From Synechococcus sp. JA-3-3Ab (GTDB lineage: Bacteria; Cyanobacteriota; Cyanobacteriia; Thermostichales; Thermostichaceae), in assembly GCF_000013205.1 (NCBI RefSeq), contig NC_007775.1:1794501-1858500 (forward strand): 64,000 bases of DNA, given 5' to 3'. This document shows, piece by piece, positions 1-64,000 of the stretch; position 1 is the first letter of the stretch; every line of letters begins with the position of its first letter. The notes beneath the pieces were generated by a model. The model saw only the letters and a program-made list of their open reading frames with translations. It did not search any database and had not been told where the DNA came from. The translations under genes and the position numbers were made by a program.

Positions 1-30
1 AGCCTGTCTCTGCGCCGACCCAGGGCTGGG

Positions 31-552
31 CTAGGGCAGCCAGGCCATCACCGCTAGCAGGGCGAAAAGGATCCCGATCAACACCCACGTCAGCCGTTGG
101 GTATTCAAGGGGGGAGCAGCCTCGCGGCGGATGGGATCGGCGACTTTTGGCAGGGAAGCTGGGCGGCGGGGGCGCTCATAGACCAGACGGCGTTCCCCTG
201 GCTCGGCCTCTTCCAGATGGCTGAGATCTGGGATTTCGAGCAACCACTCTGCTGGTCGCCGCAGACGCGGAGCCTGCCAGATGCCCAACACGTAGCGGGC
301 CTGTTGAGCCACTTCCGGATCCGGGTTGCCCAGCAAGGTTTGCGCCAAGCGGATCGCCTCCTGGGTCTCTCCAAGGGCCTCCTCGGCCAGGGCCTGCCAG
401 AGCCGCAGCTTGCCCGCTTGCGGGTAGCGGCTTTGGGCCTGTTTCACCTGTTCCAGAACCCGACGGTATTGTCCCCGCTCAAAGCTGGCCTCAATCCGGG
501 CCAGATGCTGGGGCAGGCGCAAGTCTTCGGGAGGGATCAACTCCGGATCCAC
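31..552 (-). CDS. TPR-like tail-anchored hypothetical protein
   Basis: This is a 173-residue protein that starts with GTG, preceded by a purine-rich AGGGGGG ribosome site. Residues about 18-95 are helical and resemble one or two degenerate tetratricopeptide units (a LARIEASFERGQYRRVLEQV-type helix pair). A proline/arginine-rich stretch follows, and a single hydrophobic segment at about 153-171 ends the protein, so it looks tail-anchored with its bulk in the cytoplasm. The neighbour on the same strand is a bilin lyase. No enzymatic motif is visible. The TPR assignment is inference from helix pattern and could be wrong; the C-terminal membrane anchor is clear. Confidence 0.7.
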   Translation of the reverse strand: MDPELIPPEDLRLPQHLARIEASFERGQYRRVLEQVKQAQSRYPQAGKLRLWQALAEEALGETQEAIRLAQTLLGNPDPEVAQQARYVLGIWQAPRLRRPAEWLLEIPDLSHLEEAEPGERRLVYERPRRPASLPKVADPIRREAAPPLNTQRLTWVLIGILFALLAVMAWLP

Positions 553-564
553 CGATAAACCCCC

Positions 565-1119
565 CTAGGTAAGCTTTTGTTCTACCCCAAACCCCACCAG
601 CAGCAGCTCCTCCAAGGGCTGACCGTGAGGGGGTCGTTGGTAGGTGAGGATCTGGCGCAGGCGCAGGCGTGGGTTAAGCAAGGTGATGGTATCCACAGCA
701 ACGACGCGGGTGTAGGTGGTGGTCATCACCAGTTGCAGGGATCCGGGATCGAAGCGGAAGCTGGCCACTATGGGGCGGTCTTCCTCATAGGCCCGATCCC
801 GCAAGTAGTCGCCCTCCAGCCCACGGGGCCCTTCTCGCCGGGGCACGAAGAGCATGTTTAGCTCTTGCCCAGCCTCCTCCCCTTTTTCGGAAACCGTCTC
901 AAACGCCAGGTGGAAGCCCAAAAACCCGTCCACACCGTGGTTGGGGTAGTTGTTGTCGGCCAGGACCTTCTCCTTGAGCTCAGGGGTGAGGGTGCGAATG
1001 GTGAAGTCGGTGCGCGAACGCTCCACCTCCCCTCGATCCAAATAGTGGTAGGTGCGCTCGGTGTGCCAGGCGCCAATGCAGCAGTTGAAGAAGTGGTGAA
1101 ATTTTTGCAGGGCATTCAT
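565..1119 (-). CDS. Phycobiliprotein lyase, CpcS/CpeS family
   Basis: A 184-residue protein resembling CpcS/CpeS (DUF1001) lyases, which attach phycocyanobilin to cysteines of phycobiliprotein subunits through a lipocalin-like beta barrel. The N-terminus MNALQKFHHFFNCCIGAW followed by TERTYHYL matches the family pattern (helix, then a Gly-Trp and Arg-Thr-Tyr opening the first strand). Later strands carry IVASFRF and LVMTTTYT. An open frame continues upstream to 1290, but that part overlaps ctpA and has no family resemblance, so the ATG at 1119 is preferred. Which subunit or cysteine it serves cannot be told from sequence. The presence of apcE twice in this window fits a phycobilisome-bearing cell. 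Confidence 0.85.
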   Translation of the reverse strand: MNALQKFHHFFNCCIGAWHTERTYHYLDRGEVERSRTDFTIRTLTPELKEKVLADNNYPNHGVDGFLGFHLAFETVSEKGEEAGQELNMLFVPRREGPRGLEGDYLRDRAYEEDRPIVASFRFDPGSLQLVMTTTYTRVVAVDTITLLNPRLRLRQILTYQRPPHGQPLEELLLVGFGVEQKLT

Positions 1120-1207
1120 GCCAGAGGGATCGAGAGCAGGGCCAAGTGGACGGCTAAACCCGATCCTAAAACGAATCGCAGACAAACAGGCACTCCCCTT
1201 CTCCCCC

Positions 1208-2521
1208 TCAGGTGTTAGCTGCCGCTGGGATCCCCTGGGCCACCGACAAAGTCGCCCCCAACACTTCCAAAGCCCGCTGCAACTGCCCATCCTCAGGGCC
1301 GCCCAGGCTTTCTGCCGTCAGGGGAACAGGGCCCGCGGCCACCTCCACATCGGGCTGGATCCCTTGGCGATGAATGTCGTGGCCGTTGGGGGTGAGGTAT
1401 TTGGCAGTGGTCACGGCCAGCCCCGAGCCGTCCGCCAGCTCCAGCAGGGATTGGATCAGCCCCTTGCCGAAGGTGCGCGTTCCCACCAGTTGCGCCCGTC
1501 CGCTGTCCTGCAACGCCCCCGCCAAGACTTCGCTGGCGCTGGCACTGCCCTGGTTCACTAAGACGACCAAGGGGGCTGCCGTGAGGACTTCGCCGGTGGC
1601 GGGAATGCCGTCCTGAATGCCGTAGCGATCCGTCACTCGCACGATGTCGCCTTTGGGGATCCAAAAGCGAGCAATCTCAATGGCCGCCTGCAGTAACCCT
1701 CCGGGGTTGTTGCGCAGATCGAGGATGTAGCCCCGCACTCCTCGCGCTTCTGCGGCCTGGATGGCCTGACGCACTTGAGCGGCGGCATTGCCGTTAAACT
1801 GGCTGAGGCGGATGTAGGCTACCTCCCCCTGGGGCAGCTTGAAAAAACCGGTGCGCACCGGGTTGATCAGGATGGACTGCCGCACCAGCTCCACCTCCCA
1901 GATGCGCTCCTGCCGCCTTAGCCGTAGGCTAACGGTTGTGCCGCTGGGGCCGCGCATGCGTTCTGCCACCTCATCCAAGCTCAGCCCTGCCACTGGCACC
2001 TGATCCACCGCCAGGATCTCATCTTGAGGTTGGATCCCGGCCCGCTCGGCAGGAGTCCCCTCCATTGGGGCGATGACCCGTACTGCCCCCTGCCCGTCGA
2101 TGGCAATCTGGAGGCCGACGCCGCTCAACTCGCCAGCAGTGGAAGTCTGCAGGCTGAGGTAGTGCTCCCTGTCCAAAAAGCGGGTGTAGGGATCCCCCAG
2201 AGTTGCCAGCATCTCCTCGATGGCCCGGTAGGTCTCTTGCCGATCCTTCAGGGGCCGAGAGAGAAAGCGCTGGCGCACCTGCCACCAGTTCTGTCCGTTG
2301 AAACCCGGATCCACGTAGGCCCGATCCACATAGGCCCACGCCTGCGCCAGCAGTTGCTGCTCTTCCCCCCAGCGGCTGGCCTGCACCTGACAGGCGCCAA
2401 TGCCCAAACTCGCCCAGAGCAGGCACCCTAGCAACAAAACTCGGACAGCCTGGCGTAACCCCCATCCGATCCCCAACCCTCTGCAACTGCTTTCCCCAGA
2501 TCTCGGCTTCTGCGCAATCAT
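1208..2521 (-). CDS. ctpA: C-terminal processing peptidase CtpA (S41)
   Basis: A 437-residue serine peptidase of family S41A. In cyanobacteria CtpA cleaves the C-terminal extension of precursor D1 in the thylakoid lumen, so that the manganese cluster can assemble. Residues about 24-45 form an export signal. A PDZ domain spans about 125-205 (GVGLQI ... AGIQPQDEILAVD). The catalytic domain contains NQGSASASE with the probable nucleophile Ser328 and the general base Lys353 in TFGKG, 25 residues later as in Tsp/CtpA. It lies divergent from petB-petD, an arrangement also seen in other Synechococcus. Two psbA genes in this window supply its probable substrate. CtpB/CtpC paralogues cannot be excluded by sequence alone. 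Confidence 0.88.
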   Translation of the reverse strand: MIAQKPRSGESSCRGLGIGWGLRQAVRVLLLGCLLWASLGIGACQVQASRWGEEQQLLAQAWAYVDRAYVDPGFNGQNWWQVRQRFLSRPLKDRQETYRAIEEMLATLGDPYTRFLDREHYLSLQTSTAGELSGVGLQIAIDGQGAVRVIAPMEGTPAERAGIQPQDEILAVDQVPVAGLSLDEVAERMRGPSGTTVSLRLRRQERIWEVELVRQSILINPVRTGFFKLPQGEVAYIRLSQFNGNAAAQVRQAIQAAEARGVRGYILDLRNNPGGLLQAAIEIARFWIPKGDIVRVTDRYGIQDGIPATGEVLTAAPLVVLVNQGSASASEVLAGALQDSGRAQLVGTRTFGKGLIQSLLELADGSGLAVTTAKYLTPNGHDIHRQGIQPDVEVAAGPVPLTAESLGGPEDGQLQRALEVLGATLSVAQGIPAAANT

Positions 2522-2648
2522 CGGATCCCAAACTGAAGAAGAAGCTAAGAAATACTAAGAAACGTGAACAAGATGAGACATCAGCAGGCGTTTGGGCTGT
2601 TGGTGTAGGGATCCCTGTCTCAAAGCTGAGCCCGACTTCATGATCGTG

Positions 2649-2676
2649 TTAACGAATTGTGTTACAGTGCTATAGG
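2649..2676 (+). promoter_or_regulatory. Candidate petB-petD promoter
   Basis: TTAACG at 2649-2654 and TATAGG at 2671-2676 are separated by 16 bases. TGC just before the -10 gives an extended -10 look. It lies about 50 bases before the petB ATG, in the 205-base divergent spacer shared with ctpA. This is a consensus match only. Confidence 0.45.
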
Positions 2677-2726
2677 GAGTGGGCCCGCCCCGCCCTGGAT
2701 ATCCAACTCTAAAAATTGCAGGCATC

Positions 2727-3374
2727 ATGAGCAAAGTTTACGACTGGCTAGACGAGCGGCTGGAGATCACGCCTTTCGTCGATGACGCAACCGGAAAATT
2801 CATTCCGCCCCACGTTAATATCTTCTACTGCCTCGGCGGCATCACGCTGGTGTGCTTCCTCATTCAGTTTGCCACCGGCTTTGCCATGACTTTTTACTAC
2901 CGTCCAACGGTGGCCGAGGCTTTTGAATCGGTCAACTACATCATGACCCAGGTCAACTTCGGCTGGCTGCTGCGCTCCATCCACCGCTGGAGTGCTTCCA
3001 TGATGGTGTTGATGATGATTCTACACACCTTCCGGGTTTACCTGACGGGGGGGTTCAAGAAGCCGCGCGAGCTGACCTGGGTAACCGGCGTGATCTTGGC
3101 GGTACTGACGGTTTCCTTTGGGGTTACCGGTTACTCCCTGCCTTGGGATCAGGTGGGCTATTGGGCAGTCAAGATCGTCTCCGGGGTGCCCAGTGCCATT
3201 CCGGTGGTGGGGGATGCCCTGGTCCAGCTTATCCGCGGCGGCGAGGCAGTTGGCCAAGCCACCCTCACCCGTTTCTACAGCCTGCACACCTTTGTGTTGC
3301 CTTGGCTGACGGCGGTCTTCATGACGATGCACTTTCTGATGATCCGCCGCCAGGGCATCTCCGGGCCTTTGTGA
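2727..3374 (+). CDS. petB: Cytochrome b6 of the b6f complex
   Basis: A 215-residue thylakoid membrane subunit of cytochrome b6f, which passes electrons from plastoquinol to plastocyanin or cytochrome c6. Four transmembrane helices are visible. His86 and His187, and His100 and His202, are the expected ligand pairs for the two b hemes, and Cys35 in NIFYCLGG is the covalent attachment site of heme c(n). The length is exactly that of the family when translation starts at [10 protein letters not shown]. An upstream in-frame ATG at 2679 would add 16 residues without homology, so it is not used. petD follows after 77 bases on the same strand, forming the usual petBD operon. Confidence 0.97.
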
Positions 3375-3451
3375 TCCCAAACCGGTTCTTGTGAGCCGGG
3401 CACCCTGGATGCATCTTTTCAGAACTTTTGCCCTAGACAAGGAGAATGGCT

Positions 3452-3964
3452 ATGCCGGTCTCAAAGCAAGTGATAGCAACCGAGGCGATTACCCGCAAAG
3501 TTGACCTAGACAATCCCAAAGTTTTGGCCAAGCTGAAGAAGAACATGGGCCACATGACCTACGGGGAGCCCGCTTGGCCCAACGATTTGCTCTTTATGTT
3601 CCCGGTGGTGATCCTGGGCACTATTGGGGTGATTGTCGGCCTAGCGGTCATGGATCCGGCGGGTGTCGGCGAGCCGGCGGATCCCTTTGCCACGCCGCTG
3701 GAAATTCTGCCGGAGTGGTATCTCTACCCCGCGTTTCACATTTTGCGCATTGCTCCCAACAAGCTCTTGGGCATTGCCCTGATGTCGGCCATTCCGGTCG
3801 GCCTTCTGTTTGTGCCTTTCATCGAAAACGTCAACAAGTTTCAGAATCCGCTGCGCCGCCCCGTGGCGACGACGGTGTTTTTGATCGGCACCTTGGTCAC
3901 CCTCTATTTGGGCATTGGCGCCACCTTGCCTCTGGATAAGTGGGTCACCCTGGGCCTGTTCTAG
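3452..3964 (+). CDS. petD: Cytochrome b6f subunit IV
   Basis: A 170-residue partner of PetB with three transmembrane helices. It contains the conserved PEWYLYP motif (the PEWY loop of the quinol oxidation site) and ends with the typical [11 protein letters not shown] tail. Two ATGs lie close together at 3446 and 3452. GGAG at 3441-3444 sits only one base before the first but seven bases before the second, so 3452 is chosen. The N-terminus is about ten residues longer than the common 160-residue form ([18 protein letters not shown]), but homology is clear from [16 protein letters not shown] on. A strong terminator follows at 3993. Confidence 0.95.
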
Positions 3965-3992
3965 AGGGCAGAATATCGGCTTGATAACTCTG

Positions 3993-4028
3993 AGTGCAGC
4001 AGGCCGGTGGCCGGGCTGCACTTTTTTT
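3993..4028 (+). terminator. Rho-independent terminator of petBD
   Basis: AGTGCAGC at 3993-4000 pairs with GCTGCACT at 4015-4022, with additional CCGG/CCGG pairing inside the loop. A run of seven T follows. It sits 29 bases after the petD stop and ahead of leuB. Confidence 0.85.
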
Positions 4029-4106
4029 GGACGTGGGGGACTTTTCGGCAAACCTGGGGGCCAAGGGATGGTAATATCGCTACGCATTCTTTTGCTGTGA
4101 CCGCCC

Positions 4107-5252
4107 ATGAGCGTTCCTTCCTCTGCTGTCCGAACCTATCGGATTACAGCCCTGGCCGGAGATGGGATCGGTCCTGAAATCATGCAGGTGGGGCGGGCGG
4201 TTTTGGATGCGGTTGCCGCTCAGGTGGGGTTTTCCCTCCAGTGGCAGGAGGGCTTGATTGGCGGGGCCGCCTACGAAGCCACGGGGGATCCCTTGCCGCC
4301 AGAGACCTTGAAAATGGCCCAGGAGAGCGATGCTGTTTACTTGGCGGCAGTTGGCGACTTTAAGTACGACACCCTGCCGCGGGAGAAGCGCCCTGAGCGG
4401 GCTTTGTTGGGCTTGCGGGCGGGCCTGGGGCTGTTTGCCAACTTGCGCCCGGTGAAGATCTTTCCGCAACTGGTGCAGGCCTCTTCCCTCAAGCCGGAGG
4501 TGGTTGCCGGGATCGACCTGGTGGTGGTGCGGGAGCTCACCGGCGGCATCTACTTCGGCCAACCCAAAGGGATCTTCACAGATGCCAAGGGATCCCGGCG
4601 GGGTGTGAACACCATGGCCTACAGCGAGGCGGAGGTGGATCGCATTGCCCGTGTGGCTTTTGAACTGGCCCGCAAACGCCGGCGCAAGCTCTGCTCGGTG
4701 GATAAAGCCAATGTCCTGGAAGTGTCACAACTGTGGCGGGAGCGGGTTACCGCCATTGCGGCTGAGTACCCCGACGTGGAGCTGTCCCACCTGTACGTCG
4801 ATAATGCTGCCATGCAGTTGGTGCGCTGGCCCAAGCAGTTTGACGTCATTCTCACGGAGAACCTCTTCGGGGATATCCTCTCCGACGAGGCGGCGATGCT
4901 GACCGGGTCCATCGGCATGTTGCCCTCTGCCTCTTTGGGATCCTCTGGCCCTGGGGTGTACGAACCCGTACACGGGTCAGCCCCGGATATTGCCGGACAA
5001 GACAAGGCCAACCCCATTGCCCAGGTGCTCTCCGGGGCAATGCTGCTGCGCTACTCCTTGGATCAGCCCCAGGCTGCCGACCGCATCGAACAGGCCGTCG
5101 AGGCGGTTTTGGCCCAGGGCTACCGCACTGCCGACATCTACTCTGAGGGGATGACCCTCGTCGGCTGTCGGGAAATGGGGGAAAAGATCTTGGCTGCTCT
5201 GGCCCAGCAGCAAGCCTCCCCCCAAGGATCGCTCTCAGCCCCTGGTGGTTGA
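4107..5252 (+). CDS. leuB: 3-isopropylmalate dehydrogenase
   Basis: A 381-residue cytosolic enzyme that oxidises and decarboxylates 3-isopropylmalate to 2-oxoisocaproate in leucine synthesis, using NAD and a divalent metal. The start [14 protein letters not shown] is the family signature. NLRPVKIFP and [17 protein letters not shown] carry substrate-binding arginines. [27 protein letters not shown] is the metal and cofactor region, and [18 protein letters not shown] is the NAD-binding loop that separates LeuB from isocitrate dehydrogenase. Length is slightly above the usual 360 because of a short tail. It is separated from petD by a terminator, so it is probably a single-gene unit; ntcA converges on it from the other side. 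Confidence 0.96.
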
Positions 5253-5347
5253 GGGGAGGTTCCCTCGTCGCTGCCCTGCCCTGGTGGCACGGCTACTCCT
5301 CTCCCAGAGGGAGGGATTGTCCCGACTGGTAAATTCCTGGAAACGGC

Positions 5348-5372
5348 CCTAGGGGCAGCTTCTCCCCCTAGG
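5348..5372 (-). terminator. Hairpin over the ntcA stop codon
   Basis: CCTAGGGG at 5348-5355 and CCCCTAGG at 5365-5372 form a perfect 8-bp stem with a 9-base loop. The ntcA stop codon (5368-5370) lies inside the second arm. No clear T run follows, so termination is tentative. Confidence 0.4.
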
Positions 5373-6042
5373 CAAAGCGATGGCCAAGCTGCATTGGGTC
5401 GTGGACGGTGATCTTTTTCTTGTGGATGGAAATGTAGTTCTTCTTGCGCAGCTCCCCCAACAGACGAGTGATGGTGACGCGAGTGGAGCCGATCGCTTCC
5501 GCAATGGCCTGGTGGGATAGCTTGAGATCGATGGTGACTCCATTGGGGCCGGGCACCCCGAAGTCGCGGCAGAGGATCAGTAGAAAGCTGACCAGACGGG
5601 ATCCCATGTCGCGGTGGGCCAGCGTCTCGATCATCATCTCCGTCTGCAAGATGCGGGAAGACAGGCTCTTGAGGAGCAACATGGAGAGCTCAGCGTTCTC
5701 CCGCAAGGATTTTTCCACCTGTTCGATGGGCAGAGAGAGCAGCTCGACGCGGGTAAAGGCCACCGCGTGATAGAAGCGGTCGGAGCGCTGCCCCGTGATG
5801 AAGGAGAGCACCCCAAAGATGCTGTTTTCCCGCAGGAGAGCGACGGTAATTTCTTCCCCCATTTCGTAGACCCGCGAGAGCTTGACAGCTCCTTTCACCA
5901 AAAAGTAAACCCGCTCCGCCGGATCCCCAGGAAAGAAGATGGTCTTACCGCGCTCAAACGTTTCGATAACCGGAGGATGGTGAGGCCCTCCCAACTGTTT
6001 GAAGGCTGCAACCAGAGATTTTTCTGCAATGGCCACTGCCAT
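5368..6042 (-). CDS. ntcA: Global nitrogen regulator NtcA
   Basis: A 224-residue CRP/FNR-family transcription factor. NtcA binds GTA-N8-TAC sites and activates nitrogen assimilation genes when 2-oxoglutarate is high. An N-terminal cyclic-nucleotide-like beta barrel spans about 30-130, followed by the long dimer helix. The C-terminal winged helix-turn-helix is [21 protein letters not shown], whose recognition helix is the hallmark of NtcA. The ATG at 6042 ([10 protein letters not shown]) is preferred over an upstream TTG. A matching NtcA box lies in its own promoter at 6209-6222, indicating autoregulation. Nitrogenase genes in the same window are probable indirect or direct targets. Confidence 0.96.
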
Positions 6043-6179
6043 ATTCTTCAACCTTTTAAGGTCAGTTTATCCCTTAGAATCAACCCAACAAGATCAGCCA
6101 GGAGTGCCGGGGTTGAGCTGCCCGCTATTGACCCAAGCCACCCTTGACTCAAAAATGACCTCGGCGGCAAGATTATCCT

Positions 6180-6222
6180 AAGCTAAAAGACTCTGCTTGG
6201 ATATCTTTGTAGCAGGAGCTAC
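6180..6222 (-). promoter_or_regulatory. NtcA-activated (class II) promoter of ntcA
   Basis: On the minus strand GTAGCTCCTGCTAC at 6222-6209 is an exact GTA-N8-TAC box. Twenty-three bases further on, TAGCTT (6185-6180) matches the TA-N3-T -10 element. This is the canonical spacing of NtcA class II promoters and points to ntcA autoregulation. Confidence 0.8.
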
Positions 6223-6308
6223 ATCTTTGAAGTCTTGTCTCCTGTCCAAGATATGCCTCTAGCGCACTGTTTTGGGACGGTGCAGGCGGGAGGTGCGAGG
6301 AAAGTTAT

Positions 6309-8108
6309 ATGGGGATCGCGCAGGGTGGGGTTGCCGCCCCTTCTCAGCTAAGCCGTCAGCATTTCACGGTGCGGATGCCGGAGCCGGCCAATCACCTTTT
6401 GGAGGTGGAACTACAGATCCAAGAGGTGGATCCAGAAGTACCTCTGCAACTGCGGCTGCCGGTGTGGACGCCGGGATCCTACCTGGTGCGGGAATATGCC
6501 CGCCATGTGCAAGAGTTTCAGGCAGCAACGGAGCAAGGGATCCCTTTGGCCTGGCGGAAGGTAGATAAGCACACTTGGGAGATCGAGCCGCCCCGCTGTT
6601 CGGCTGTCGCGATCCGCTATCGGGTCTACGCCTACGAGCTGACGGTGCGCACCAACCATTTGGATCTCACCCACGCCTACTTCAACGGGGCGGCGCTCTT
6701 TCTCTACGTGCCCGGTCGCGAGCGGGAGCCCTACACCTTGACGATAATCCCTCCCAAACCCGACTGGCACGTCGCCATCAGTTTGCGACCTTTGAGGTCT
6801 TCTTCTGAGGATGCTGCTTCCGGCCAGTCTTTTGTGGCGGCAGACTACGACGAGCTGGTGGATAGCCCGGTGGAGGTGGGCCTGCACCAGTTGCGGTCGT
6901 TTGCGGTGGAAGGGATCCCTCACTACTTCGTGGTCTGGGGAGCGGGCACCCTAAATTTGGAGCAAGCGGTGGCCGATGCCGAGAAAATTGTCCGGGCCAC
7001 GGCGGCGTTTTTTGGCGAGCTGCCCTACGACCGCTACTGGTTTATTGTGCATTTGTCAGCCGGGGGATTTGGCGGCCTGGAGCACAAGTACAGTGCCACC
7101 CTCAATTATTCTGGACTGGAGCTGCATCAGCCTCAGTCCTACCGTCGCTTTTTGGCGCTGCTGGCCCATGAGCTTTTCCATGCTTGGAACGTCAAGCGGC
7201 TGCGCCCTCTAGCTTTGGAGAAAATTGACTACAACCAAGAAAACTATGTGGACTGCCTCTGGTTCTGCGAAGGGGCAACCAGCTACTACGAAAATGTTAT
7301 CTTGCTGCGAGCAGGGATCCTCAGTGCCAAAGAGTTTCTGCAGATCCTATCTGAGCAAATTAGCCGGCTACAGCGCACGCCAGGTCGAGCTGTACAGTCA
7401 CTGCAGGAGGCCAGTTTCGACGCCTGGATCAAGCTCTACCGTCCCCACGAAAATAGCCTCAACAGCCAGGTTTCCTATTACCTAAAGGGCGCTTTGGTCT
7501 GCTGGCTGCTAGATCTGCACATTCGCCACCTCTCAGGGGGGCAGGGATCCCTGGACACGGCCCTGCGGGATCTGTGGCAGCGCTTTGGTCGGACAGAGAA
7601 AGGCTACAGCAACCAAGACTTGCAAGAGGCGTTTGAGCGGGCAGCCGGCGCCGATCTCAGCCCCTTTTTCGCCGCCTATGTGGACGGCACGGAAGAGCTA
7701 GACTACAACGCCTACCTCCACCCCTTTGGCCTCACCCTCAAGGTTCACTTCAGCCGACCCAACCCTCCCCCCTACCTGGGCCTCAACTTCAACGGCGAAG
7801 GCAATCGCATCAGCGCCGTCGAGATGGGATCCCCCGCTCAAAAAGCCGGCATCTGGGCTGGCGATGAGTTGGTGGCCTTGGATGGCTTCCGGGTAAGCGC
7901 TGCCAACTTGCCAGAACGCTTGGCGGCCTACCAGCCCCACCAGGCCATCTGCCTGAGCGTCTTTCAGGGCGATCAGTTGAAGCACTTCTGGATCCCCTTA
8001 GATCCACCTCGCCCGGATGTGTACACCCTCGAAGCCCTGCCTGAGCTCACTCCCGCCCAGAAAGCGCTCCAGCAGGGCTGGCTGGGATCCCTTCTGGCTC
8101 AAGAGTAA
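6309..8108 (+). CDS. M61 family metallopeptidase with PDZ domain
   Basis: A 599-residue protein of the glycyl aminopeptidase family (M61). The zinc-binding motif HELFH is at 287-291, and Glu321 in CEGATSYYE is the probable third zinc ligand. The N-terminal 200 residues form the beta-rich domain usual in this family, beginning FTVRMPEPANHLLEVE. The C-terminus (about 500-590) is a PDZ domain (GSPAQKAGIWAGDELVALDG). No signal peptide is seen, so it is probably cytoplasmic. GAGGAAAG precedes the ATG with good spacing. The natural substrate of cyanobacterial members is unknown to me. It stands between ntcA, divergent, and an AT-rich gene of foreign appearance. Confidence 0.88.
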   Translation: MGIAQGGVAAPSQLSRQHFTVRMPEPANHLLEVELQIQEVDPEVPLQLRLPVWTPGSYLVREYARHVQEFQAATEQGIPLAWRKVDKHTWEIEPPRCSAVAIRYRVYAYELTVRTNHLDLTHAYFNGAALFLYVPGREREPYTLTIIPPKPDWHVAISLRPLRSSSEDAASGQSFVAADYDELVDSPVEVGLHQLRSFAVEGIPHYFVVWGAGTLNLEQAVADAEKIVRATAAFFGELPYDRYWFIVHLSAGGFGGLEHKYSATLNYSGLELHQPQSYRRFLALLAHELFHAWNVKRLRPLALEKIDYNQENYVDCLWFCEGATSYYENVILLRAGILSAKEFLQILSEQISRLQRTPGRAVQSLQEASFDAWIKLYRPHENSLNSQVSYYLKGALVCWLLDLHIRHLSGGQGSLDTALRDLWQRFGRTEKGYSNQDLQEAFERAAGADLSPFFAAYVDGTEELDYNAYLHPFGLTLKVHFSRPNPPPYLGLNFNGEGNRISAVEMGSPAQKAGIWAGDELVALDGFRVSAANLPERLAAYQPHQAICLSVFQGDQLKHFWIPLDPPRPDVYTLEALPELTPAQKALQQGWLGSLLAQE

Positions 8109-8189
8109 GCAGGAGGTAGCAATGCTTTAAAATCTTCCTAGCTGTTCACAACTCCTGAGTTAGGTTAAAGAAAATAGGATCAAGGGAAG

Positions 8190-9314
8190 ATGACTCTGCT
8201 TTTAGGTCTTCTAATTGGATTGGCTATTGGTTTCTGCCTGGGCGTTTATACCTGTAGGCTCACTCAAAGAGCTGATAGTCAGTTACTGGATGAGATTCTA
8301 AGAAAGTTACAAGCTGATCTTGAGGGCTTCAAACTTCATATCTCAGAAAGTCTGTCCGAAAGTTACCAAAACTTCCTTCAGCATTTAGCTGAGTACAGAA
8401 GTCAGCTAGTTAAGAACATAAGTAACCAGCAGAATATCCTGAGCAGGCTATTAGAAAGTACAGAAAAAATTTCCCAGAATCTAAGCTCAAGTTCTAGCCT
8501 TCAAAAGACGAAGGAAACTAACGAGCGAACTGCTGGCGCGCGACTCAAGAGTTTGCCGCCAGGGACGATTAGCCTTGAACAGGTGAAAATAGGGGTATTT
8601 CTGTGGTCTAGGGACATAAGGATGAAGAACCTGATCCCATCTAGTAAAAAAGCCGATGCAGAAGGAGAACTCGATAACAAGCTGAACTGGATATCAAACC
8701 TTATGGGTCAGAGGTACTCGCTGATCGAGAAGCTTTACAAAGAAATTAAATCTGGCATTGGAGAAGAAAAGGCCTTAACTCTTTGCTTAAAAGGCAACTC
8801 CCCGGAAGTGATAAGTTATAGCTGCCAACTTGCTTCCACTCTACATAAGGTTAATTTCTTAGAGGAATATAACTACTCAAAATCCTCCAAAAACCTGAGG
8901 GTAAAGCTAAGCAAGTCTACAGAGGCAATCAAGTTCCTATCTGGAGATTGGCTGGAGAGATATGTCAAACAGCAACTGATCAAGTTTGCTAGAGAGCAGG
9001 GACAGAAGATCGATTTTTCCTACATCGCAAATGAGGAAGTTACTTTGCCCGACGGTAGCGACTTTGAGATCGATCTCTTCTTCCACATTAACAACCGATT
9101 CTACTGGATAGAGTCGAAGACCGGCAGCTATAGAGACTGTATAGAGAAGTACTCTTGGCTCGCCTCCGAAATGGGTCTCGGCCCAGATCAAGTCTTTCTG
9201 GTCTTGGCAGATGTTGATCAAGAGACGAGAAGTAGGATCTACTCCTCCTATAATCTTTCAGCTATTAGTGTCGAGGAGGTTGAGTCTCTGCTGTACAGAA
9301 TTGTGAGGAGGTAG
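8190..9314 (+). CDS. Membrane-anchored PD-(D/E)XK nuclease-like protein
   Basis: A 374-residue protein not recognised by name. Residues 3-21 are one hydrophobic helix, and about 30-98 are a probable coiled coil. A middle domain (about 128-250) leads into a C-terminal domain with GDWLERYV (Glu256), DFEIDLFF (Asp295) and YWIESKTG (Glu308, Lys310). That spacing matches the E...D...ExK core of PD-(D/E)XK nucleases. The WLE...EID...IESKTG style recalls the DUF1887/Card1-like restriction-endonuclease domain, but no CARF domain is evident. Base composition is about 40% GC by eye, far below its neighbours, suggesting transfer. It stands alone between unrelated genes. Nuclease activity and a defence role are inference. 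Confidence 0.7.
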   Translation: MTLLLGLLIGLAIGFCLGVYTCRLTQRADSQLLDEILRKLQADLEGFKLHISESLSESYQNFLQHLAEYRSQLVKNISNQQNILSRLLESTEKISQNLSSSSSLQKTKETNERTAGARLKSLPPGTISLEQVKIGVFLWSRDIRMKNLIPSSKKADAEGELDNKLNWISNLMGQRYSLIEKLYKEIKSGIGEEKALTLCLKGNSPEVISYSCQLASTLHKVNFLEEYNYSKSSKNLRVKLSKSTEAIKFLSGDWLERYVKQQLIKFAREQGQKIDFSYIANEEVTLPDGSDFEIDLFFHINNRFYWIESKTGSYRDCIEKYSWLASEMGLGPDQVFLVLADVDQETRSRIYSSYNLSAISVEEVESLLYRIVRR

Positions 9315-9321
9315 GCCCAGT

Positions 9322-10209
9322 CTAAGCTACCACCTTGACAGCCTGCTCCATACACCACCAGGGATCCTCGGCAAAAGCTGGCATGGGCGTGCTGCCCGCC
9401 TTGCCCAGAATGGCCAGCCTGACTTCTCTATCCAGACGGGATCCGGAGCCATAGGGATCGTCAGAGGGGGGCTCCAGCCTTTGTCCTAGAGGGGGCATTG
9501 CCATAATGCCCGGCTGCATGCCGGTACTGGTGACCCAGATTTTGAAGCGATCCACCGCCGTTTCTGTGTCTTCGGGCAGTTGCATCTGGAGCAGATAGCG
9601 AGGGCCAGAGCCAACTAATACGCTTTCGCTGGGGCGCAGGCGGGCAGGAGAGTCCGGCTGGTAGGGATAGACTAAACCGACGCTGCACTGCCGTTCGTCA
9701 AAGACTGTTACATAGACGTGCACCGGCGTAAGGGCCCTGTTGCGCAGGGCGATGGCGAGGTTGCGGCCTGCTTGAATTTGCACCTGGCCTTGGGGATCCC
9801 GCGGCAAAGGGCTAACTTCAGCAGGGCTAGAGCCACTGGCCGGCGTTTCCAGTTGCAGAAACTCTACTTCCAGAACACTGCTCAGAGCATCGCTGGCAGG
9901 TTGCAGGTTGAGGAGGTTGTCGAAGGCGGCCACATGTTCCAGCAGCCGCACCAGCTTGCGGGGCAGAGCCTGTGGCTTTTTTACCGGGATCCGAAAGGCT
10001 GCCAGCGCCACCTCTTCCTCCCGTCGGTAGAAGTGGTAGATGGCATCTGGCAGCATCTCTACCCGCAAGTCCGCTGCTTCTGGGTCGGTGTAGGCTAGAA
10101 GCGGCGAGGCCGGCAGAGCCGCCAGCAACTCGGCAACAGGCATTTGCGCTTGGCTGGGATCCGCACAGGTGAAGGCCACCCGCAACGGCTGAAACCGGAC
10201 GGCAGACAT
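9322..10209 (-). CDS. DUF4384-like hypothetical protein
   Basis: A 295-residue protein with no signal peptide. The region about 150-240 (LAIALRNRALTPVHVYVTVFDE, then SVGLVYPYQPDS and LVGSGPRYLLQMQLPED) resembles the beta-rich DUF4384-type module that usually follows a caspase-like peptidase domain in cyanobacteria. Here no peptidase domain is present: the N-terminal 140 residues have no His-Cys dyad motif, and nothing similar lies upstream in the spacer. It converges on the nuclease-like gene with only a few bases between the stops. It could be an adaptor lacking its enzyme or an unrelated family; assignment is weak. Confidence 0.5.
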   Translation of the reverse strand: MSAVRFQPLRVAFTCADPSQAQMPVAELLAALPASPLLAYTDPEAADLRVEMLPDAIYHFYRREEEVALAAFRIPVKKPQALPRKLVRLLEHVAAFDNLLNLQPASDALSSVLEVEFLQLETPASGSSPAEVSPLPRDPQGQVQIQAGRNLAIALRNRALTPVHVYVTVFDERQCSVGLVYPYQPDSPARLRPSESVLVGSGPRYLLQMQLPEDTETAVDRFKIWVTSTGMQPGIMAMPPLGQRLEPPSDDPYGSGSRLDREVRLAILGKAGSTPMPAFAEDPWWCMEQAVKVVA

Positions 10210-10538
10210 GGGCGATCCTCAGAAAAAATCTCGTGATCCAGATCTACCGGATCCGCAGACCCAGCTCCAGCTTTGCCCTGTGCTGTAACGGCAAAGCATG
10301 GCAACGCATCCTGAACCAATCGGGCGTTCGCTTCAGCAGCGCGGAGCGCCTACGCTTGGGGAGAGATGCCTCACTGCCGGCATGGTGAATTAGGGACTAG
10401 CCACTGGCTAGCTAAGTGCGCTCGTAGAACCCAAAACTAGGAATCCCTACCCTTTAAGGCAGGGGGCAGGTCAACCAATTCTGAAGGGGTACCCATTACC
10501 TCGAGGGAAGTGCTTGCTTTCTGCCAAAGCAACCCGCT
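10210..10538. other. Intergenic spacer, no gene seen
   Basis: This divergent spacer between the DUF4384-like gene and the uracil phosphoribosyltransferase gene should hold both promoters. The only clear structure is a short palindrome CTAGCC-act-GGCTAG at 10397-10411. No reading frame here resembles a protein. Confidence 0.5.
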
Positions 10539-11222
10539 ATGCTACCGCCCAGATTGAGGCATCCTTCTGTGGCAAGTCAGCAGCTTCGAGTCTATGTCCC
10601 CTCTCACCCGCTCATTAAGCACTGGTTAGCTGTGGCTCGCGACGTGGAAACCCCCACGCCCTTGTTTCGCAGTGCTCTATCGGAGCTGGGCCGCTGGCTG
10701 ACCTATGAGGCGATGCGGGATTGGATCCCAACTCAGGCGGTGCAGGTGCAAACTCCTCTGGAACCTGCTGCAGCAGAAGTTATCGCCCCCAACACGCCGC
10801 TGGCCATCGTGCCTATTTTGCGGGCTGGGCTGGCCCTGCTGGAAGGCTGTCAGTCCCTCTTGCCCCAGGCACGGATTTTTCATGTGGGCCTGGTGCGGGA
10901 CGAAAAGACGCTGCAGGTGAGTTGTTACCTCAATCGCCTGCCGGAGCGGATCCCGGAGCAGATGCGCATTCTCATCCCTGAGCCGATGTTGGCTACTGGC
11001 GGCACCTTGCTCTGGATCTTGGACGAGCTGAAAAAACGGGGAGCGGATCCCAGCTTAGTGAGAATTGTGAGCGTCTTGGCTGCTCCGCCGGGGCTGCAGC
11101 GGCTGGGATCCCATTACCCGATGGTGCAAATTTTCTGCGCCATGATCGACGAGCGGCTAAATGACCGGGGGTTTATCCTGCCCGGGCTGGGGGATGCTGG
11201 GGATCGCGCTTTCGGCACCTGA
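10539..11222 (+). CDS. upp: Uracil phosphoribosyltransferase
   Basis: A 227-residue salvage enzyme that makes UMP from uracil and PRPP. The C-terminal half carries the PRPP loop EPMLATGGT and the uracil-binding tail FILPGLGDAGDRAFGT, both diagnostic. VVPILRAGLALLEG is the other conserved block. The acidic residue before PMLATGG is Glu instead of the usual Asp, which I believe is common in cyanobacterial members. Homology begins at LRVYVPSHPLIKHWL (about residue 16), so the true start could be a little downstream, although the ATG at 10539 is the first clear one. It is monocistronic by position. Confidence 0.9.
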   Translation: MLPPRLRHPSVASQQLRVYVPSHPLIKHWLAVARDVETPTPLFRSALSELGRWLTYEAMRDWIPTQAVQVQTPLEPAAAEVIAPNTPLAIVPILRAGLALLEGCQSLLPQARIFHVGLVRDEKTLQVSCYLNRLPERIPEQMRILIPEPMLATGGTLLWILDELKKRGADPSLVRIVSVLAAPPGLQRLGSHYPMVQIFCAMIDERLNDRGFILPGLGDAGDRAFGT

Positions 11223-11528
11223 TCCCTCAAAGGAATCGCGAGTCAAGAGGCTTGCTCTGCCGCTAGTATCGGCTGGGCACGGCAGCAGAGTGTAACATTT
11301 GGCATCAATTGCCCCAATGCCGCTCTGGGTGCTTCACTCCTCCAGAAGGTGGCCAAGAAGGGCACGTTGAATTAAACCTCTTCACTTCTGTCAAGGCTGT
11401 TGGATGATGGGAATGCTGGCCGCTTGAGCCCCAAGCCCGCCTCAGGGATCCGGCTTGCGCTCCTCGGGCTAGAGGCCGTTTGATCTGGCTAATTGACTGC
11501 TGCCAGCGCCTTTTCCTTTCCTGGGCTT
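11223..11528. other. Intergenic spacer, no gene seen
   Basis: About 300 bases between upp and the HAD-like gene on the same strand. No convincing reading frame, tRNA or strong hairpin was found. The promoter of the downstream gene pair is presumably here. Confidence 0.5.
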
Positions 11529-12437
11529 ATGCGACTTGTCCTCAGCAGTTTGGATGGCAGCCTCTTAGATCCCCAGTCCAACAGCTATGGCGCTGCCCGA
11601 CAAGCTTTGGCGGCTTTGGAGCGCCGCTCCATTCCCTTAGTGCTCTACAGCCTGCGTACCCGCACCCAACTGGAACATCTGTGTCGACAACTGCGCCTGG
11701 AGCATCCCTTCATCTGCGAGGACGGCTCCGCTATTTACGTTCCCGAACATTACTTTCCCGCAGGCATTTTGGACGAGCGCTGGCAACACCGCCCTCCCTA
11801 CTACGTGTGTGCCCTGGGATTGCCCTACCCCTGCTTGCGCCACATTTTGCAACAGGTGCGCCAAGATTACCACTTGGATCTCATCGGGTTCGGGGATTGG
11901 ACAGCCTCGGAGCTAGCTGCCGCCACTGGGATCCCTTTGGAGGAAGCAGAACGGGTGCAAAAGCGGGAATATAGCGAGATTTTCAGCTATTCCGGGGATC
12001 CAGCAAGGCTGCGAGAAGCCCTTGCCCAACAAGAGGCCACCCTCACCCAGCACTTGTTACGGCTGCACCAGCTCCACTTCTCCGACCCCTCGCGGTGGTA
12101 TTTGACCGGCTGGAGGCGGACAACCTTAACCTCAGAGCCCAGTTCCCTACCGGGAGAACAGGCGGTGCGGCTGCTCCTGGATTGCTACCAGCGGCATTTG
12201 GGCCCTGTCAGGGCCTTGGGCATCGGCTGCTCCCCCCCAGATTTGGCTTTTTTGCGGTGGGTGGAGCGGAAAGTAGTGCTTCCCAGCCCAATTGCGGATA
12301 GCCTCTGGAAGGAGGCCGTTCGCCTCGGCGGGCCAGAGGTTCAGACCCAGTGGCAACTGGCCCGGCTCCCCGGTCCTGAGGGGTGGAACGAAGTGGTGTT
12401 GAGGTGGCTGGAGGAAACCGATCATGGGGATGAATAA
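11529..12437 (+). CDS. Degenerate HAD-family, MPGP-like protein
   Basis: A 302-residue protein resembling mannosyl-3-phosphoglycerate phosphatase-type HAD-IIB enzymes. Matching blocks are LDGSLLD near the N-terminus, SIPLVLYSLRTRTQLEHL (motif II region), HPFICEDGSAIYVP and a late GIGCSPPDLAFL block. The first residue of motif I, normally the nucleophilic Asp of DxDG, is Ser here (codon agt). The metal-binding GDSPND motif is changed to GCSPPD. Both catalytic sites are thus altered, so phosphatase activity is unlikely. The ATG at 11529 puts motif I at the N-terminus as usual. The next gene overlaps by 14 bases, suggesting co-translation. Confidence 0.75.
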   Translation: MRLVLSSLDGSLLDPQSNSYGAARQALAALERRSIPLVLYSLRTRTQLEHLCRQLRLEHPFICEDGSAIYVPEHYFPAGILDERWQHRPPYYVCALGLPYPCLRHILQQVRQDYHLDLIGFGDWTASELAAATGIPLEEAERVQKREYSEIFSYSGDPARLREALAQQEATLTQHLLRLHQLHFSDPSRWYLTGWRRTTLTSEPSSLPGEQAVRLLLDCYQRHLGPVRALGIGCSPPDLAFLRWVERKVVLPSPIADSLWKEAVRLGGPEVQTQWQLARLPGPEGWNEVVLRWLEETDHGDE

Positions 12438-13131
12438 GCAACAAACCGGTGGACGGACTGCTCCCTTGGGCCTGCGTGTGGTGGGATGCCTGCTGAGTTT
12501 GGCGCTAGGACTGCCTGCCTCTGCCCAGCCGCCTATGAATCTGCTCACCGGGGAGCCGACAGTGGCCCAACTCAAGGAAGATGCAGCCCGCTACCTGCAG
12601 ATGGGCTTTCACACCCTAGCCATCAACGCCTACCGGGCCGCCCTTGAGCTGGAAGACAAAACCAAAGTTCTCCCCAGCGAGCGGGATCCCGACGTGCCTT
12701 TTAACCTTGGCCTGATCTACGCCCGCCAGGGCAACCTCCCAGAGGCGCGAGCTGCCTTCCAACGTGCCGTAGAAGTGGATCCCACTAGCTTTAAGGCACG
12801 CTACCAATTGGCTCTGGTGGATCTTAAGTTAGGGAACCTGGTAGCGGCCAAGGAGCAGCTTACCCTCTTGGCCCATGCTGCCCGCAGCAATCCCGAAACC
12901 TACAGCCACATCCAGTCCCTGCTGGCCCCCCTGGAGTCGGTGCCCTTGCCCAACCAGCAGGCCAGCAACCCGCCTCGCCCTCCAGCCGCTGAGCCAGAAG
13001 CAGCCAAGCCTGCGCTCGAGCCCGAAAGGGACAAGACAACCACTCCACGGGCAGCCGCCTCGAAAAAGCAGCCAGAAGAGGAGAAGCCTCTCTCGGCCTT
13101 GCAACGGCTACGTCGGCGGGAGTTGGACTAG
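12424..13131 (+). CDS. Exported TPR protein
   Basis: A 235-residue protein. Residues about 17-36 form a signal peptide (GLRVVGCLLSLALGLPASA), probably followed by cleavage, so the protein acts in the periplasm or lumen. Three tetratricopeptide-like helical pairs cover about 45-160 (FHTLAINAYRAALELE, then VPFNLGLIYARQGNLPEARAAFQRAVEVDP, then ARYQLALVDLKLGNLVAAKEQL). A proline/lysine-rich tail of about 70 residues follows. GGAGG lies nine bases before the ATG at 12424, inside the end of the HAD-like gene. The function is unknown; TPR proteins usually hold complexes together. Confidence 0.82.
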   Translation: MGMNKQQTGGRTAPLGLRVVGCLLSLALGLPASAQPPMNLLTGEPTVAQLKEDAARYLQMGFHTLAINAYRAALELEDKTKVLPSERDPDVPFNLGLIYARQGNLPEARAAFQRAVEVDPTSFKARYQLALVDLKLGNLVAAKEQLTLLAHAARSNPETYSHIQSLLAPLESVPLPNQQASNPPRPPAAEPEAAKPALEPERDKTTTPRAAASKKQPEEEKPLSALQRLRRRELD

Positions 13132-13324
13132 TCCAAACCGGGCCCAGACAGCTACAGCTTAGGAAGGAGAGCTAACCCCCCCCGAGAGCTACTGGGAGTG
13201 GAGCTTTCCCCAGCGCGCTTGACACTTAGGGCATAAAAAAAGGCTGGTATTAAACAGCACTTTTCAAGCTTGCAGGAGCAGCAGTAGAATCCTGCTAGCA
13301 AGGCAGCAGAGGCGGGATCCCTTC

Positions 13325-14278
13325 ATGAAAGATTTCTATAGCGAGCTGGAGGTAAAGCCCGACGCGACCTCTGAAGAAATCAAAGAGAGCTACAGGCGGC
13401 TTGCCAAAGAGTATCATCCCGATCGGCTTCCTCCCGGCACACCGGAAAAGGCCCGACGGTACATCGAAGAAAAATTTAAGTCCCTTCAAGAAGCCTATTC
13501 AGTGCTGAGTGATCCCGTAAAGCGGAAAGCCTACGATTCCCAGAGGCTTTCCCAAACGAAAGGAAACGAACGTGATCTAGGTCTAAAAGCCAAACCAAGC
13601 TACAGCACACAAGACGGCAGCACTTGGCCGTTTGACCCTGACAAGATACAGAAAGCTGCCGAGGAGATAGAGCTGCGGAGGCGAAGGATTGAAACCAACT
13701 ATAACCAGAAAATAGAGCAAGTGAAGTCAGAGGTAAAGAGAAACCTTATTTTAATCGGCATTAAGGAAGAGGATGCCAGAGTTGACTATACCTTCCTTAC
13801 TAGAGACGAAAACATACAGAGCTGCTTTGTCTTTTTGTTTTTGGGCTTGTTGGCTTTCTTAGGAGGCTGGGGATGGATTGGTGCTATACTCGTACTCATT
13901 GCTTTGGTATCCGCTTGGTCGGCATTTTTTGAATCTGGGTATAGTAAAGAGCAAGTGGAAAAAGCCAAAAGTCTCCAAGAAAGGGCAAAGTCAGAAATAG
14001 AACTGCGCGAGAAAGAAAAAAGCTCAGAGCTCTCTCAACTGACGCTTTACTGCAGGAGCAGGATCGACTACTTTAAGAGTCTCCCCCTTGAGTCTTTATC
14101 CCCTGAGTTTATAAGCGGGCTTAGCGGAGAGGATCAACTCTTCCTGTTGACAGCGATAAAGGAAAGAGCCGACGCTGAAAAGCTAAAGGAGGATCTGAAA
14201 CTAGCAGCTGGGATCGCTGTCGGTATTGGCATATTAGCCGTCTTGTTTGGTTTGGGCGGCGGATTCTACCCCCATTGA
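13325..14278 (+). CDS. J-domain membrane protein
   Basis: A 317-residue protein. An N-terminal J domain (residues 3-70) has the HPD motif at 31-33 that stimulates Hsp70 ATPase. A charged, probably coiled-coil region at 105-140 follows. Two adjacent hydrophobic helices lie at about 167-183 and 186-202, another coiled coil at about 207-240, and a third hydrophobic segment at 292-312. There is no DnaJ zinc finger or C-terminal substrate domain, so this is a type III J protein that would recruit DnaK to a membrane. The DNA is AT-rich (about 40% by eye), like the convergent gene that follows within 10 bases. It could be part of a small transferred unit. Confidence 0.8.
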
Positions 14279-14287
14279 TCCTGCTTC

Positions 14288-15528
14288 CTAAGCCGGCAGG
14301 AGCAGTAAAACTTTGGGGCCTGGATCCTCAGACGAGTTTTTTGGCGGCAAAACCAGACTTTGCCACTCTTGGTAGCTGAGGCCAAGCCGAGTCATTTCAG
14401 TGATTTCGTATCTGTAGCCTTCCAGTCTCCTGTCCAATTCGATCATGGACTGGGCAGCCGCTATAACCTGATTTGCTCGACTGATGATAGCTTCTCTCCG
14501 AGGAGGATCCCAAACTATGCCATCCAAGACTGTCCACCAGCTTGGATCAATCAAACGTGGGGCAATGAGGGCAAGGATAGCATTCTTAGATCTTGTCGGC
14601 ATACTATCAAAATAGGATTCAATGCTTTGTGCGCTGAAAATATCTGGTCGTATATATTTGTCAAACAGCTTATCCACATCCGATTCACTCTTTACATACT
14701 TGAGAATCTCCACGACGCTTGATAGGCTAACTCCTTCTTGGTAAGCCTTGTGAAGATATACTGAAGGTTTCGTGGTCAACAAAAGCTCGACATACTTTCT
14801 AATACGAGGTCTTAGAATCTCCTTTGCCTCCGCCAGGCGTTTCAGAGCTATCTCATGCTCCTCCATCTCCAGGTAGCATTCAATCTCTGTAACATAGACT
14901 AAAGATAGGATTAAGATGTACTCGCAAGCCAAAATGCCGTCGTTCTTGTTCCAATTGGAATCCCACGCAGCTAGATAATAGTGCTCAGCCTCAAGCAGAG
15001 GCTGAATGACCTCGGTTACCAATCGCTTCCTGTTGGTCGAAGAAGACATCTTCAAAGCTATTTCTGCAACGTCGATAGCAGACTTAGCTTTGGCAAGAAG
15101 CGATCTATCTATGGATTCTCGAAGACTTTCTACGGATGCTTGAAGACTTTGGATTCGAGAATCGATTTGATTGAGTTTAGAGGTAACGACTGCAAAGTCT
15201 ACGGCAGACAAACCCAAGTTAGTTAGACCAATAGCAGCATTGAATTTGGTTAAGCCTAAGACAGTGTTTAGTTTACCTCTAGTGTCAATTAGTCTTAGGT
15301 TGATCTGCCTCAACTGAATGTTGGCAATAATCCCGTTGACTATGTCCACTGCCGGGATGCAATTGCTAATGCTATCTGCGAGTGTCAAGCCTCCAGTTTC
15401 TCTCAGCCAGGCCACCACCCGCTTAGAGGCCACTTCTCGCACCACGCCGCCTACGCCTCGTAGGTTCCATTCTGCAGGCCTTTCAGGATGGCTTCGGGGA
15501 TCTCGAGGATGACTTGCTCGGCAACCAT
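14288..15528 (-). pseudogene. Unknown coiled-coil protein, likely frameshifted N-terminus
   Basis: An open frame from about 15445 (GTG) encodes 385 residues with a mildly hydrophobic helix around 30-50, a coiled coil around 85-115, and a long helical C-terminus; I do not recognise it. Just upstream, in another frame, an ATG at 15528 encodes MVAEQVILEIPEAILKGLQN then GTYEA, and stops at TAG 15453-15451. The 385-residue frame read upstream gives VGGVVREVASKRVVAWLRE. Joining the two by restoring one base near 15452-15460 yields a smooth protein of about 410 residues. The frameshift may be real, programmed or an assembly error. The DNA is AT-rich like the convergent J-domain gene. Confidence 0.6.
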
Positions 15529-15684
15529 GAGTCAGGAGCTCCCTGCGTTTGCTGCCGTCAAACTAGCACAGAGAAAACCTTCTGAAAATACTTGTACTTG
15601 GAGAGTTCGCCAAGGTTTATTCTCAGTTACAGGGGCAAGAGCCTAGCATAGAGATCTAGCCCTCCTCGCTGTTGCGTTGCCGCC

Positions 15685-15972
15685 ATGTCTGAGCCTGCCG
15701 GTCGTCTGGTTTGGAACCACTCCACCCACATTTCCGGGCTGATCCCTGTTCTGGAGCGCCTGACTCGACAACCTGGCATTAAAACCGTAACGCCAGGTGC
15801 TCTGTCTTGCAGTCGCGGGCGGATCCCGCAGTTGCAGTTGCGGGTTTCCGTGCCCATTCGAGGGGGCTACAAGTTGGTGGCCCGCAAGGGCAGCAGCGTG
15901 CAAGAGGTCTTCGTGGTTACCGACCTCAGCCAGTTGGAGCTGGAAGCAGCGATTCGCCGCTGCTTGGAGTAG
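15685..15972 (+). CDS. DUF2103 protein
   Basis: A 95-residue protein matching the DUF2103 family found across cyanobacteria and some archaea (GRLVWNHSTHISGLIPVLERL, then IKTVTPG, GGYKLVARKGSSVQEVFVVT). The family has been described as predicted metal-binding, but no function is established to my knowledge. The two histidines in NHSTHISG are the likely conserved polar residues. It lies 42 bases ahead of the radical SAM gene on the same strand and may be co-transcribed with it. Confidence 0.8.
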   Translation: MSEPAGRLVWNHSTHISGLIPVLERLTRQPGIKTVTPGALSCSRGRIPQLQLRVSVPIRGGYKLVARKGSSVQEVFVVTDLSQLELEAAIRRCLE

Positions 15973-16014
15973 ATTGGGGTTTTCTTGGCAACGCAGTCCT
16001 GCTTTGGGCGCGCC

Positions 16015-17385
16015 ATGTCCCGTGCTAGCCTCAAGCCCGCCCGCATTAGCGCTGTGGTGCCCGGATCCCTGGCGGCAAAGGTGGGCATTCGGCCAGGGGA
16101 GGCCCTGGTGAGCATCAACGGCGAGAAGCCCCGCGATCTCATTGACTATCGCTTCTTGTGTGCCGATGAATATCTCTGCCTGGAGATCCTGGACAGCCAA
16201 GGGATCCGGCGCATCGTCGAGCTGGAAAAAGACATCGATGAAGATCTGGGGCTGGAGTTTGAGACGGCTTTGTTCGATGGCCTCATCCAATGCACCAACG
16301 CCTGCCCCTTTTGCTTCATCGACCAACAGCCCCCTGAAATGCGGGCAACGCTGCACCTTAAAGACGACGACTACCGCCTCAGCTTTCTCTACGGCAGCTA
16401 CCTCACCCTTACCAACTTGACCGCTGCCGAATGGGATCGCATCGCCCGCCTGCGCCTTTCCCCCCTCTATGTCTCGGTTCATGCCACGGAGCCGGAGCTG
16501 CGCAGCCGCCTGCTCAAAAACCCGCGCGCCGGTCTGATCCTGGAGCAGTTGGCCTGGTTTCGCCAACACCGCCTGCAAGTGCATGCCCAGGTGGTGGTCT
16601 GCCCGGGCTGGAACGATGGAGAGCACCTCACCCGCACGCTCTTGGATCTGGCCGCTTTTCGCCAACCTGTCGAAGGGATCCCAACCGTCCTCTCGGTGGC
16701 GGTGGTACCGGTGGGGCTGACCCGCTTCCGCCCCCCCAATGACGAGCTGATCCCGGTGGATGCCGCCAAGGCGGCGGAGGTGATTGCGCAGGTAGAAGCG
16801 CTGCAGGCGCAGTTTCGGCAAGAATTGGGGTCCACCTTTGCCTGGCTGGCCGACGAGTGGTACTTGCTGGCAAATCGAGAATTGCCGCCGGCAGAGCACT
16901 ATGAAGATTACCCCCAACTGGGGAATGGAGTGGGATCCCTGCGCCTGTTCTTGAGCGAGTTTGAGCAGGTGCGGCTGCCGACTGGGATCCCTTCTCCTCT
17001 CAAAGTTCTCTGGGTGGTGGGCAACGCAGTGGAGCGAGCCTTCCAGCCGGTGGTGGAGCGGATGAACAGCATCCCCAGGTTGCAGTTGCATCTTCTGCCC
17101 ATTGCCAGCCAATTCTGGGGACAAACCCTGACGGTAACCGGACTGTTGACGGGGCAAGACATTCTGGGCGCTTTGAAATCGGTTGAAAACTTGGCAAGTT
17201 ACGACGGCCTGCTTTTGCCCCAGATCGCCCTCAAGGATGGGGAGCGCTTTTTGGACGATCTCACCTGGCAAGAGTTGCAGGCCCAAGTGGGGATCCCGGT
17301 GATGCGGGTGGATGGGGGCCCGGCGGGCTTGCTGCAGGCGGTGCAGCGGCTAGGATCAAGGGCGACCTCGAGCGGGACGCTGTGA
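16015..17385 (+). CDS. PDZ / radical SAM / DUF512 protein
   Basis: A 456-residue protein of the cyanobacterial TIGR03279-type family. An N-terminal PDZ-like domain (ISAVVPGSLAAKVGIRPGEALVSING) is followed by a radical SAM-like centre with the cysteine motif CTNACPFCFID and the block LSFLYGSYLTLTNL. A DUF512 C-terminal domain ends the protein (LPIASQFWGQTLTVTGLLTGQDI). The family is widespread in cyanobacteria and clostridia; its reaction is not known to me. The ATG at 16015 is chosen over an upstream TTG at 15985. The UPF0182 gene begins four bases after its stop, so the two are probably one operon. Confidence 0.85.
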   Translation: MSRASLKPARISAVVPGSLAAKVGIRPGEALVSINGEKPRDLIDYRFLCADEYLCLEILDSQGIRRIVELEKDIDEDLGLEFETALFDGLIQCTNACPFCFIDQQPPEMRATLHLKDDDYRLSFLYGSYLTLTNLTAAEWDRIARLRLSPLYVSVHATEPELRSRLLKNPRAGLILEQLAWFRQHRLQVHAQVVVCPGWNDGEHLTRTLLDLAAFRQPVEGIPTVLSVAVVPVGLTRFRPPNDELIPVDAAKAAEVIAQVEALQAQFRQELGSTFAWLADEWYLLANRELPPAEHYEDYPQLGNGVGSLRLFLSEFEQVRLPTGIPSPLKVLWVVGNAVERAFQPVVERMNSIPRLQLHLLPIASQFWGQTLTVTGLLTGQDILGALKSVENLASYDGLLLPQIALKDGERFLDDLTWQELQAQVGIPVMRVDGGPAGLLQAVQRLGSRATSSGTL

Positions 17386-17389
17386 GGCT

Positions 17390-19945
17390 ATGCAGCGGCT
17401 ACAGCGAGGGTTGGTTCTCTTGCTTTGGGCGGGGCTGGGGATCCTGGCCATCACAGCTTTGGCCTCTTTCTATGTCGATCTGGCCTGGTTTGCCGAGCTG
17501 AATGCCCTGCCGGTGCTCTGGACGCGGGTGCTGGCTCGCTGGGGGCTGGGCCTGGGCGCCTTTGCCTTTGCCCTGGCGGTGGTGGGATCCAACATCCGCG
17601 CCTGCTGGCGGGGGGCAAGCACAGCCGGGGCCTGGGCCATTGCCCTGGGGTTGAGCGGCGGCTTGGCCTGGTCTCTTTCTCAGCACTGGTTCGCGCTGCT
17701 GCTCTGGTTGCACCAAGTCCCTGTCGGCGAGTCCGATCCAATCTTCGGTCGCGACCTGGGCTTTTTTCTTTTCGGCCTGCCCTTCTGGGAGACGCTGCAG
17801 CAGTGGTGCTTCAACCTAGTGCTGCTCACTTTGATCACGGTGGCGCTTATTTACCTAGTGGAGCTGGGGCTATCGGAGCAGCGGCTGACGCTGGCTCTGT
17901 CTTTATTTGCCCAACGGCACCTGCTGATCTTGGGGGGAGCTCTGTTTTTGCTTCGTGCCTGGGGCCATTGGCTGGAGCGCTACGAGCTGCTCTATTCCAC
18001 CCGCGGCGTCGTCTTTGGCGCCGGCTTTGCCGATGTGCACGCCACTTTGCCAGCTACCACGTTGATGAGCGGGGTGGCTTTCCTGACAGCAGTTGGCTTC
18101 TGGGCTTTGGCCCGCCAGGGGATCCGATTCAACCTTCCCTTGTTCAAGTCTTGGTGCCCTGCCTGGGCCAGTTCCCTGCTGGCGCCGGCCCTGCTCTGGG
18201 GGGCCTACCTGGGGTTTGGGCTGCTGACCACCCGGCTTTACCCGCAACTGCTGCAAACCCTTTTGGTCACGCCCAACGAGCTGGAGCTGGAGCGCCCCTA
18301 CATCGAGCACAACATCCGTTTTACTCGCGCCGGCTTTGGCCTGGCCGAGGTGGAGGTCAAGCCCTTCCCAGAAGAGGGATCCCTGACCTGGGAGATCCTG
18401 CAGCAAAATCAATCCACCCTGCGCAACGTGCGTCTTTGGGATACAGAACCCCTCTTGGCCACCTATCGCCAACTGCAGGAGATCCGCCCTTACTACCAAT
18501 TTCCCTATGTGGATGTGGATCGCTACCGCATCGGGGGAGAGCTGCGCCAAGTGATGCATGCAGCGCGCGAGCTGGACTTTGCCCAGGTACCACCGGCTGC
18601 CCAAACTTGGGTTAACCGGCGCTTTTTCTACACCCACGGCTATGGCCTCACCCTCAGCCCAGTCAACGTGGTTACTGCTGAGGGGCTGCCGGACTTTTTC
18701 CTATCGGATATCCCACCGCGGGTTTCCCCCCGCTATCCAGAGGTGGCGCAGGTGCTGCGGGTGGAGCAGCCGGCCCTCTACTACAGCGAGCTGACCACCA
18801 CCGACGTGTTCGTGGGGGCCGAGGCGCGTGAGCTGGACTATCCCGCTGCCGATCGCTATGTCTACAGCAGCTACCGCGGCACGGGCGGCGTGCCCATCCC
18901 CCACCTCTGGCAACGGCTTCTCTACGCCTGGCACTTCCGGGATCTGCGCATCCTTCTCAGCCGCGAGCTCTCCCCCAGCACCCGCTTCCTCTATCGCCGC
19001 CAAATCCGGGAACGGGTGCGCCAGGTGATGCCCTTTTTGCTCTACGACCAGGATCCCTACCTGGTAATTCAAGGGGGCAGGCTCTACTGGTTTTTCGATG
19101 CCTACACCACCAGCAGCCGCTACCCCTACTCGGAGCATCTGCCCGGCTTCCCCTTCAACTACATCCGCAACTCTGTCAAGGCGGTGCTGGACGCCTACAA
19201 CGGCAGCATCGACTGGTACATTGCCGACCCTCGGGATCCCCTCATCCAAGCCTACGCCCGCATCTACCCCACCCTGTTCAAGCCGCTAGAGGCCATGCCG
19301 GAGCCGCTGCGGCAGCACATCCGCTACCCCCAAGATCTCTTCCGGGTGCAGGTGCAGCAATTTGCCACTTACCACATGACGGATCCCCGTGTTTTCTACA
19401 ACCGGGAAGACCAGTGGCAGATCCCCAACCAGTTCCGCAAGCGGCGGCGCCTGCCCATGCAGCCCCAGTACCTCATCCTCACCTTGCCAGAGGATCCCCA
19501 AAAGGGATCCCCAAACCAGCCCGAGTTTGTCTTGCTTTCTCCCTTCACCCCCCTCAACAAACAAAACATGGTGGCCTGGATGGCGGCCCGCTGCGATGGG
19601 GAAAACTACGGCAAGCTGCTGGTGTACGAGTTTTCCAAGCAGCGCCTCATCTACGGCCCAGAGCAAGTAGAGGCGCGGGTCAACCAGGATCCGGCCATTT
19701 CCGAGCAAATCGCCCTCTGGAACGAACACGGGTCGCGGGTGAACCTGGGCACCCTGCTGGTCATCCCCATCGAGACCTCGCTTCTCTACATCCAGCCCCT
19801 CTACCTGGAGGCAGAACAGGGCCGCCTGCCCCAGCTCACCCGGGTCATCGCTGCCTACGAAGACCGGGTGGTGATGGAGCCCACCCTCAGCCAGGCTCTG
19901 GAAGCCCTCTTCTCCCCCACCGGCAGCCGCCGCTCCAACCGCTGA
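17390..19945 (+). CDS. UPF0182 family membrane protein
   Basis: An 851-residue protein of the UPF0182 family. The N-terminal 300 residues contain about seven hydrophobic helices (for example LGILAITALASFYVDLAWFA). The rest is a large domain with the family blocks RPYIEHNIRFTRAGFGL, RLLYAWHFRDLRILLS and EHLPGFPFNYIRNSVKAV, probably facing the periplasm. The function is unknown. Its 3' 704 bases (19242-19945) are repeated nearly identically at 54846-55549 in front of a second psbA. The psbA start lies 105 bases after its stop, so the psbA promoter is in that spacer. Confidence 0.9.
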   Translation: MQRLQRGLVLLLWAGLGILAITALASFYVDLAWFAELNALPVLWTRVLARWGLGLGAFAFALAVVGSNIRACWRGASTAGAWAIALGLSGGLAWSLSQHWFALLLWLHQVPVGESDPIFGRDLGFFLFGLPFWETLQQWCFNLVLLTLITVALIYLVELGLSEQRLTLALSLFAQRHLLILGGALFLLRAWGHWLERYELLYSTRGVVFGAGFADVHATLPATTLMSGVAFLTAVGFWALARQGIRFNLPLFKSWCPAWASSLLAPALLWGAYLGFGLLTTRLYPQLLQTLLVTPNELELERPYIEHNIRFTRAGFGLAEVEVKPFPEEGSLTWEILQQNQSTLRNVRLWDTEPLLATYRQLQEIRPYYQFPYVDVDRYRIGGELRQVMHAARELDFAQVPPAAQTWVNRRFFYTHGYGLTLSPVNVVTAEGLPDFFLSDIPPRVSPRYPEVAQVLRVEQPALYYSELTTTDVFVGAEARELDYPAADRYVYSSYRGTGGVPIPHLWQRLLYAWHFRDLRILLSRELSPSTRFLYRRQIRERVRQVMPFLLYDQDPYLVIQGGRLYWFFDAYTTSSRYPYSEHLPGFPFNYIRNSVKAVLDAYNGSIDWYIADPRDPLIQAYARIYPTLFKPLEAMPEPLRQHIRYPQDLFRVQVQQFATYHMTDPRVFYNREDQWQIPNQFRKRRRLPMQPQYLILTLPEDPQKGSPNQPEFVLLSPFTPLNKQNMVAWMAARCDGENYGKLLVYEFSKQRLIYGPEQVEARVNQDPAISEQIALWNEHGSRVNLGTLLVIPIETSLLYIQPLYLEAEQGRLPQLTRVIAAYEDRVVMEPTLSQALEALFSPTGSRRSNR

Positions 19946-19978
19946 GGCCGGGATCCCTTCTCAGATTTCTAAGGGTAG

Positions 19979-20007
19979 TTGACAGAACTTAACGGATGAT
20001 TTAAGGT
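19979..20007 (+). promoter_or_regulatory. psbA promoter, copy A
   Basis: A perfect TTGACA at 19979-19984 and TAAGGT at 20002-20007 are separated by 17 bases, about 43 bases before the psbA ATG. The same sequence occurs before copy B. Confidence 0.65.
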
Positions 20008-20049
20008 TAGGTTGTCAATCTTCGCGCTTCCTCAGGGAAGTTTGCCATC

Positions 20050-21114
20050 ATGACCACTGTTATCCAACGTCGCTCAACCAGCAACGTGTGGGAGCAGTTT
20101 TGCGAGTGGGTCACCTCCACCGACAACCGCCTCTACATCGGTTGGTTCGGGGTGCTGATGATCCCCACCCTGCTGACTGCCACCACCTGCTTCATCATTG
20201 CCTTCATTGGTGCTCCCCCGGTGGACATCGACGGGATTCGCGAGCCAGTTTCGGGTTCGTTGCTGTATGGCAACAACATCATCACCGGCGCGGTGGTGCC
20301 TTCTTCGGCTGCGATTGGCCTGCACTTTTACCCGATTTGGGAAGCCGCTTCTTTGGACGAGTGGCTGTACAACGGCGGCCCCTACCAGCTGATTGTGCTG
20401 CACTTTTTGATTGGGGTGTTCTGCTACATGGGCCGGGAGTGGGAGCTGAGCTACCGCTTGGGGATGCGTCCCTGGATTGCGGTGGCTTACTCGGCGCCGG
20501 TGGCGGCGGCGACGGCCGTGTTTTTGATTTACCCGATTGGGCAAGGCTCGTTTTCGGACGGGATGCCGCTGGGGATTTCGGGGACGTTCAACTTCATGTT
20601 GGTGTTCCAAGCGGAGCACAACATTTTGATGCACCCGTTCCACCAGCTGGGCGTGGCCGGCGTGTTTGGGGGTGCGCTGTTTAGTGCGATGCACGGGTCG
20701 TTGGTGACCTCGAGCCTGATTCGTGAGACTTCGGAGGAGGAGTCGCAGAACTTGGGTTACAAGTTTGGGCAAGAGGAAGAGACCTACAACATCGTGGCGG
20801 CGCACGGGTATTTTGGCCGGTTGATTTTCCAATATGCGTCGTTCAACAACAGCCGGAGCCTGCACTTTTTCCTGGCGGCGTGGCCGGTGATTGGGATTTG
20901 GTTTACGGCGCTGGGGATCAGCATCATGGCGTTCAACCTGAACGGGTTCAACTTCAACCAGTCGATTGTGGACAGCAACGGTCGCGTGGTTGGGACGTGG
21001 GCGGATGTGCTCAACCGTGCCAACCTGGGGATGGAAGTGATGCACGAGCGGAATGCGCACAACTTCCCGCTGGACCTGGCGGCGGTGGAGGTAGCGCCTG
21101 CGGTGCGTGGCTGA
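20050..21114 (+). CDS. psbA: Photosystem II D1 protein, copy A
   Basis: A 354-residue reaction-centre subunit of photosystem II with five transmembrane helices. Glu130 in [12 protein letters not shown] marks the high-light (D1:2-type) variant rather than Gln130. His332, Glu333, His337, Asp342 and Ala344 in [14 protein letters not shown] are the manganese-cluster ligands. Cleavage after Ala344 by CtpA would remove a tail of only ten residues ([10 protein letters not shown]), shorter than the common 16. Copy B at 55654 encodes the same protein except for Val/Ile near the end (APAVRG against APAIRG). A terminator hairpin follows at 21148. Confidence 0.98.
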
Positions 21115-21147
21115 TGGCCTGACCTGACGCTTCAACAGCATTGGTGG

Positions 21148-21176
21148 ATCCCCCGGCTTGGTCTGGGGGATTTTTT
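21148..21176 (+). terminator. psbA terminator, copy A
   Basis: ATCCCCC at 21148-21154 pairs with GGGGGAT at 21165-21171 across a 10-base loop, and six T run from 21171 to 21176. It lies 34 bases after the psbA stop. Confidence 0.85.
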
Positions 21177-21253
21177 GTTCTCTTTGCTGGGGTGATCTTT
21201 CCCAGAGCTTTTCCAGAGTTAAATTGGGGCCATTGCCTCTGTGACTTAGGGAT

Positions 21254-22390
21254 ATGGCAATCATTTCTTCTCGGGATACAGGCCAGAACGCTGAGGGCCC
21301 CAAGCGGCGGCAGCAAAAGTCTTCAGCCTGGAGAAAAGAAGGCAGAGAGTTGAGCTTTGCTGGGGAAAGGGGAGCGGATCCCTCTGCCCTGTTGCAGCCG
21401 CAAGCCCACCCTGGCGAAGCCCAGGAAGAATCCCTGCGCCCGCGCACCCTAGCGGAATATATTGGCCAGACGGAACTTAAAGAAGTGCTCTCCATTGCCA
21501 TTGCGGCGGCCCGCGCTCGCCAAGAGCCTCTGGATCACCTGCTGTTCTACGGCCCGCCTGGTCTAGGCAAAACCACGGTGGCAGCAGTGCTGGCGGCAGA
21601 AATGGGATCCCAGTTCTACATGACCACCGCGCCGGCTTTGGAGAGCCCCCGCGACATTGCCGGGTATTTGGTGCGCTTGAAGCGGGGGGATGTGTTGTTT
21701 ATTGACGAGATCCACCGCCTGCCCAAGGTTACAGAAGAATTGCTCTATCCGGCGATGGAGGATTTTCGTCTTGATATCACCATTGGCAAAGGTCGCTCTG
21801 CTCGCATCACCTCTCTGCCCTTGGAACGCTTTACCCTCATCGGGGCCACAACCCGCATTGGCGCCCTCACTTCTCCGCTGCGGGATCGCTTTGGCCACGT
21901 GCAACGGCTGCGCTTTTACGAGCCTCACGAGCTGGTGCAGATCGTGCTGCGCACAGCTCGCCTCTTAAATGTCTCCACCGATCCAGAAGGGGCTGCAGAG
22001 ATCGCCCGCCGTTCTCGGGGCACGCCCCGCATTGCCAACCGCCTGTTCAAGCGGGTGCGAGATTACGCCCAGGTGCGAGGGGATGGCCACATTAGCCAAG
22101 AAGTGGCAGCAGCCGCTCTGGAGCTGTTCCAGGTGGATCCCATGGGTTTGGATTGGATCGATCGCAAGCTGCTGACGGTGCTGGTGGAGCAGTTCGGTGG
22201 AGGGCCAGTGGGCTTGGAGACGATGGCCGCGGTGACGGGTGAGGATCCCCAGACAATTGAGGAGGTGTACGAGCCCTACCTGCTGCAGATTGGCTACCTG
22301 CAGCGCACGCCCCGGGGTCGAGTGGTTACCCCTGCTGCGCTACGGCATCTGGGCTATGAAGCCCAGTCTCCTCTGCCTTTGTGGAGCTAA
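21254..22390 (+). CDS. ruvB: Holliday junction helicase RuvB, copy A
   Basis: A 378-residue AAA+ motor that drives branch migration with RuvA. Visible motifs are Walker [10 protein letters not shown], Walker B DEIHRL, sensor LIGATTR and arginine finger region SPLRDRF, followed by a C-terminal winged helix ([30 protein letters not shown]). An N-terminal extension of about 60 low-complexity residues ([15 protein letters not shown] onward) precedes the usual start of homology at [13 protein letters not shown] second intact ruvB (56892) is about 90% identical in protein sequence outside this extension. Keeping two full ruvB genes is unusual. It lies downstream of psbA with a terminator in between. 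Confidence 0.95.
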
Positions 22391-22710
22391 TTTGTTTTTT
22401 CCCTCTCCCACAAAAGGAGAGAAGGGGTTGAGAGCATGCCTCTAACCCCCAAAACCCTGAACTTTGCTGAATTTACTGAGCTTTAGGCGGTTTGGCAAAA
22501 GTCATTGAGAGGGATATAGTAGACCAAGTTTCCCCCTGATCCTTGAGTCCACCGCAACGGTTGCCGGGAAGTGAAGGGGGAAAGCGCTCGGGGGGTATTC
22601 CTCAGGGCTTTGCGGGATACCGCCTTCCTGCTCAGAGATAGGCAGGATGCGATCGCTTCTTTCCTGAACCATGTTCAGGAGAGTTCAGCGTGAATGTATC
22701 AGCTCCATAT
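22391..22710. other. Convergent spacer ruvB-apcE, copy A
   Basis: This 320-base gap between convergent ruvB and apcE is only 37 bases in copy B, so about 280 bases were gained here or lost there. It contains one GCGATCGC (HIP1) site and a perfect hairpin CCTGAAC-cat-GTTCAGG at 22663-22679. No gene is evident. Confidence 0.6.
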
Positions 22711-25617
<2,907 letters not shown>

Positions 25618-25636
25618 GTTTCTCATCCACAAAGAC

Positions 25637-27799
25637 ATGGCTCCCAACCCAGCTCTACCCCCCCATCTGTTGTCTTCTGCTTTTCTCCTTGAGGATTGGG
25701 AGCAGGGGCATTACGAGCACGTCATTCAGGTCTTGCAGCAGGGGCTCGAGCAGGGATCCCTGTCTCCAGAGCTGTATTGGGATCTGGGATCTGCCTATCT
25801 CCTGCTGGGTCGGGAACTGGAGGGGCAGCTTGCGTGGCAAGAGGGCTTGGCAATGCTGCATGCAGAGGGCGTGGCCGAATCCGAGGCCGCTTACCACCTG
25901 CTGAGGGGCTTGCAGGCTTTGGCGGAAAGGCTGTGGGAGAAGGGCCATTGGCCGCAGGCAGCAGCTCTGTATCGCCAGCTTCTGGAGGTGGGGGATGGGC
26001 TTTCTGGGCTGGAGCCGTCTTCTGGCCAGGCTTTGGCTGCCCACCGCATTGGCCTGACCCAAGAGCGGAGCCGGCTGTGGAGCTCGGCAGCGGAGTGGTT
26101 TGAGCGGGCTTGCCAACGGGATCCGGCGGCAGCAGAGAGTTTTTGGCGCTGGGGCTTGGCCCTGATGAAGCTGGGCCGTTTGCGAGAGGCGATTTCCCCT
26201 CTACAGGAGGCTGCGCGGCTGCGCCCTGAGTGGGGGGATCCCTGGGTACAGATGGGCTTGGCGTGGCTGGATCTGCGGGATCCAGTTCAGGCTGTGCGGT
26301 GTTTCCAGGCGGCTGAGGCGCGGGGCACCGGGACGGCGCAACTCTACAGCTACTGGGCGGAAGCGGAAGTGCGGTTGGCTCACCCTGAGGCCGCTTGGGA
26401 GAAGGTTTGCCGAGCGGTGGCAGCGGAACGGAATTGGGTGCAGGCGTGGTGCGAGGGCAGCGGCGGGGAAAGCCCTCTGCGATCTGGACTGGAGCAGGCA
26501 TGCAGGGGAGAGGGATCTGCGAGGATCCCCGATTTCCTGTATTCGGCTTGGCGGCAGCGTTGGGCTCCAGAAGGCGTTGCCCCTCCAGCAGACTCCTTTT
26601 CCCAGAGCACTCCCCCTACAACCGACTTCTGGCCGGTGCCAACCCAAGGCTACCTCACCACCCGACAGTGGCATCAGGCCACGGGCGAAGGGGACTACCA
26701 ACTGCTGGATCCAGGGGGGGTTCTCTGTCTAAAAGCGCCCCCTGCCGCTGATCCCGACATTTTGCAAAAGTTGCGCCCGCAGCGCATCCCCTTGGCAGAG
26801 ACCTTTGTCGCCCAGATCCCCCGAGGATCCGTCCACGTGGGCCACTATCCCCGCCACCTCTACGCCAGCTTCGCCAGTGGGGTGCTCACCCGCCGGGGAG
26901 AATTGCTCGCCGATCTGTCCCTGAGCTTGCCGCCGCCGGAGTTCCTCGACTGGGACTACAGGCCAGATCACCTGCAGCACCACCCCCTGCTGGGCTTGCC
27001 CCATCTCCCCCCACCGATCCCACTGGATGGCCCCGTTGCCCTTTTGCCCTTGGGGGCAGTTAATTACTTTCACTGGATGGTGGATATTCTGCCGGCCCTC
27101 GATATCCTGCAGCGGTCGGGCGCCCTGGAAAAGGACATCCCCATCTTGATCCACGGGTATCAGGGAAAACCCTTCCAGGTGCAGAGCTTGGCTGCTTTGG
27201 GGATCCCAGTCGAGCGCATCCTCAGCTTTGAGCAGTTGGGGGGATCCCATCTGCAAGCCCAGAACCTGATCGTGCCCTCAGCAGGCGCTCCGGTGGGGTG
27301 CTTGACGCCTAGGGGATTGGAGGTGCTGCGGCAACTGGCCCAGCCGAGTTTCTCCATTGACCCCTTACAACCGCGGCGAATTTACATCAGCCGTCGGTCT
27401 GCCCGCTGGCGGCGGGTGATCAACGAAGCGGAGGTGCTGGCCTGTTTGCACCCTTGGGGATTTGTACCGGTGCAGATGGAAACCCTCTCTCTTCAAGAGC
27501 AAATAGCCCTGATGCAGGGGGCAGAGGCGGTGATCGGGATCCACGGGGCGGGCCTAACCAACCTCGCCTTTTGTCAACCCGGCACCACCGTCATCGAGAT
27601 CTTGCCCAGCAATGCAGTGCTTCCCTATTTTTGGAGTATTGCTCAGGTGGCAGGGTTAAGGTATTTCCCCTTGGTGGCGCCTGTTTGCGATCCGGCTTTG
27701 GTGGCTCTTCTTTCCAGCCCCGATTTGGATCGAGAAGATGCCTGGGTTCGGATCCCGGACTTGCTGAATGTGCTGGAACAGACAGGGATCAAGGGATGA
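25637..27799 (+). CDS. TPR protein with GT61 (DUF563) glycosyltransferase domain, copy A
   Basis: A 720-residue two-part protein. Residues about 10-270 hold TPR-like helical repeats (for example FWRWGLALMKLGRLREAISPLQEAARLRP). The C-terminal half is a family 61 glycosyltransferase, with LLPLGAVNYFHWMVDILPALD, RIYISRRSARWRRVINE and the late IGIHGAGLTNLAFCQPGT block. Such proteins probably glycosylate extracellular polysaccharide or protein; the acceptor is unknown. The ATG at 25637 is preferred over an upstream TTG because copy B starts at the matching point. The paralogue at 60982 is roughly 75% identical, the most diverged of the duplicated genes. The stop codon abuts the 3' end of a convergent tRNA gene. 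Confidence 0.85.
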   Translation: MAPNPALPPHLLSSAFLLEDWEQGHYEHVIQVLQQGLEQGSLSPELYWDLGSAYLLLGRELEGQLAWQEGLAMLHAEGVAESEAAYHLLRGLQALAERLWEKGHWPQAAALYRQLLEVGDGLSGLEPSSGQALAAHRIGLTQERSRLWSSAAEWFERACQRDPAAAESFWRWGLALMKLGRLREAISPLQEAARLRPEWGDPWVQMGLAWLDLRDPVQAVRCFQAAEARGTGTAQLYSYWAEAEVRLAHPEAAWEKVCRAVAAERNWVQAWCEGSGGESPLRSGLEQACRGEGSARIPDFLYSAWRQRWAPEGVAPPADSFSQSTPPTTDFWPVPTQGYLTTRQWHQATGEGDYQLLDPGGVLCLKAPPAADPDILQKLRPQRIPLAETFVAQIPRGSVHVGHYPRHLYASFASGVLTRRGELLADLSLSLPPPEFLDWDYRPDHLQHHPLLGLPHLPPPIPLDGPVALLPLGAVNYFHWMVDILPALDILQRSGALEKDIPILIHGYQGKPFQVQSLAALGIPVERILSFEQLGGSHLQAQNLIVPSAGAPVGCLTPRGLEVLRQLAQPSFSIDPLQPRRIYISRRSARWRRVINEAEVLACLHPWGFVPVQMETLSLQEQIALMQGAEAVIGIHGAGLTNLAFCQPGTTVIEILPSNAVLPYFWSIAQVAGLRYFPLVAPVCDPALVALLSSPDLDREDAWVRIPDLLNVLEQTGIKG

Positions 27800-27883
27800 T
27801 GGGATCGGAGGGACTCGAACCCTCACGTTCTTGAGGAACAACGGATTTTAAGTCCGTAGCGTCTACCATTCCGCCACGATCCC
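27800..27883 (-). tRNA. tRNA-Leu (anticodon TAA), copy A
   Basis: An 84-base tRNA read on the minus strand. The acceptor arm GGGATCG pairs with CGATCCC, discriminator A. The anticodon loop CTTAAAA gives anticodon TAA. A long class II variable arm and the T loop GGTTCGAGTCC are present. No CCA is encoded. There is no intron, although the group I intron of many cyanobacterial tRNA-Leu(UAA) genes sits in this anticodon. The 3' end touches the stop codon of the convergent gene. An identical copy lies at 63112-63195. Confidence 0.97.
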
Positions 27884-28039
27884 AATCTGTCGGCAATAGC
27901 CGTACTACTCTACCAAACTGCTTGCCTTGGGGGGGCAAGTCTTTAAGTTGGTTCACCCAGCCCTGCAGTGGAGGGTATGAAGTAGGGGATTGCTGCCCCT
28001 GCTGATGGGATCCCTGCTGTGCCCGCTGGCTTGAAGCTC

Positions 28040-29290
28040 CTACAACTTCTCTTTCAAAAAAACGTTGGCCACCCAGATCCCCACCACCGCCAAGGCGGCC
28101 ATCCCATAAAAGGTATAGCTATAGCTGCCCAGCCTATCGCGAATTTGCCCCGCGATCATCGTTCCCACCAAGGCCCCAACTCCATAGGCGGTAAACACAA
28201 TGCCGTAGTTCTGGGCGTAGCGTTCGGGATCAAACAAGCGCAGGGTCAGGGCGGGAGCCATGGCCAGCCACCCCCCCAGGCAAAACCAAAGCAAGGAAAA
28301 GGCTACCCAATAGCCCAGAAGGGATCCCTGGGGAGGCAGGAGCATTAGCCCACAGGCCAGCAGGATCAGCCCATAGGAGCCCGTAGTGACCTGATGGGGA
28401 TGTAAGCGATCGGCCAACCAGCCAAACAGAGGACGGCTGATCCCGTTGAAAATGGCGAAGAGAGCCACGCTGTTGGCAGCCGCAGTGGGATCCAGGCCGA
28501 TCAGCTCTTCCCCCACAGGACCAGAAATCCCAATGGCGCTTAAACCGATCAGAGTGCCGATGGCATAGCAGATCCACAGGCCATAGAAGGAGGGGTTCCT
28601 CAGCAGAGGGAGAGAGCGCCGAGAAGTCAACGGAGAGCGATCTGGGCCATTCGTGGATTTTCTTGGAAAAGGTGAGGAAAGGATCCAATCGGGAGGAGGA
28701 AATCTCAGTTGGGTTGCGATCCCCAGGATCACTGCCGCGAAGAGGATCCCCAAAATCAGCAGCGTAGGTCGAACCCCCAGCGCCTCGATCAAGCGGTTGG
28801 CTAGAGGAGCGGTAAGCAGGGGGGATAGGCCAAAGCCGACAATGGTGGATCCCACCGCCAATCCCTTGCGATCCGGGAACCAACGGGCTGCCACGGCCAT
28901 TGGCACTCCATAGGCTATTCCCACACCGCTGCCGGCAATCACCCCATAGCAGAGGGTGATCCACCCAATAGAAGGGGCGAAGCTGGCCAGCCCATAGCCC
29001 AAACCCACCAAGCTGCCCCCCAGAGCCAGTACTCGGCGGGATCCCCAGCGGGGGATGACAAACCCTGTGATGGGCATGAGGGTAGCGTAAAACACGAGGG
29101 CAACGGTGTAGGGCAGCAGGCTCTCACTGGCCCCAATCCCCAGCTCTGTTTCCAGGGGCTTGCGGAAAATGCTCCAGGAATAGACGGTTCCCAGGCAAAG
29201 AAGAACCAGGAGCCCCTGGAGGATAAAAAGCCATCTCCCCATATGGGCCGGTTGTCCATACAAAGTAACGGGGAATCCAACCCTTTTCAT
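28040..29290 (-). CDS. MFS transporter, OFA (oxalate/formate antiporter-like) family
   Basis: A 416-residue inner-membrane protein with about 12 hydrophobic helices. The N-terminal part (FILQGLLVLLCLGTVYSWSIFRKPLE) and the loop GVPMAVAARWFPDRKGLAVG between helices are characteristic of the OFA branch of the major facilitator superfamily, whose members carry small organic acids such as oxalate, formate or lactate. The substrate cannot be assigned. It lies downstream of nifT on the same strand, 104 bases away, with a weak hairpin in between, so read-through from the nif unit is possible but not shown. Confidence 0.85.
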   Translation of the reverse strand: MKRVGFPVTLYGQPAHMGRWLFILQGLLVLLCLGTVYSWSIFRKPLETELGIGASESLLPYTVALVFYATLMPITGFVIPRWGSRRVLALGGSLVGLGYGLASFAPSIGWITLCYGVIAGSGVGIAYGVPMAVAARWFPDRKGLAVGSTIVGFGLSPLLTAPLANRLIEALGVRPTLLILGILFAAVILGIATQLRFPPPDWILSSPFPRKSTNGPDRSPLTSRRSLPLLRNPSFYGLWICYAIGTLIGLSAIGISGPVGEELIGLDPTAAANSVALFAIFNGISRPLFGWLADRLHPHQVTTGSYGLILLACGLMLLPPQGSLLGYWVAFSLLWFCLGGWLAMAPALTLRLFDPERYAQNYGIVFTAYGVGALVGTMIAGQIRDRLGSYSYTFYGMAALAVVGIWVANVFLKEKL

Positions 29291-29381
29291 GGGTATCTAG
29301 AGCTTGTTGGAGCTGAGTTCAACCCATTCTCTCAGCCCTTTCGGGGATGAGCCGATAGGAATAGAATTGCTTGAATTGTTC

Positions 29382-29396
29382 AGCCAACCGTTGGCT
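29382..29396 (-). terminator. Hairpin at the nifT stop
   Basis: AGCCAAC and GTTGGCT flank a single base at 29382-29396, and the nifT stop overlaps the stem. T residues after it are few, so it is a weak terminator candidate closing the nif left arm. Confidence 0.3.
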
Positions 29397-29595
29397 AGAG
29401 GCGTTTGGCCTCTACCGTCTTGGGCAGAGATAAAGGCTCCGGCAGCTCCGGGATGGACAATTCCCAACCGTTGCTCAAGGTGAAAATGGTTTCCCCGGCC
29501 TCTGAACGGGTGGCCACAACCGATTCTTCCAGATCTTTTTTGGGAACGTAGACCATCAAATGCCCGTAGGCACTTTCGTGCAGGATGACTTTCAT
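29395..29595 (-). CDS. nifT: NifT/FixU family protein
   Basis: A 66-residue protein starting MKVILHESAYG, followed by MVYVPKKDLEESVV and the NGWELSIPE ending typical of NifT. NifT is found in most nif clusters but is not essential where tested, and its role is unresolved. The start codon overlaps the nifZ stop by four bases (ATGA), so the two are translationally coupled. It is the last gene of the left nif arm. Confidence 0.9.
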   Translation of the reverse strand: MKVILHESAYGHLMVYVPKKDLEESVVATRSEAGETIFTLSNGWELSIPELPEPLSLPKTVEAKRL

Positions 29596-29855
29596 AGCCC
29601 TTTCTCCACAAGTTCCAGCTCTTGGGCACGGCACCCCACCACCAAGCCTTTGGCCAAGCAGTGGACGGCATAGACGTAAAACCGTTGTAGAAAGGTGCCA
29701 ATGGAAATCACGTAACCTTCGTCGCCCGGAACGGCCAAGATTTTCCCCACCGGCTGGCCGAAGAAGGTGCCATCGTTGCGGATGACCTTACGGATGCGGA
29801 CTTTGTCGCCCAGCTCAAATTGGGGAGGGCGATCCAGCTCCAGTTCGTCGCTCAT
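29592..29855 (-). CDS. nifZ: NifZ
   Basis: An 87-residue protein with an SH3-like beta fold suggested by FELGDKVRIRKVIRNDGTFF and VGKILAVPGDEGYVISIGTF. NifZ helps form the second P-cluster of the nitrogenase MoFe protein in Azotobacter; I assume the same role here. GGAGGT lies five bases before the ATG, inside the preceding small ORF, whose stop overlaps this start (ATGA). nifT follows with the same kind of overlap. Confidence 0.93.
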   Translation of the reverse strand: MSDELELDRPPQFELGDKVRIRKVIRNDGTFFGQPVGKILAVPGDEGYVISIGTFLQRFYVYAVHCLAKGLVVGCRAQELELVEKGL

Positions 29856-30001
29856 GGGGTACCTCCTGTGATTTCTGCCAGCACCTGACAAAGCTCTTGG
29901 CGGGTTAGGCTGCGGCCTACTTGGCGCGCCCGTCGAGACACGGCTGCCAAAATGGCCTGAGATTTGGAAGTTTCCTTTCCGGACAAGCGGTTAGACAACA
30001 T
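29852..30001 (-). CDS. 49-residue ORF between nifV and nifZ
   Basis: A short frame of 49 codons plus stop: it begins MLSNRLSGKETSKSQAIL and ends LCQVLAEITGGTP. It starts inside the last 11 bases of nifV (ATGTTGTCTAA) and its TGA overlaps the nifZ ATG, so it exactly fills the gap and would be coupled to both. The composition is a basic, amphipathic helix (AVSRRARQVGR, then SLTRQELCQVLAEI) with one cysteine. I do not recognise a family. The tight overlaps and protein-like sequence support real coding. No ribosome site is clear, so expression probably depends on nifV translation. Confidence 0.6.
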   Translation of the reverse strand: MLSNRLSGKETSKSQAILAAVSRRARQVGRSLTRQELCQVLAEITGGTP

Positions 30002-31178
30002 CGGGATGGCTTTCCTCTGGGATGGGTTCTGGAGTGTGTTGCGCCCATTGCGTCAGCGTTGCGCGGCAATAACGGGCCAGTTCCGCCGGTGGGATCGGAT
30101 GCTTGCAATGGGTGACGTGCTGCCGCACCTGTTCCAGGAGCTTTTCCAGTTGGCCAGGTGGGATCTGCTCGACAGGGATCCCGTGTTCCTTGAGGATCTG
30201 GAGCAGCAAATGCCGGCCGGAGTGTTTGCCCAACACCAGCCGCCGCTGGCTGCCTACCGCCTCTGGTGGGAAAGGCTCATAGGTCTGGGGATCCCGTAGC
30301 ACCCCTGCAGCGTGAATGCCCGACTCGTGGGCAAAGGCGTTGTCGCCAACGATGGCCTTCCAGGGGGGGAGGGGAGCACCGCTGGCCCGTGCCACCTGTT
30401 GAGACAGCTCCCGCAAACGGCGGGTATCCACCCCAACATCGATCCCCAAGGTGCAGCGCAAAGCCATCACCACCTCTTCCAAGGGGGCATTGCCGGCCCG
30501 TTCCCCCAAGCCGTTGACGGTGGTGTTCACCGACTGAGCGCCGGCGCGGATCCCGGCTAAGGCATTGGCAGTGGCCATGCCCAGGTCGTCGTGGGTATGC
30601 ATCTCCACAGGGATATCGATGGCCCGCACCAGGCGGCGAATCTGCTTGTAGGTGCTAAAAGGATCCAAAACGCCCACCGTATCGCAGTAGCGGAAGCGCC
30701 GACAGCCCCAGCTTTGGGCCATTTGGGCCAGCTCGATGACCTGCTCCAGGGAGGTGCGGCTGGCATCTTCTGCCCCCACCGAGACCCACAGCCCCTGCTC
30801 CAAGGCCATCTCCACGCATTGGCGCAACTGTCGCAGCAGCCGAGGGCGATCCCCTTGGAACTTGGCAGCGATTTGCCGATCCGAGACCGGCACGGAGATG
30901 TGGATCCGCTTGAGGCCGCAACGAATAGAGGCGAGGATATCGCTGGGCACAGCCCGGTTCCACCCCAGCAGGTGGGCCCGCAGCCCCAGGCTGAGCATGG
31001 CGCGAATGGCTTCCGTTTCCACGGCGCCCATGGCCGGGATCCCCACCTCAATTTCGGGTACGCCAATGGCATCCAAGAGGGCAGCAATGGAGATTTTCTC
31101 GGGGATTTGGAAGGCTACCCCTGCCGCTTGCTCCCCATCGCGTAGGGTGGTGTCGTTGATGGTGATAGAGGAATTCAT
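29991..31178 (-). CDS. nifV: Homocitrate synthase NifV
   Basis: A 395-residue enzyme that condenses acetyl-CoA and 2-oxoglutarate to homocitrate, the organic ligand of FeMo-cofactor. The N-terminal TIM-barrel carries the signature NDTTLRDGEQAAGVAF, with the metal-binding aspartate, and METHTHDD-like VEMHTHDDLGMATANALAG with metal histidines. VNTTVNGLGERAGNA follows. Two ATGs lie at 31187 and 31178; GGAGG abuts the first but is nine bases from the second, so 31178 is used. A 248-base gap separates it from nifK, so it may have its own promoter. Confidence 0.95.
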   Translation of the reverse strand: MNSSITINDTTLRDGEQAAGVAFQIPEKISIAALLDAIGVPEIEVGIPAMGAVETEAIRAMLSLGLRAHLLGWNRAVPSDILASIRCGLKRIHISVPVSDRQIAAKFQGDRPRLLRQLRQCVEMALEQGLWVSVGAEDASRTSLEQVIELAQMAQSWGCRRFRYCDTVGVLDPFSTYKQIRRLVRAIDIPVEMHTHDDLGMATANALAGIRAGAQSVNTTVNGLGERAGNAPLEEVVMALRCTLGIDVGVDTRRLRELSQQVARASGAPLPPWKAIVGDNAFAHESGIHAAGVLRDPQTYEPFPPEAVGSQRRLVLGKHSGRHLLLQILKEHGIPVEQIPPGQLEKLLEQVRQHVTHCKHPIPPAELARYCRATLTQWAQHTPEPIPEESHPDVV

Positions 31179-31426
31179 GGGATCCATCCTCCAAGACCTA
31201 CGGCCCGCCTAGGCAATCGGTAACCGTCGATGGTGCTCCGCACCGCTGGCGCGACCCCGGTTGCGTCAGGGCAATCATGTCCAGGGTAGAAAGCTCAACC
31301 GAAGTTCTGGCAGAATTCATCAGATTCCTGTAAGGCTTGGCTGTTCCTCTTAGCGGGGTGGAGTCTTTGGAGCAGGGGATCCTTGACAAGATCTATCTAG
31401 CCTCTGGGATCCCCCTACTCCGGAAG

Positions 31427-32962
31427 CTAACGAATTAAGTCGAAGGAAAAATCGGTTTTGCCGGGGATGATGCTGCGCCGATCTGCCTCATCCAGAATGG
31501 TGTTGACAATCCAGTTAAGGAGGTTGAGCGCCCCCACATAGCCATAGGTGGGATAGCGATGCAGATGGTGGCGGTCGAAGATGGGGTAGCCGATGCGCAC
31601 CAAAGGCGTGCCCGTATCCCGCCACAGGTATTTGCCGTAGGAATTGCCGATCAGCAGATCCACCGGCTCGGTGAACATCAGAGAGCGCAGATGCCAGAGA
31701 TCCTTGCCCCCCCAGACGGTTGCCCCCTGTCCATAGGGACTGGAGGCCAGCAGTGCCCGCGCCTCGGCTTCGAACTCCTCGTTGCTGTTGGTCACCACCA
31801 CATGGATCGGCTCCGCTCCCAGCTCCAGCAACAGGCTGAGCAAGCCCATCACCAGATCCGGATCCCCATACAGGGCTACCCGCTTGCCGTGGATCCACGC
31901 TTGGGAGTCCGTGAAAGCATCCACCGCCCGGCCCCGTTCGATCTCCAGCTCGGCGGGAATGGGCTTGCCCGTTAACTGGGATAGCTGCATCAAAAACTCA
32001 TCCGTGCCCCGAATACCCACTGGCCGCGCCGTCAGGGTGGGCCGACCCGAGGCCTCTGCTAGAAACTCCAGGGTCTTGGGCGTGGTGTAGCGCTGGAAGG
32101 AAAAAGTAGCCTCGGCGTTGAGGCATTGGGCAGCCGCCTCCAAAGGGGTTCCTCCGGGATACATGTGGAAAGTGCCGTCGTTGGGCGAATCCAAATAGTC
32201 GGAGTTGTCCGCCAGCAGGGTCAGCGGGATCCCGAATAAGCCGAAGATGCGCTTGATCTCCCGCAAGTTGCCCATGTAGGTATCGAAGCCAGGGATGACG
32301 TTGATGTAGCCATTGCTACCCGTGCGGCCCACCGGCTCGGTGAGGGTGCTGAGAATGGCCTTGAGCATGTTGTCGTAGCCGGTGATGTGGGATCCCACAA
32401 AGCTTGGCGTGTGGGCATAGGGCACCGGGAAGTCGCGGGAAATCACTCCCTCATTTCTGGCCGTGGTGATGAAGGCCCCCAGGTCATCCCCGATCACCTC
32501 CGCCATGCAGGTGGTGCACACGGCGATCATCTTGGGCTTGTAGAGGGCGTAGGCATTTTCCAGTCCCTCGATTAGGTTTTTGAGGCCGCCAAACACCGCC
32601 GCATCTTCCGTCATCGAGGTGGAGACCGCCGAAAAGGGCTCCTTAAAGTGGCGGGTGAGATGGGTGCGAAAATAGGCCACACACCCCTGGGATCCATGGA
32701 CGAAGGGCAAAGTTCCCTCGAAGCCGACAGCGGCGAAGATGGCCCCTAAGGGCTGGCAAGCCTTGGCAGGGTTTATCGTCAAAGCTTCCCGCTGAAAGTT
32801 TTTCTCCCGGTATTCCCAAGATTTTGTCCATTCGGCCACCCGGGCCACTTCTTCCGGGGAAGGGAGATCTTCAAAGGTTTGCTTGCACTGCAGAAGCGCC
32901 TGATATTCCGGATCTTGAAACAGGCGGGCGTGATCTTTGATGTCTTGGATATCTTGCGGCAT
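31427..32962 (-). CDS. nifK: Nitrogenase MoFe protein beta subunit
   Basis: A 511-residue subunit of dinitrogenase. Cysteines that hold the P-cluster are seen in VHGSQGCVAYFRTHL and in CTTCMAEVIGDD. The C-terminus IVNTILDEADRRS is typical. The gene follows nifD after 65 bases, with ATTAGGAG placed before the ATG as also seen for nifH. The sequence is uninterrupted, with no sign of the excision elements found in some heterocystous species. Confidence 0.97.
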   Translation of the reverse strand: MPQDIQDIKDHARLFQDPEYQALLQCKQTFEDLPSPEEVARVAEWTKSWEYREKNFQREALTINPAKACQPLGAIFAAVGFEGTLPFVHGSQGCVAYFRTHLTRHFKEPFSAVSTSMTEDAAVFGGLKNLIEGLENAYALYKPKMIAVCTTCMAEVIGDDLGAFITTARNEGVISRDFPVPYAHTPSFVGSHITGYDNMLKAILSTLTEPVGRTGSNGYINVIPGFDTYMGNLREIKRIFGLFGIPLTLLADNSDYLDSPNDGTFHMYPGGTPLEAAAQCLNAEATFSFQRYTTPKTLEFLAEASGRPTLTARPVGIRGTDEFLMQLSQLTGKPIPAELEIERGRAVDAFTDSQAWIHGKRVALYGDPDLVMGLLSLLLELGAEPIHVVVTNSNEEFEAEARALLASSPYGQGATVWGGKDLWHLRSLMFTEPVDLLIGNSYGKYLWRDTGTPLVRIGYPIFDRHHLHRYPTYGYVGALNLLNWIVNTILDEADRRSIIPGKTDFSFDLIR

Positions 32963-33027
32963 GGTCGGTCTCCTAATGAGGGGCAGGGGAAGGAAGGGCC
33001 GTTGGCGTCTGGGATCCCGGCGGCAAG

Positions 33028-34491
33028 CTAAGACTTCCAGGGGGCTTTGACCAGATCCCAGGTGGGGCTATTCAAGGCCAGATCCATATCGCGGGCGAAC
33101 ACGGCAAAGCCGTCGTAGCCGTGGTAGGGGCCGGAGTAGTCCCAAGAGTGCATCTGGCGGAAGGGCAAAGCCATCTTTTGAAAGACGTACTTCTCCTTGA
33201 TGCCGGAGGCGATGAGATCTGGCTTCAACCTCTTGGCAAATTCTTCAAACTCGTAGCCGGACACGTCATCGTAGATGAGGGTGCCGTCGTCGATGTACTG
33301 GGTGGTGCGCTTGTAGTCGTCGCCGTGGCCGAATTCGTAGCCGGTGGCAATCACCTCCATGCCCAGCTCCCGGAAGGCCGGGATGACGTGGCGGGGTCGC
33401 AGTCCGCCCACCATCAGCATCACCCGTTTGCCCTCGAGGCGGGGACGATACTTGGCAATGACAGCCTCGCTCTGGGGCTGGTACTTGGCGATCACCTGCT
33501 CCGCCTTGGCCTGAATGGTCTCGTCGAACCGCTGGGCGATGGCCCGCAGCGACTTGGCAATTTGGGTGGGGCCAAAGAAGTTGAACTCCAGCCAGGGGAT
33601 CCCGTAGGCTTCCTCCATGTGGCGGCAGATGTAGTTCATGGAGCGGTAGCAGTGGATGAGATTCAGCTTCACCCGAGGGGCAAGCAGCATCTCGTTCCAG
33701 GTGCCATCGCCGGAAAACTGGGTCACTACCCGCAGGCCCATCTCCTCCAGCAAAATCCGGGAAGACCAAGCGTCGCCGCCGATGTTGTAGTCCCCAATCA
33801 GGGCCACATCGTAGGGGCCGGGCTCAAAGTTGAGGGATCCCTCCTTCGCTTTCTTGTCAGCAATGGGCAAAACCCAGTCCCGCACCGTATCGTTGGCGAT
33901 GTGGTGGCCCAGGGACTGGGAGACCCCCCGAAAGCCTTCGCAGCGCACCGGTACCACCGGCTTGCCAATTTCTTTGGAAACTCTCTTGGCCACTGCCTCG
34001 ATGTCATCCCCGATCAAGCCGACGGGGCATTCGGACTGGATGGTAATGCCTTTGGCCAAGGGGAAGAGTTCGCTGGCTTCCACCAAGAGTTTGGCCAGTT
34101 TTTTGTCCCCCCCGAACACCACATCTCGCTCCTGAAAATCGGAGGTGAACTGCATGGTAACGAAGGTATCTACCCCGGTTGTGCCGACGTAGTAATTGCG
34201 CCTTCCCGACCAGGAGTAGTAGCCGCAGCCCACGGGGCCATGGCTGAGGTGGATCATGTCTTTGACCGGCCCCCACACCACCCCCTTGGAACCGGCATAG
34301 GCACAGCCGCGAGTGGTCATGACGCCGGGGATCGACTTGATGTTGGACTTTACTCCGCAATCCGTTTTGCCCTCGTCATAGACGTTGAGGTGTTTGGCTC
34401 GCTTTTGCTTGGCCTTTTCCGGATAGGTTTCCAGAACTTCTGCAATAACTTTTCGGTTTTCCTCTTTGAGGGCGCTTTTTGGAGTAGTCAT
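33028..34491 (-). CDS. nifD: Nitrogenase MoFe protein alpha subunit
   Basis: A 487-residue subunit carrying FeMo-cofactor. P-cluster cysteines occur in [12 protein letters not shown] and [11 protein letters not shown], and [15 protein letters not shown] is the third block. The cofactor-binding cysteine is in the [10 protein letters not shown][17 protein letters not shown] region and the histidine in [17 protein letters not shown]. No insertion interrupts it. It is preceded by nifH at 96 bases and followed by nifK, the standard order. Confidence 0.97.
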
Positions 34492-34587
34492 GGGAAGAGC
34501 CTCATCTACTGGATTTTTTTGAGAAAGAAACTAGGGGGAACCGAGGGCCGAGGGAGGAAGGGATCCACCCCCAGCCCATCTTTAAGT

Positions 34588-35469
<882 letters not shown>

Positions 35470-35743
35470 TCAGTTCTCCTAATGAAGACTTGAGGAAAAA
35501 CTTGAGGGCGACTTAAGGGTTAGAAATCTCTTGCCAATGGGCGCAACTGGTCGCATTAGCGAGACGGGATCCTTACTGCAAAGGATTTCAGCTCGCGGGA
35601 AGGCAGCCTTGGATCCCTTGGAATCCAAAAGCAAACCGGTCGAGCGGTGGGGCTCTCCCGAATCGAGGCAGGAGATGGGGGAAGCGACGGGGAGTAACAG
35701 TGGGGCAGATCATAGGGCTCTCAGGCTTATCGAGAATGGGCAA

Positions 35744-36682
35744 CTAGAGGGCATGCACGGTTAAGGTGGGCCACACCTGTTCTTGCAGGCGGGTTTCGAT
35801 GAGCAACCGCAGGGTGTTTTGCTGGCTGGGGCAGGTGGTGCAGGATCCCTTGAGGCGTACCCACACCTGATCCCCTTCCAGGTCGTACAGCTCCACATCG
35901 CCGCCATCGGCCAACAGCAGCGGGCGAACTTCCTCCTCCAGGACGGCCTGAATGCGGGCGATCTTTTGCAAGGTGGTGAGGGGAGGGGGTGTCGCTGTTG
36001 CCGAGACAGGAGAGGGAGCAGCGGGAGAGGGCTCTGTCTGGTTTTGGGAGTTCCCTTTTGAATTTCTTGAATCTTCTGAAGGGGTTGCGTCAGTCTCGGC
36101 CAGAACGGCGGCGATCAGGTCTTCAATCTGGGCCAGGCAGGAGCCACAACCGCCGCCCGCTTTGCTGTAGGCTGTTACTTCCTCAGCGGAGGTGAGGTGG
36201 TTTTCCCGGATCAGGCGGCGGATCTTTTGCTCGCTGACGCCAAAGCAGGAGCAGACCAAAGCGCTGTCATCATCCGTGTGGTCAGGCAGAGGAAGGCCGC
36301 GATAGCTGTAGATGGCTGCCTCCAGAGCCTCTTGCCCCATCACCGAGCAGTGCATCTTGGCGGGGGGCAAGCCGCCCAGGTAATCGGCGATTTGGCGGTT
36401 GTCGATCCGCAGGGCTTCATCCAGAGTGAGGCCGGTGATTAGCTCCGTCAGGGCCGAGGAAGAGGCAATGGCGCTGGTGCAGCCGAAGGTTTGGAAGCTG
36501 GCAGCCAAGATGCGCTCGCTAGCCTCGTCCACCTTTAAGTAGAGCCGCAGGGCATCGCCACAGGTGATGCTGCCCACTTCTCCCACCACCACCCGAACAC
36601 CAGGCTCGGAGCTGGGATCCATCGCCCCTTGGTTTTTGGGGTGGTAGAAGAGTTCCAAAACTTTTTCGCTGTAGTCCCACAT
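35744..36682 (-). CDS. nifU: NifU iron-sulfur scaffold
   Basis: A 312-residue three-domain scaffold on which [Fe-S] clusters for nitrogenase are built. An IscU-like N-terminal domain spans about 1-125, with cysteines in FQTFGCTSA and KMHCSVMG. A central ferredoxin-like domain has LVCSCFGVSEQKI and GGGCGSCLAQIEDL. A low-complexity Ser/Thr/Pro linker at about 205-230 precedes the C-terminal NifU domain with CTTCPSQQNTLR. It is paired with nifS, the sulfur donor, 56 bases upstream. Confidence 0.97.
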   Translation of the reverse strand: MWDYSEKVLELFYHPKNQGAMDPSSEPGVRVVVGEVGSITCGDALRLYLKVDEASERILAASFQTFGCTSAIASSSALTELITGLTLDEALRIDNRQIADYLGGLPPAKMHCSVMGQEALEAAIYSYRGLPLPDHTDDDSALVCSCFGVSEQKIRRLIRENHLTSAEEVTAYSKAGGGCGSCLAQIEDLIAAVLAETDATPSEDSRNSKGNSQNQTEPSPAAPSPVSATATPPPLTTLQKIARIQAVLEEEVRPLLLADGGDVELYDLEGDQVWVRLKGSCTTCPSQQNTLRLLIETRLQEQVWPTLTVHAL

Positions 36683-36738
36683 GGCTGGATCCTGAGTTGA
36701 GGATGCTAACGGTCGAGGGAAGATGAGTTTGAGGGGGG

Positions 36739-37938
36739 TCAGCGGCGAGCCAGTTCCCGTTCCTGCTGTTGCAGCCAGTCTTCCGCCTCGTGGCTGAAGG
36801 GGGAGATGGCCCGCAAATGCTCAATGATCCCCGGCAAAACCTCCAGCACCCGCTCCACCTCTGCCGGCTGGGTAAAGCGGGAGAGGCTGAAGCGGATTGA
36901 GCCGTGCAAAACGGTGTAGGGCAGGCGCATGGCCCGCAGCACATGGGAGGGTTCCAGGGATCCGGAAGTGCAGGCGGAGCCGGAGGAGGCGCAGATGCCG
37001 TATTTGTTCAGCCAGAAGAGGATCGCTTCCCCTTCCACGAACTTGAAGCCCAAGTTGGTGGTGTTGGGCAGCCGCTGAGTGGGGTGGCCGTTAACCTGGA
37101 CATCCGGGATCCGCTGTAGCAAGCCCTGCTCCAAGCGATCCCGCAGCAGCCGCTCATGGGGATCCCCGAGGTGGGCTTGGGCCAGCTCCGCTGCCTTGCC
37201 CAGGGCGATGATGCCCGGCACATTTTCCGTCCCGGCGCGGCGGCCTCGCTCCTGATGCCCTCCCAGCAGCAACGGACGGAAGCGCAAGCCCCGCCGCACA
37301 TAGAGAGCGCCGATCCCCTTGGGGGCATGCAGCTTGTGCCCGGAAAGGGTGAGGAGATCCACCGGCAGGCGCTGCAGATCGAGAGGGATCTTGCCCACCG
37401 CCTGCACTGCGTCCACATGGACAACAGCCCCATAGCTGCGAGCCAGGGATCCCACCGCCTCGATGGGGAAAAGCACGCCCGTCTCGTTGTTGGCGGCCAT
37501 GCAGCTCACCAGGGCAGTATCGCCGGTCAGGGCTGCTTCCAACTCCAGCAAGTCCAGGCAGCCTTGCTCATCCACCGAGAGGTAGGTGACGCGGTAGCCT
37601 TGCTTTTCCAGGTGCTTGCAGACGTTGAGCACCGAGGCGTGCTCTACCTGCGTGGTGATGATGTGGCGCTTCTGGGGTTGGGCTGCCAAGGCTGCATAAA
37701 TGGCCGTGGTGTTGCCTTCGGTGCCGCCACTGGTGAAGACAATCTCCGTCGGGTCGGCTCCCAGAAGGGCTGCCACCTGTTCGCGGGCTTGGTTAAGGGC
37801 ACGCCCCACCTGGCCGCCAAAACTGTGCATCGAGGAGGGGTTGCCGTAGAAGGTCTGCAAATAGGGCAGCATCGCCTCCAGAACCAGGGGATCCACGGCG
37901 GTGGTGGCGTTGTTGTCCAGGTAGATCACGGGGTTCAT
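36739..37938 (-). CDS. nifS: Cysteine desulfurase NifS
   Basis: A 399-residue PLP enzyme that supplies sulfur to NifU. The start MNPVIYLDNNATTAVDP is typical and is chosen over an upstream TTG. The PLP lysine lies in SGHKLHAPKG, and the catalytic cysteine in SSGSACTSGSLEPSHVLRAM. The order fdxN-nifS-nifU is the usual cyanobacterial one. Confidence 0.97.
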   Translation of the reverse strand: MNPVIYLDNNATTAVDPLVLEAMLPYLQTFYGNPSSMHSFGGQVGRALNQAREQVAALLGADPTEIVFTSGGTEGNTTAIYAALAAQPQKRHIITTQVEHASVLNVCKHLEKQGYRVTYLSVDEQGCLDLLELEAALTGDTALVSCMAANNETGVLFPIEAVGSLARSYGAVVHVDAVQAVGKIPLDLQRLPVDLLTLSGHKLHAPKGIGALYVRRGLRFRPLLLGGHQERGRRAGTENVPGIIALGKAAELAQAHLGDPHERLLRDRLEQGLLQRIPDVQVNGHPTQRLPNTTNLGFKFVEGEAILFWLNKYGICASSGSACTSGSLEPSHVLRAMRLPYTVLHGSIRFSLSRFTQPAEVERVLEVLPGIIEHLRAISPFSHEAEDWLQQQERELARR

Positions 37939-37977
37939 ACAGGCTCCGAATCGATACAAGGTAGGGGTTGGGCAACG

Positions 37978-38271
37978 TTAAACGGCTTGCGGAGCGTGGG
38001 AATGGCACTGCTTTGGGCAAATGCGGGCGCAAGCCTGACAGCCGATGCAGAGGGCGGCATTGAGGATGGTCATCACTTTGCGCTCACTTTCTTCTTCCTC
38101 TTCGTTGTCGACAAACTCGCCGTCTTCGTTGAGGGCTCTGAGGGCAAACACACCACGGCCACAGACTTTGAGGCAACGGCTACAGCCGAGGCAGCGGCTG
38201 ATATCCAGGCTTTCGATAAACTGTGGGATCCAGGGCAGTCCGCCTTTGGTGAGAGCAGTTGCAGTAGCCAT
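37978..38271 (-). CDS. fdxN: Nif-associated 2[4Fe-4S] ferredoxin FdxN
   Basis: A 97-residue bacterial-type ferredoxin of the nif-specific ferredoxin III group. Two cluster motifs are seen: Cys27-x2-Cys30-x2-Cys33-x3-Cys37 ([12 protein letters not shown]) and Cys75-x2-Cys78-x2-Cys81-x3-Cys85 ([12 protein letters not shown]), separated by an acidic loop (DNEEEEES). It probably gives electrons to NifB. It sits between nifB and nifS, 25 bases after the nifB stop. Confidence 0.95.
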
Positions 38272-38296
38272 GGCCGCGTCTCCAAAAGATGAGGTC

Positions 38297-39733
38297 TCAA
38301 GATCGGGAAGATTTGCTGTCCAGGGCCTGGTTGACCAACCAGGTGCGGTAAAACTTGAGGGCCACCGTTTCGATGAGGTCGTAGTCTTCCACCACTTCGA
38401 TGCCGGCCTCGCGAATACGCTTCATGGGGCAATCGCCGATCTTGGAGACCAGCACGGCTCGGCAATCCCTGATGAGATCCAGGATTTGCTCTAGGTTGTT
38501 GTCCTCCCCGGATCCCCCGTGGCAGTACTGCGGAACCTTGCGGTGGCCGACAAACTGCGCCCCACGGGCGTTGACCTCGTAGATCAAAAACTCCCGCGCA
38601 TGGCCGAAGTGGCGATTGACCAGGCCGCCGCCTTTGCTGGCTACGGCCACCAGGATGGAGGGGCTGTCGGGAGGCAGGTCGGCTGTCCAGTGGGTTGGGG
38701 TTGACTGCTGCTGAGCTTGCAGTTGGGCAATGCTTGCCTGGACCTGGCGGCGTTTTTCGGGGTCGTATTCGGGGGTCATCTGCATAAAGCGCTCCTTGGT
38801 AAACTCTTGGCTGCGGTCTTCCCCCAGCAGGCCCACCGCGTCCGCCCGACACTGGCGACAGTGGCGCATCATCCGCATGTTGCCGGAGCACCGATCTTGC
38901 AGGGCTTTCAACTCCTGAGGGGTGGGGCCCCGCTGGCCGATAAGGCCGAAGTAGGTGCCGTGTTCAGGCGCCGAGATCAGGGGCATGATGTTGTGCAAGA
39001 AAGCCCCTTTCTCCTGGATCACCCGGTTCACTTCCAGCAGGTGGGTGTCGTTGATGCCGGGAATGAGAACGGAGTTGACTTTGCAGAGGATGTCTGCCTC
39101 CCGCAACAGATCCAGGCTTTCCATCTGCCGCTCGTGCAGGATGCGGGCTGCCTCCACCCCCCGAATGCGCTTGCGCCGCCAGCGGATCCAGGGGTAGATC
39201 CTGGCCCCGATCTCTGGATCCACCATGTTGATGGTCAGGGTGACGTGGTCGATGTTCAGCCGTTTGATCTCGTCGATGTAGTCCGGCAACATCAGGCCGT
39301 TGGTGGAAAGGCAGAGCTTGAGATCCGGAGCTTTCTCGGCAATGCGGGCAAAGGTCTCGAAGGTTTGCTTGGGGTTGGCCAAGGGATCCCCAGGCCCAGC
39401 AATGCCCACCACCGTCAGTTGCGGGATCTTGCCGGCAATCACCAGCACTTTGTGGGCGGCTTCCGCCGGGGTCAGCAGCTCGCTGACCACACCGGGCCGG
39501 CTCTCGTTGGCACAGTCGAACTTGCGGTTGCAGTAGTTGCACTGGATGTTGCAGGCGGGGGCTACCGCCACGTGCATGCGGGCGTAGTGATGGTGAGCTG
39601 CTTCGCTGTAGCAGGGATGGGTGGCGATGCGTTGCTGCAGATGAGGGGGGAGAGCCTGGCGGGGGCTGCTGCTGCAAGCGCAGGCCGATGGGAAGGGGGA
39701 TCCCTGGCGGGGCGGAGTTGAAAGGGGCGGCAT
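38297..39733 (-). CDS. nifB: FeMo-cofactor precursor synthase NifB
   Basis: A 478-residue radical SAM protein that builds NifB-co, the iron-sulfur-carbide core of FeMo-co. The motif [14 protein letters not shown] holds the SAM cluster, and [14 protein letters not shown] is the glycine/proline-rich SAM-binding block. The C-terminal 130 residues ([20 protein letters not shown] onward) are a NifX-like domain fused as in most cyanobacteria. A cysteine- and serine-rich N-terminal stretch of about 30 residues lacks homology. It is the first gene of the left arm; candidate operators lie just upstream. Confidence 0.97.
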
Positions 39734-39764
39734 AGTGGGGTCAACCAGGGGATAGAACGTTACT

Positions 39765-39783
39765 GGCGGTTATATCAACCGCC
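39765..39783. promoter_or_regulatory. Palindrome before nifB
   Basis: GGCGGTT and AACCGCC, perfect 7-base arms around atatc, end 32 bases upstream of the nifB ATG. It could be a protein-binding site or a leader hairpin. Confidence 0.5.
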
Positions 39784-40033
39784 CTCTGCCCGCTCCGTTG
39801 CACTCAGCCCGGTAGAACTGATCGAGTTTATTGGCTTTGTACTCAAGACCTGCAAAGCCTGATGGCAGGCCAAATCCAACTTTTTTTAGGGGTCAAGGGT
39901 CTGGTTTTTCAAGGCCGGGGATGCCGTATTTTGACCCAAAGGGGCGGGGGATCCGGCTGTGGGGAGGATCCCCGGAATCCCTGATTCGACAAGGGCTTGG
40001 GGCAATGCTTAGGAAATACTAAAAATCTGCTCA

Positions 40034-40073
40034 GATGCACTCAAGCGCCGCAGCCTCGGCTGCGTTTTGCATC
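40034..40073. other. Nested inverted repeat in the nif control region
   Basis: CGCAGCC-tc-GGCTGCG (40049-40064) is enclosed by GATGCA (40034-40039) and TGCATC (40068-40073). TTTT follows the inner stem on the plus strand. It could be a terminator-like or regulatory hairpin. Confidence 0.45.
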
Positions 40074-40079
40074 AATTGC

Positions 40080-40096
40080 TACGATTTAATATCGTA
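40080..40096. promoter_or_regulatory. Palindrome TACGAT-N5-ATCGTA
   Basis: Perfect 6-base arms around ttaat in an AT-rich stretch of the nif control region. The size and symmetry suit a dimeric regulator. Confidence 0.45.
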
Positions 40097-40504
40097 TCAG
40101 CCCAAAAGTGTATTGAAAATAGCCGTTTGAGTTTGAGGAAAGATCCCCCTGGGGCAAAGTCCTCGCCAAGGAAGTGAAGACTATTGCGGCGGCAGGCCGT
40201 CGGACTTTCTTGTTGTGACAGGGGGGATGTACTCGCTCAAATACCCATACCCTTCCCCAAAAATACCGGATCCCTGCGGGCAAAAGACTCAACCCCCTGC
40301 CCTCAGAAAAACTTTTTTTGCCCTCTGGGCCAAGCTTCCAGGGTTTGAGTACATCGGCAATAACTCAATCAATCCTGATCGCCCGCTGCCAAGCCTGAGC
40401 CCCTGCAGCCGCTTGCTATAAGCGGGGGATATAAGCGGGGGAACAGAAACCCAACGGTTCTGCCCTCTGCTGAGACTCCCTCCTGCTTCCCAACCGGTGA
40501 GCTT

Positions 40505-40798
40505 ATGTCCCCCCTTGTTTCTCCCCCACCGAAAACGGCTGAAGTGCTGCAGGTGCCCCGTTGCGATCGCTGGCGGATTCTCTACCGTCTGCAGGAGCTG
40601 GATTTGACCTGTGGCTGTACCCCGACCGGCCAACTGTGGGTGATGATTCGCACCCCCACCGAAGCCCTCCTCGTCCACAGTGTGCTCCGCCTTTTCGCCC
40701 TTGACCGCTCTGGCTGGCTGAATTGGTTGGATCGCTGCTGGTCTCTCCAAACCTGGGATCCCCCTGAGAGATCTGCAGGAGGGGATGACCACCCCTGA
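40505..40798 (+). CDS. Asr1405/Asl0597 family protein
   Basis: A 97-residue protein matching the small cyanobacterial Asr1405/Asl0597 family: VPRCDRWRILYRLQELDLTC, a central strand region, then LNWLDRCW near the end. The family has no known function to me; several members sit near nif genes. It is the first gene of the right nif arm, 55 bases ahead of the Dps-like gene. Confidence 0.75.
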   Translation: MSPLVSPPPKTAEVLQVPRCDRWRILYRLQELDLTCGCTPTGQLWVMIRTPTEALLVHSVLRLFALDRSGWLNWLDRCWSLQTWDPPERSAGGDDHP

Positions 40799-40852
40799 AC
40801 CTCTGCCGTTTGCCTCCTTGCTTCTCCTGTTCACCTCGTTTTGGTAGCGCCA

Positions 40853-41398
40853 ATGAGCACTCCATCCCCCTCGACTCGCTCCTTCCAACAAGTCCGAGAC
40901 AACCCCGTTCACCTGGGACGGGAGATCACGGTTCCCATCTGCGAGGGCCTCAACCTAGTTTGGGCCAGTCTTCAGGGGCTGTATTTGCAGTATCTGAAGC
41001 ACCATCTGGTTGTGGAAGGAGCAGAGTTCTACTCAATTCACCAATTTTTCAACGAAAGTCTACAGGAAGTTCAGAACCACGCCCATGAGGTGGGGGAGCG
41101 CCTGAACGGCCTGGGTGGGATCCCGGCCTCCAGCTTTGCCAAGCTGGCGGAGCTGTGCTGCTTCAGCCCGGAAGGGGACGATGCATTGGCCGTGCGGCCC
41201 ATGCTGGAAGCGGATTTGCGGGCCGAGCAAAGCCTAATCGATCTGCTGCGTCGCCAGGCGGCTCTGGCGGAAAGTGTTGGGGATCGCGCCACCCGTCACC
41301 TCTACGAGCAGATTTTGCTGCGGACGGAAGAACGGGCCTTTCACCTGGCCCACTTTCTGGCTGCCGACAGCTTGGTTTTGGGCTTGTCCCCATCCTAG
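40853..41398 (+). CDS. Dps-like ferritin in the nif cluster
   Basis: A 181-residue helical protein of the Dps/ferritin-like family: ICEGLNLVWASLQGLYLQYLKHHLVVEG carries the first ferroxidase histidine region, and FFNESLQEVQNHAHEVGERLNGLGG the dimer-interface acidic residues. Dps proteins oxidise and store iron and remove hydrogen peroxide. Placement inside the nif unit suggests iron supply or oxidative protection for nitrogenase, which is inference. The ATG at 40853 is chosen over an upstream TTG. Confidence 0.82.
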   Translation: MSTPSPSTRSFQQVRDNPVHLGREITVPICEGLNLVWASLQGLYLQYLKHHLVVEGAEFYSIHQFFNESLQEVQNHAHEVGERLNGLGGIPASSFAKLAELCCFSPEGDDALAVRPMLEADLRAEQSLIDLLRRQAALAESVGDRATRHLYEQILLRTEERAFHLAHFLAADSLVLGLSPS

Positions 41399-41440
41399 CT
41401 TGCCCATCTACGCCCACCCCTCGTTTTGGGAGACTCTGCC

Positions 41441-41665
41441 ATGCTTACCCCCGATCGGGCGCCGCTGCTCCAGTTTTTGCAAGTCGAGCTTGGGATCCCG
41501 GAATCCGCCCTCACCTTCGCCCTGAAACGGCATGGGTGTGAACAGGGCCCCCTGCCGATGATCCTCTGGCATTACGGGCTGATTTCCTTGGAGCAACTGG
41601 AGCAGATTTTTGAATGGTGTGCTCCCCCTCCTCTTGTTACCAATTCTACCCATTCGGAGGTTTAA
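41441..41665 (+). CDS. DUF2949 protein
   Basis: A 74-residue protein of the DUF2949 family (LLQFLQVELGIPESALTFAL, then GPLPMILWHYGLISLEQLEQIFEW). The family is cyanobacterial, with no known activity. It lies between dps and the Mo-nitro_C gene, all on the same strand with short gaps, so it is probably part of the nif operon. ATG 41441 is used because the upstream five residues have no support. Confidence 0.75.
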   Translation: MLTPDRAPLLQFLQVELGIPESALTFALKRHGCEQGPLPMILWHYGLISLEQLEQIFEWCAPPPLVTNSTHSEV

Positions 41666-41668
41666 GCC

Positions 41669-42028
41669 ATGACTTATCCCTACCCTTCTCTTCCCTTTCC
41701 CAGAGTCGGCAACCCTTTGGGATGGCTCGGCCTGGTTTTGAACTCAATTTTCAGATCCGCCCTGAAGTGGCCGCGCCGCTGGCTCAACAGCATTGAAATT
41801 CGGGGATCCCGGCAGGCCCGTTGGATTTGTCGTTTGATCCCGGCTTCCTGTCCCTTTGAGCGGGATATCCGGCTGGGATCCCGCACCGTCCACATTCCGG
41901 CCCTCTGTCGCATCAACCCCCTCTACGAGGAGATCATTGCCCTGCGGCTACGGGCGGCGGCTTATCTGGCCGAAGCTGCGGCTCAACCCCAGCCCCCCTC
42001 TTCTCAGGAGATCCCATCATGCCCTTGA
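41669..42028 (+). CDS. Mo-dependent nitrogenase C-terminal domain protein
   Basis: A 119-residue protein of the small cyanobacterial family called Mo-dependent nitrogenase C-terminus. The cysteine-bearing core [20 protein letters not shown] and the following [21 protein letters not shown] are characteristic. The function is unknown; its presence next to nifE supports a nitrogenase link. It overlaps the nifE start by 10 bases. Confidence 0.78.
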
Positions 42029-43425
42029 TCAGCCGGACTAAAGTGGCGGAGCTGCTCAACGAGACCGCCTGCGAGCACAACCACAAGAAAGACGGCAAAG
42101 GCAAAAACAAAGTCTGTGCCGAGCAAGCCAAGCCAGGAGGAGCGCAGGGAGGCTGTGCCTTTGACGGGGCTTCGATTGCCCTGGTGCCGATCGCCGATGC
42201 CGCCCATCTAGTACATGGGCCAATCGCCTGCAGCGGCAACTCTTGGGGGACGCGGGGCAGCCTCTCTTCTGGCCCCCAGCTTTATCGGGTGGGCTTCACC
42301 ACCGATCTGAGCGAGAACGAGATCATCTTCGGGGGGGAGGAAAAGCTGTTCCAGGCCATCCTTGACTTGCAGGCCAAATACCAGCCTGCCGCCATTTTTG
42401 TCTATCTCACTTGTGTAACTGCCCTCATTGGCGACGATGTGGAGGCCGTGTGTCAGCGGGCCAGCCGCCAGCTTGGGATCCCGGTCATTCCGGTGAATGC
42501 GCCCGGCTTTGTGGGCAGCAAAAACCTAGGCAACCGTCTGGCCGGAGAAGCCCTGCTGGACTATGTGATCGGCACCGCCTCCCCGGAGTACACCACTCCC
42601 CGCGACATTAACCTCATCGGCGAGTACAACATTGCCGGCGAGCTGTGGGATGTCTTGCCTCTGTTTGACGAGCTGGGGATCCGCATCTTGGCCAAGATCA
42701 CCGGCGATGGCCGCTACCGCGAGATCTGTACCGCCCACCGGGCCAAGCTGAACGTCCTCATCTGCGCCAAAGCCCTGCTCAATGTGGGCCGCAAGATGCA
42801 GGAGCGCTATGGGATCCCCTACATTGAGGCTTCCTTTTACGGGCTGCAGGAGATGAACCACTGCCTACGGGCCATTGCCCAAGGGCTGAAGGATCCCGAA
42901 CTGCAGGAGCGTACCGAGGCCCTCATCGAGCGGGAAACTCGCGCCACCGAGGCGGCTTTGGCCCCCTACCGGCAGCGGCTGGCGGGCAAACGAGTTGTCC
43001 TTTATACCGGCGGGGTGAAAAGTTGGTCGATCATCTCCGCCGCTCGAGATCTGGGGATGCAGGTAACGGCCACCAGCACCCGCAAAAGCACCGAAGAAGA
43101 CAAAGCCCGCATCCGCGAGCTGCTTGGCCAGGATGGCATTCTCTTGGACAAGGGCAGCCCGCAAGAGCTGCTCAAGGTGGTGGAGCGCACGAAAGCGGAC
43201 TTGCTCATCGCCGGCGGACGCAACCAGTACACCGCCCTCAAGGCCCGCATCCCCTTTCTGGACATCAACCAGGAGCGGCACCATGCCTATGCCGGCTATC
43301 GCGGCCTGGTGAACTTGGCGCGGGAGATCGATGCCGCCCTCCACAGTCCCATTTGGGAGCAGTTGCGACGGCCTGCCCCCTGGGAGACCTCAGCAGCAAA
43401 GGAGGTGGGAGGATGGCCCAGTTGA
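42019..43425 (+). CDS. nifE: FeMo-cofactor scaffold NifE
   Basis: A 468-residue scaffold that, with NifN, matures NifB-co to FeMo-co. It resembles Nif[21 protein letters not shown] and [20 protein letters not shown] carry cluster cysteines. An early [19 protein letters not shown] block is typical of NifE. The start overlaps the preceding gene and the end overlaps nifN by 13 bases, implying translational coupling. Confidence 0.96.
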
Positions 43426-44750
43426 TTCAAGAACGCAAGCCCCTCAGCGTCAACCCCCTCAAACTCAGCGCTCCGCTGGGAGCGGCCCTGGCCTTTCTGG
43501 GGATCAAGGGCTGTCTGCCGCTCTTCCACGGTTCCCAAGGCTGTACGGCCTTTGCCAAAGCGCTGCTGGTACGTCATTTCCGCGAGGCCATTCCCATGTC
43601 CACCACTGCCATGTCCGAAGTGGACACCATCTTGGGAGGCGAGGAGAATGTCGAAGCTGCCATCCTCACCTTGGTGGAGAAGGCCCAGCCGGAGCTGATT
43701 GGTCTTCTGACCACCGGCCTCACGGAAACCCGCGGGGACGATATGCCGCGCATCCTGCGGGAGCTGCGCCGACGCCAGCCGCAATTGCAGGATCTGCCCA
43801 TCGTCTTGGCCTCCACGCCTGACTTTAAGGGATCCCTGCAAGACGGCTATGCCATCGCCGTCAACAGCTTGGTCAGCACCCTGCCGGAATCGCCGTCGGG
43901 ATCCGTCCGCCCTGCCCAGGTAACGGTGCTGTGCGGGCCTGCCCTCACCCCTGCCGACGCCCAGGAGATCAAAGAAATGGCAGAGGCTTTTGGCCTAGAG
44001 CCGATCCTGGTGCCGGATCCCGCGGGTTCCCTGGACGGACACTTGGGCACCGGCTTTAGGGCGACCCCAGACGGCGGCACCACCCTTGAGCAATTGCGCC
44101 AGCTCGGGCGTTCCGGCCTCACCATAGCTGTCGGCGAGAGCATGCGCCCTGCCGCTCAGATCCTGGCCCAGCGCTTTGGCACCCCCTATCGGGTTTTCCC
44201 CCACCTGACCGGTCTCAAGGCTGTGGATCCCTTTTTGGCAACCTTGGCCGATCACAGCCAGCAGCCGGTGCCCTCTCGCTACCGCCGCCAGCGCAGCCAG
44301 GTTCAAGATGCCCTCCTGGATTGCCACTTTTTCTTCGGCAACCAGCGGATTGCCTTGGCCCTAGAAGCCGATCTGCTCTGGGGGTGGGTGGACTGGCTGC
44401 TGGATATGGGCTGTCAGATCCAGGCGGCCATCAGTCCCACACCGGATCCCCACTTGACCACCCTTCCCATTGAGGCAGTGCGGGTGGGAGATCTGGGGGA
44501 TCTGGAGGAGCTGGCACCCGGGGCCGACCTGCTGGTGGGCAACTCCCACGTGGCGCGCCTGGGCAAGCGGCTGGGGATCCCAGTGCATCGAATGGGGATC
44601 CCTATCTTCGACCGGCTGGGGGCCAACCACATCTGTCAGGTGGGCTATCGCGGCACCCTATCCCAACTGTTTGCCGTCGGCAACCTGCTGATGGAGCAGG
44701 AGGAAGCCCGTCACCCCAGCCCACCCCAGGTTTCTGGGCATGGATTCTAA
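43413..44750 (+). CDS. nifN: FeMo-cofactor scaffold NifN
   Basis: A 445-residue partner of NifE, resembling Nif[51 protein letters not shown], and a C-terminal [18 protein letters not shown]. The ATG at 43413 follows GGAGG with good spacing and lies inside the end of nifE. A long in-frame extension upstream is the nifE shadow and is not used. nifX follows 74 bases later. Confidence 0.96.
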
Positions 44751-44824
44751 GGGATCCAGAGCTTCGAGCTAGATCCCCCTAGCTCCCCTAAACCCTCAAG
44801 TTCACGGTTCTAAGGAGAACGCCT

Positions 44825-45244
44825 ATGCAAGTGGCCTTTACAACCCGCGACGGCAAGCACGTCAATGCCCACTTTGGCTGGGCCAACCAGATCGACCTCT
44901 ACGAAGTCACCCCCGAAGGCTACCGATTTTGTAAGACCCTCACCTTTGGGGGCAACTTGGAGGCAGATGGCAACGAGGACAAGCTGGTGCCCAAGCTGCA
45001 GGCTTTGGCCGATGTCACCCTCATCTACGTGGCTGCCATTGGCAGCAGTGCCGCCGCCCGCCTGATCAACCGCCGCATCACCCCCATCAAAGTGCAGTCG
45101 GAAGAAGAATCCATCGAGAGCTTGTTGCAGCGCCTGGTATCCACCCTGCACAACCCTCCCCCCTGGCTGCGCAAAGTGCTCTTGGCCGAGCGCGCCCGCA
45201 AAGCCGAAGCCCCAAATCCCTCTACTTCCCCTGCGGAGGTTTAG
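44825..45244 (+). CDS. nifX: NifX cofactor carrier
   Basis: A 139-residue protein of the NifX/NafY family that binds FeMo-co precursors. It starts MQVAFTTRDGKHVNAHFGWA, resembling the C-terminal domain of NifB, and ends in a charged tail. AAGGAGAA lies well placed before the ATG. The DUF269 gene begins two bases after the stop, and these two proteins usually occur together. Confidence 0.93.
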   Translation: MQVAFTTRDGKHVNAHFGWANQIDLYEVTPEGYRFCKTLTFGGNLEADGNEDKLVPKLQALADVTLIYVAAIGSSAAARLINRRITPIKVQSEEESIESLLQRLVSTLHNPPPWLRKVLLAERARKAEAPNPSTSPAEV

Positions 45245-45246
45245 CC

Positions 45247-45702
45247 ATGACGGTTACCCCTCTTTCCCCCTCGACCAGCCCCATCCTGCAGGAGATCGTC
45301 CGCCAGCTGCGGGCGGCGGATCCCTACGGCACCTACCGCGCCTGGAGTGATGAGTTGCTGCTCAAGCCCTTTGTCGTCACCAAAGCCCAAAAACGCCAGA
45401 TATCCCTCGAAGGGGAGGTGGATCCCGGGGTGCGGAGCCGCATTCTCATCTACTACCGCGCCATTGCCGCCCTGATTGAAAAGGAAACGGGCCTCCTAGC
45501 TCAGGTGGTGCTGGATCTCAACAGCGAAGGCTTTGGTTGGGTGCTGGTCTTCTCAGGGCGGTTGTTGTTGGTGGTCAACACCCTGCGAGACGCCCATCGC
45601 TTCGGTTTCGAGTCTCTCGAACAGCTCACTGAAAAAGCTACTGCCCTTATCGACAAAGGGATCCAACTGGCCCGAACCTACCCTGAGGTGGGCCGACTGT
45701 AG
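45247..45702 (+). CDS. NifX-associated DUF269 protein
   Basis: A 151-residue protein of the NifX-associated nitrogen fixation family (DUF269). Conserved blocks are LRAADPYGTYRAWSDELLLKPFVVTK, a GEVDPGVRSRILIYYRAIAALIEKETG helix, and WVLVFSGRLLLVVNTLRDAHRFGF. The biochemical role is unknown. It starts two bases after nifX. Confidence 0.9.
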   Translation: MTVTPLSPSTSPILQEIVRQLRAADPYGTYRAWSDELLLKPFVVTKAQKRQISLEGEVDPGVRSRILIYYRAIAALIEKETGLLAQVVLDLNSEGFGWVLVFSGRLLLVVNTLRDAHRFGFESLEQLTEKATALIDKGIQLARTYPEVGRL

Positions 45703-45768
45703 CCGCTTGTCTCCGTCCCGGCAGCCATTTTTTCTTCTTTTTCTTCAGCAATTAGGAGTGCCTTGCCC

Positions 45769-46032
45769 ATGTTGAATGAGAGTGACGTTGAGAATGTTGT
45801 GAACGGCCTGGATTTCGAGCCCTTTGAACACCTGTCTGCCGACCAGCTCCGCAGCGAGATCAAGCGCCTAAACAGCAAAGCAGGCCAACTGAAAATGGAT
45901 CTGCACGATCTGGCCGAGGGGCTACCCGACGGGTTCGAGCGACTCCCCGACTTGGCAGCCCGCACCTATGCCCTGTTTGCCCGGCTGCACACCCTCAGAC
46001 AACGCTTGAAAACCCTGGAGACCTGCCGATGA
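45769..46032 (+). CDS. CCE_0567-like nif-associated metalloprotein (DUF683)
   Basis: An 87-residue, two-helix protein similar to the CCE_0567/DUF683 family: [32 protein letters not shown], then a second helix ending [13 protein letters not shown] Cyanothece member was shown to bind metal. The ATG at 45769 is ten bases after AGGAG; an in-frame TTG at 45763 is less likely. It overlaps nifW by four bases (ATGA). Confidence 0.83.
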
Positions 46033-46394
46033 GTTGGAACCACAACCGCCGTTGGAAAGACTTCCAAGCCCTAGTCAATGCCGAGGATTATTTCGCTTTT
46101 TTCGAGCTCCCCTACGATCCGCGGGTGGTCAACGTGAATCGCCTGCATATCTTACGCAAATTCGCTCAGTATCTGGCTCCTCTGGAGCACTTCCAGGGCA
46201 GCGAAGAAGAGCGATTGGAGCAAGCTCGGCAAGCGCTGGAAAAAGCGTATCAAACCTTTCTCACTTCTACCCCGCAGCAGGAGAAGCTATTCCGAGTCTT
46301 TCAAGACTACGGTTGTCCGGATCCCGTTGGCGGCTGTGCCGGCTGCAGCTCTTTGGGAGAGCGGGGCGAATGCAGCCCTGGGATCCCTGCCTAA
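46029..46394 (+). CDS. nifW: NifW
   Basis: A 121-residue nitrogenase stabilising/protective protein: [37 protein letters not shown] is the family opening. NifW is thought to aid MoFe protein maturation or protect it from oxygen. The C-terminus has CGCAGCSS-like cysteines ([18 protein letters not shown]) that are not usual for NifW as I know it. It is coupled to the preceding gene. Unlike many cyanobacteria, fdxH follows directly without hesA and hesB. Confidence 0.93.
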
Positions 46395-46436
46395 GCTCCC
46401 TTGTTTACCCCTCGTCAACTCTCTGGAGATCTCATC

Positions 46437-46736
46437 ATGGCTACCTACACAGTTCACTTGGTTAACCCAAAACGACGGCTCGACACCTATATCTCAGTAG
46501 ATGAAGATTCAACCATCCTAGAAGCGGCTGAGGATCAAGATGTGGACTTGCCCTCTTCCTGCCGCTCCGGTAGTTGTTCCTCTTGCGTGGCCAAAGTGGT
46601 AGAAGGAGAAGTCGATCAATCGGAGCAAACCTTTCTGGATGAGGAGCAAATAGCCAAAGGATTTGTGCTGCTCTGCGTGGCCAGACCTCGCTCCAATTGT
46701 ACGATTCGCACTCACCAGGAAGCTTACTTGGTTTGA
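46437..46736 (+). CDS. fdxH: FdxH-type [2Fe-2S] ferredoxin
   Basis: A 99-residue plant-type ferredoxin resembling heterocyst ferredoxin FdxH, the donor to nitrogenase reductase. Cluster ligands are Cys42, Cys47, Cys50 ([11 protein letters not shown]) and Cys80 (FVLLCVARP). The nif-type trait is the strand after the loop ([21 protein letters not shown]) and its position in the nif operon. The ATG at 46437 has TGGAG at suitable distance. Confidence 0.93.
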
Positions 46737-46815
46737 TAGATCGCTGCTTCCAAGCTGCTCGCAAATGGACTCGGGCAAGGCTCAAATGGCCTCTTCTAAG
46801 ATTAGGGATCCCTGT

Positions 46816-47142
46816 ATGTTGGCACCGCCCACCGTCCCTAAGATCTCAATAACCATATCTCCTCTCCAACTCATGAAGGTTGGAGAAGAAGGTCGCATCT
46901 ACCAACTGCGCGGATCCGAAGCTGCTTGCGCCCAATTGCAGCAAATGGGTCTCACTGTGAGCACCTATCTCCAGGTTATCCAACGTCACCCTGAGTGGAT
47001 CCTACTCCTACCCAGTGGCCAACTTTCCCTTCCTGCTCATTTAGCTAAACCCATCTGGGTTTACATGGATCCCCGTTGCACCCTAGCGCCTCCCCAAGAA
47101 CCGAATAAGAAAACAATCTTAAATTTGCCAAGAGCCTTCTAA
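46816..47142 (+). CDS. FeoA-domain protein
   Basis: A 108-residue protein with an SH3-like FeoA domain: LMKVGEEGRIYQLRG, then AACAQLQQMGLTVSTYLQVIQ. FeoA assists ferrous iron uptake by FeoB, but no feoB is nearby. An iron-related role for nitrogenase is inference from context. Several in-frame starts exist (46765, 46816); the later ATG leaves the usual short lead before the FeoA domain. The tail after residue 80 is low in homology. Confidence 0.72.
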   Translation: MLAPPTVPKISITISPLQLMKVGEEGRIYQLRGSEAACAQLQQMGLTVSTYLQVIQRHPEWILLLPSGQLSLPAHLAKPIWVYMDPRCTLAPPQEPNKKTILNLPRAF

Positions 47143-47236
47143 AATGTAGTCTATTTACCCAATTTTTAACTTGCAATGAGAGACACTCAAGGTAAGCACA
47201 TCTCTTCATAATCTATCTTGATTTGGGAGCAAAGCT

Positions 47237-47494
47237 ATGAACACCTGTTTGCTACACCTGGGCTCCATCCTTAAAGCTGCTGAAGAGCTTAGCCTTGTGG
47301 AAAAGCCATTTCCCAAGTTGCAACACATTCAACTCTGCACAGGGCTCAGCCCAGAAGAAATCGTGCGGGCGCTGGAGCTAGAACCCAATCCCTTGGGTTG
47401 GCATCTGGAGCCAAGCCACAACCTTGCCGATGAATCGGCGTATTGGGTGGGCGGACGACCTTGTGTCGGCTTGGTTATTGAGCGTTTCGCCTGA
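47237..47494 (+). CDS. Small hypothetical protein near cnfR
   Basis: An 85-residue protein I do not recognise. It starts MNTCLLHLGSILKAAEEL, contains a helix-turn-like segment IQLCTGLSPEEIVRALELEP and ends in a beta-like tail WVGGRPCVGLVIERFA. GGGAGC lies before the ATG. It sits between the FeoA gene and cnfR on the same strand, so it may be co-regulated with nif. DNA here is less GC-rich than the rest of the cluster. Confidence 0.6.
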   Translation: MNTCLLHLGSILKAAEELSLVEKPFPKLQHIQLCTGLSPEEIVRALELEPNPLGWHLEPSHNLADESAYWVGGRPCVGLVIERFA

Positions 47495-47836
47495 CACTTG
47501 TTGCAGTTCGGATCCCCAAAAGGCTCTCAAGGGGGAGGAATAGCCTGCAAAGCCATCTCAAAAGTTCACTGTAAACATTAGAAGTTAAGAGAAAACAAAG
47601 CTTTCCAGAAGGTTCACCCTAGACCAAATCTCCCTGGCCTGCCGGGGATCTTTTGAGGTATCGTTCAATCCAGTTCACGAATTGAGCTTAGGAAACAGAC
47701 CTTAAACTAAGGTCTCTCGCCGGGCTGCCACGGCTTTGCGAGGAAGGTCTCCATGGCCGGGTTTAGGGTTTTGCAGATGCGATAGCAGGCGTGAACAAAG
47801 GAGAGCTACAGGGAAACGCTATGGAGTTCGAGGGCT
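47495..47836. other. Spacer before cnfR
   Basis: A 342-base gap with no credible gene. It should hold the cnfR promoter. I found no exact NtcA box and no strong hairpin. Confidence 0.5.
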
Positions 47837-49489
47837 ATGGCTTATCAAATCTCAGGGAATTGTATCGGTTGCAACGCTTGCGTAGATAGCTGTCCTACAA
47901 AAGCTATTGTTGTCCAGGATGGGGAATACTGGATTAATCCTCTGTTGTGCAATGACTGCGAAGGTTTCTTCCCAGAACCTCAGTGCGTTAGCCTGTGTCC
48001 CGGTTCTGCCCCGCAGCCTTATGAAGCCATGAAGGGGCGCAACCGCACGGTCACGGCCCGCATTCGCAGCAGCCCACCTCTATTTTTGAACGGCCATAGC
48101 CAGGCTTTTGCTTCGTCAATTGTGGTCTGGGAAGCTTGCAATTTCCTATCTCAATTTCAATCTCTCAATCTGCAAAAGCAGGGAGATAACCAGGTTTGCT
48201 ATCAGAAATCTGTTGGCCACAACCAGGGATCTCTGACCCTAACTCTATGTTTGGACGGGATCCCACAAAGTGCTCCGATCGATGTGCGAACTGCCTGTTT
48301 GCATCTTATTTTTGCTGCCTATGCTGCCGGGTTGAATAGCCCCTGGAAGGAATCCTTTGTTTTCACCGACTCACAATTGGAGTCCTATTTGGGCTGGGAT
48401 AAACGTAAAGATCTGAGCAAGATGACCCGTCTCCACCTGTTCATGACCTGGATAGAGCAGCTCTGTCGGATTCAAGTCTCCATCGATTGGCCGGATCAGG
48501 GGCGGGTGAAGGGGTTTTCGGTACCGGCTGGCCCTCTGTGGAGGCTGCTCAAGATGCATCGCCACTTTCAAAAAGATGAGCAGGGCTGCAACCATCTGGT
48601 GGGCCTGACTTGGGCGATTCAGCCCGGCGAATGGACACGGTACTTTCTCAATCGACAAGGGTGCCGCCAGGGGCAAGCCTTTTATCAGTACAGCAGCCTG
48701 CCCCTATCCCTGCTGCAGGCCGTGATGAGCCATTGGCAACACCATGAAGGAGCCATGCGCCTGCTGCTGTGGCTGTTGTTCAAAGTGAGGATGGGGCGGC
48801 AACAGCGTCTGACGGTGCCCACCCTGATGCGAGTGGCCTACGGGGAAGAGCGACTGCAGGAAGCTTATCTCAATCTCCAAGAACGCAAACGGCTGGTGCG
48901 CACCTTTGAAAGCGATCTGGAGGTTCTCAACCACTACGGCCTCAAGCCGGAGTTCGATCCCCTCACCTATCCTTCTTCCATTCAACCCCTGTGGGCTCGC
49001 CTGGAAGCTGTGCCCGAGGATGCGGACGAGGCATTGAACTTTTGGATTGAAGATGCCAACAACGGTGGCTTGCTGACGGCTGCCGGGCCGCGGGGCAAGT
49101 GGGGACTCTTGATGCAGGCTCGCATTCAACGATTTCATCTGCCCTCCGACTGGCATCGTCAAGCAGTTCAAGAAGCCAGATCCCCGACCCGAGAATCGGG
49201 ATCCCGGCAGCGGCGTAGGGCAAAGTCTGCGCCTGCTGCAACAGCCTCTGATCTCCCTTGCCATCCCGAAGACCCAAAAGATTTTTCCTCAGGCAAGGCT
49301 TTGCGTGGGGCAGATATCTCAGCGGCACGCCAGCAAAAGGGAATTAGCCAGCGGGAATTGGCCCAGAGGCTGGGGCGCAGCCAGAGCTGGGTGCGGGATG
49401 TAGAGAATGGGCGGCTTCAGATCAGCCTAAACGATCGCCAGCGCCTTATCAAAGCCCTGTATTTGGATCCCAGGCAACAGCAAGTCTAG
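47837..49489 (+). CDS. cnfR: CnfR (PatB-like) nif transcriptional activator
   Basis: A 550-residue regulator combining a bacterial ferredoxin domain and a helix-turn-helix. Cys9, Cys12, Cys15, Cys19 and Cys38, Cys41, Cys50, Cys54 form two probable [4Fe-4S] sites that could sense oxygen. The C-terminal 60 residues are an XRE-type helix-turn-helix (ISAARQQKGISQRELAQRLG, then SQSWVRDVENG). In Leptolyngbya the orthologue activates nif genes under low oxygen. A linker at about 450-485 is rich in Ser, Arg and Pro. It closes the right nif arm. Confidence 0.92.
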   Translation: MAYQISGNCIGCNACVDSCPTKAIVVQDGEYWINPLLCNDCEGFFPEPQCVSLCPGSAPQPYEAMKGRNRTVTARIRSSPPLFLNGHSQAFASSIVVWEACNFLSQFQSLNLQKQGDNQVCYQKSVGHNQGSLTLTLCLDGIPQSAPIDVRTACLHLIFAAYAAGLNSPWKESFVFTDSQLESYLGWDKRKDLSKMTRLHLFMTWIEQLCRIQVSIDWPDQGRVKGFSVPAGPLWRLLKMHRHFQKDEQGCNHLVGLTWAIQPGEWTRYFLNRQGCRQGQAFYQYSSLPLSLLQAVMSHWQHHEGAMRLLLWLLFKVRMGRQQRLTVPTLMRVAYGEERLQEAYLNLQERKRLVRTFESDLEVLNHYGLKPEFDPLTYPSSIQPLWARLEAVPEDADEALNFWIEDANNGGLLTAAGPRGKWGLLMQARIQRFHLPSDWHRQAVQEARSPTRESGSRQRRRAKSAPAATASDLPCHPEDPKDFSSGKALRGADISAARQQKGISQRELAQRLGRSQSWVRDVENGRLQISLNDRQRLIKALYLDPRQQQV

Positions 49490-49517
49490 GCCAGTCACTC
49501 AATTTGCTAATCCACCA

Positions 49518-49727
49518 CTAATCCACGGCGATGACCACATCTGAGGCTTTAATGGCAGCATACGCTTCTTTTCCAACTGCTATACCCAACCGTTCGGCAG
49601 AGTGCTTAGAAATAATGGCTGTTATTTCTATGCCTGGTGCAACTTCCAGAACAATTTCGGCATTGACCATGCCCACCTGGAAGCTTTTTACAGTTCCTTT
49701 AAAAAAGTTGCGAGTGCTGATTTGCAT
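49518..49727 (-). CDS. Mop/TOBE molybdate-binding protein
   Basis: A 69-residue molbindin: MQISTRNFFKGTVKSFQVG, VNAEIVLEVAPGIEITAIIS and a SAERLGIAVGKEAYAAIKASDVVI ending form one TOBE/Mop domain. Such proteins store or buffer molybdate in the cytoplasm. AAGGAGAA lies just before the ATG at 49727. It is divergent from modA, and a perfect palindrome lies in the shared spacer. Confidence 0.9.
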   Translation of the reverse strand: MQISTRNFFKGTVKSFQVGMVNAEIVLEVAPGIEITAIISKHSAERLGIAVGKEAYAAIKASDVVIAVD

Positions 49728-49880
49728 GACTTCTCCTTTGTTGAACACTTAAAGCAACAGGGGTGTTGACCGAACTGAACAAGAGAGGAGCTTGCCGGAT
49801 GGTCATTCAACACCGGTTTCAATACTATCAGATGCTTATCGTTGCCTCTGGGGAGGAAGGGCTGCCAATAGTCTAGATTA

Positions 49881-49897
49881 TGTATCTTAAAGATACA
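49881..49897. promoter_or_regulatory. Palindromic candidate operator of mop/modA
   Basis: TGTATCTT and AAGATACA flank a single A, a perfect 8-base inverted repeat in the divergent mop/modA spacer. Position and symmetry suggest a dimeric regulator, possibly molybdate-responsive. Confidence 0.6.
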
Positions 49898-49982
49898 AAC
49901 TGCAACCTCTAATGGTCAAAGTACCGAGCGATTGGTGGATTTTCCTGTTCTGAAAGTCGTCACGGGTCAAAGAAGAATGGCT

Positions 49983-50744
49983 ATGAAACGAAGAACTGCA
50001 ATGTTATTCCTGGGGATCCTGGCCGCTCTGGCTTTGAGGTGGGGGTCGGCTCCCGGCTTGGCGCAATCTCAGCCCATTTTGGTGGGGGCTGCGGTGAGCT
50101 TGCAACCGGCTTTAACGGAAATCGACCGGTTGTTCACCGCCCGCTATCCCGACATCAAGGTTGAGTACAACTTCGCCAATTCCGGCTTTCTCCAGCAACA
50201 GGTGGAGCAGGGGGCGCCTCTGGACGTGGTATTTTTCGCAGCCGCCTCTTTTATGGACGCCCTTGCCAAGCAAAACCTGCTGGTGGAGGGATCCCGGCGA
50301 GATCTTCTCAGCAACCGCATGGCTTTAATTGTGCCTGCCAATGCCAGAACCAAGGTTCAGGATTTTGCCGACTTGGTGGCGGAAGAGATCCGGGTTCTGT
50401 CCATTGGGGATCTGCAGGCCATGCCCGCCGGACGCTATGCCCAGGAAATTCTCACCGAGGCGGGGGTGTTTGAGACGCTGCGGCCCAAGATGGTGTTTGC
50501 CAGCACGGTGCGGGAAATTTTGACGGCGGTGGAGCAGGGCAATGCCGACGCCGGGATCCTGTTTACCTCGGATGCTCAGCTTTCGGATCGGGTGCGGGTG
50601 GTGGCTACGGCGGATCCCATTACGCCAATTATCTACCCGGTGGCATTGGTGCGCGATACTCCCGCCGGACAGTCTTACTTGGAGTTTTTAACCTCAGAAG
50701 AAGCAGCAGAGGTGTTTGTGAAGTACGGCTTTATCCGCCTGTGA
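49983..50744 (+). CDS. modA: Molybdate-binding protein ModA
   Basis: A 253-residue periplasmic solute-binding protein for molybdate/tungstate import. The signal peptide covers about 1-28 ([16 protein letters not shown] to LAQS). The mature part begins [16 protein letters not shown], with the oxyanion-binding AAVSL, and [25 protein letters not shown] is the second binding block. The ATG at 49983 is seven bases from AGAAG; an ATG six bases earlier is possible. modBC begins at or just after its stop. Confidence 0.93.
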
Positions 50745-50767
50745 GGGATCCCTCTGCAATTGCCCAG

Positions 50768-52555
50768 ATGAGCGACTACGACCTGTCTCCGCTGTGGATC
50801 TCGTTGCGGATTGCCAGCTTAGCCACAGCTATCACCTTTGGGGTGGGGACGCTGGCAGCTTATGGGATGTTGCACTACCGAGGTCGGTGGCGCTCTCTCC
50901 TCGAGGCCATCTTATTGGCGCCGCTGGTGTTGCCGCCCACCATGGTGGGGTTCCTATTGTTGCTGCTATTTGGTCGGCGAACCCTTCTGGGACAACTTTT
51001 GGCCTCGCTGAACTTGTCGGTCATCTTCACCTGGTATGCCGGGGTGATCACGGCAGTGGTGGTGGCCCTGCCCCTGATGTACCGCACGGCCTTGGGAGCT
51101 TTCCAGCAGATCGACCCGACGCTGGTGGCGGCAGCCCGCACGCTGGGGGCAAGCAGGGCCAAGATTTTTACGCAGGTGCTGATCCCTTTGGCCTTACCAG
51201 GGATCCTGGCGGGGATTACCCTCAGTTTTGCCCGCGCTCTGGGGGAGTTCGGCGCCACCTTGATGCTGGCAGGCAATATCCCGGGCCGCACGCAAACCCT
51301 GTCCATGGCCATCTTCTTTGCCGTTCAGGCGGGGGATATGCGGGGGGCGGCCATCAGCTCGGCCCTGGTCTTGGGGTTGTCCTTGGGGGTGATGACGGCA
51401 GTTAACCTTTGGTTTCAGCGACGGCCCTGGCAGCGACCTCCCTCTCGTCCTCTACAGGTTCTCACCAGAAGGGATCTGGATTTCTCAACTCCGGCCCCCC
51501 GCCTCTGGGTGGACATTGACAAGAAGCTGCCCCAATTTGAGCTGCAGGCGCAACTGAGCTGCGACGGGCGGCCATTAGGACTGCTGGGGGCCTCTGGATC
51601 CGGCAAAAGCCTACTTTTGCGCTGCATTGCCGGGATCGAAACCCCGGATGGTGGGCGCATTTTGCTCAACGAGCGGGCGTTGTTTGACGCCGAACAGGGG
51701 ATCCGGCTGCCCCCCGCTCAGCGACGGGTAGGGGTGATCTTCCAGAACTACGCTCTGTTTCCCCATCTCACCGTCGCCCAGAACATCGCTTTTGGGATCC
51801 CTGCGGGCTTGAGCGAAGCGGAAAAACAAGAGCGGATCCAGGCCCAGCTGCGGTTGGTCAAGCTGAAGGGCTGGGAAAACCGCTATCCCACGGAGCTCTC
51901 TGGAGGACAGCAGCAGCGGGTGGCCCTGGCGCGAGCGTTGGCTTCTGAGCCGGAGATCTTGCTGCTAGATGAGCCTTTTTCTGCTTTGGATGCCCACCTG
52001 CGCAGCCATCTGGAGCAGGAGATGGGGGAGATCTTAGCCGACTACAAGGGAGTCACGCTTTTGGTAACCCACAACATTGAGGAAGCCTTCCGCCTCTGCG
52101 GGGATCTGGCTGTAATGGAGCAGGGGCGAATCATTGCCCAGGGGGACAAGCGTCAGCTATTTGAGGCTCCCCCCTGCCTTAGTGTGGCGCAACTGACGGG
52201 TTGCAAAAACATCTCGCGGGCCAAGCTCCTGGGCCCTCAACGGGTGCTGGCCTTGGATTGGGGCTGTGAGCTGCAGGTACAGGGATCCCCAGCGGGAGAA
52301 TACATCGCCATCCGCGCCCACCACCTCACCTTCAGGCCCGACGGGAAGCTGCCCAACACGTTTCCGGCTTGGCTGGTGAAGTGGAGCGAGACCCCCCACC
52401 GACTGACTCTCTTCTTTAGGCTGGGCGGTCCTCCTGCCCACCGCCAGGACTATCACCTGCAAGCTGAGGTGTGGCGGGAGCGCTGGCGCGAGGTGGAGAC
52501 TTGGGGATCCCCCTGGTGGCTACAGTTGGATCCCCGGCATCTGAGGGTGTTTTGA
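50768..52555 (+). CDS. modBC: ModB-ModC fused molybdate ABC transporter
   Basis: A 595-residue fusion. Residues about 1-215 are the ModB permease with five or six hydrophobic helices and the coupling motif ([25 protein letters not shown]). Residues about 240-450 are the ModC ATPase: Walker [10 protein letters not shown]-loop, signature [16 protein letters not shown], Walker B ILLLDEPF, and His switch [14 protein letters not shown]-like end follows. ModBC fusions are known in Anabaena. An alternative GTG start at 50741 overlaps the modA stop and would add nine residues. Confidence 0.93.
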
Positions 52556-52573
52556 GTCTGGGCTTAACACCCG

Positions 52574-54496
52574 TCAAGTGGGTTCTTCGCCCAGGCAATA
52601 GCCCCGCGGGGTAATCAGCCGGTCCCCATGGCGAAAGGTCTGAGAGTTGCCGATAAGAACCAGGGTGAGCATGTCCACCTGCTCTGGATCCAGCTCCCCC
52701 AGGGTGGTAAGGCGGAGAGTTTCGCCAGGGCGGTAGAGGTTGCGGGCCAAAGCCACAGGGGTATGGGCGGGCCGGGCCTGCAAAAAGATCTGCAGAGCCT
52801 TGAGGAAGGGATCCACCCGCTGCCGGGAGCGGGGGTTGTAAAGGGCCACCACAAAATCGGCAGCTGCAGCCGCCTGCAGGCGTTTTGCAATCACTGGCCA
52901 GGGGGTAAGCAAATCCGAGAGGGAAATGGCGCAGAAGTCGTGCATCAGCGGAGCCCCCAGCCGGGCAGCAGCCGCCTGGAAGGCAGAGATCCCCGGCAGC
53001 ACCTCCAGAGAAGGGCGGATCCCATCCCAGCCAGAGCGGACCAAGCACTCCAGCACCAAGCCCGCCATGCCGTAAATGCCGGCATCCCCCGAAGAAATCA
53101 CCGCCACCTTCAGCCCCTGCTGCGCCCAAGCGATGGCCTGTTTGGCCCGCTGCAGCTCTTGGGTAATGGGAGAGGCCTCCCGAATTTGGCCGGGGTGCAA
53201 AAGGGGATCCACCAGATCCAGATAAAGCTGGTAGCCAACAACCACATCGGCCTGAGTTAAAGCCATACGGGCAGCCAAAGTCAATTGACCCAGATCCCCA
53301 GGACCAGTGCCGATGAGCCAGAGGTGGCCGCTGCGAGGGGAATACTCCTGCGCCGCGCGGGCAATGGCCAGGGTACAGGCCCCTTCGGTTTTCGAGGTGA
53401 AGACCTGCTTGGGGCAGAGGAGGGTTGCTCCCCCAAAGGGCTCTACCTTCTCCGCAACACAGGATGGCCTCTCAGGAACCTTGTCACCTCTTCCCCAAGT
53501 CTGACAAGTCTGAGCTGCCAAGAGGGCAGCCGCCTCGGCTACGGAGGGAGTGCCCACCGCCTGCCGCACCGCCTCCGAAGGGTGGGGCACTGGGATCCCA
53601 GCCAAAGCCTCTGCCGAGAAAAACTCAATGGGCCAGCCATAGGCTTGGGCCAGCTCCAGAAGACCCGGCTCGTTTTGCTTCAGCTCCAAGGTGGCCAAGC
53701 CGGCAATGGCCTCAAAAGCCAGCCCCTGGGCCTGCAACAGGCGGCGCAGGGATCCCTCTAGCCAAACGCGGGTAGTGCCCCGCTCGCAGCCCACCCCCAC
53801 CCAGAGCACCCGCGGATGCCAGTGCACTGTCGGGATCCCCGTGGGAGGGGAGAGGTATTCCCCAATCCAGATCTGGGCAACGGGATGGGGAGGAGAGGAG
53901 GCCACTAGGGGATGATCTGCCGGCCAAGCTTGTCGCCAAAGCCGCGTGCCGCAGGTCTGGTGAACGGCCACCGGCTCTCCCCGCGTCAAGGCGGCTGCCA
54001 CCCCGTTCCAATCTCCAGCGCCCCGCCGCCAGCCGTAGGGATCCCCCAGCAAATCCAAAGGCGGGATCCCCAGCCCCTCGGAAGCAGAGGTGAGAACCGG
54101 CTGGGCTCCCAAGGTAGCGGCCACCTGCCGCGCCAGGGCATCGGCCCCCCCCACATGTCCCCCGCACAGGCTAATAGCCCAGCGACCGGCTTCGTCCACC
54201 ACCACCACCGCTGGATCCCGCTGCTTGTCCTGCAAGAGGGGGGCAATGAGCCGCACCACCGACCCTGCGGCCAAGATGAAGAGACAGCCCTGCACCTGGG
54301 GCCAGGTTTGGGCAACGGCTTCTGCCAGAGATCTGGGCGCTGTGGGATCCTTGGGATCCCCGTAAGCCTGCCAGGGGGAGGGCAGCCCCTGCGGGTCAGC
54401 TTTGCTCCAGCAGCTCACCTCCTTGCCCAAGAGCGGGATCAGAGAGTTGGCCAACCGGCGGGCGCGCGGGCTGGGGGCAAACAGAGCAAGCTTCAT
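52574..54496 (-). CDS. cobJ: CbiG-CobJ fusion, cobalamin synthesis
   Basis: A 640-residue fusion. The first 330 residues are CbiG (ILAAGSVVRLIAPLLQDKQRDPAVVVVDE and CGGHVGGADALARQVA), which opens the lactone ring of cobalt-precorrin-5A. Residues about 390-640 are precorrin-3B C17-methyltransferase (LWLIGTGPGDLGQLTLAARMALTQADVVVGY, then VAVISSGDAGIYGMAGLVLE), which causes ring contraction. The linker of about 60 residues is poorly conserved. The ATG at 54496 (MKLALFAPS) is used; an upstream extension lacks homology. The fusion is common in cyanobacteria. Confidence 0.93.
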   Translation of the reverse strand: MKLALFAPSPRARRLANSLIPLLGKEVSCWSKADPQGLPSPWQAYGDPKDPTAPRSLAEAVAQTWPQVQGCLFILAAGSVVRLIAPLLQDKQRDPAVVVVDEAGRWAISLCGGHVGGADALARQVAATLGAQPVLTSASEGLGIPPLDLLGDPYGWRRGAGDWNGVAAALTRGEPVAVHQTCGTRLWRQAWPADHPLVASSPPHPVAQIWIGEYLSPPTGIPTVHWHPRVLWVGVGCERGTTRVWLEGSLRRLLQAQGLAFEAIAGLATLELKQNEPGLLELAQAYGWPIEFFSAEALAGIPVPHPSEAVRQAVGTPSVAEAAALLAAQTCQTWGRGDKVPERPSCVAEKVEPFGGATLLCPKQVFTSKTEGACTLAIARAAQEYSPRSGHLWLIGTGPGDLGQLTLAARMALTQADVVVGYQLYLDLVDPLLHPGQIREASPITQELQRAKQAIAWAQQGLKVAVISSGDAGIYGMAGLVLECLVRSGWDGIRPSLEVLPGISAFQAAAARLGAPLMHDFCAISLSDLLTPWPVIAKRLQAAAAADFVVALYNPRSRQRVDPFLKALQIFLQARPAHTPVALARNLYRPGETLRLTTLGELDPEQVDMLTLVLIGNSQTFRHGDRLITPRGYCLGEEPT

Positions 54497-54572
54497 CGAG
54501 CGTGGGCCAAGGCTAGGATTCTCCCCGGATCCTATACTGGACATAGAGCCACCCGCGAAGGGACAAGTGCCG

Positions 54573-54893
54573 ATGGTCATCCCACCTGGACTGATGCTGC
54601 CCCTAATCCCCCTGGAGGTTTTGCTCTCCACGAAGGGGCTGATGTTTTTGCTGCTATCGGCCTATGGGGGGGCCATGTGGACATTCTTAAGCGGCGCCCC
54701 CCGCGTCCACACCATCATCGTGCCGGACTTGGAGCAGGCCAGAGGGTTTTACGAGAAGGTGTTGAAACTGCCGGAAGCGGAGCTGCCCCTGCAGTACTAC
54801 TACGGCTACGAGCAGAGCATGGTCGGCTACAGCCTAGGATCCCCCTCATCCAAGCCTACGCCCGCATCTACCCCACCCTGTTCAAGCCGCTAG
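54573..54893 (+). pseudogene. Truncated VOC/glyoxalase-like gene
   Basis: The frame starts MVIPPGLMLPLIPLEVLL, has a hydrophobic helix, then a VOC-type start VHTIIVPDLEQARGFYEKVL and LPLQYYYGYEQSMVGYS. At about 54837 it runs into the duplicated UPF0182 segment in a foreign frame and ends after 18 meaningless residues. Most of the VOC domain is missing, so the gene is broken by the duplication. GAAGGGAC before the ATG suggests the 5' part may still be translated. Its 3' part is not in this window. Confidence 0.82.
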
Positions 54894-55549
54894 AGGCCAT
54901 GCCGGAGCCGTTGCGGCAGCACATCCGCTACCCCCAAGATCTCTTCCGGGTGCAGGTGCAGCAATTTGCCACTTACCACATGACGGATCCCCGTGTTTTC
55001 TACAACCGGGAAGACCAGTGGCAGATCCCCAACCAGTTCCGCAAGCGGCGGCGCCTGCCCATGCAGCCCCAGTACCTCATCCTCACCTTGCCAGAGGATC
55101 CCCAAAAGGGATCCCCAAACCAGCCCGAGTTTGTCTTGCTTTCTCCCTTCACCCCCCTCAACAAACAAAACATGGTGGCCTGGATGGCGGCCCGCTGCGA
55201 TGGGGAAAACTACGGCAAGCTGCTGGTGTACGAGTTTTCCAAGCAGCGCCTCATCTACGGCCCAGAGCAAGTAGAGGCGCGGGTCAACCAGGATCCGGCC
55301 ATTTCCGAGCAAATCGCCCTCTGGAACGAACACGGGTCGCGGGTGAACCTGGGCACCCTGCTGGTCATCCCCATCGAGACCTCGCTTCTCTACATCCAGC
55401 CCCTCTACCTGGAGGCAGAACAGGGCCGCCTGCCCCAGCTCACCCGGGTCATCGCTGCCTACGAAGACCGGGTGGTGATGGAGCCCACCCTCAGCCAGGC
55501 TCTGGAAGCCCTCTTCTCCCCCACCGGCAGCCGCCGCTCCAACCGCTGA
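54846..55549 (+). pseudogene. UPF0182 3' fragment
   Basis: The last 234 codons of the UPF0182 gene (from LIQAYARIYPTLFK to the end GSRRSNR), repeated from 19242-19945 with about one base difference seen (c/t in the codon before CGG near 54909). It lacks promoter, start and membrane domain, so it should not make a functional protein. Its frame is still open because it is so recent or is being homogenised. Confidence 0.92.
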
Positions 55550-55582
55550 GGCCGGGATCCCTTCTCAGATTTCTAAGGGTAG

Positions 55583-55611
55583 TTGACAGAACTTAACGGA
55601 TGATTTAAGGT
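55583..55611 (+). promoter_or_regulatory. psbA promoter, copy B
   Basis: TTGACA (55583-55588), 17 bases, TAAGGT (55606-55611), identical to copy A including flanks, so both psbA genes are probably regulated alike. Confidence 0.65.
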
Positions 55612-55653
55612 TAGGTTGTCAATCTTCGCGCTTCCTCAGGGAAGTTTGCCATC

Positions 55654-56718
55654 ATGACCACTGTTATCCAACGTCGCTCAACCAGCAACGTGTGGGAGCA
55701 GTTTTGCGAGTGGGTCACCTCCACCGACAACCGCCTCTACATCGGTTGGTTCGGGGTGCTGATGATCCCCACCCTGCTGACTGCCACCACCTGCTTCATC
55801 ATTGCCTTCATTGGGGCTCCGCCGGTGGACATTGACGGCATCCGCGAGCCAGTTTCGGGTTCGTTGCTGTATGGCAACAACATCATCACCGGCGCGGTGG
55901 TGCCTTCTTCGGCTGCGATTGGCCTGCACTTTTACCCGATTTGGGAAGCCGCTTCTTTGGACGAGTGGCTGTACAACGGCGGCCCCTACCAGCTGATTGT
56001 GCTGCACTTTTTGATTGGGGTGTTCTGCTACATGGGCCGGGAGTGGGAGCTGAGCTACCGCTTGGGGATGCGTCCCTGGATTGCGGTGGCTTACTCGGCG
56101 CCGGTGGCGGCGGCGACGGCCGTGTTTTTGATTTACCCGATTGGGCAAGGCTCGTTTTCGGACGGGATGCCGCTGGGGATTTCGGGGACGTTCAACTTCA
56201 TGTTGGTGTTCCAAGCGGAGCACAACATTTTGATGCACCCGTTCCACCAGCTGGGCGTGGCCGGCGTGTTTGGGGGTGCGCTGTTTAGTGCGATGCACGG
56301 GTCGTTGGTGACCTCGAGCCTGATTCGTGAGACTTCGGAGGAGGAGTCGCAGAACTTGGGTTACAAGTTTGGGCAAGAGGAAGAGACCTACAACATCGTG
56401 GCGGCGCACGGGTATTTTGGCCGGTTGATTTTCCAATATGCGTCGTTCAACAACAGCCGGAGCCTGCACTTTTTCCTGGCGGCGTGGCCGGTGATTGGGA
56501 TTTGGTTTACGGCGCTGGGGATCAGCATCATGGCGTTCAACCTGAACGGGTTCAACTTCAACCAGTCGATTGTGGACAGCAACGGTCGCGTGGTTGGGAC
56601 GTGGGCGGATGTGCTCAACCGTGCCAACCTGGGGATGGAAGTGATGCACGAGCGGAATGCGCACAACTTCCCGCTGGACCTGGCGGCGGTGGAAGTGGCG
56701 CCGGCCATCCGCGGCTAA
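55654..56718 (+). CDS. psbA: Photosystem II D1 protein, copy B
   Basis: A 354-residue D1 protein, identical to copy A except for Ile instead of Val in the removed tail (APAIRG). Glu130 is again present, so both are of the high-light type. At DNA level five synonymous differences cluster at copy A positions 20212-20245 and another group begins at codon 347; the rest reads as identical. Mature D1 from both genes would be the same molecule. A different terminator follows at 56752. Confidence 0.98.
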
Positions 56719-56751
56719 TCCACTCCTGACCTAGTCGACCAGTCCTTCTTG

Positions 56752-56781
56752 AATCCCCTGGCAGACGCTGGGGGGTTTTTT
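56752..56781 (+). terminator. psbA terminator, copy B
   Basis: AATCCCC (56752-56758) pairs with the G run at 56770-56775 followed by TTTTTT. The sequence is unlike that of copy A, showing that near-identity ends with psbA. Confidence 0.7.
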
Positions 56782-56891
56782 CTTCTACCGCCCTCTCCGA
56801 TCCAGGTGGGAGACCAAAATGGCAAACGGTTTCACCAGGATCTTTCCCCCAGTCAGTTAGAGTAGGGCTATCGCATCTGCGAGTAAAGGAT

Positions 56892-58004
56892 ATGGCGATC
56901 ATTTCTTCTCGGGCTGCGGGGGCTGAGGATCCCGGGCAGCGGCAGCAAAAGAGTTCTGCTCGCAGAAGAGAGTCGAAATTGGCTTTTGCTAGGGCGGAAG
57001 GGCTACTGCAACCGCAGGCTCACCCCAGCGAAGCTCAAGAAGAATCCCTGCGCCCGCGCACCCTGGCAGAGTACATTGGCCAGACAGAGCTGAAGGAAGT
57101 GCTCTCCATCGCTATTGCAGCGGCCCGCGCCCGCGGGGAGCCTTTGGATCACCTGCTGTTCTACGGCCCGCCTGGCTTGGGCAAAACCACGGTGGCCGCG
57201 GTGCTGGCGGCGGAGATGGGATCCCGCTTCTACATGACCACGGCCCCGGCGCTGGAGAGCCCCCGTGACATTGCCGGCTACTTGGTGCGCCTGAAGCAGG
57301 GGGACGTGCTGTTTATCGACGAGATCCACCGTCTGCCCAAGGTAACCGAAGAGCTGCTCTATCCAGCAATGGAGGATTTTCGCCTCGACATCACTGTTGG
57401 CAAGGGACGCTCGGCCCGCATCACCTCCATACCCCTGGAGCGCTTTACCCTCATCGGGGCCACTACCCGCATTGGCGCTCTGACTTCGCCGCTGCGGGAT
57501 CGCTTTGGCCAGGTGCAGCGGCTGCGCTTCTATGAGCCCCACGAACTGGCGGAAATTGTGTTGCGCAGCGCTCGCCTCTTGAACACCTCCATTGACCGAG
57601 CGGGAGCCGAGGAGATTGCCCGCCGATCCCGAGGCACACCGCGCATTGCCAACCGCCTCCTGAAGCGAGTGCGCGATTATGCCCAGGTGCGGGGGGATGG
57701 CCACATCAGCCGTGAGGTGGCAGCCGCTGCCCTGGAGCTGTTTCAGGTGGATCCCATGGGTTTGGACTGGACGGATCGCAAGCTGCTGACGGTACTGGTG
57801 GAGCAGTTTGGGGGAGGGCCCGTGGGCTTGGAGACCATGGCCGCAGTGACAGGTGAAGATCCCCAGACAATTGAGGAGGTGTACGAGCCCTACCTGCTGC
57901 AGATTGGCTACCTGCAGCGCACGCCAAGGGGTCGGGTGGTTACCCCCGCTGCCCTGCAGCACTTAGGCTACACAGCCCAGTCCCCTCTGCCTGTGTGGAG
58001 CTAA
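56892..58004 (+). CDS. ruvB: Holliday junction helicase RuvB, copy B
   Basis: A 370-residue second RuvB. All AAA+ motifs are intact ([27 protein letters not shown]). Differences from copy A are spread evenly and mostly conservative. The N-terminal extension before [12 protein letters not shown] is shorter by about eight residues and poorly conserved, apart from the shared opening MAIISSR. Both genes look functional. Whether they differ in partner binding or expression cannot be told. Confidence 0.95.
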
Positions 58005-58011
58005 TGGTTTT

Positions 58012-58032
58012 CCTCTCCCACCAGGGGAGAGG
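58012..58032. terminator. Bidirectional hairpin between ruvB and apcE, copy B
   Basis: CCTCTCCC (58012-58019) and GGGAGAGG (58025-58032) form a perfect 8-bp stem with a short loop in the 37-base convergent gap. TTTT stands on one side. It may stop both transcripts. Confidence 0.55.
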
Positions 58033-58041
58033 GGGGTTGAG

Positions 58042-60759
<2,718 letters not shown>

Positions 60760-60895
60760 TTATCGAAAAACTGCCGACAAGGCTCAGGGAGGATGCCCCG
60801 GGAAAGGGGCTGACCCATGGACTTAGCTAAACCGGCCCCCATCCCTCTCAGAGTTGGGGAGGAATGGACGCCGCGTCCCTGAGGGGGAAGCCAAG

Positions 60896-60951
60896 CCTAG
60901 AATACTAGGGGGATGCGCCCGGAGTGGGGAGGTTGTTGCAGTTTGTAACAC
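60896..60951. promoter_or_regulatory. Conserved apcE/TPR-GT61 divergent promoter core, copy B
   Basis: CCTAG-AATA-CTAGG at 60896-60909 and the TTGTTGCAGTTTGTAACA block at about 60933-60950 match copy A at the same relative places, while flanks differ. Conservation against background drift suggests function. Confidence 0.5.
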
Positions 60952-60981
60952 TCCTGCTCAGCTCCCTTCTCAGCAAAAGCC

Positions 60982-63111
60982 ATGGCCTCTACCCCTCTTG
61001 TCCAGGACCCTCTCCGGAGCCATTGGGAGCAGGGAGCATATGAATCGGTTGCCCAAGAGCTGTTGCAGCAGTTGGAGCAGGGATCCCAGCATCCCCTGCT
61101 CTACTGGTGGTTGGGAGCCGCCTACCTGCTCCTGGGGCGAGAGCTGGAAGCCCAGCTTACCTGGCAGGAAGGGGTGGCGCTGCTAATGGGAAAAGGCCTG
61201 GGCGAGCTAGAAGCTAGCCGCTGCTGGGCAAAAGGGCTGCAGGAGCTGGCAAAGGGGCTGTGGGAAAGAGGCCACTGGCCGCAGGCGGCGGCCTTGTATC
61301 GGCAACTGGTGGAGGGATCCCTTCCCGCCGACCTAGAACCTGTGCAGGCGCTGGCCGCCCATCGCCTTGGCCGAGTCCAGGAGCGCCGTCGGCTGTGGCT
61401 AGAAGCAGCAGCGTGGTTTGAGCAAGCCTGCCGCTGGGATCCAACAGCCGCGGAAAGCTTTTGGCGCTGGGGTCTGGCCCTGCTCAAGCTGGGCCGGTTG
61501 CGGGAGGCCCTCTCCCCTCTCCAAGAAGCGGCCAGGCTAAGGCCAGACTGGGGGGATCCCTGGGTGCAAATGGGCCTGGCTTGGCTGGATCTGGGGGAGC
61601 TGGAGCAGGCGGTGGCCTGCTTTCAGGAGGCAGCGGCGCGGGGCACCCAGACAGCGGAGCTCTACAGCTACTGGGCGGAGGCCCAGGTGCGGCGGGACAA
61701 CTCCCAGGCAGCTTGGGAGAAGTTCCGGCAGGCGCTGGCGGCGGAGCGGGAGTGGCTACAGGCCTGGTGTGAGGGCAGCGGCAGAGACAGCCTCCTGCGG
61801 CTGGAGCTGGAGCAAGCCCTCCAGGGATCCCCGGGCAAGTTTTGGCAAGAGCGGTATCGCCTCTGGCGGCAGCGCTGGATCCCTGCGCAGGCAACCCTTC
61901 CTTCCCCAGCCTGCCAGAGCCCACCGCCCAGTGCTGGCAACCCCCTGCCAGTGCCCAGCCAGGGTTACCTTACCACCCGGCAGTGGCACCAGGCCACCGG
62001 CGAGGGCAGCTACCAGGTGGTGGATCCAGAAGGGGTTCTCTGTCTCCAAGCTCCTCCTACGGCTGACCCTGCCATTGGGCAAAAGCTGCGCTCGCAGCGG
62101 ATCCCCTTGGCCGAGACCTTTGTGGCCCAGATTCCGCAGGGATCCGTGCACGTGGGCCACTATCCCCGCCACCTCTACGCCAGCTTTGCCAGCGCCGTGC
62201 TTACCCGTAGGGGTGAGTTGCTGGCCGATGTCTCCCCCAGCTTGCCGCCGCCGGAGTTTCTCGACTGGGACTGGAAGCCGGCTCACCTAGAACACCACCC
62301 CGTTTTGGACTTGCCCCACCTGCCGCCGCCAATTCCGCTGGATGGCCCTGTCGCCCTCTTGCCCCTGGGGGCAGTCAACTACTTCCATTGGATGGTGGAC
62401 ATCCTGCCCGCCCTCGATCTCCTACGCCGCGCCGGCTTCCTCGAAAAAGACCTTCCCATCTTGCTCCACGGCTACCAGGGCAAGCCCTTCCAAGTGCAGA
62501 GCTTAGCTGCCCTGGGGATCCCCACAGAACGCCTTCTAAGCTTCGAGCAGGTGGGGGGATCCCATCTGCAAGCGCAGAACCTCATTGTGCCCTCGCTGGC
62601 TGGGCCGGTGGGGTGTCTAACCCCCAGGGGCTGGAAGGTGCTGCAGCAACTGGTTCCTCTGGGGCAGGCGGCGGATCCCTTGTTGCCGCGGCGGGTTTAC
62701 ATTAGCCGTCGTGCTGCACGCTGGCGGCGGGTCATCAACGAGGCGGAGGTGCTGGAGGCCTTGCGCCCCTGGGGCTTTGTGCCTGTGCAACTGGAAGTCC
62801 TTTCCCTAGCCGAACAGATAGCCTTGATGCAAAAAGCAGAGGCAGTCATGGGGATCCACGGGGCGGGCCTGACCAACCTTGCCTTTTGTCAGCCTGGCAC
62901 GGTTGCCATCGAGATCTTCCCCAGCAACGCCGTGCTCCCCTACTTCTGGAGCCTTGCCCAGGTGGTGGGGCTCAACTACTTTCCCCTAGTGGCCCCAACC
63001 TGCGACCCCGCCCTGGTGGCCCTGCTGGCTAGCCCAGAGCTAGACCGGGAGGATGCCTGGGTGCCGGTTCCGGCTCTACTGGCCTTGCTAGAGCAAACAG
63101 GGCTGCAGTAA
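60982..63111 (+). CDS. TPR protein with GT61 glycosyltransferase domain, copy B
   Basis: A 709-residue paralogue of the copy A protein. The TPR half and the region around residues 275-320 have diverged strongly, while the GT61 half is well kept (LLPLGAVNYFHWMVDILPALD, MGIHGAGLTNLAFCQPGT). The two could act on different acceptors. The stop codon abuts the tRNA gene, as in copy A. Confidence 0.85.
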   Translation: MASTPLVQDPLRSHWEQGAYESVAQELLQQLEQGSQHPLLYWWLGAAYLLLGRELEAQLTWQEGVALLMGKGLGELEASRCWAKGLQELAKGLWERGHWPQAAALYRQLVEGSLPADLEPVQALAAHRLGRVQERRRLWLEAAAWFEQACRWDPTAAESFWRWGLALLKLGRLREALSPLQEAARLRPDWGDPWVQMGLAWLDLGELEQAVACFQEAAARGTQTAELYSYWAEAQVRRDNSQAAWEKFRQALAAEREWLQAWCEGSGRDSLLRLELEQALQGSPGKFWQERYRLWRQRWIPAQATLPSPACQSPPPSAGNPLPVPSQGYLTTRQWHQATGEGSYQVVDPEGVLCLQAPPTADPAIGQKLRSQRIPLAETFVAQIPQGSVHVGHYPRHLYASFASAVLTRRGELLADVSPSLPPPEFLDWDWKPAHLEHHPVLDLPHLPPPIPLDGPVALLPLGAVNYFHWMVDILPALDLLRRAGFLEKDLPILLHGYQGKPFQVQSLAALGIPTERLLSFEQVGGSHLQAQNLIVPSLAGPVGCLTPRGWKVLQQLVPLGQAADPLLPRRVYISRRAARWRRVINEAEVLEALRPWGFVPVQLEVLSLAEQIALMQKAEAVMGIHGAGLTNLAFCQPGTVAIEIFPSNAVLPYFWSLAQVVGLNYFPLVAPTCDPALVALLASPELDREDAWVPVPALLALLEQTGLQ

Positions 63112-63195
63112 TGGGATCGGAGGGACTCGAACCCTCACGTTCTTGAGGAACAACGGATTTTAAGTCCGTAGCGTCTACCATTCCGCCACGATCCC
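63112..63195 (-). tRNA. tRNA-Leu (anticodon TAA), copy B
   Basis: Identical in all 84 bases to the tRNA at 27800-27883, again without intron and without encoded CCA. Sequence identity extends to the block TAGCCGTACTACTCTACC just upstream of the gene, then ends. Confidence 0.97.
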
Positions 63196-63238
63196 TGGAG
63201 TAGCCGTACTACTCTACCAAAGGGTTTGCTGTGGGGGA

Positions 63239-64000
63239 CTAGGAGGCTTCTATAGGGAGAGTATGGCATGCCAGCTTCTGGCAGACAGCCTGGCGCAGGA
63301 AATGAGCTAAGGCCGCCACGCAGTCTTGATCCTCAAGAAGCAGGTCGCGCCGCTCTTGGATTTGCTGAGCGATTTGCTGCCGAAATTGGGGATCCGTTCC
63401 CAGTTGTACGGCCAGCTCTTCGTAGCGCTGGAGGTCTGGGGCAATTAGAAGCTCAAGGCCCATTCTTTTGAGGATGGCGTAGGTGTGGCGGCCCCGCAGG
63501 AACCGGCCAGGGCAGGTGACCACCGGCAAGCCGGCAGCAATGGCTTCCAGGGTGGTGATCCCGCCCGACCAGCCGTAGGAGTCCAGCATGACGTCAGCGC
63601 AGCGATTGAGATCCAGGTAGTCTTGGTGGTCCAAGGCGGGCAGGATTCGACAGTGGTCTTCCACCGCAAGACCATAGCTGGAAAAGATGGAGGCAAGCCG
63701 CTGCCAGAAGCGCTGACCAATGGCAGCATTGGGCAAGGCCAGGAAGACAAATTGGGCCCTGGGCACTTGCCGAGCAATAGCTGGAAAAAGGTAGTCGTAT
63801 TGCGGCAGGTACTTGCCCAAATACTGGCAGGTGAGATAGACAACGGCCTCTTGAGGCAGACCAAAGTCCTGGCGGTAACGTCTCTGGGGAGGCAAAACGG
63901 GCTTTTCAAAACAGGTACCCAGGTGGGGCAGCCGGACCAAGGTTTCGCTGTAGTGGGCCTGCCCATTTTCAGGCTCCATGAGGTCGCTGGAGAGAAAGTA
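63239..64000 (-). CDS. SPINDLY-like glycosyltransferase, 5' end outside window
   Basis: The last 254 codons of a larger gene; the frame stays open to the window edge, with YFLSSDL preceding MEPENGQAHYSETLVRLPHLG. Blocks FPAIARQVPRAQFVFLALPN, CRILPALDHQDYLDLNRCADVMLDSYGWSGGITTLEAIAAGLPVVT and GRHTYAILKRMGL match the C-terminal GT41 domain of O-GlcNAc-transferase-like proteins in bacteria. The missing N-terminus probably contains TPR units. It lies just beyond the right edge of duplication copy B. Confidence 0.85.
   Translation of the reverse strand, partial: YFLSSDLMEPENGQAHYSETLVRLPHLGTCFEKPVLPPQRRYRQDFGLPQEAVVYLTCQYLGKYLPQYDYLFPAIARQVPRAQFVFLALPNAAIGQRFWQRLASIFSSYGLAVEDHCRILPALDHQDYLDLNRCADVMLDSYGWSGGITTLEAIAAGLPVVTCPGRFLRGRHTYAILKRMGLELLIAPDLQRYEELAVQLGTDPQFRQQIAQQIQERRDLLLEDQDCVAALAHFLRQAVCQKLACHTLPIEAS

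Follow-up and report, generated by a model that had tools for sequence, protein, structure and literature searches.

A predicted membrane-anchored nuclease of the Card1/Can2 type without a CARF domain, encoded by a solitary gene in Synechococcus sp. JA-3-3Ab

The nucleases Card1 and Can2 are known effectors through which type III CRISPR systems respond to a second messenger. In the related enzyme Cdn1, the CARF domain, once it has bound its ligand, draws the nuclease domains into contact, whereby the active site is formed, and dimerisation is required for activity (PMC12825302). Can2 provides immunity against plasmids and phages and cuts both DNA and RNA, and mutation of E276/D278 in SthCan2 abolishes its activity (PMC7969007). 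A different kind of nuclease is found in the Shield protein ShdA of Pseudomonas, which is bound to the membrane. On its own, ShdA confers protection from phages and reduces transformation, and in vitro it degrades DNA (PMC10270631). The CoCoNuT authors described ShdA as a transmembrane helix and a long coiled coil followed by an RmuC-like nuclease (PMC11090510). The protein considered here has a predicted nuclease of the former kind in an arrangement that recalls the latter.

The DNA that we analysed, referred to below as the window, is a stretch of 64,000 nucleotides from Synechococcus sp. JA-3-3Ab (NC_007775.1, positions 1,794,501 to 1,858,500). An open reading frame at 8190-9314 on the forward strand was confirmed to be present in it and encodes 374 aa. 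Its GC content of 0.432 (around 43%, with a GC3 of 0.496) compares with 59% for the window overall; leuB and the genes on either side have 0.59-0.62 (GC3 0.67-0.75). The following features were assigned to it:

8190..9314, + strand: coding sequence of a predicted membrane-anchored, CARF-less nuclease of the Card1/Can2 type, 374 aa (profile, alignment, AlphaFold2 and fold matches)
8190..8255, + strand: aa 1-22, predicted transmembrane helix (hydropathy of aa 1-19; AlphaFold2 helix 2-27)
8277..8489, + strand: aa 30-100, single long helix, probable coiled coil (AlphaFold2 helix 30-100; ZapG-like transmembrane-coiled-coil profile)
8490..8573, + strand: aa 101-128, flexible linker (pLDDT below 50 at aa 103-121)
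8574..8918, + strand: aa 129-243, connector (wHTH-like) domain common to Can2, VC1899 and Cdn1 (structural alignment from aa 132)
8919..9311, + strand: aa 244-374, PD-(D/E)XK nuclease domain (profile and fold matches, AlphaFold2)
8955..8957, + strand: E256, invariant acidic residue in the first nuclease helix, within GxWLE (30-row alignment)
9066..9074, + strand: E293-x-D295, predicted metal-binding pair equivalent to E276/D278 of SthCan2 (profile alignment, 30-row alignment)
9111..9119, + strand: E308-x-K310, ExK motif (profile alignment, 30-row alignment)

A preliminary description of this DNA had recognised a nuclease domain resembling DUF1887/Card1, and this structural part of the reading is well supported. 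When a profile of eight relatives was searched against PDB sequences, it matched Cdn1 (3.3e-9), Can2 (2.8e-7), VC1899 (8.4e-7) and Card1 (2.6e-4), a likeness far greater than chance would give. The PADLOC model CARF4-CARF_PDDEXK was found at aa 222-367 with an E-value of 2.7e-12, the match being confined to the non-CARF part of the model, and in relatives PADLOC models align across the connector region. The Pfam family Card1_endonuc (PF09002) was matched below threshold at aa 245-316 (E 0.0017, 18.4 bits against a gathering score of 26.4), and two relatives, L006 (28.9) and L046 (27.9), exceed that score. An AlphaFold2 model computed with a 30-row alignment as input has a mean pLDDT of 88 and a pTM of 0.67, with pLDDT above 90 for most of the chain beyond residue 160, and the predicted fold is that of a restriction endonuclease, its PD-(D/E)XK elements being helix 244-269, strands 276-285, 291-300 and 303-310, helix 318-327, strand 335-339, helix 344-354 and strand 357-360. 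In a Foldseek search, the top 20 matches, which are all those with E below 0.001, are VC1899, Cdn1, Can2 and Card1. Structural alignment by VIA-align was best with Can2 (Z 18.6, rmsd 3.2, 204 residues aligned), followed by VC1899 (Z 16.0, rmsd 4.8, 239 aligned) and Cdn1 (Z 16.0, rmsd 4.2, 230 aligned), in which case residues 132-374 of the model lie on residues 149-399 of Cdn1. Given that these fold matches extend over aa 132-374, the window protein corresponds to everything that a Card1/Can2-type enzyme has outside its CARF domain. The middle domain also resembles ribosomal protein S8 (Z around 7), but this is below the level at which folds can be discriminated and was set aside.

As for the catalytic core, the residues named earlier (E256, D295 and E308-x-K310) were the right ones, but the set was incomplete, as E293 of the E-x-D motif is also invariant. 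In fact, E256, E293, D295, E308 and K310, together with G252, W254 and N281, do not vary across the 30-row alignment, which contains relatives from many phyla, and the ELD motif aligns with E276 and D278 of SthCan2. Outside this set, arginine takes the place of K310 in the same-genus copy of genome G004, and the lysine is gone in copies fused to an FGE-sulfatase domain.

The absence of a CARF sensor, also proposed in the preliminary description, was borne out. Neither Pfam nor PADLOC matched a CARF domain, and aa 1-128 were modelled as two helices (2-27 and 30-100, the latter a single helix) and a stretch that is disordered at 103-121. According to the model, a hydrophobic helix, a long helix and a flexible linker stand where the CARF domain would be. 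The first helix has a mean Kyte-Doolittle hydropathy of 2.45 over residues 1-19, in agreement with the N-terminal membrane helix suggested before, and from this value and the helix prediction we infer a membrane location. Arg23 and Arg27 follow this helix, so the C-terminus is likely to be cytoplasmic, and hardly any residues would remain on the outer side of the membrane. The prediction of one long helix makes a coiled coil at aa 30-100 probable.

Comparison with named systems places the protein close to several of them and within none. It has in common with Card1, Can2, Cdn1 and VC1899 (DUF1887, CARF4-PD-(D/E)XK, type III CRISPR) a homologous connector and nuclease with the same catalytic residues, but it lacks their CARF domain, begins with a membrane helix, coiled coil and linker, and is encoded by a solitary gene that is not linked to cas genes. 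In ShdA, too, one polypeptide combines a transmembrane part at the N-terminus with a nuclease at the C-terminus (PMC10270631), but its nuclease is an unrelated RmuC domain, whereas that of the window protein is of the Card1 type. The predicted transmembrane helix and long helix ahead of the nuclease are features held in common with RmuC and ShdA. Membership in RmuC was rejected, since Pfam and PADLOC found no RmuC domain in the window protein up to an E-value of 10; RmuC was not among the structural matches either, an absence that excludes nothing. Two PADLOC entries are closer in content: PDLC01903 (CARF4-CARF_PDDEXK_TM) covers a Card1-type nuclease with a transmembrane segment, but is named as a CARF protein, and PDLC01131 (stand-alone PD_DExK) is described as belonging to the same family as the CARF-fused nuclease, but the window protein matches it at only 0.0033. 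Neither describes a transmembrane helix, coiled coil and nuclease without CARF. ZapG/YhcB has the same succession of transmembrane helix and coiled coil, but no nuclease domain; a ZapG-like Pfam transmembrane-coiled-coil profile matches aa 8-106 slightly below its cut-off (2.8e-7), and membership was rejected because the NCBIfam ZapG equivalog scores 22.5 bits against a cut-off of 150. Assignment to McrBC/CoCoNuT was also rejected, as no McrB-type GTPase gene lies beside the window gene or beside the relatives that were inspected.

The chromosomal site can be compared among four species of the genus. It is delimited by two genes:

6309..8108, + strand: left flank, M61 glycyl-aminopeptidase/PDZ gene, conserved even where the nuclease gene is absent (Pfam, site comparison)
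9322..10209, - strand: right flank, conserved gene of unknown function (site comparison)

The nuclease gene occupies this one site in three species (the window genome G000, G003 and G004), and the site is empty in the fourth, G002, in which the M61 peptidase gene and the conserved gene are adjacent, about 100 bp apart. Between G000 and G004, the nucleases are 43.7% identical and the flanks 87-89%; between G003 and G004, the values are 79% and 92-93%. Synonymous sites between G000 and G004 are saturated in the nuclease and not in the flanks, which points to an exchange of divergent alleles at this site and not just to fast change of the protein. The lateral transfer previously read from the low GC content thus holds in part: low GC, the empty site in a sister species and a divergence beyond that of the neighbours, even at synonymous sites, speak for it, but the idea of a recent transfer oversimplifies matters, as AT-rich copies sit at this position in two further species of the genus. 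In the comparison of G003 with G004, w is 0.24 in the nuclease (0.175 in the core) and 0.15 in the flanks, so that selection maintains the protein. Nevertheless, a stop codon directly ahead of the core interrupts the G003 copy, which was assembled from a metagenome, and this stop, together with the arginine of G004 in place of K310, suggests that activity may be dispensable in some species. The window gene lies outside any defence island, and no recurring partner gene was found around the copies inspected.

Elsewhere in the window there is a second AT-rich patch (13325-14278 on the + strand and 14288-15445 on the - strand, GC 0.46-0.47). One of its products has a DnaJ domain, a hydrophobic segment and long helices and weakly resembles LeoBC (2.1e-5); the other is a helical protein that weakly resembles JukB (2.4e-4). 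On the minus strand, two tRNA-Leu genes 35 kb apart (27798-27884 and 63112-63195) share the anticodon taa.

Relatives of the nuclease were matched in 26 of 291 cyanobacterial genomes. Two of these matches are not clean: in G148, the nuclease belongs to a type III CRISPR locus, where a transposase gene separates it from a CARF-like gene, and in G270, only the membrane-coiled-coil part is shared, on an McrB-like protein. A collection scan, for which we used the profile of a closer set (A2), as the eight-row profile (A1) had no sufficiently conserved stretch, yielded 34 loci that span many phyla, including Bacteroidota, Chloroflexota, Deinococcota, Bacillota and Pseudomonadota as well as the archaeon Methanobrevibacter. 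Judged by sequence, the family is thus a widespread one of solitary, CARF-less, putative nucleases of the Card1/Can2 type. We found no description of such a family in the open-licence literature, and it may be mentioned elsewhere. Its members outside the cyanobacteria are nearly all soluble, and most are about 310 aa long and headed by a short LLERIAxALERIA-like helix; a hydrophobic helix is present in just one of them, the Desulfonatronospira copy L093. On the tree, the membrane label requires six changes, at least four of which are forced by well supported branches, and anchors have therefore been gained or lost repeatedly. No relatives were found in viral contigs or in phage and plasmid records, and a viral protein structure library gave weak matches only.

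The N-terminal part is swapped within the family while the nuclease is kept. For instance, three proteins that form the most distant clade on the tree consist of a transmembrane segment, a periplasmic domain, a second transmembrane segment, a coiled coil and the nuclease:

L052, 385-2154, + strand: nuclease fused to a periplasmic domain
L054, 397-2184, + strand: nuclease fused to a periplasmic domain
L058, 1498-3462, - strand: nuclease fused to a periplasmic domain

The same periplasmic domain, which has no Pfam match, also heads cyanobacterial proteins with HATPase, HicA toxin, NERD and DUF2325-like outputs (L152-L158), and these fusions are, by their sequences, apparent transmembrane receptors with nuclease or toxin outputs. 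In three further loci (L084, L085, L086), a degenerate nuclease, with the lysine of E-x-K lost, is part of a protein of 1,083-1,158 aa with a C-terminal FGE-sulfatase domain; a MoxR-type AAA+ gene adjoins, and L085 and L086 also have a TIR gene (L085 is typed as TIR with EAD9). The McrB-like AAA+ protein of L056 (1441-3384) and L087 (6063-8168) shares its N-terminal membrane-coiled-coil part with the nuclease L004 (57% over 111 aa), and its gene heads a run of genes on the same strand. In the type III CRISPR locus L088 (6894-8593), an IS200-like transposase gene on the opposite strand parts the CARF-like and Card1-type nuclease genes, and in an uncultured Methanobrevibacter (L097, 9974-13701), 220 bp separate the gene of a soluble nuclease from a Csm6 gene, after which comes a second CARF-like gene. 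In several relatives, the C-terminus is extended by about 200 aa (L119 7007-7564, L120 920-1477, L122 2463-2969); this extension has no Pfam family and a poor model (pLDDT 65), and its commonest match is the ROQ RNA-binding domain of Roquin, which is not significant (E around 0.2).

Cas10 genes occur in 23 of 24 cyanobacterial carriers and in 137 of 265 non-carriers (p 7e-6; p 0.02 at the genus level), counts that are uncorrected for phylogeny, thermophily and completeness and make a link suggestive. Among the 30 non-cyanobacterial carriers (genomes of L090-L122), 21 have Cas10, never on the same contig as the nuclease. The background varies strongly by taxon, as shown by one Bacteroidota class with Cas10 in 19 of 198 genomes. 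In the window genome, the Cas10 genes lie at about 0.89 and 2.57 Mb and the nuclease at 1.80 Mb, and a PF09002 search of this genome gave no further match.

As ShdA is the closest working model, the most likely role is that of a stand-alone, membrane-proximal defence nuclease, dimerised by its coiled coil and working in a ShdA-like manner, to which we assign a probability of around one half. The protein would be a metal-dependent PD-(D/E)XK nuclease, the non-CARF half of a Card1/Can2-type enzyme standing alone; its transmembrane helix would tether it to the inner face of the membrane, the coiled coil would dimerise it in place of CARF and without a ligand, and it would protect the cell by cleaving, close to the membrane, nucleic acid of foreign origin, namely phage DNA, transforming DNA or possibly RNA. 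We infer nuclease activity, membrane location, dimerisation and a defence role for the protein. The preliminary description had put forward the blocking of phage-DNA entry or quality control as conceivable roles. The behaviour of the gene resembles that of a defence gene, given its patchy presence (26/291), its single site with an empty counterpart, a divergence far larger than that of the flanks and the saturation of its synonymous sites, and relatives in settings of conflict also count for defence, namely, the Csm6 neighbour in L097, the loci with MoxR and TIR-EAD9, and the McrB-like protein with the same N-terminus as L004. Against defence, the gene is in no defence island, has no recurring partner and has no relatives on phages, plasmids or viral contigs. 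Furthermore, a nuclease without a known sensor would be toxic if always active, and something would have to restrain it. Because other members of the family carry sensor-like modules, the main rival is that the membrane and coiled-coil part senses the state of the envelope or membrane and gates a toxic nuclease, leading to dormancy or death upon phage attack or envelope stress in place of direct restriction. The proteins with a periplasmic domain (L052, L054, L058), the use of that domain with HATPase, HicA, NERD and DUF2325-like outputs, and the swapping of N-terminal parts ahead of a constant nuclease all favour such a one-component receptor, but we consider it rather unlikely for the window protein, whose near lack of residues on the outer side of the membrane leaves nothing for periplasmic ligand binding, and the periplasmic clade is the most distant on the tree. 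That the family as a whole is a general class of one-component receptor nucleases, with swappable membrane, coiled-coil and periplasmic inputs and no second messenger, is a tentative and somewhat doubtful idea.

RmuC-type proteins have a transmembrane segment, a coiled coil and a PD-(D/E)XK fold, in the same order as here, and the window protein could likewise be a membrane-bound recombination or repair nuclease, as proposed for RmuC, with no role in defence. The purifying selection between G003 and G004 (w 0.24) fits such a maintenance enzyme, but the RmuC model is not matched, and a housekeeping gene would not be expected to be patchy, to be missing from its site in a sister species or to diverge so widely, which makes this proposal unlikely. 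A helper of unlinked type III CRISPR systems, which a separate CARF protein or a further signalling product would activate in trans, would fit the association of carriers with Cas10, the position of L097 beside Csm6 and the two Cas10 genes of the window genome; nevertheless, with no CARF domain in the window protein, Cas10 distant in its genome and never on the nuclease's contig in the 30 other genomes, and nine carriers without Cas10, we regard it as very unlikely. RNA cleavage in the manner of membrane-bound degradosome nucleases is the least probable of these roles: Can2 (PMC7969007) and Cdn1 (PMC12825302) do cut RNA, and the C-terminal extension of some relatives is weakly ROQ-like, although not significantly so (E around 0.2), but a patchy distribution and fast divergence do not match what an ordinary turnover enzyme would show.

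If the stand-alone defence nuclease is the correct reading, the gene would be a compact one-gene defence candidate outside defence islands, beyond the reach of searches based on gene neighbourhoods. In any case, it raises the testable question of whether a Card1-type nuclease can be switched through membrane or coiled-coil input alone. A broad family that keeps the nuclease while swapping its sensor for a coiled coil, a membrane anchor or a periplasmic domain would illustrate the rewiring of such effectors. Should the receptor class prove real, cyanobacteria would have transmembrane receptors that respond by cleaving nucleic acids.
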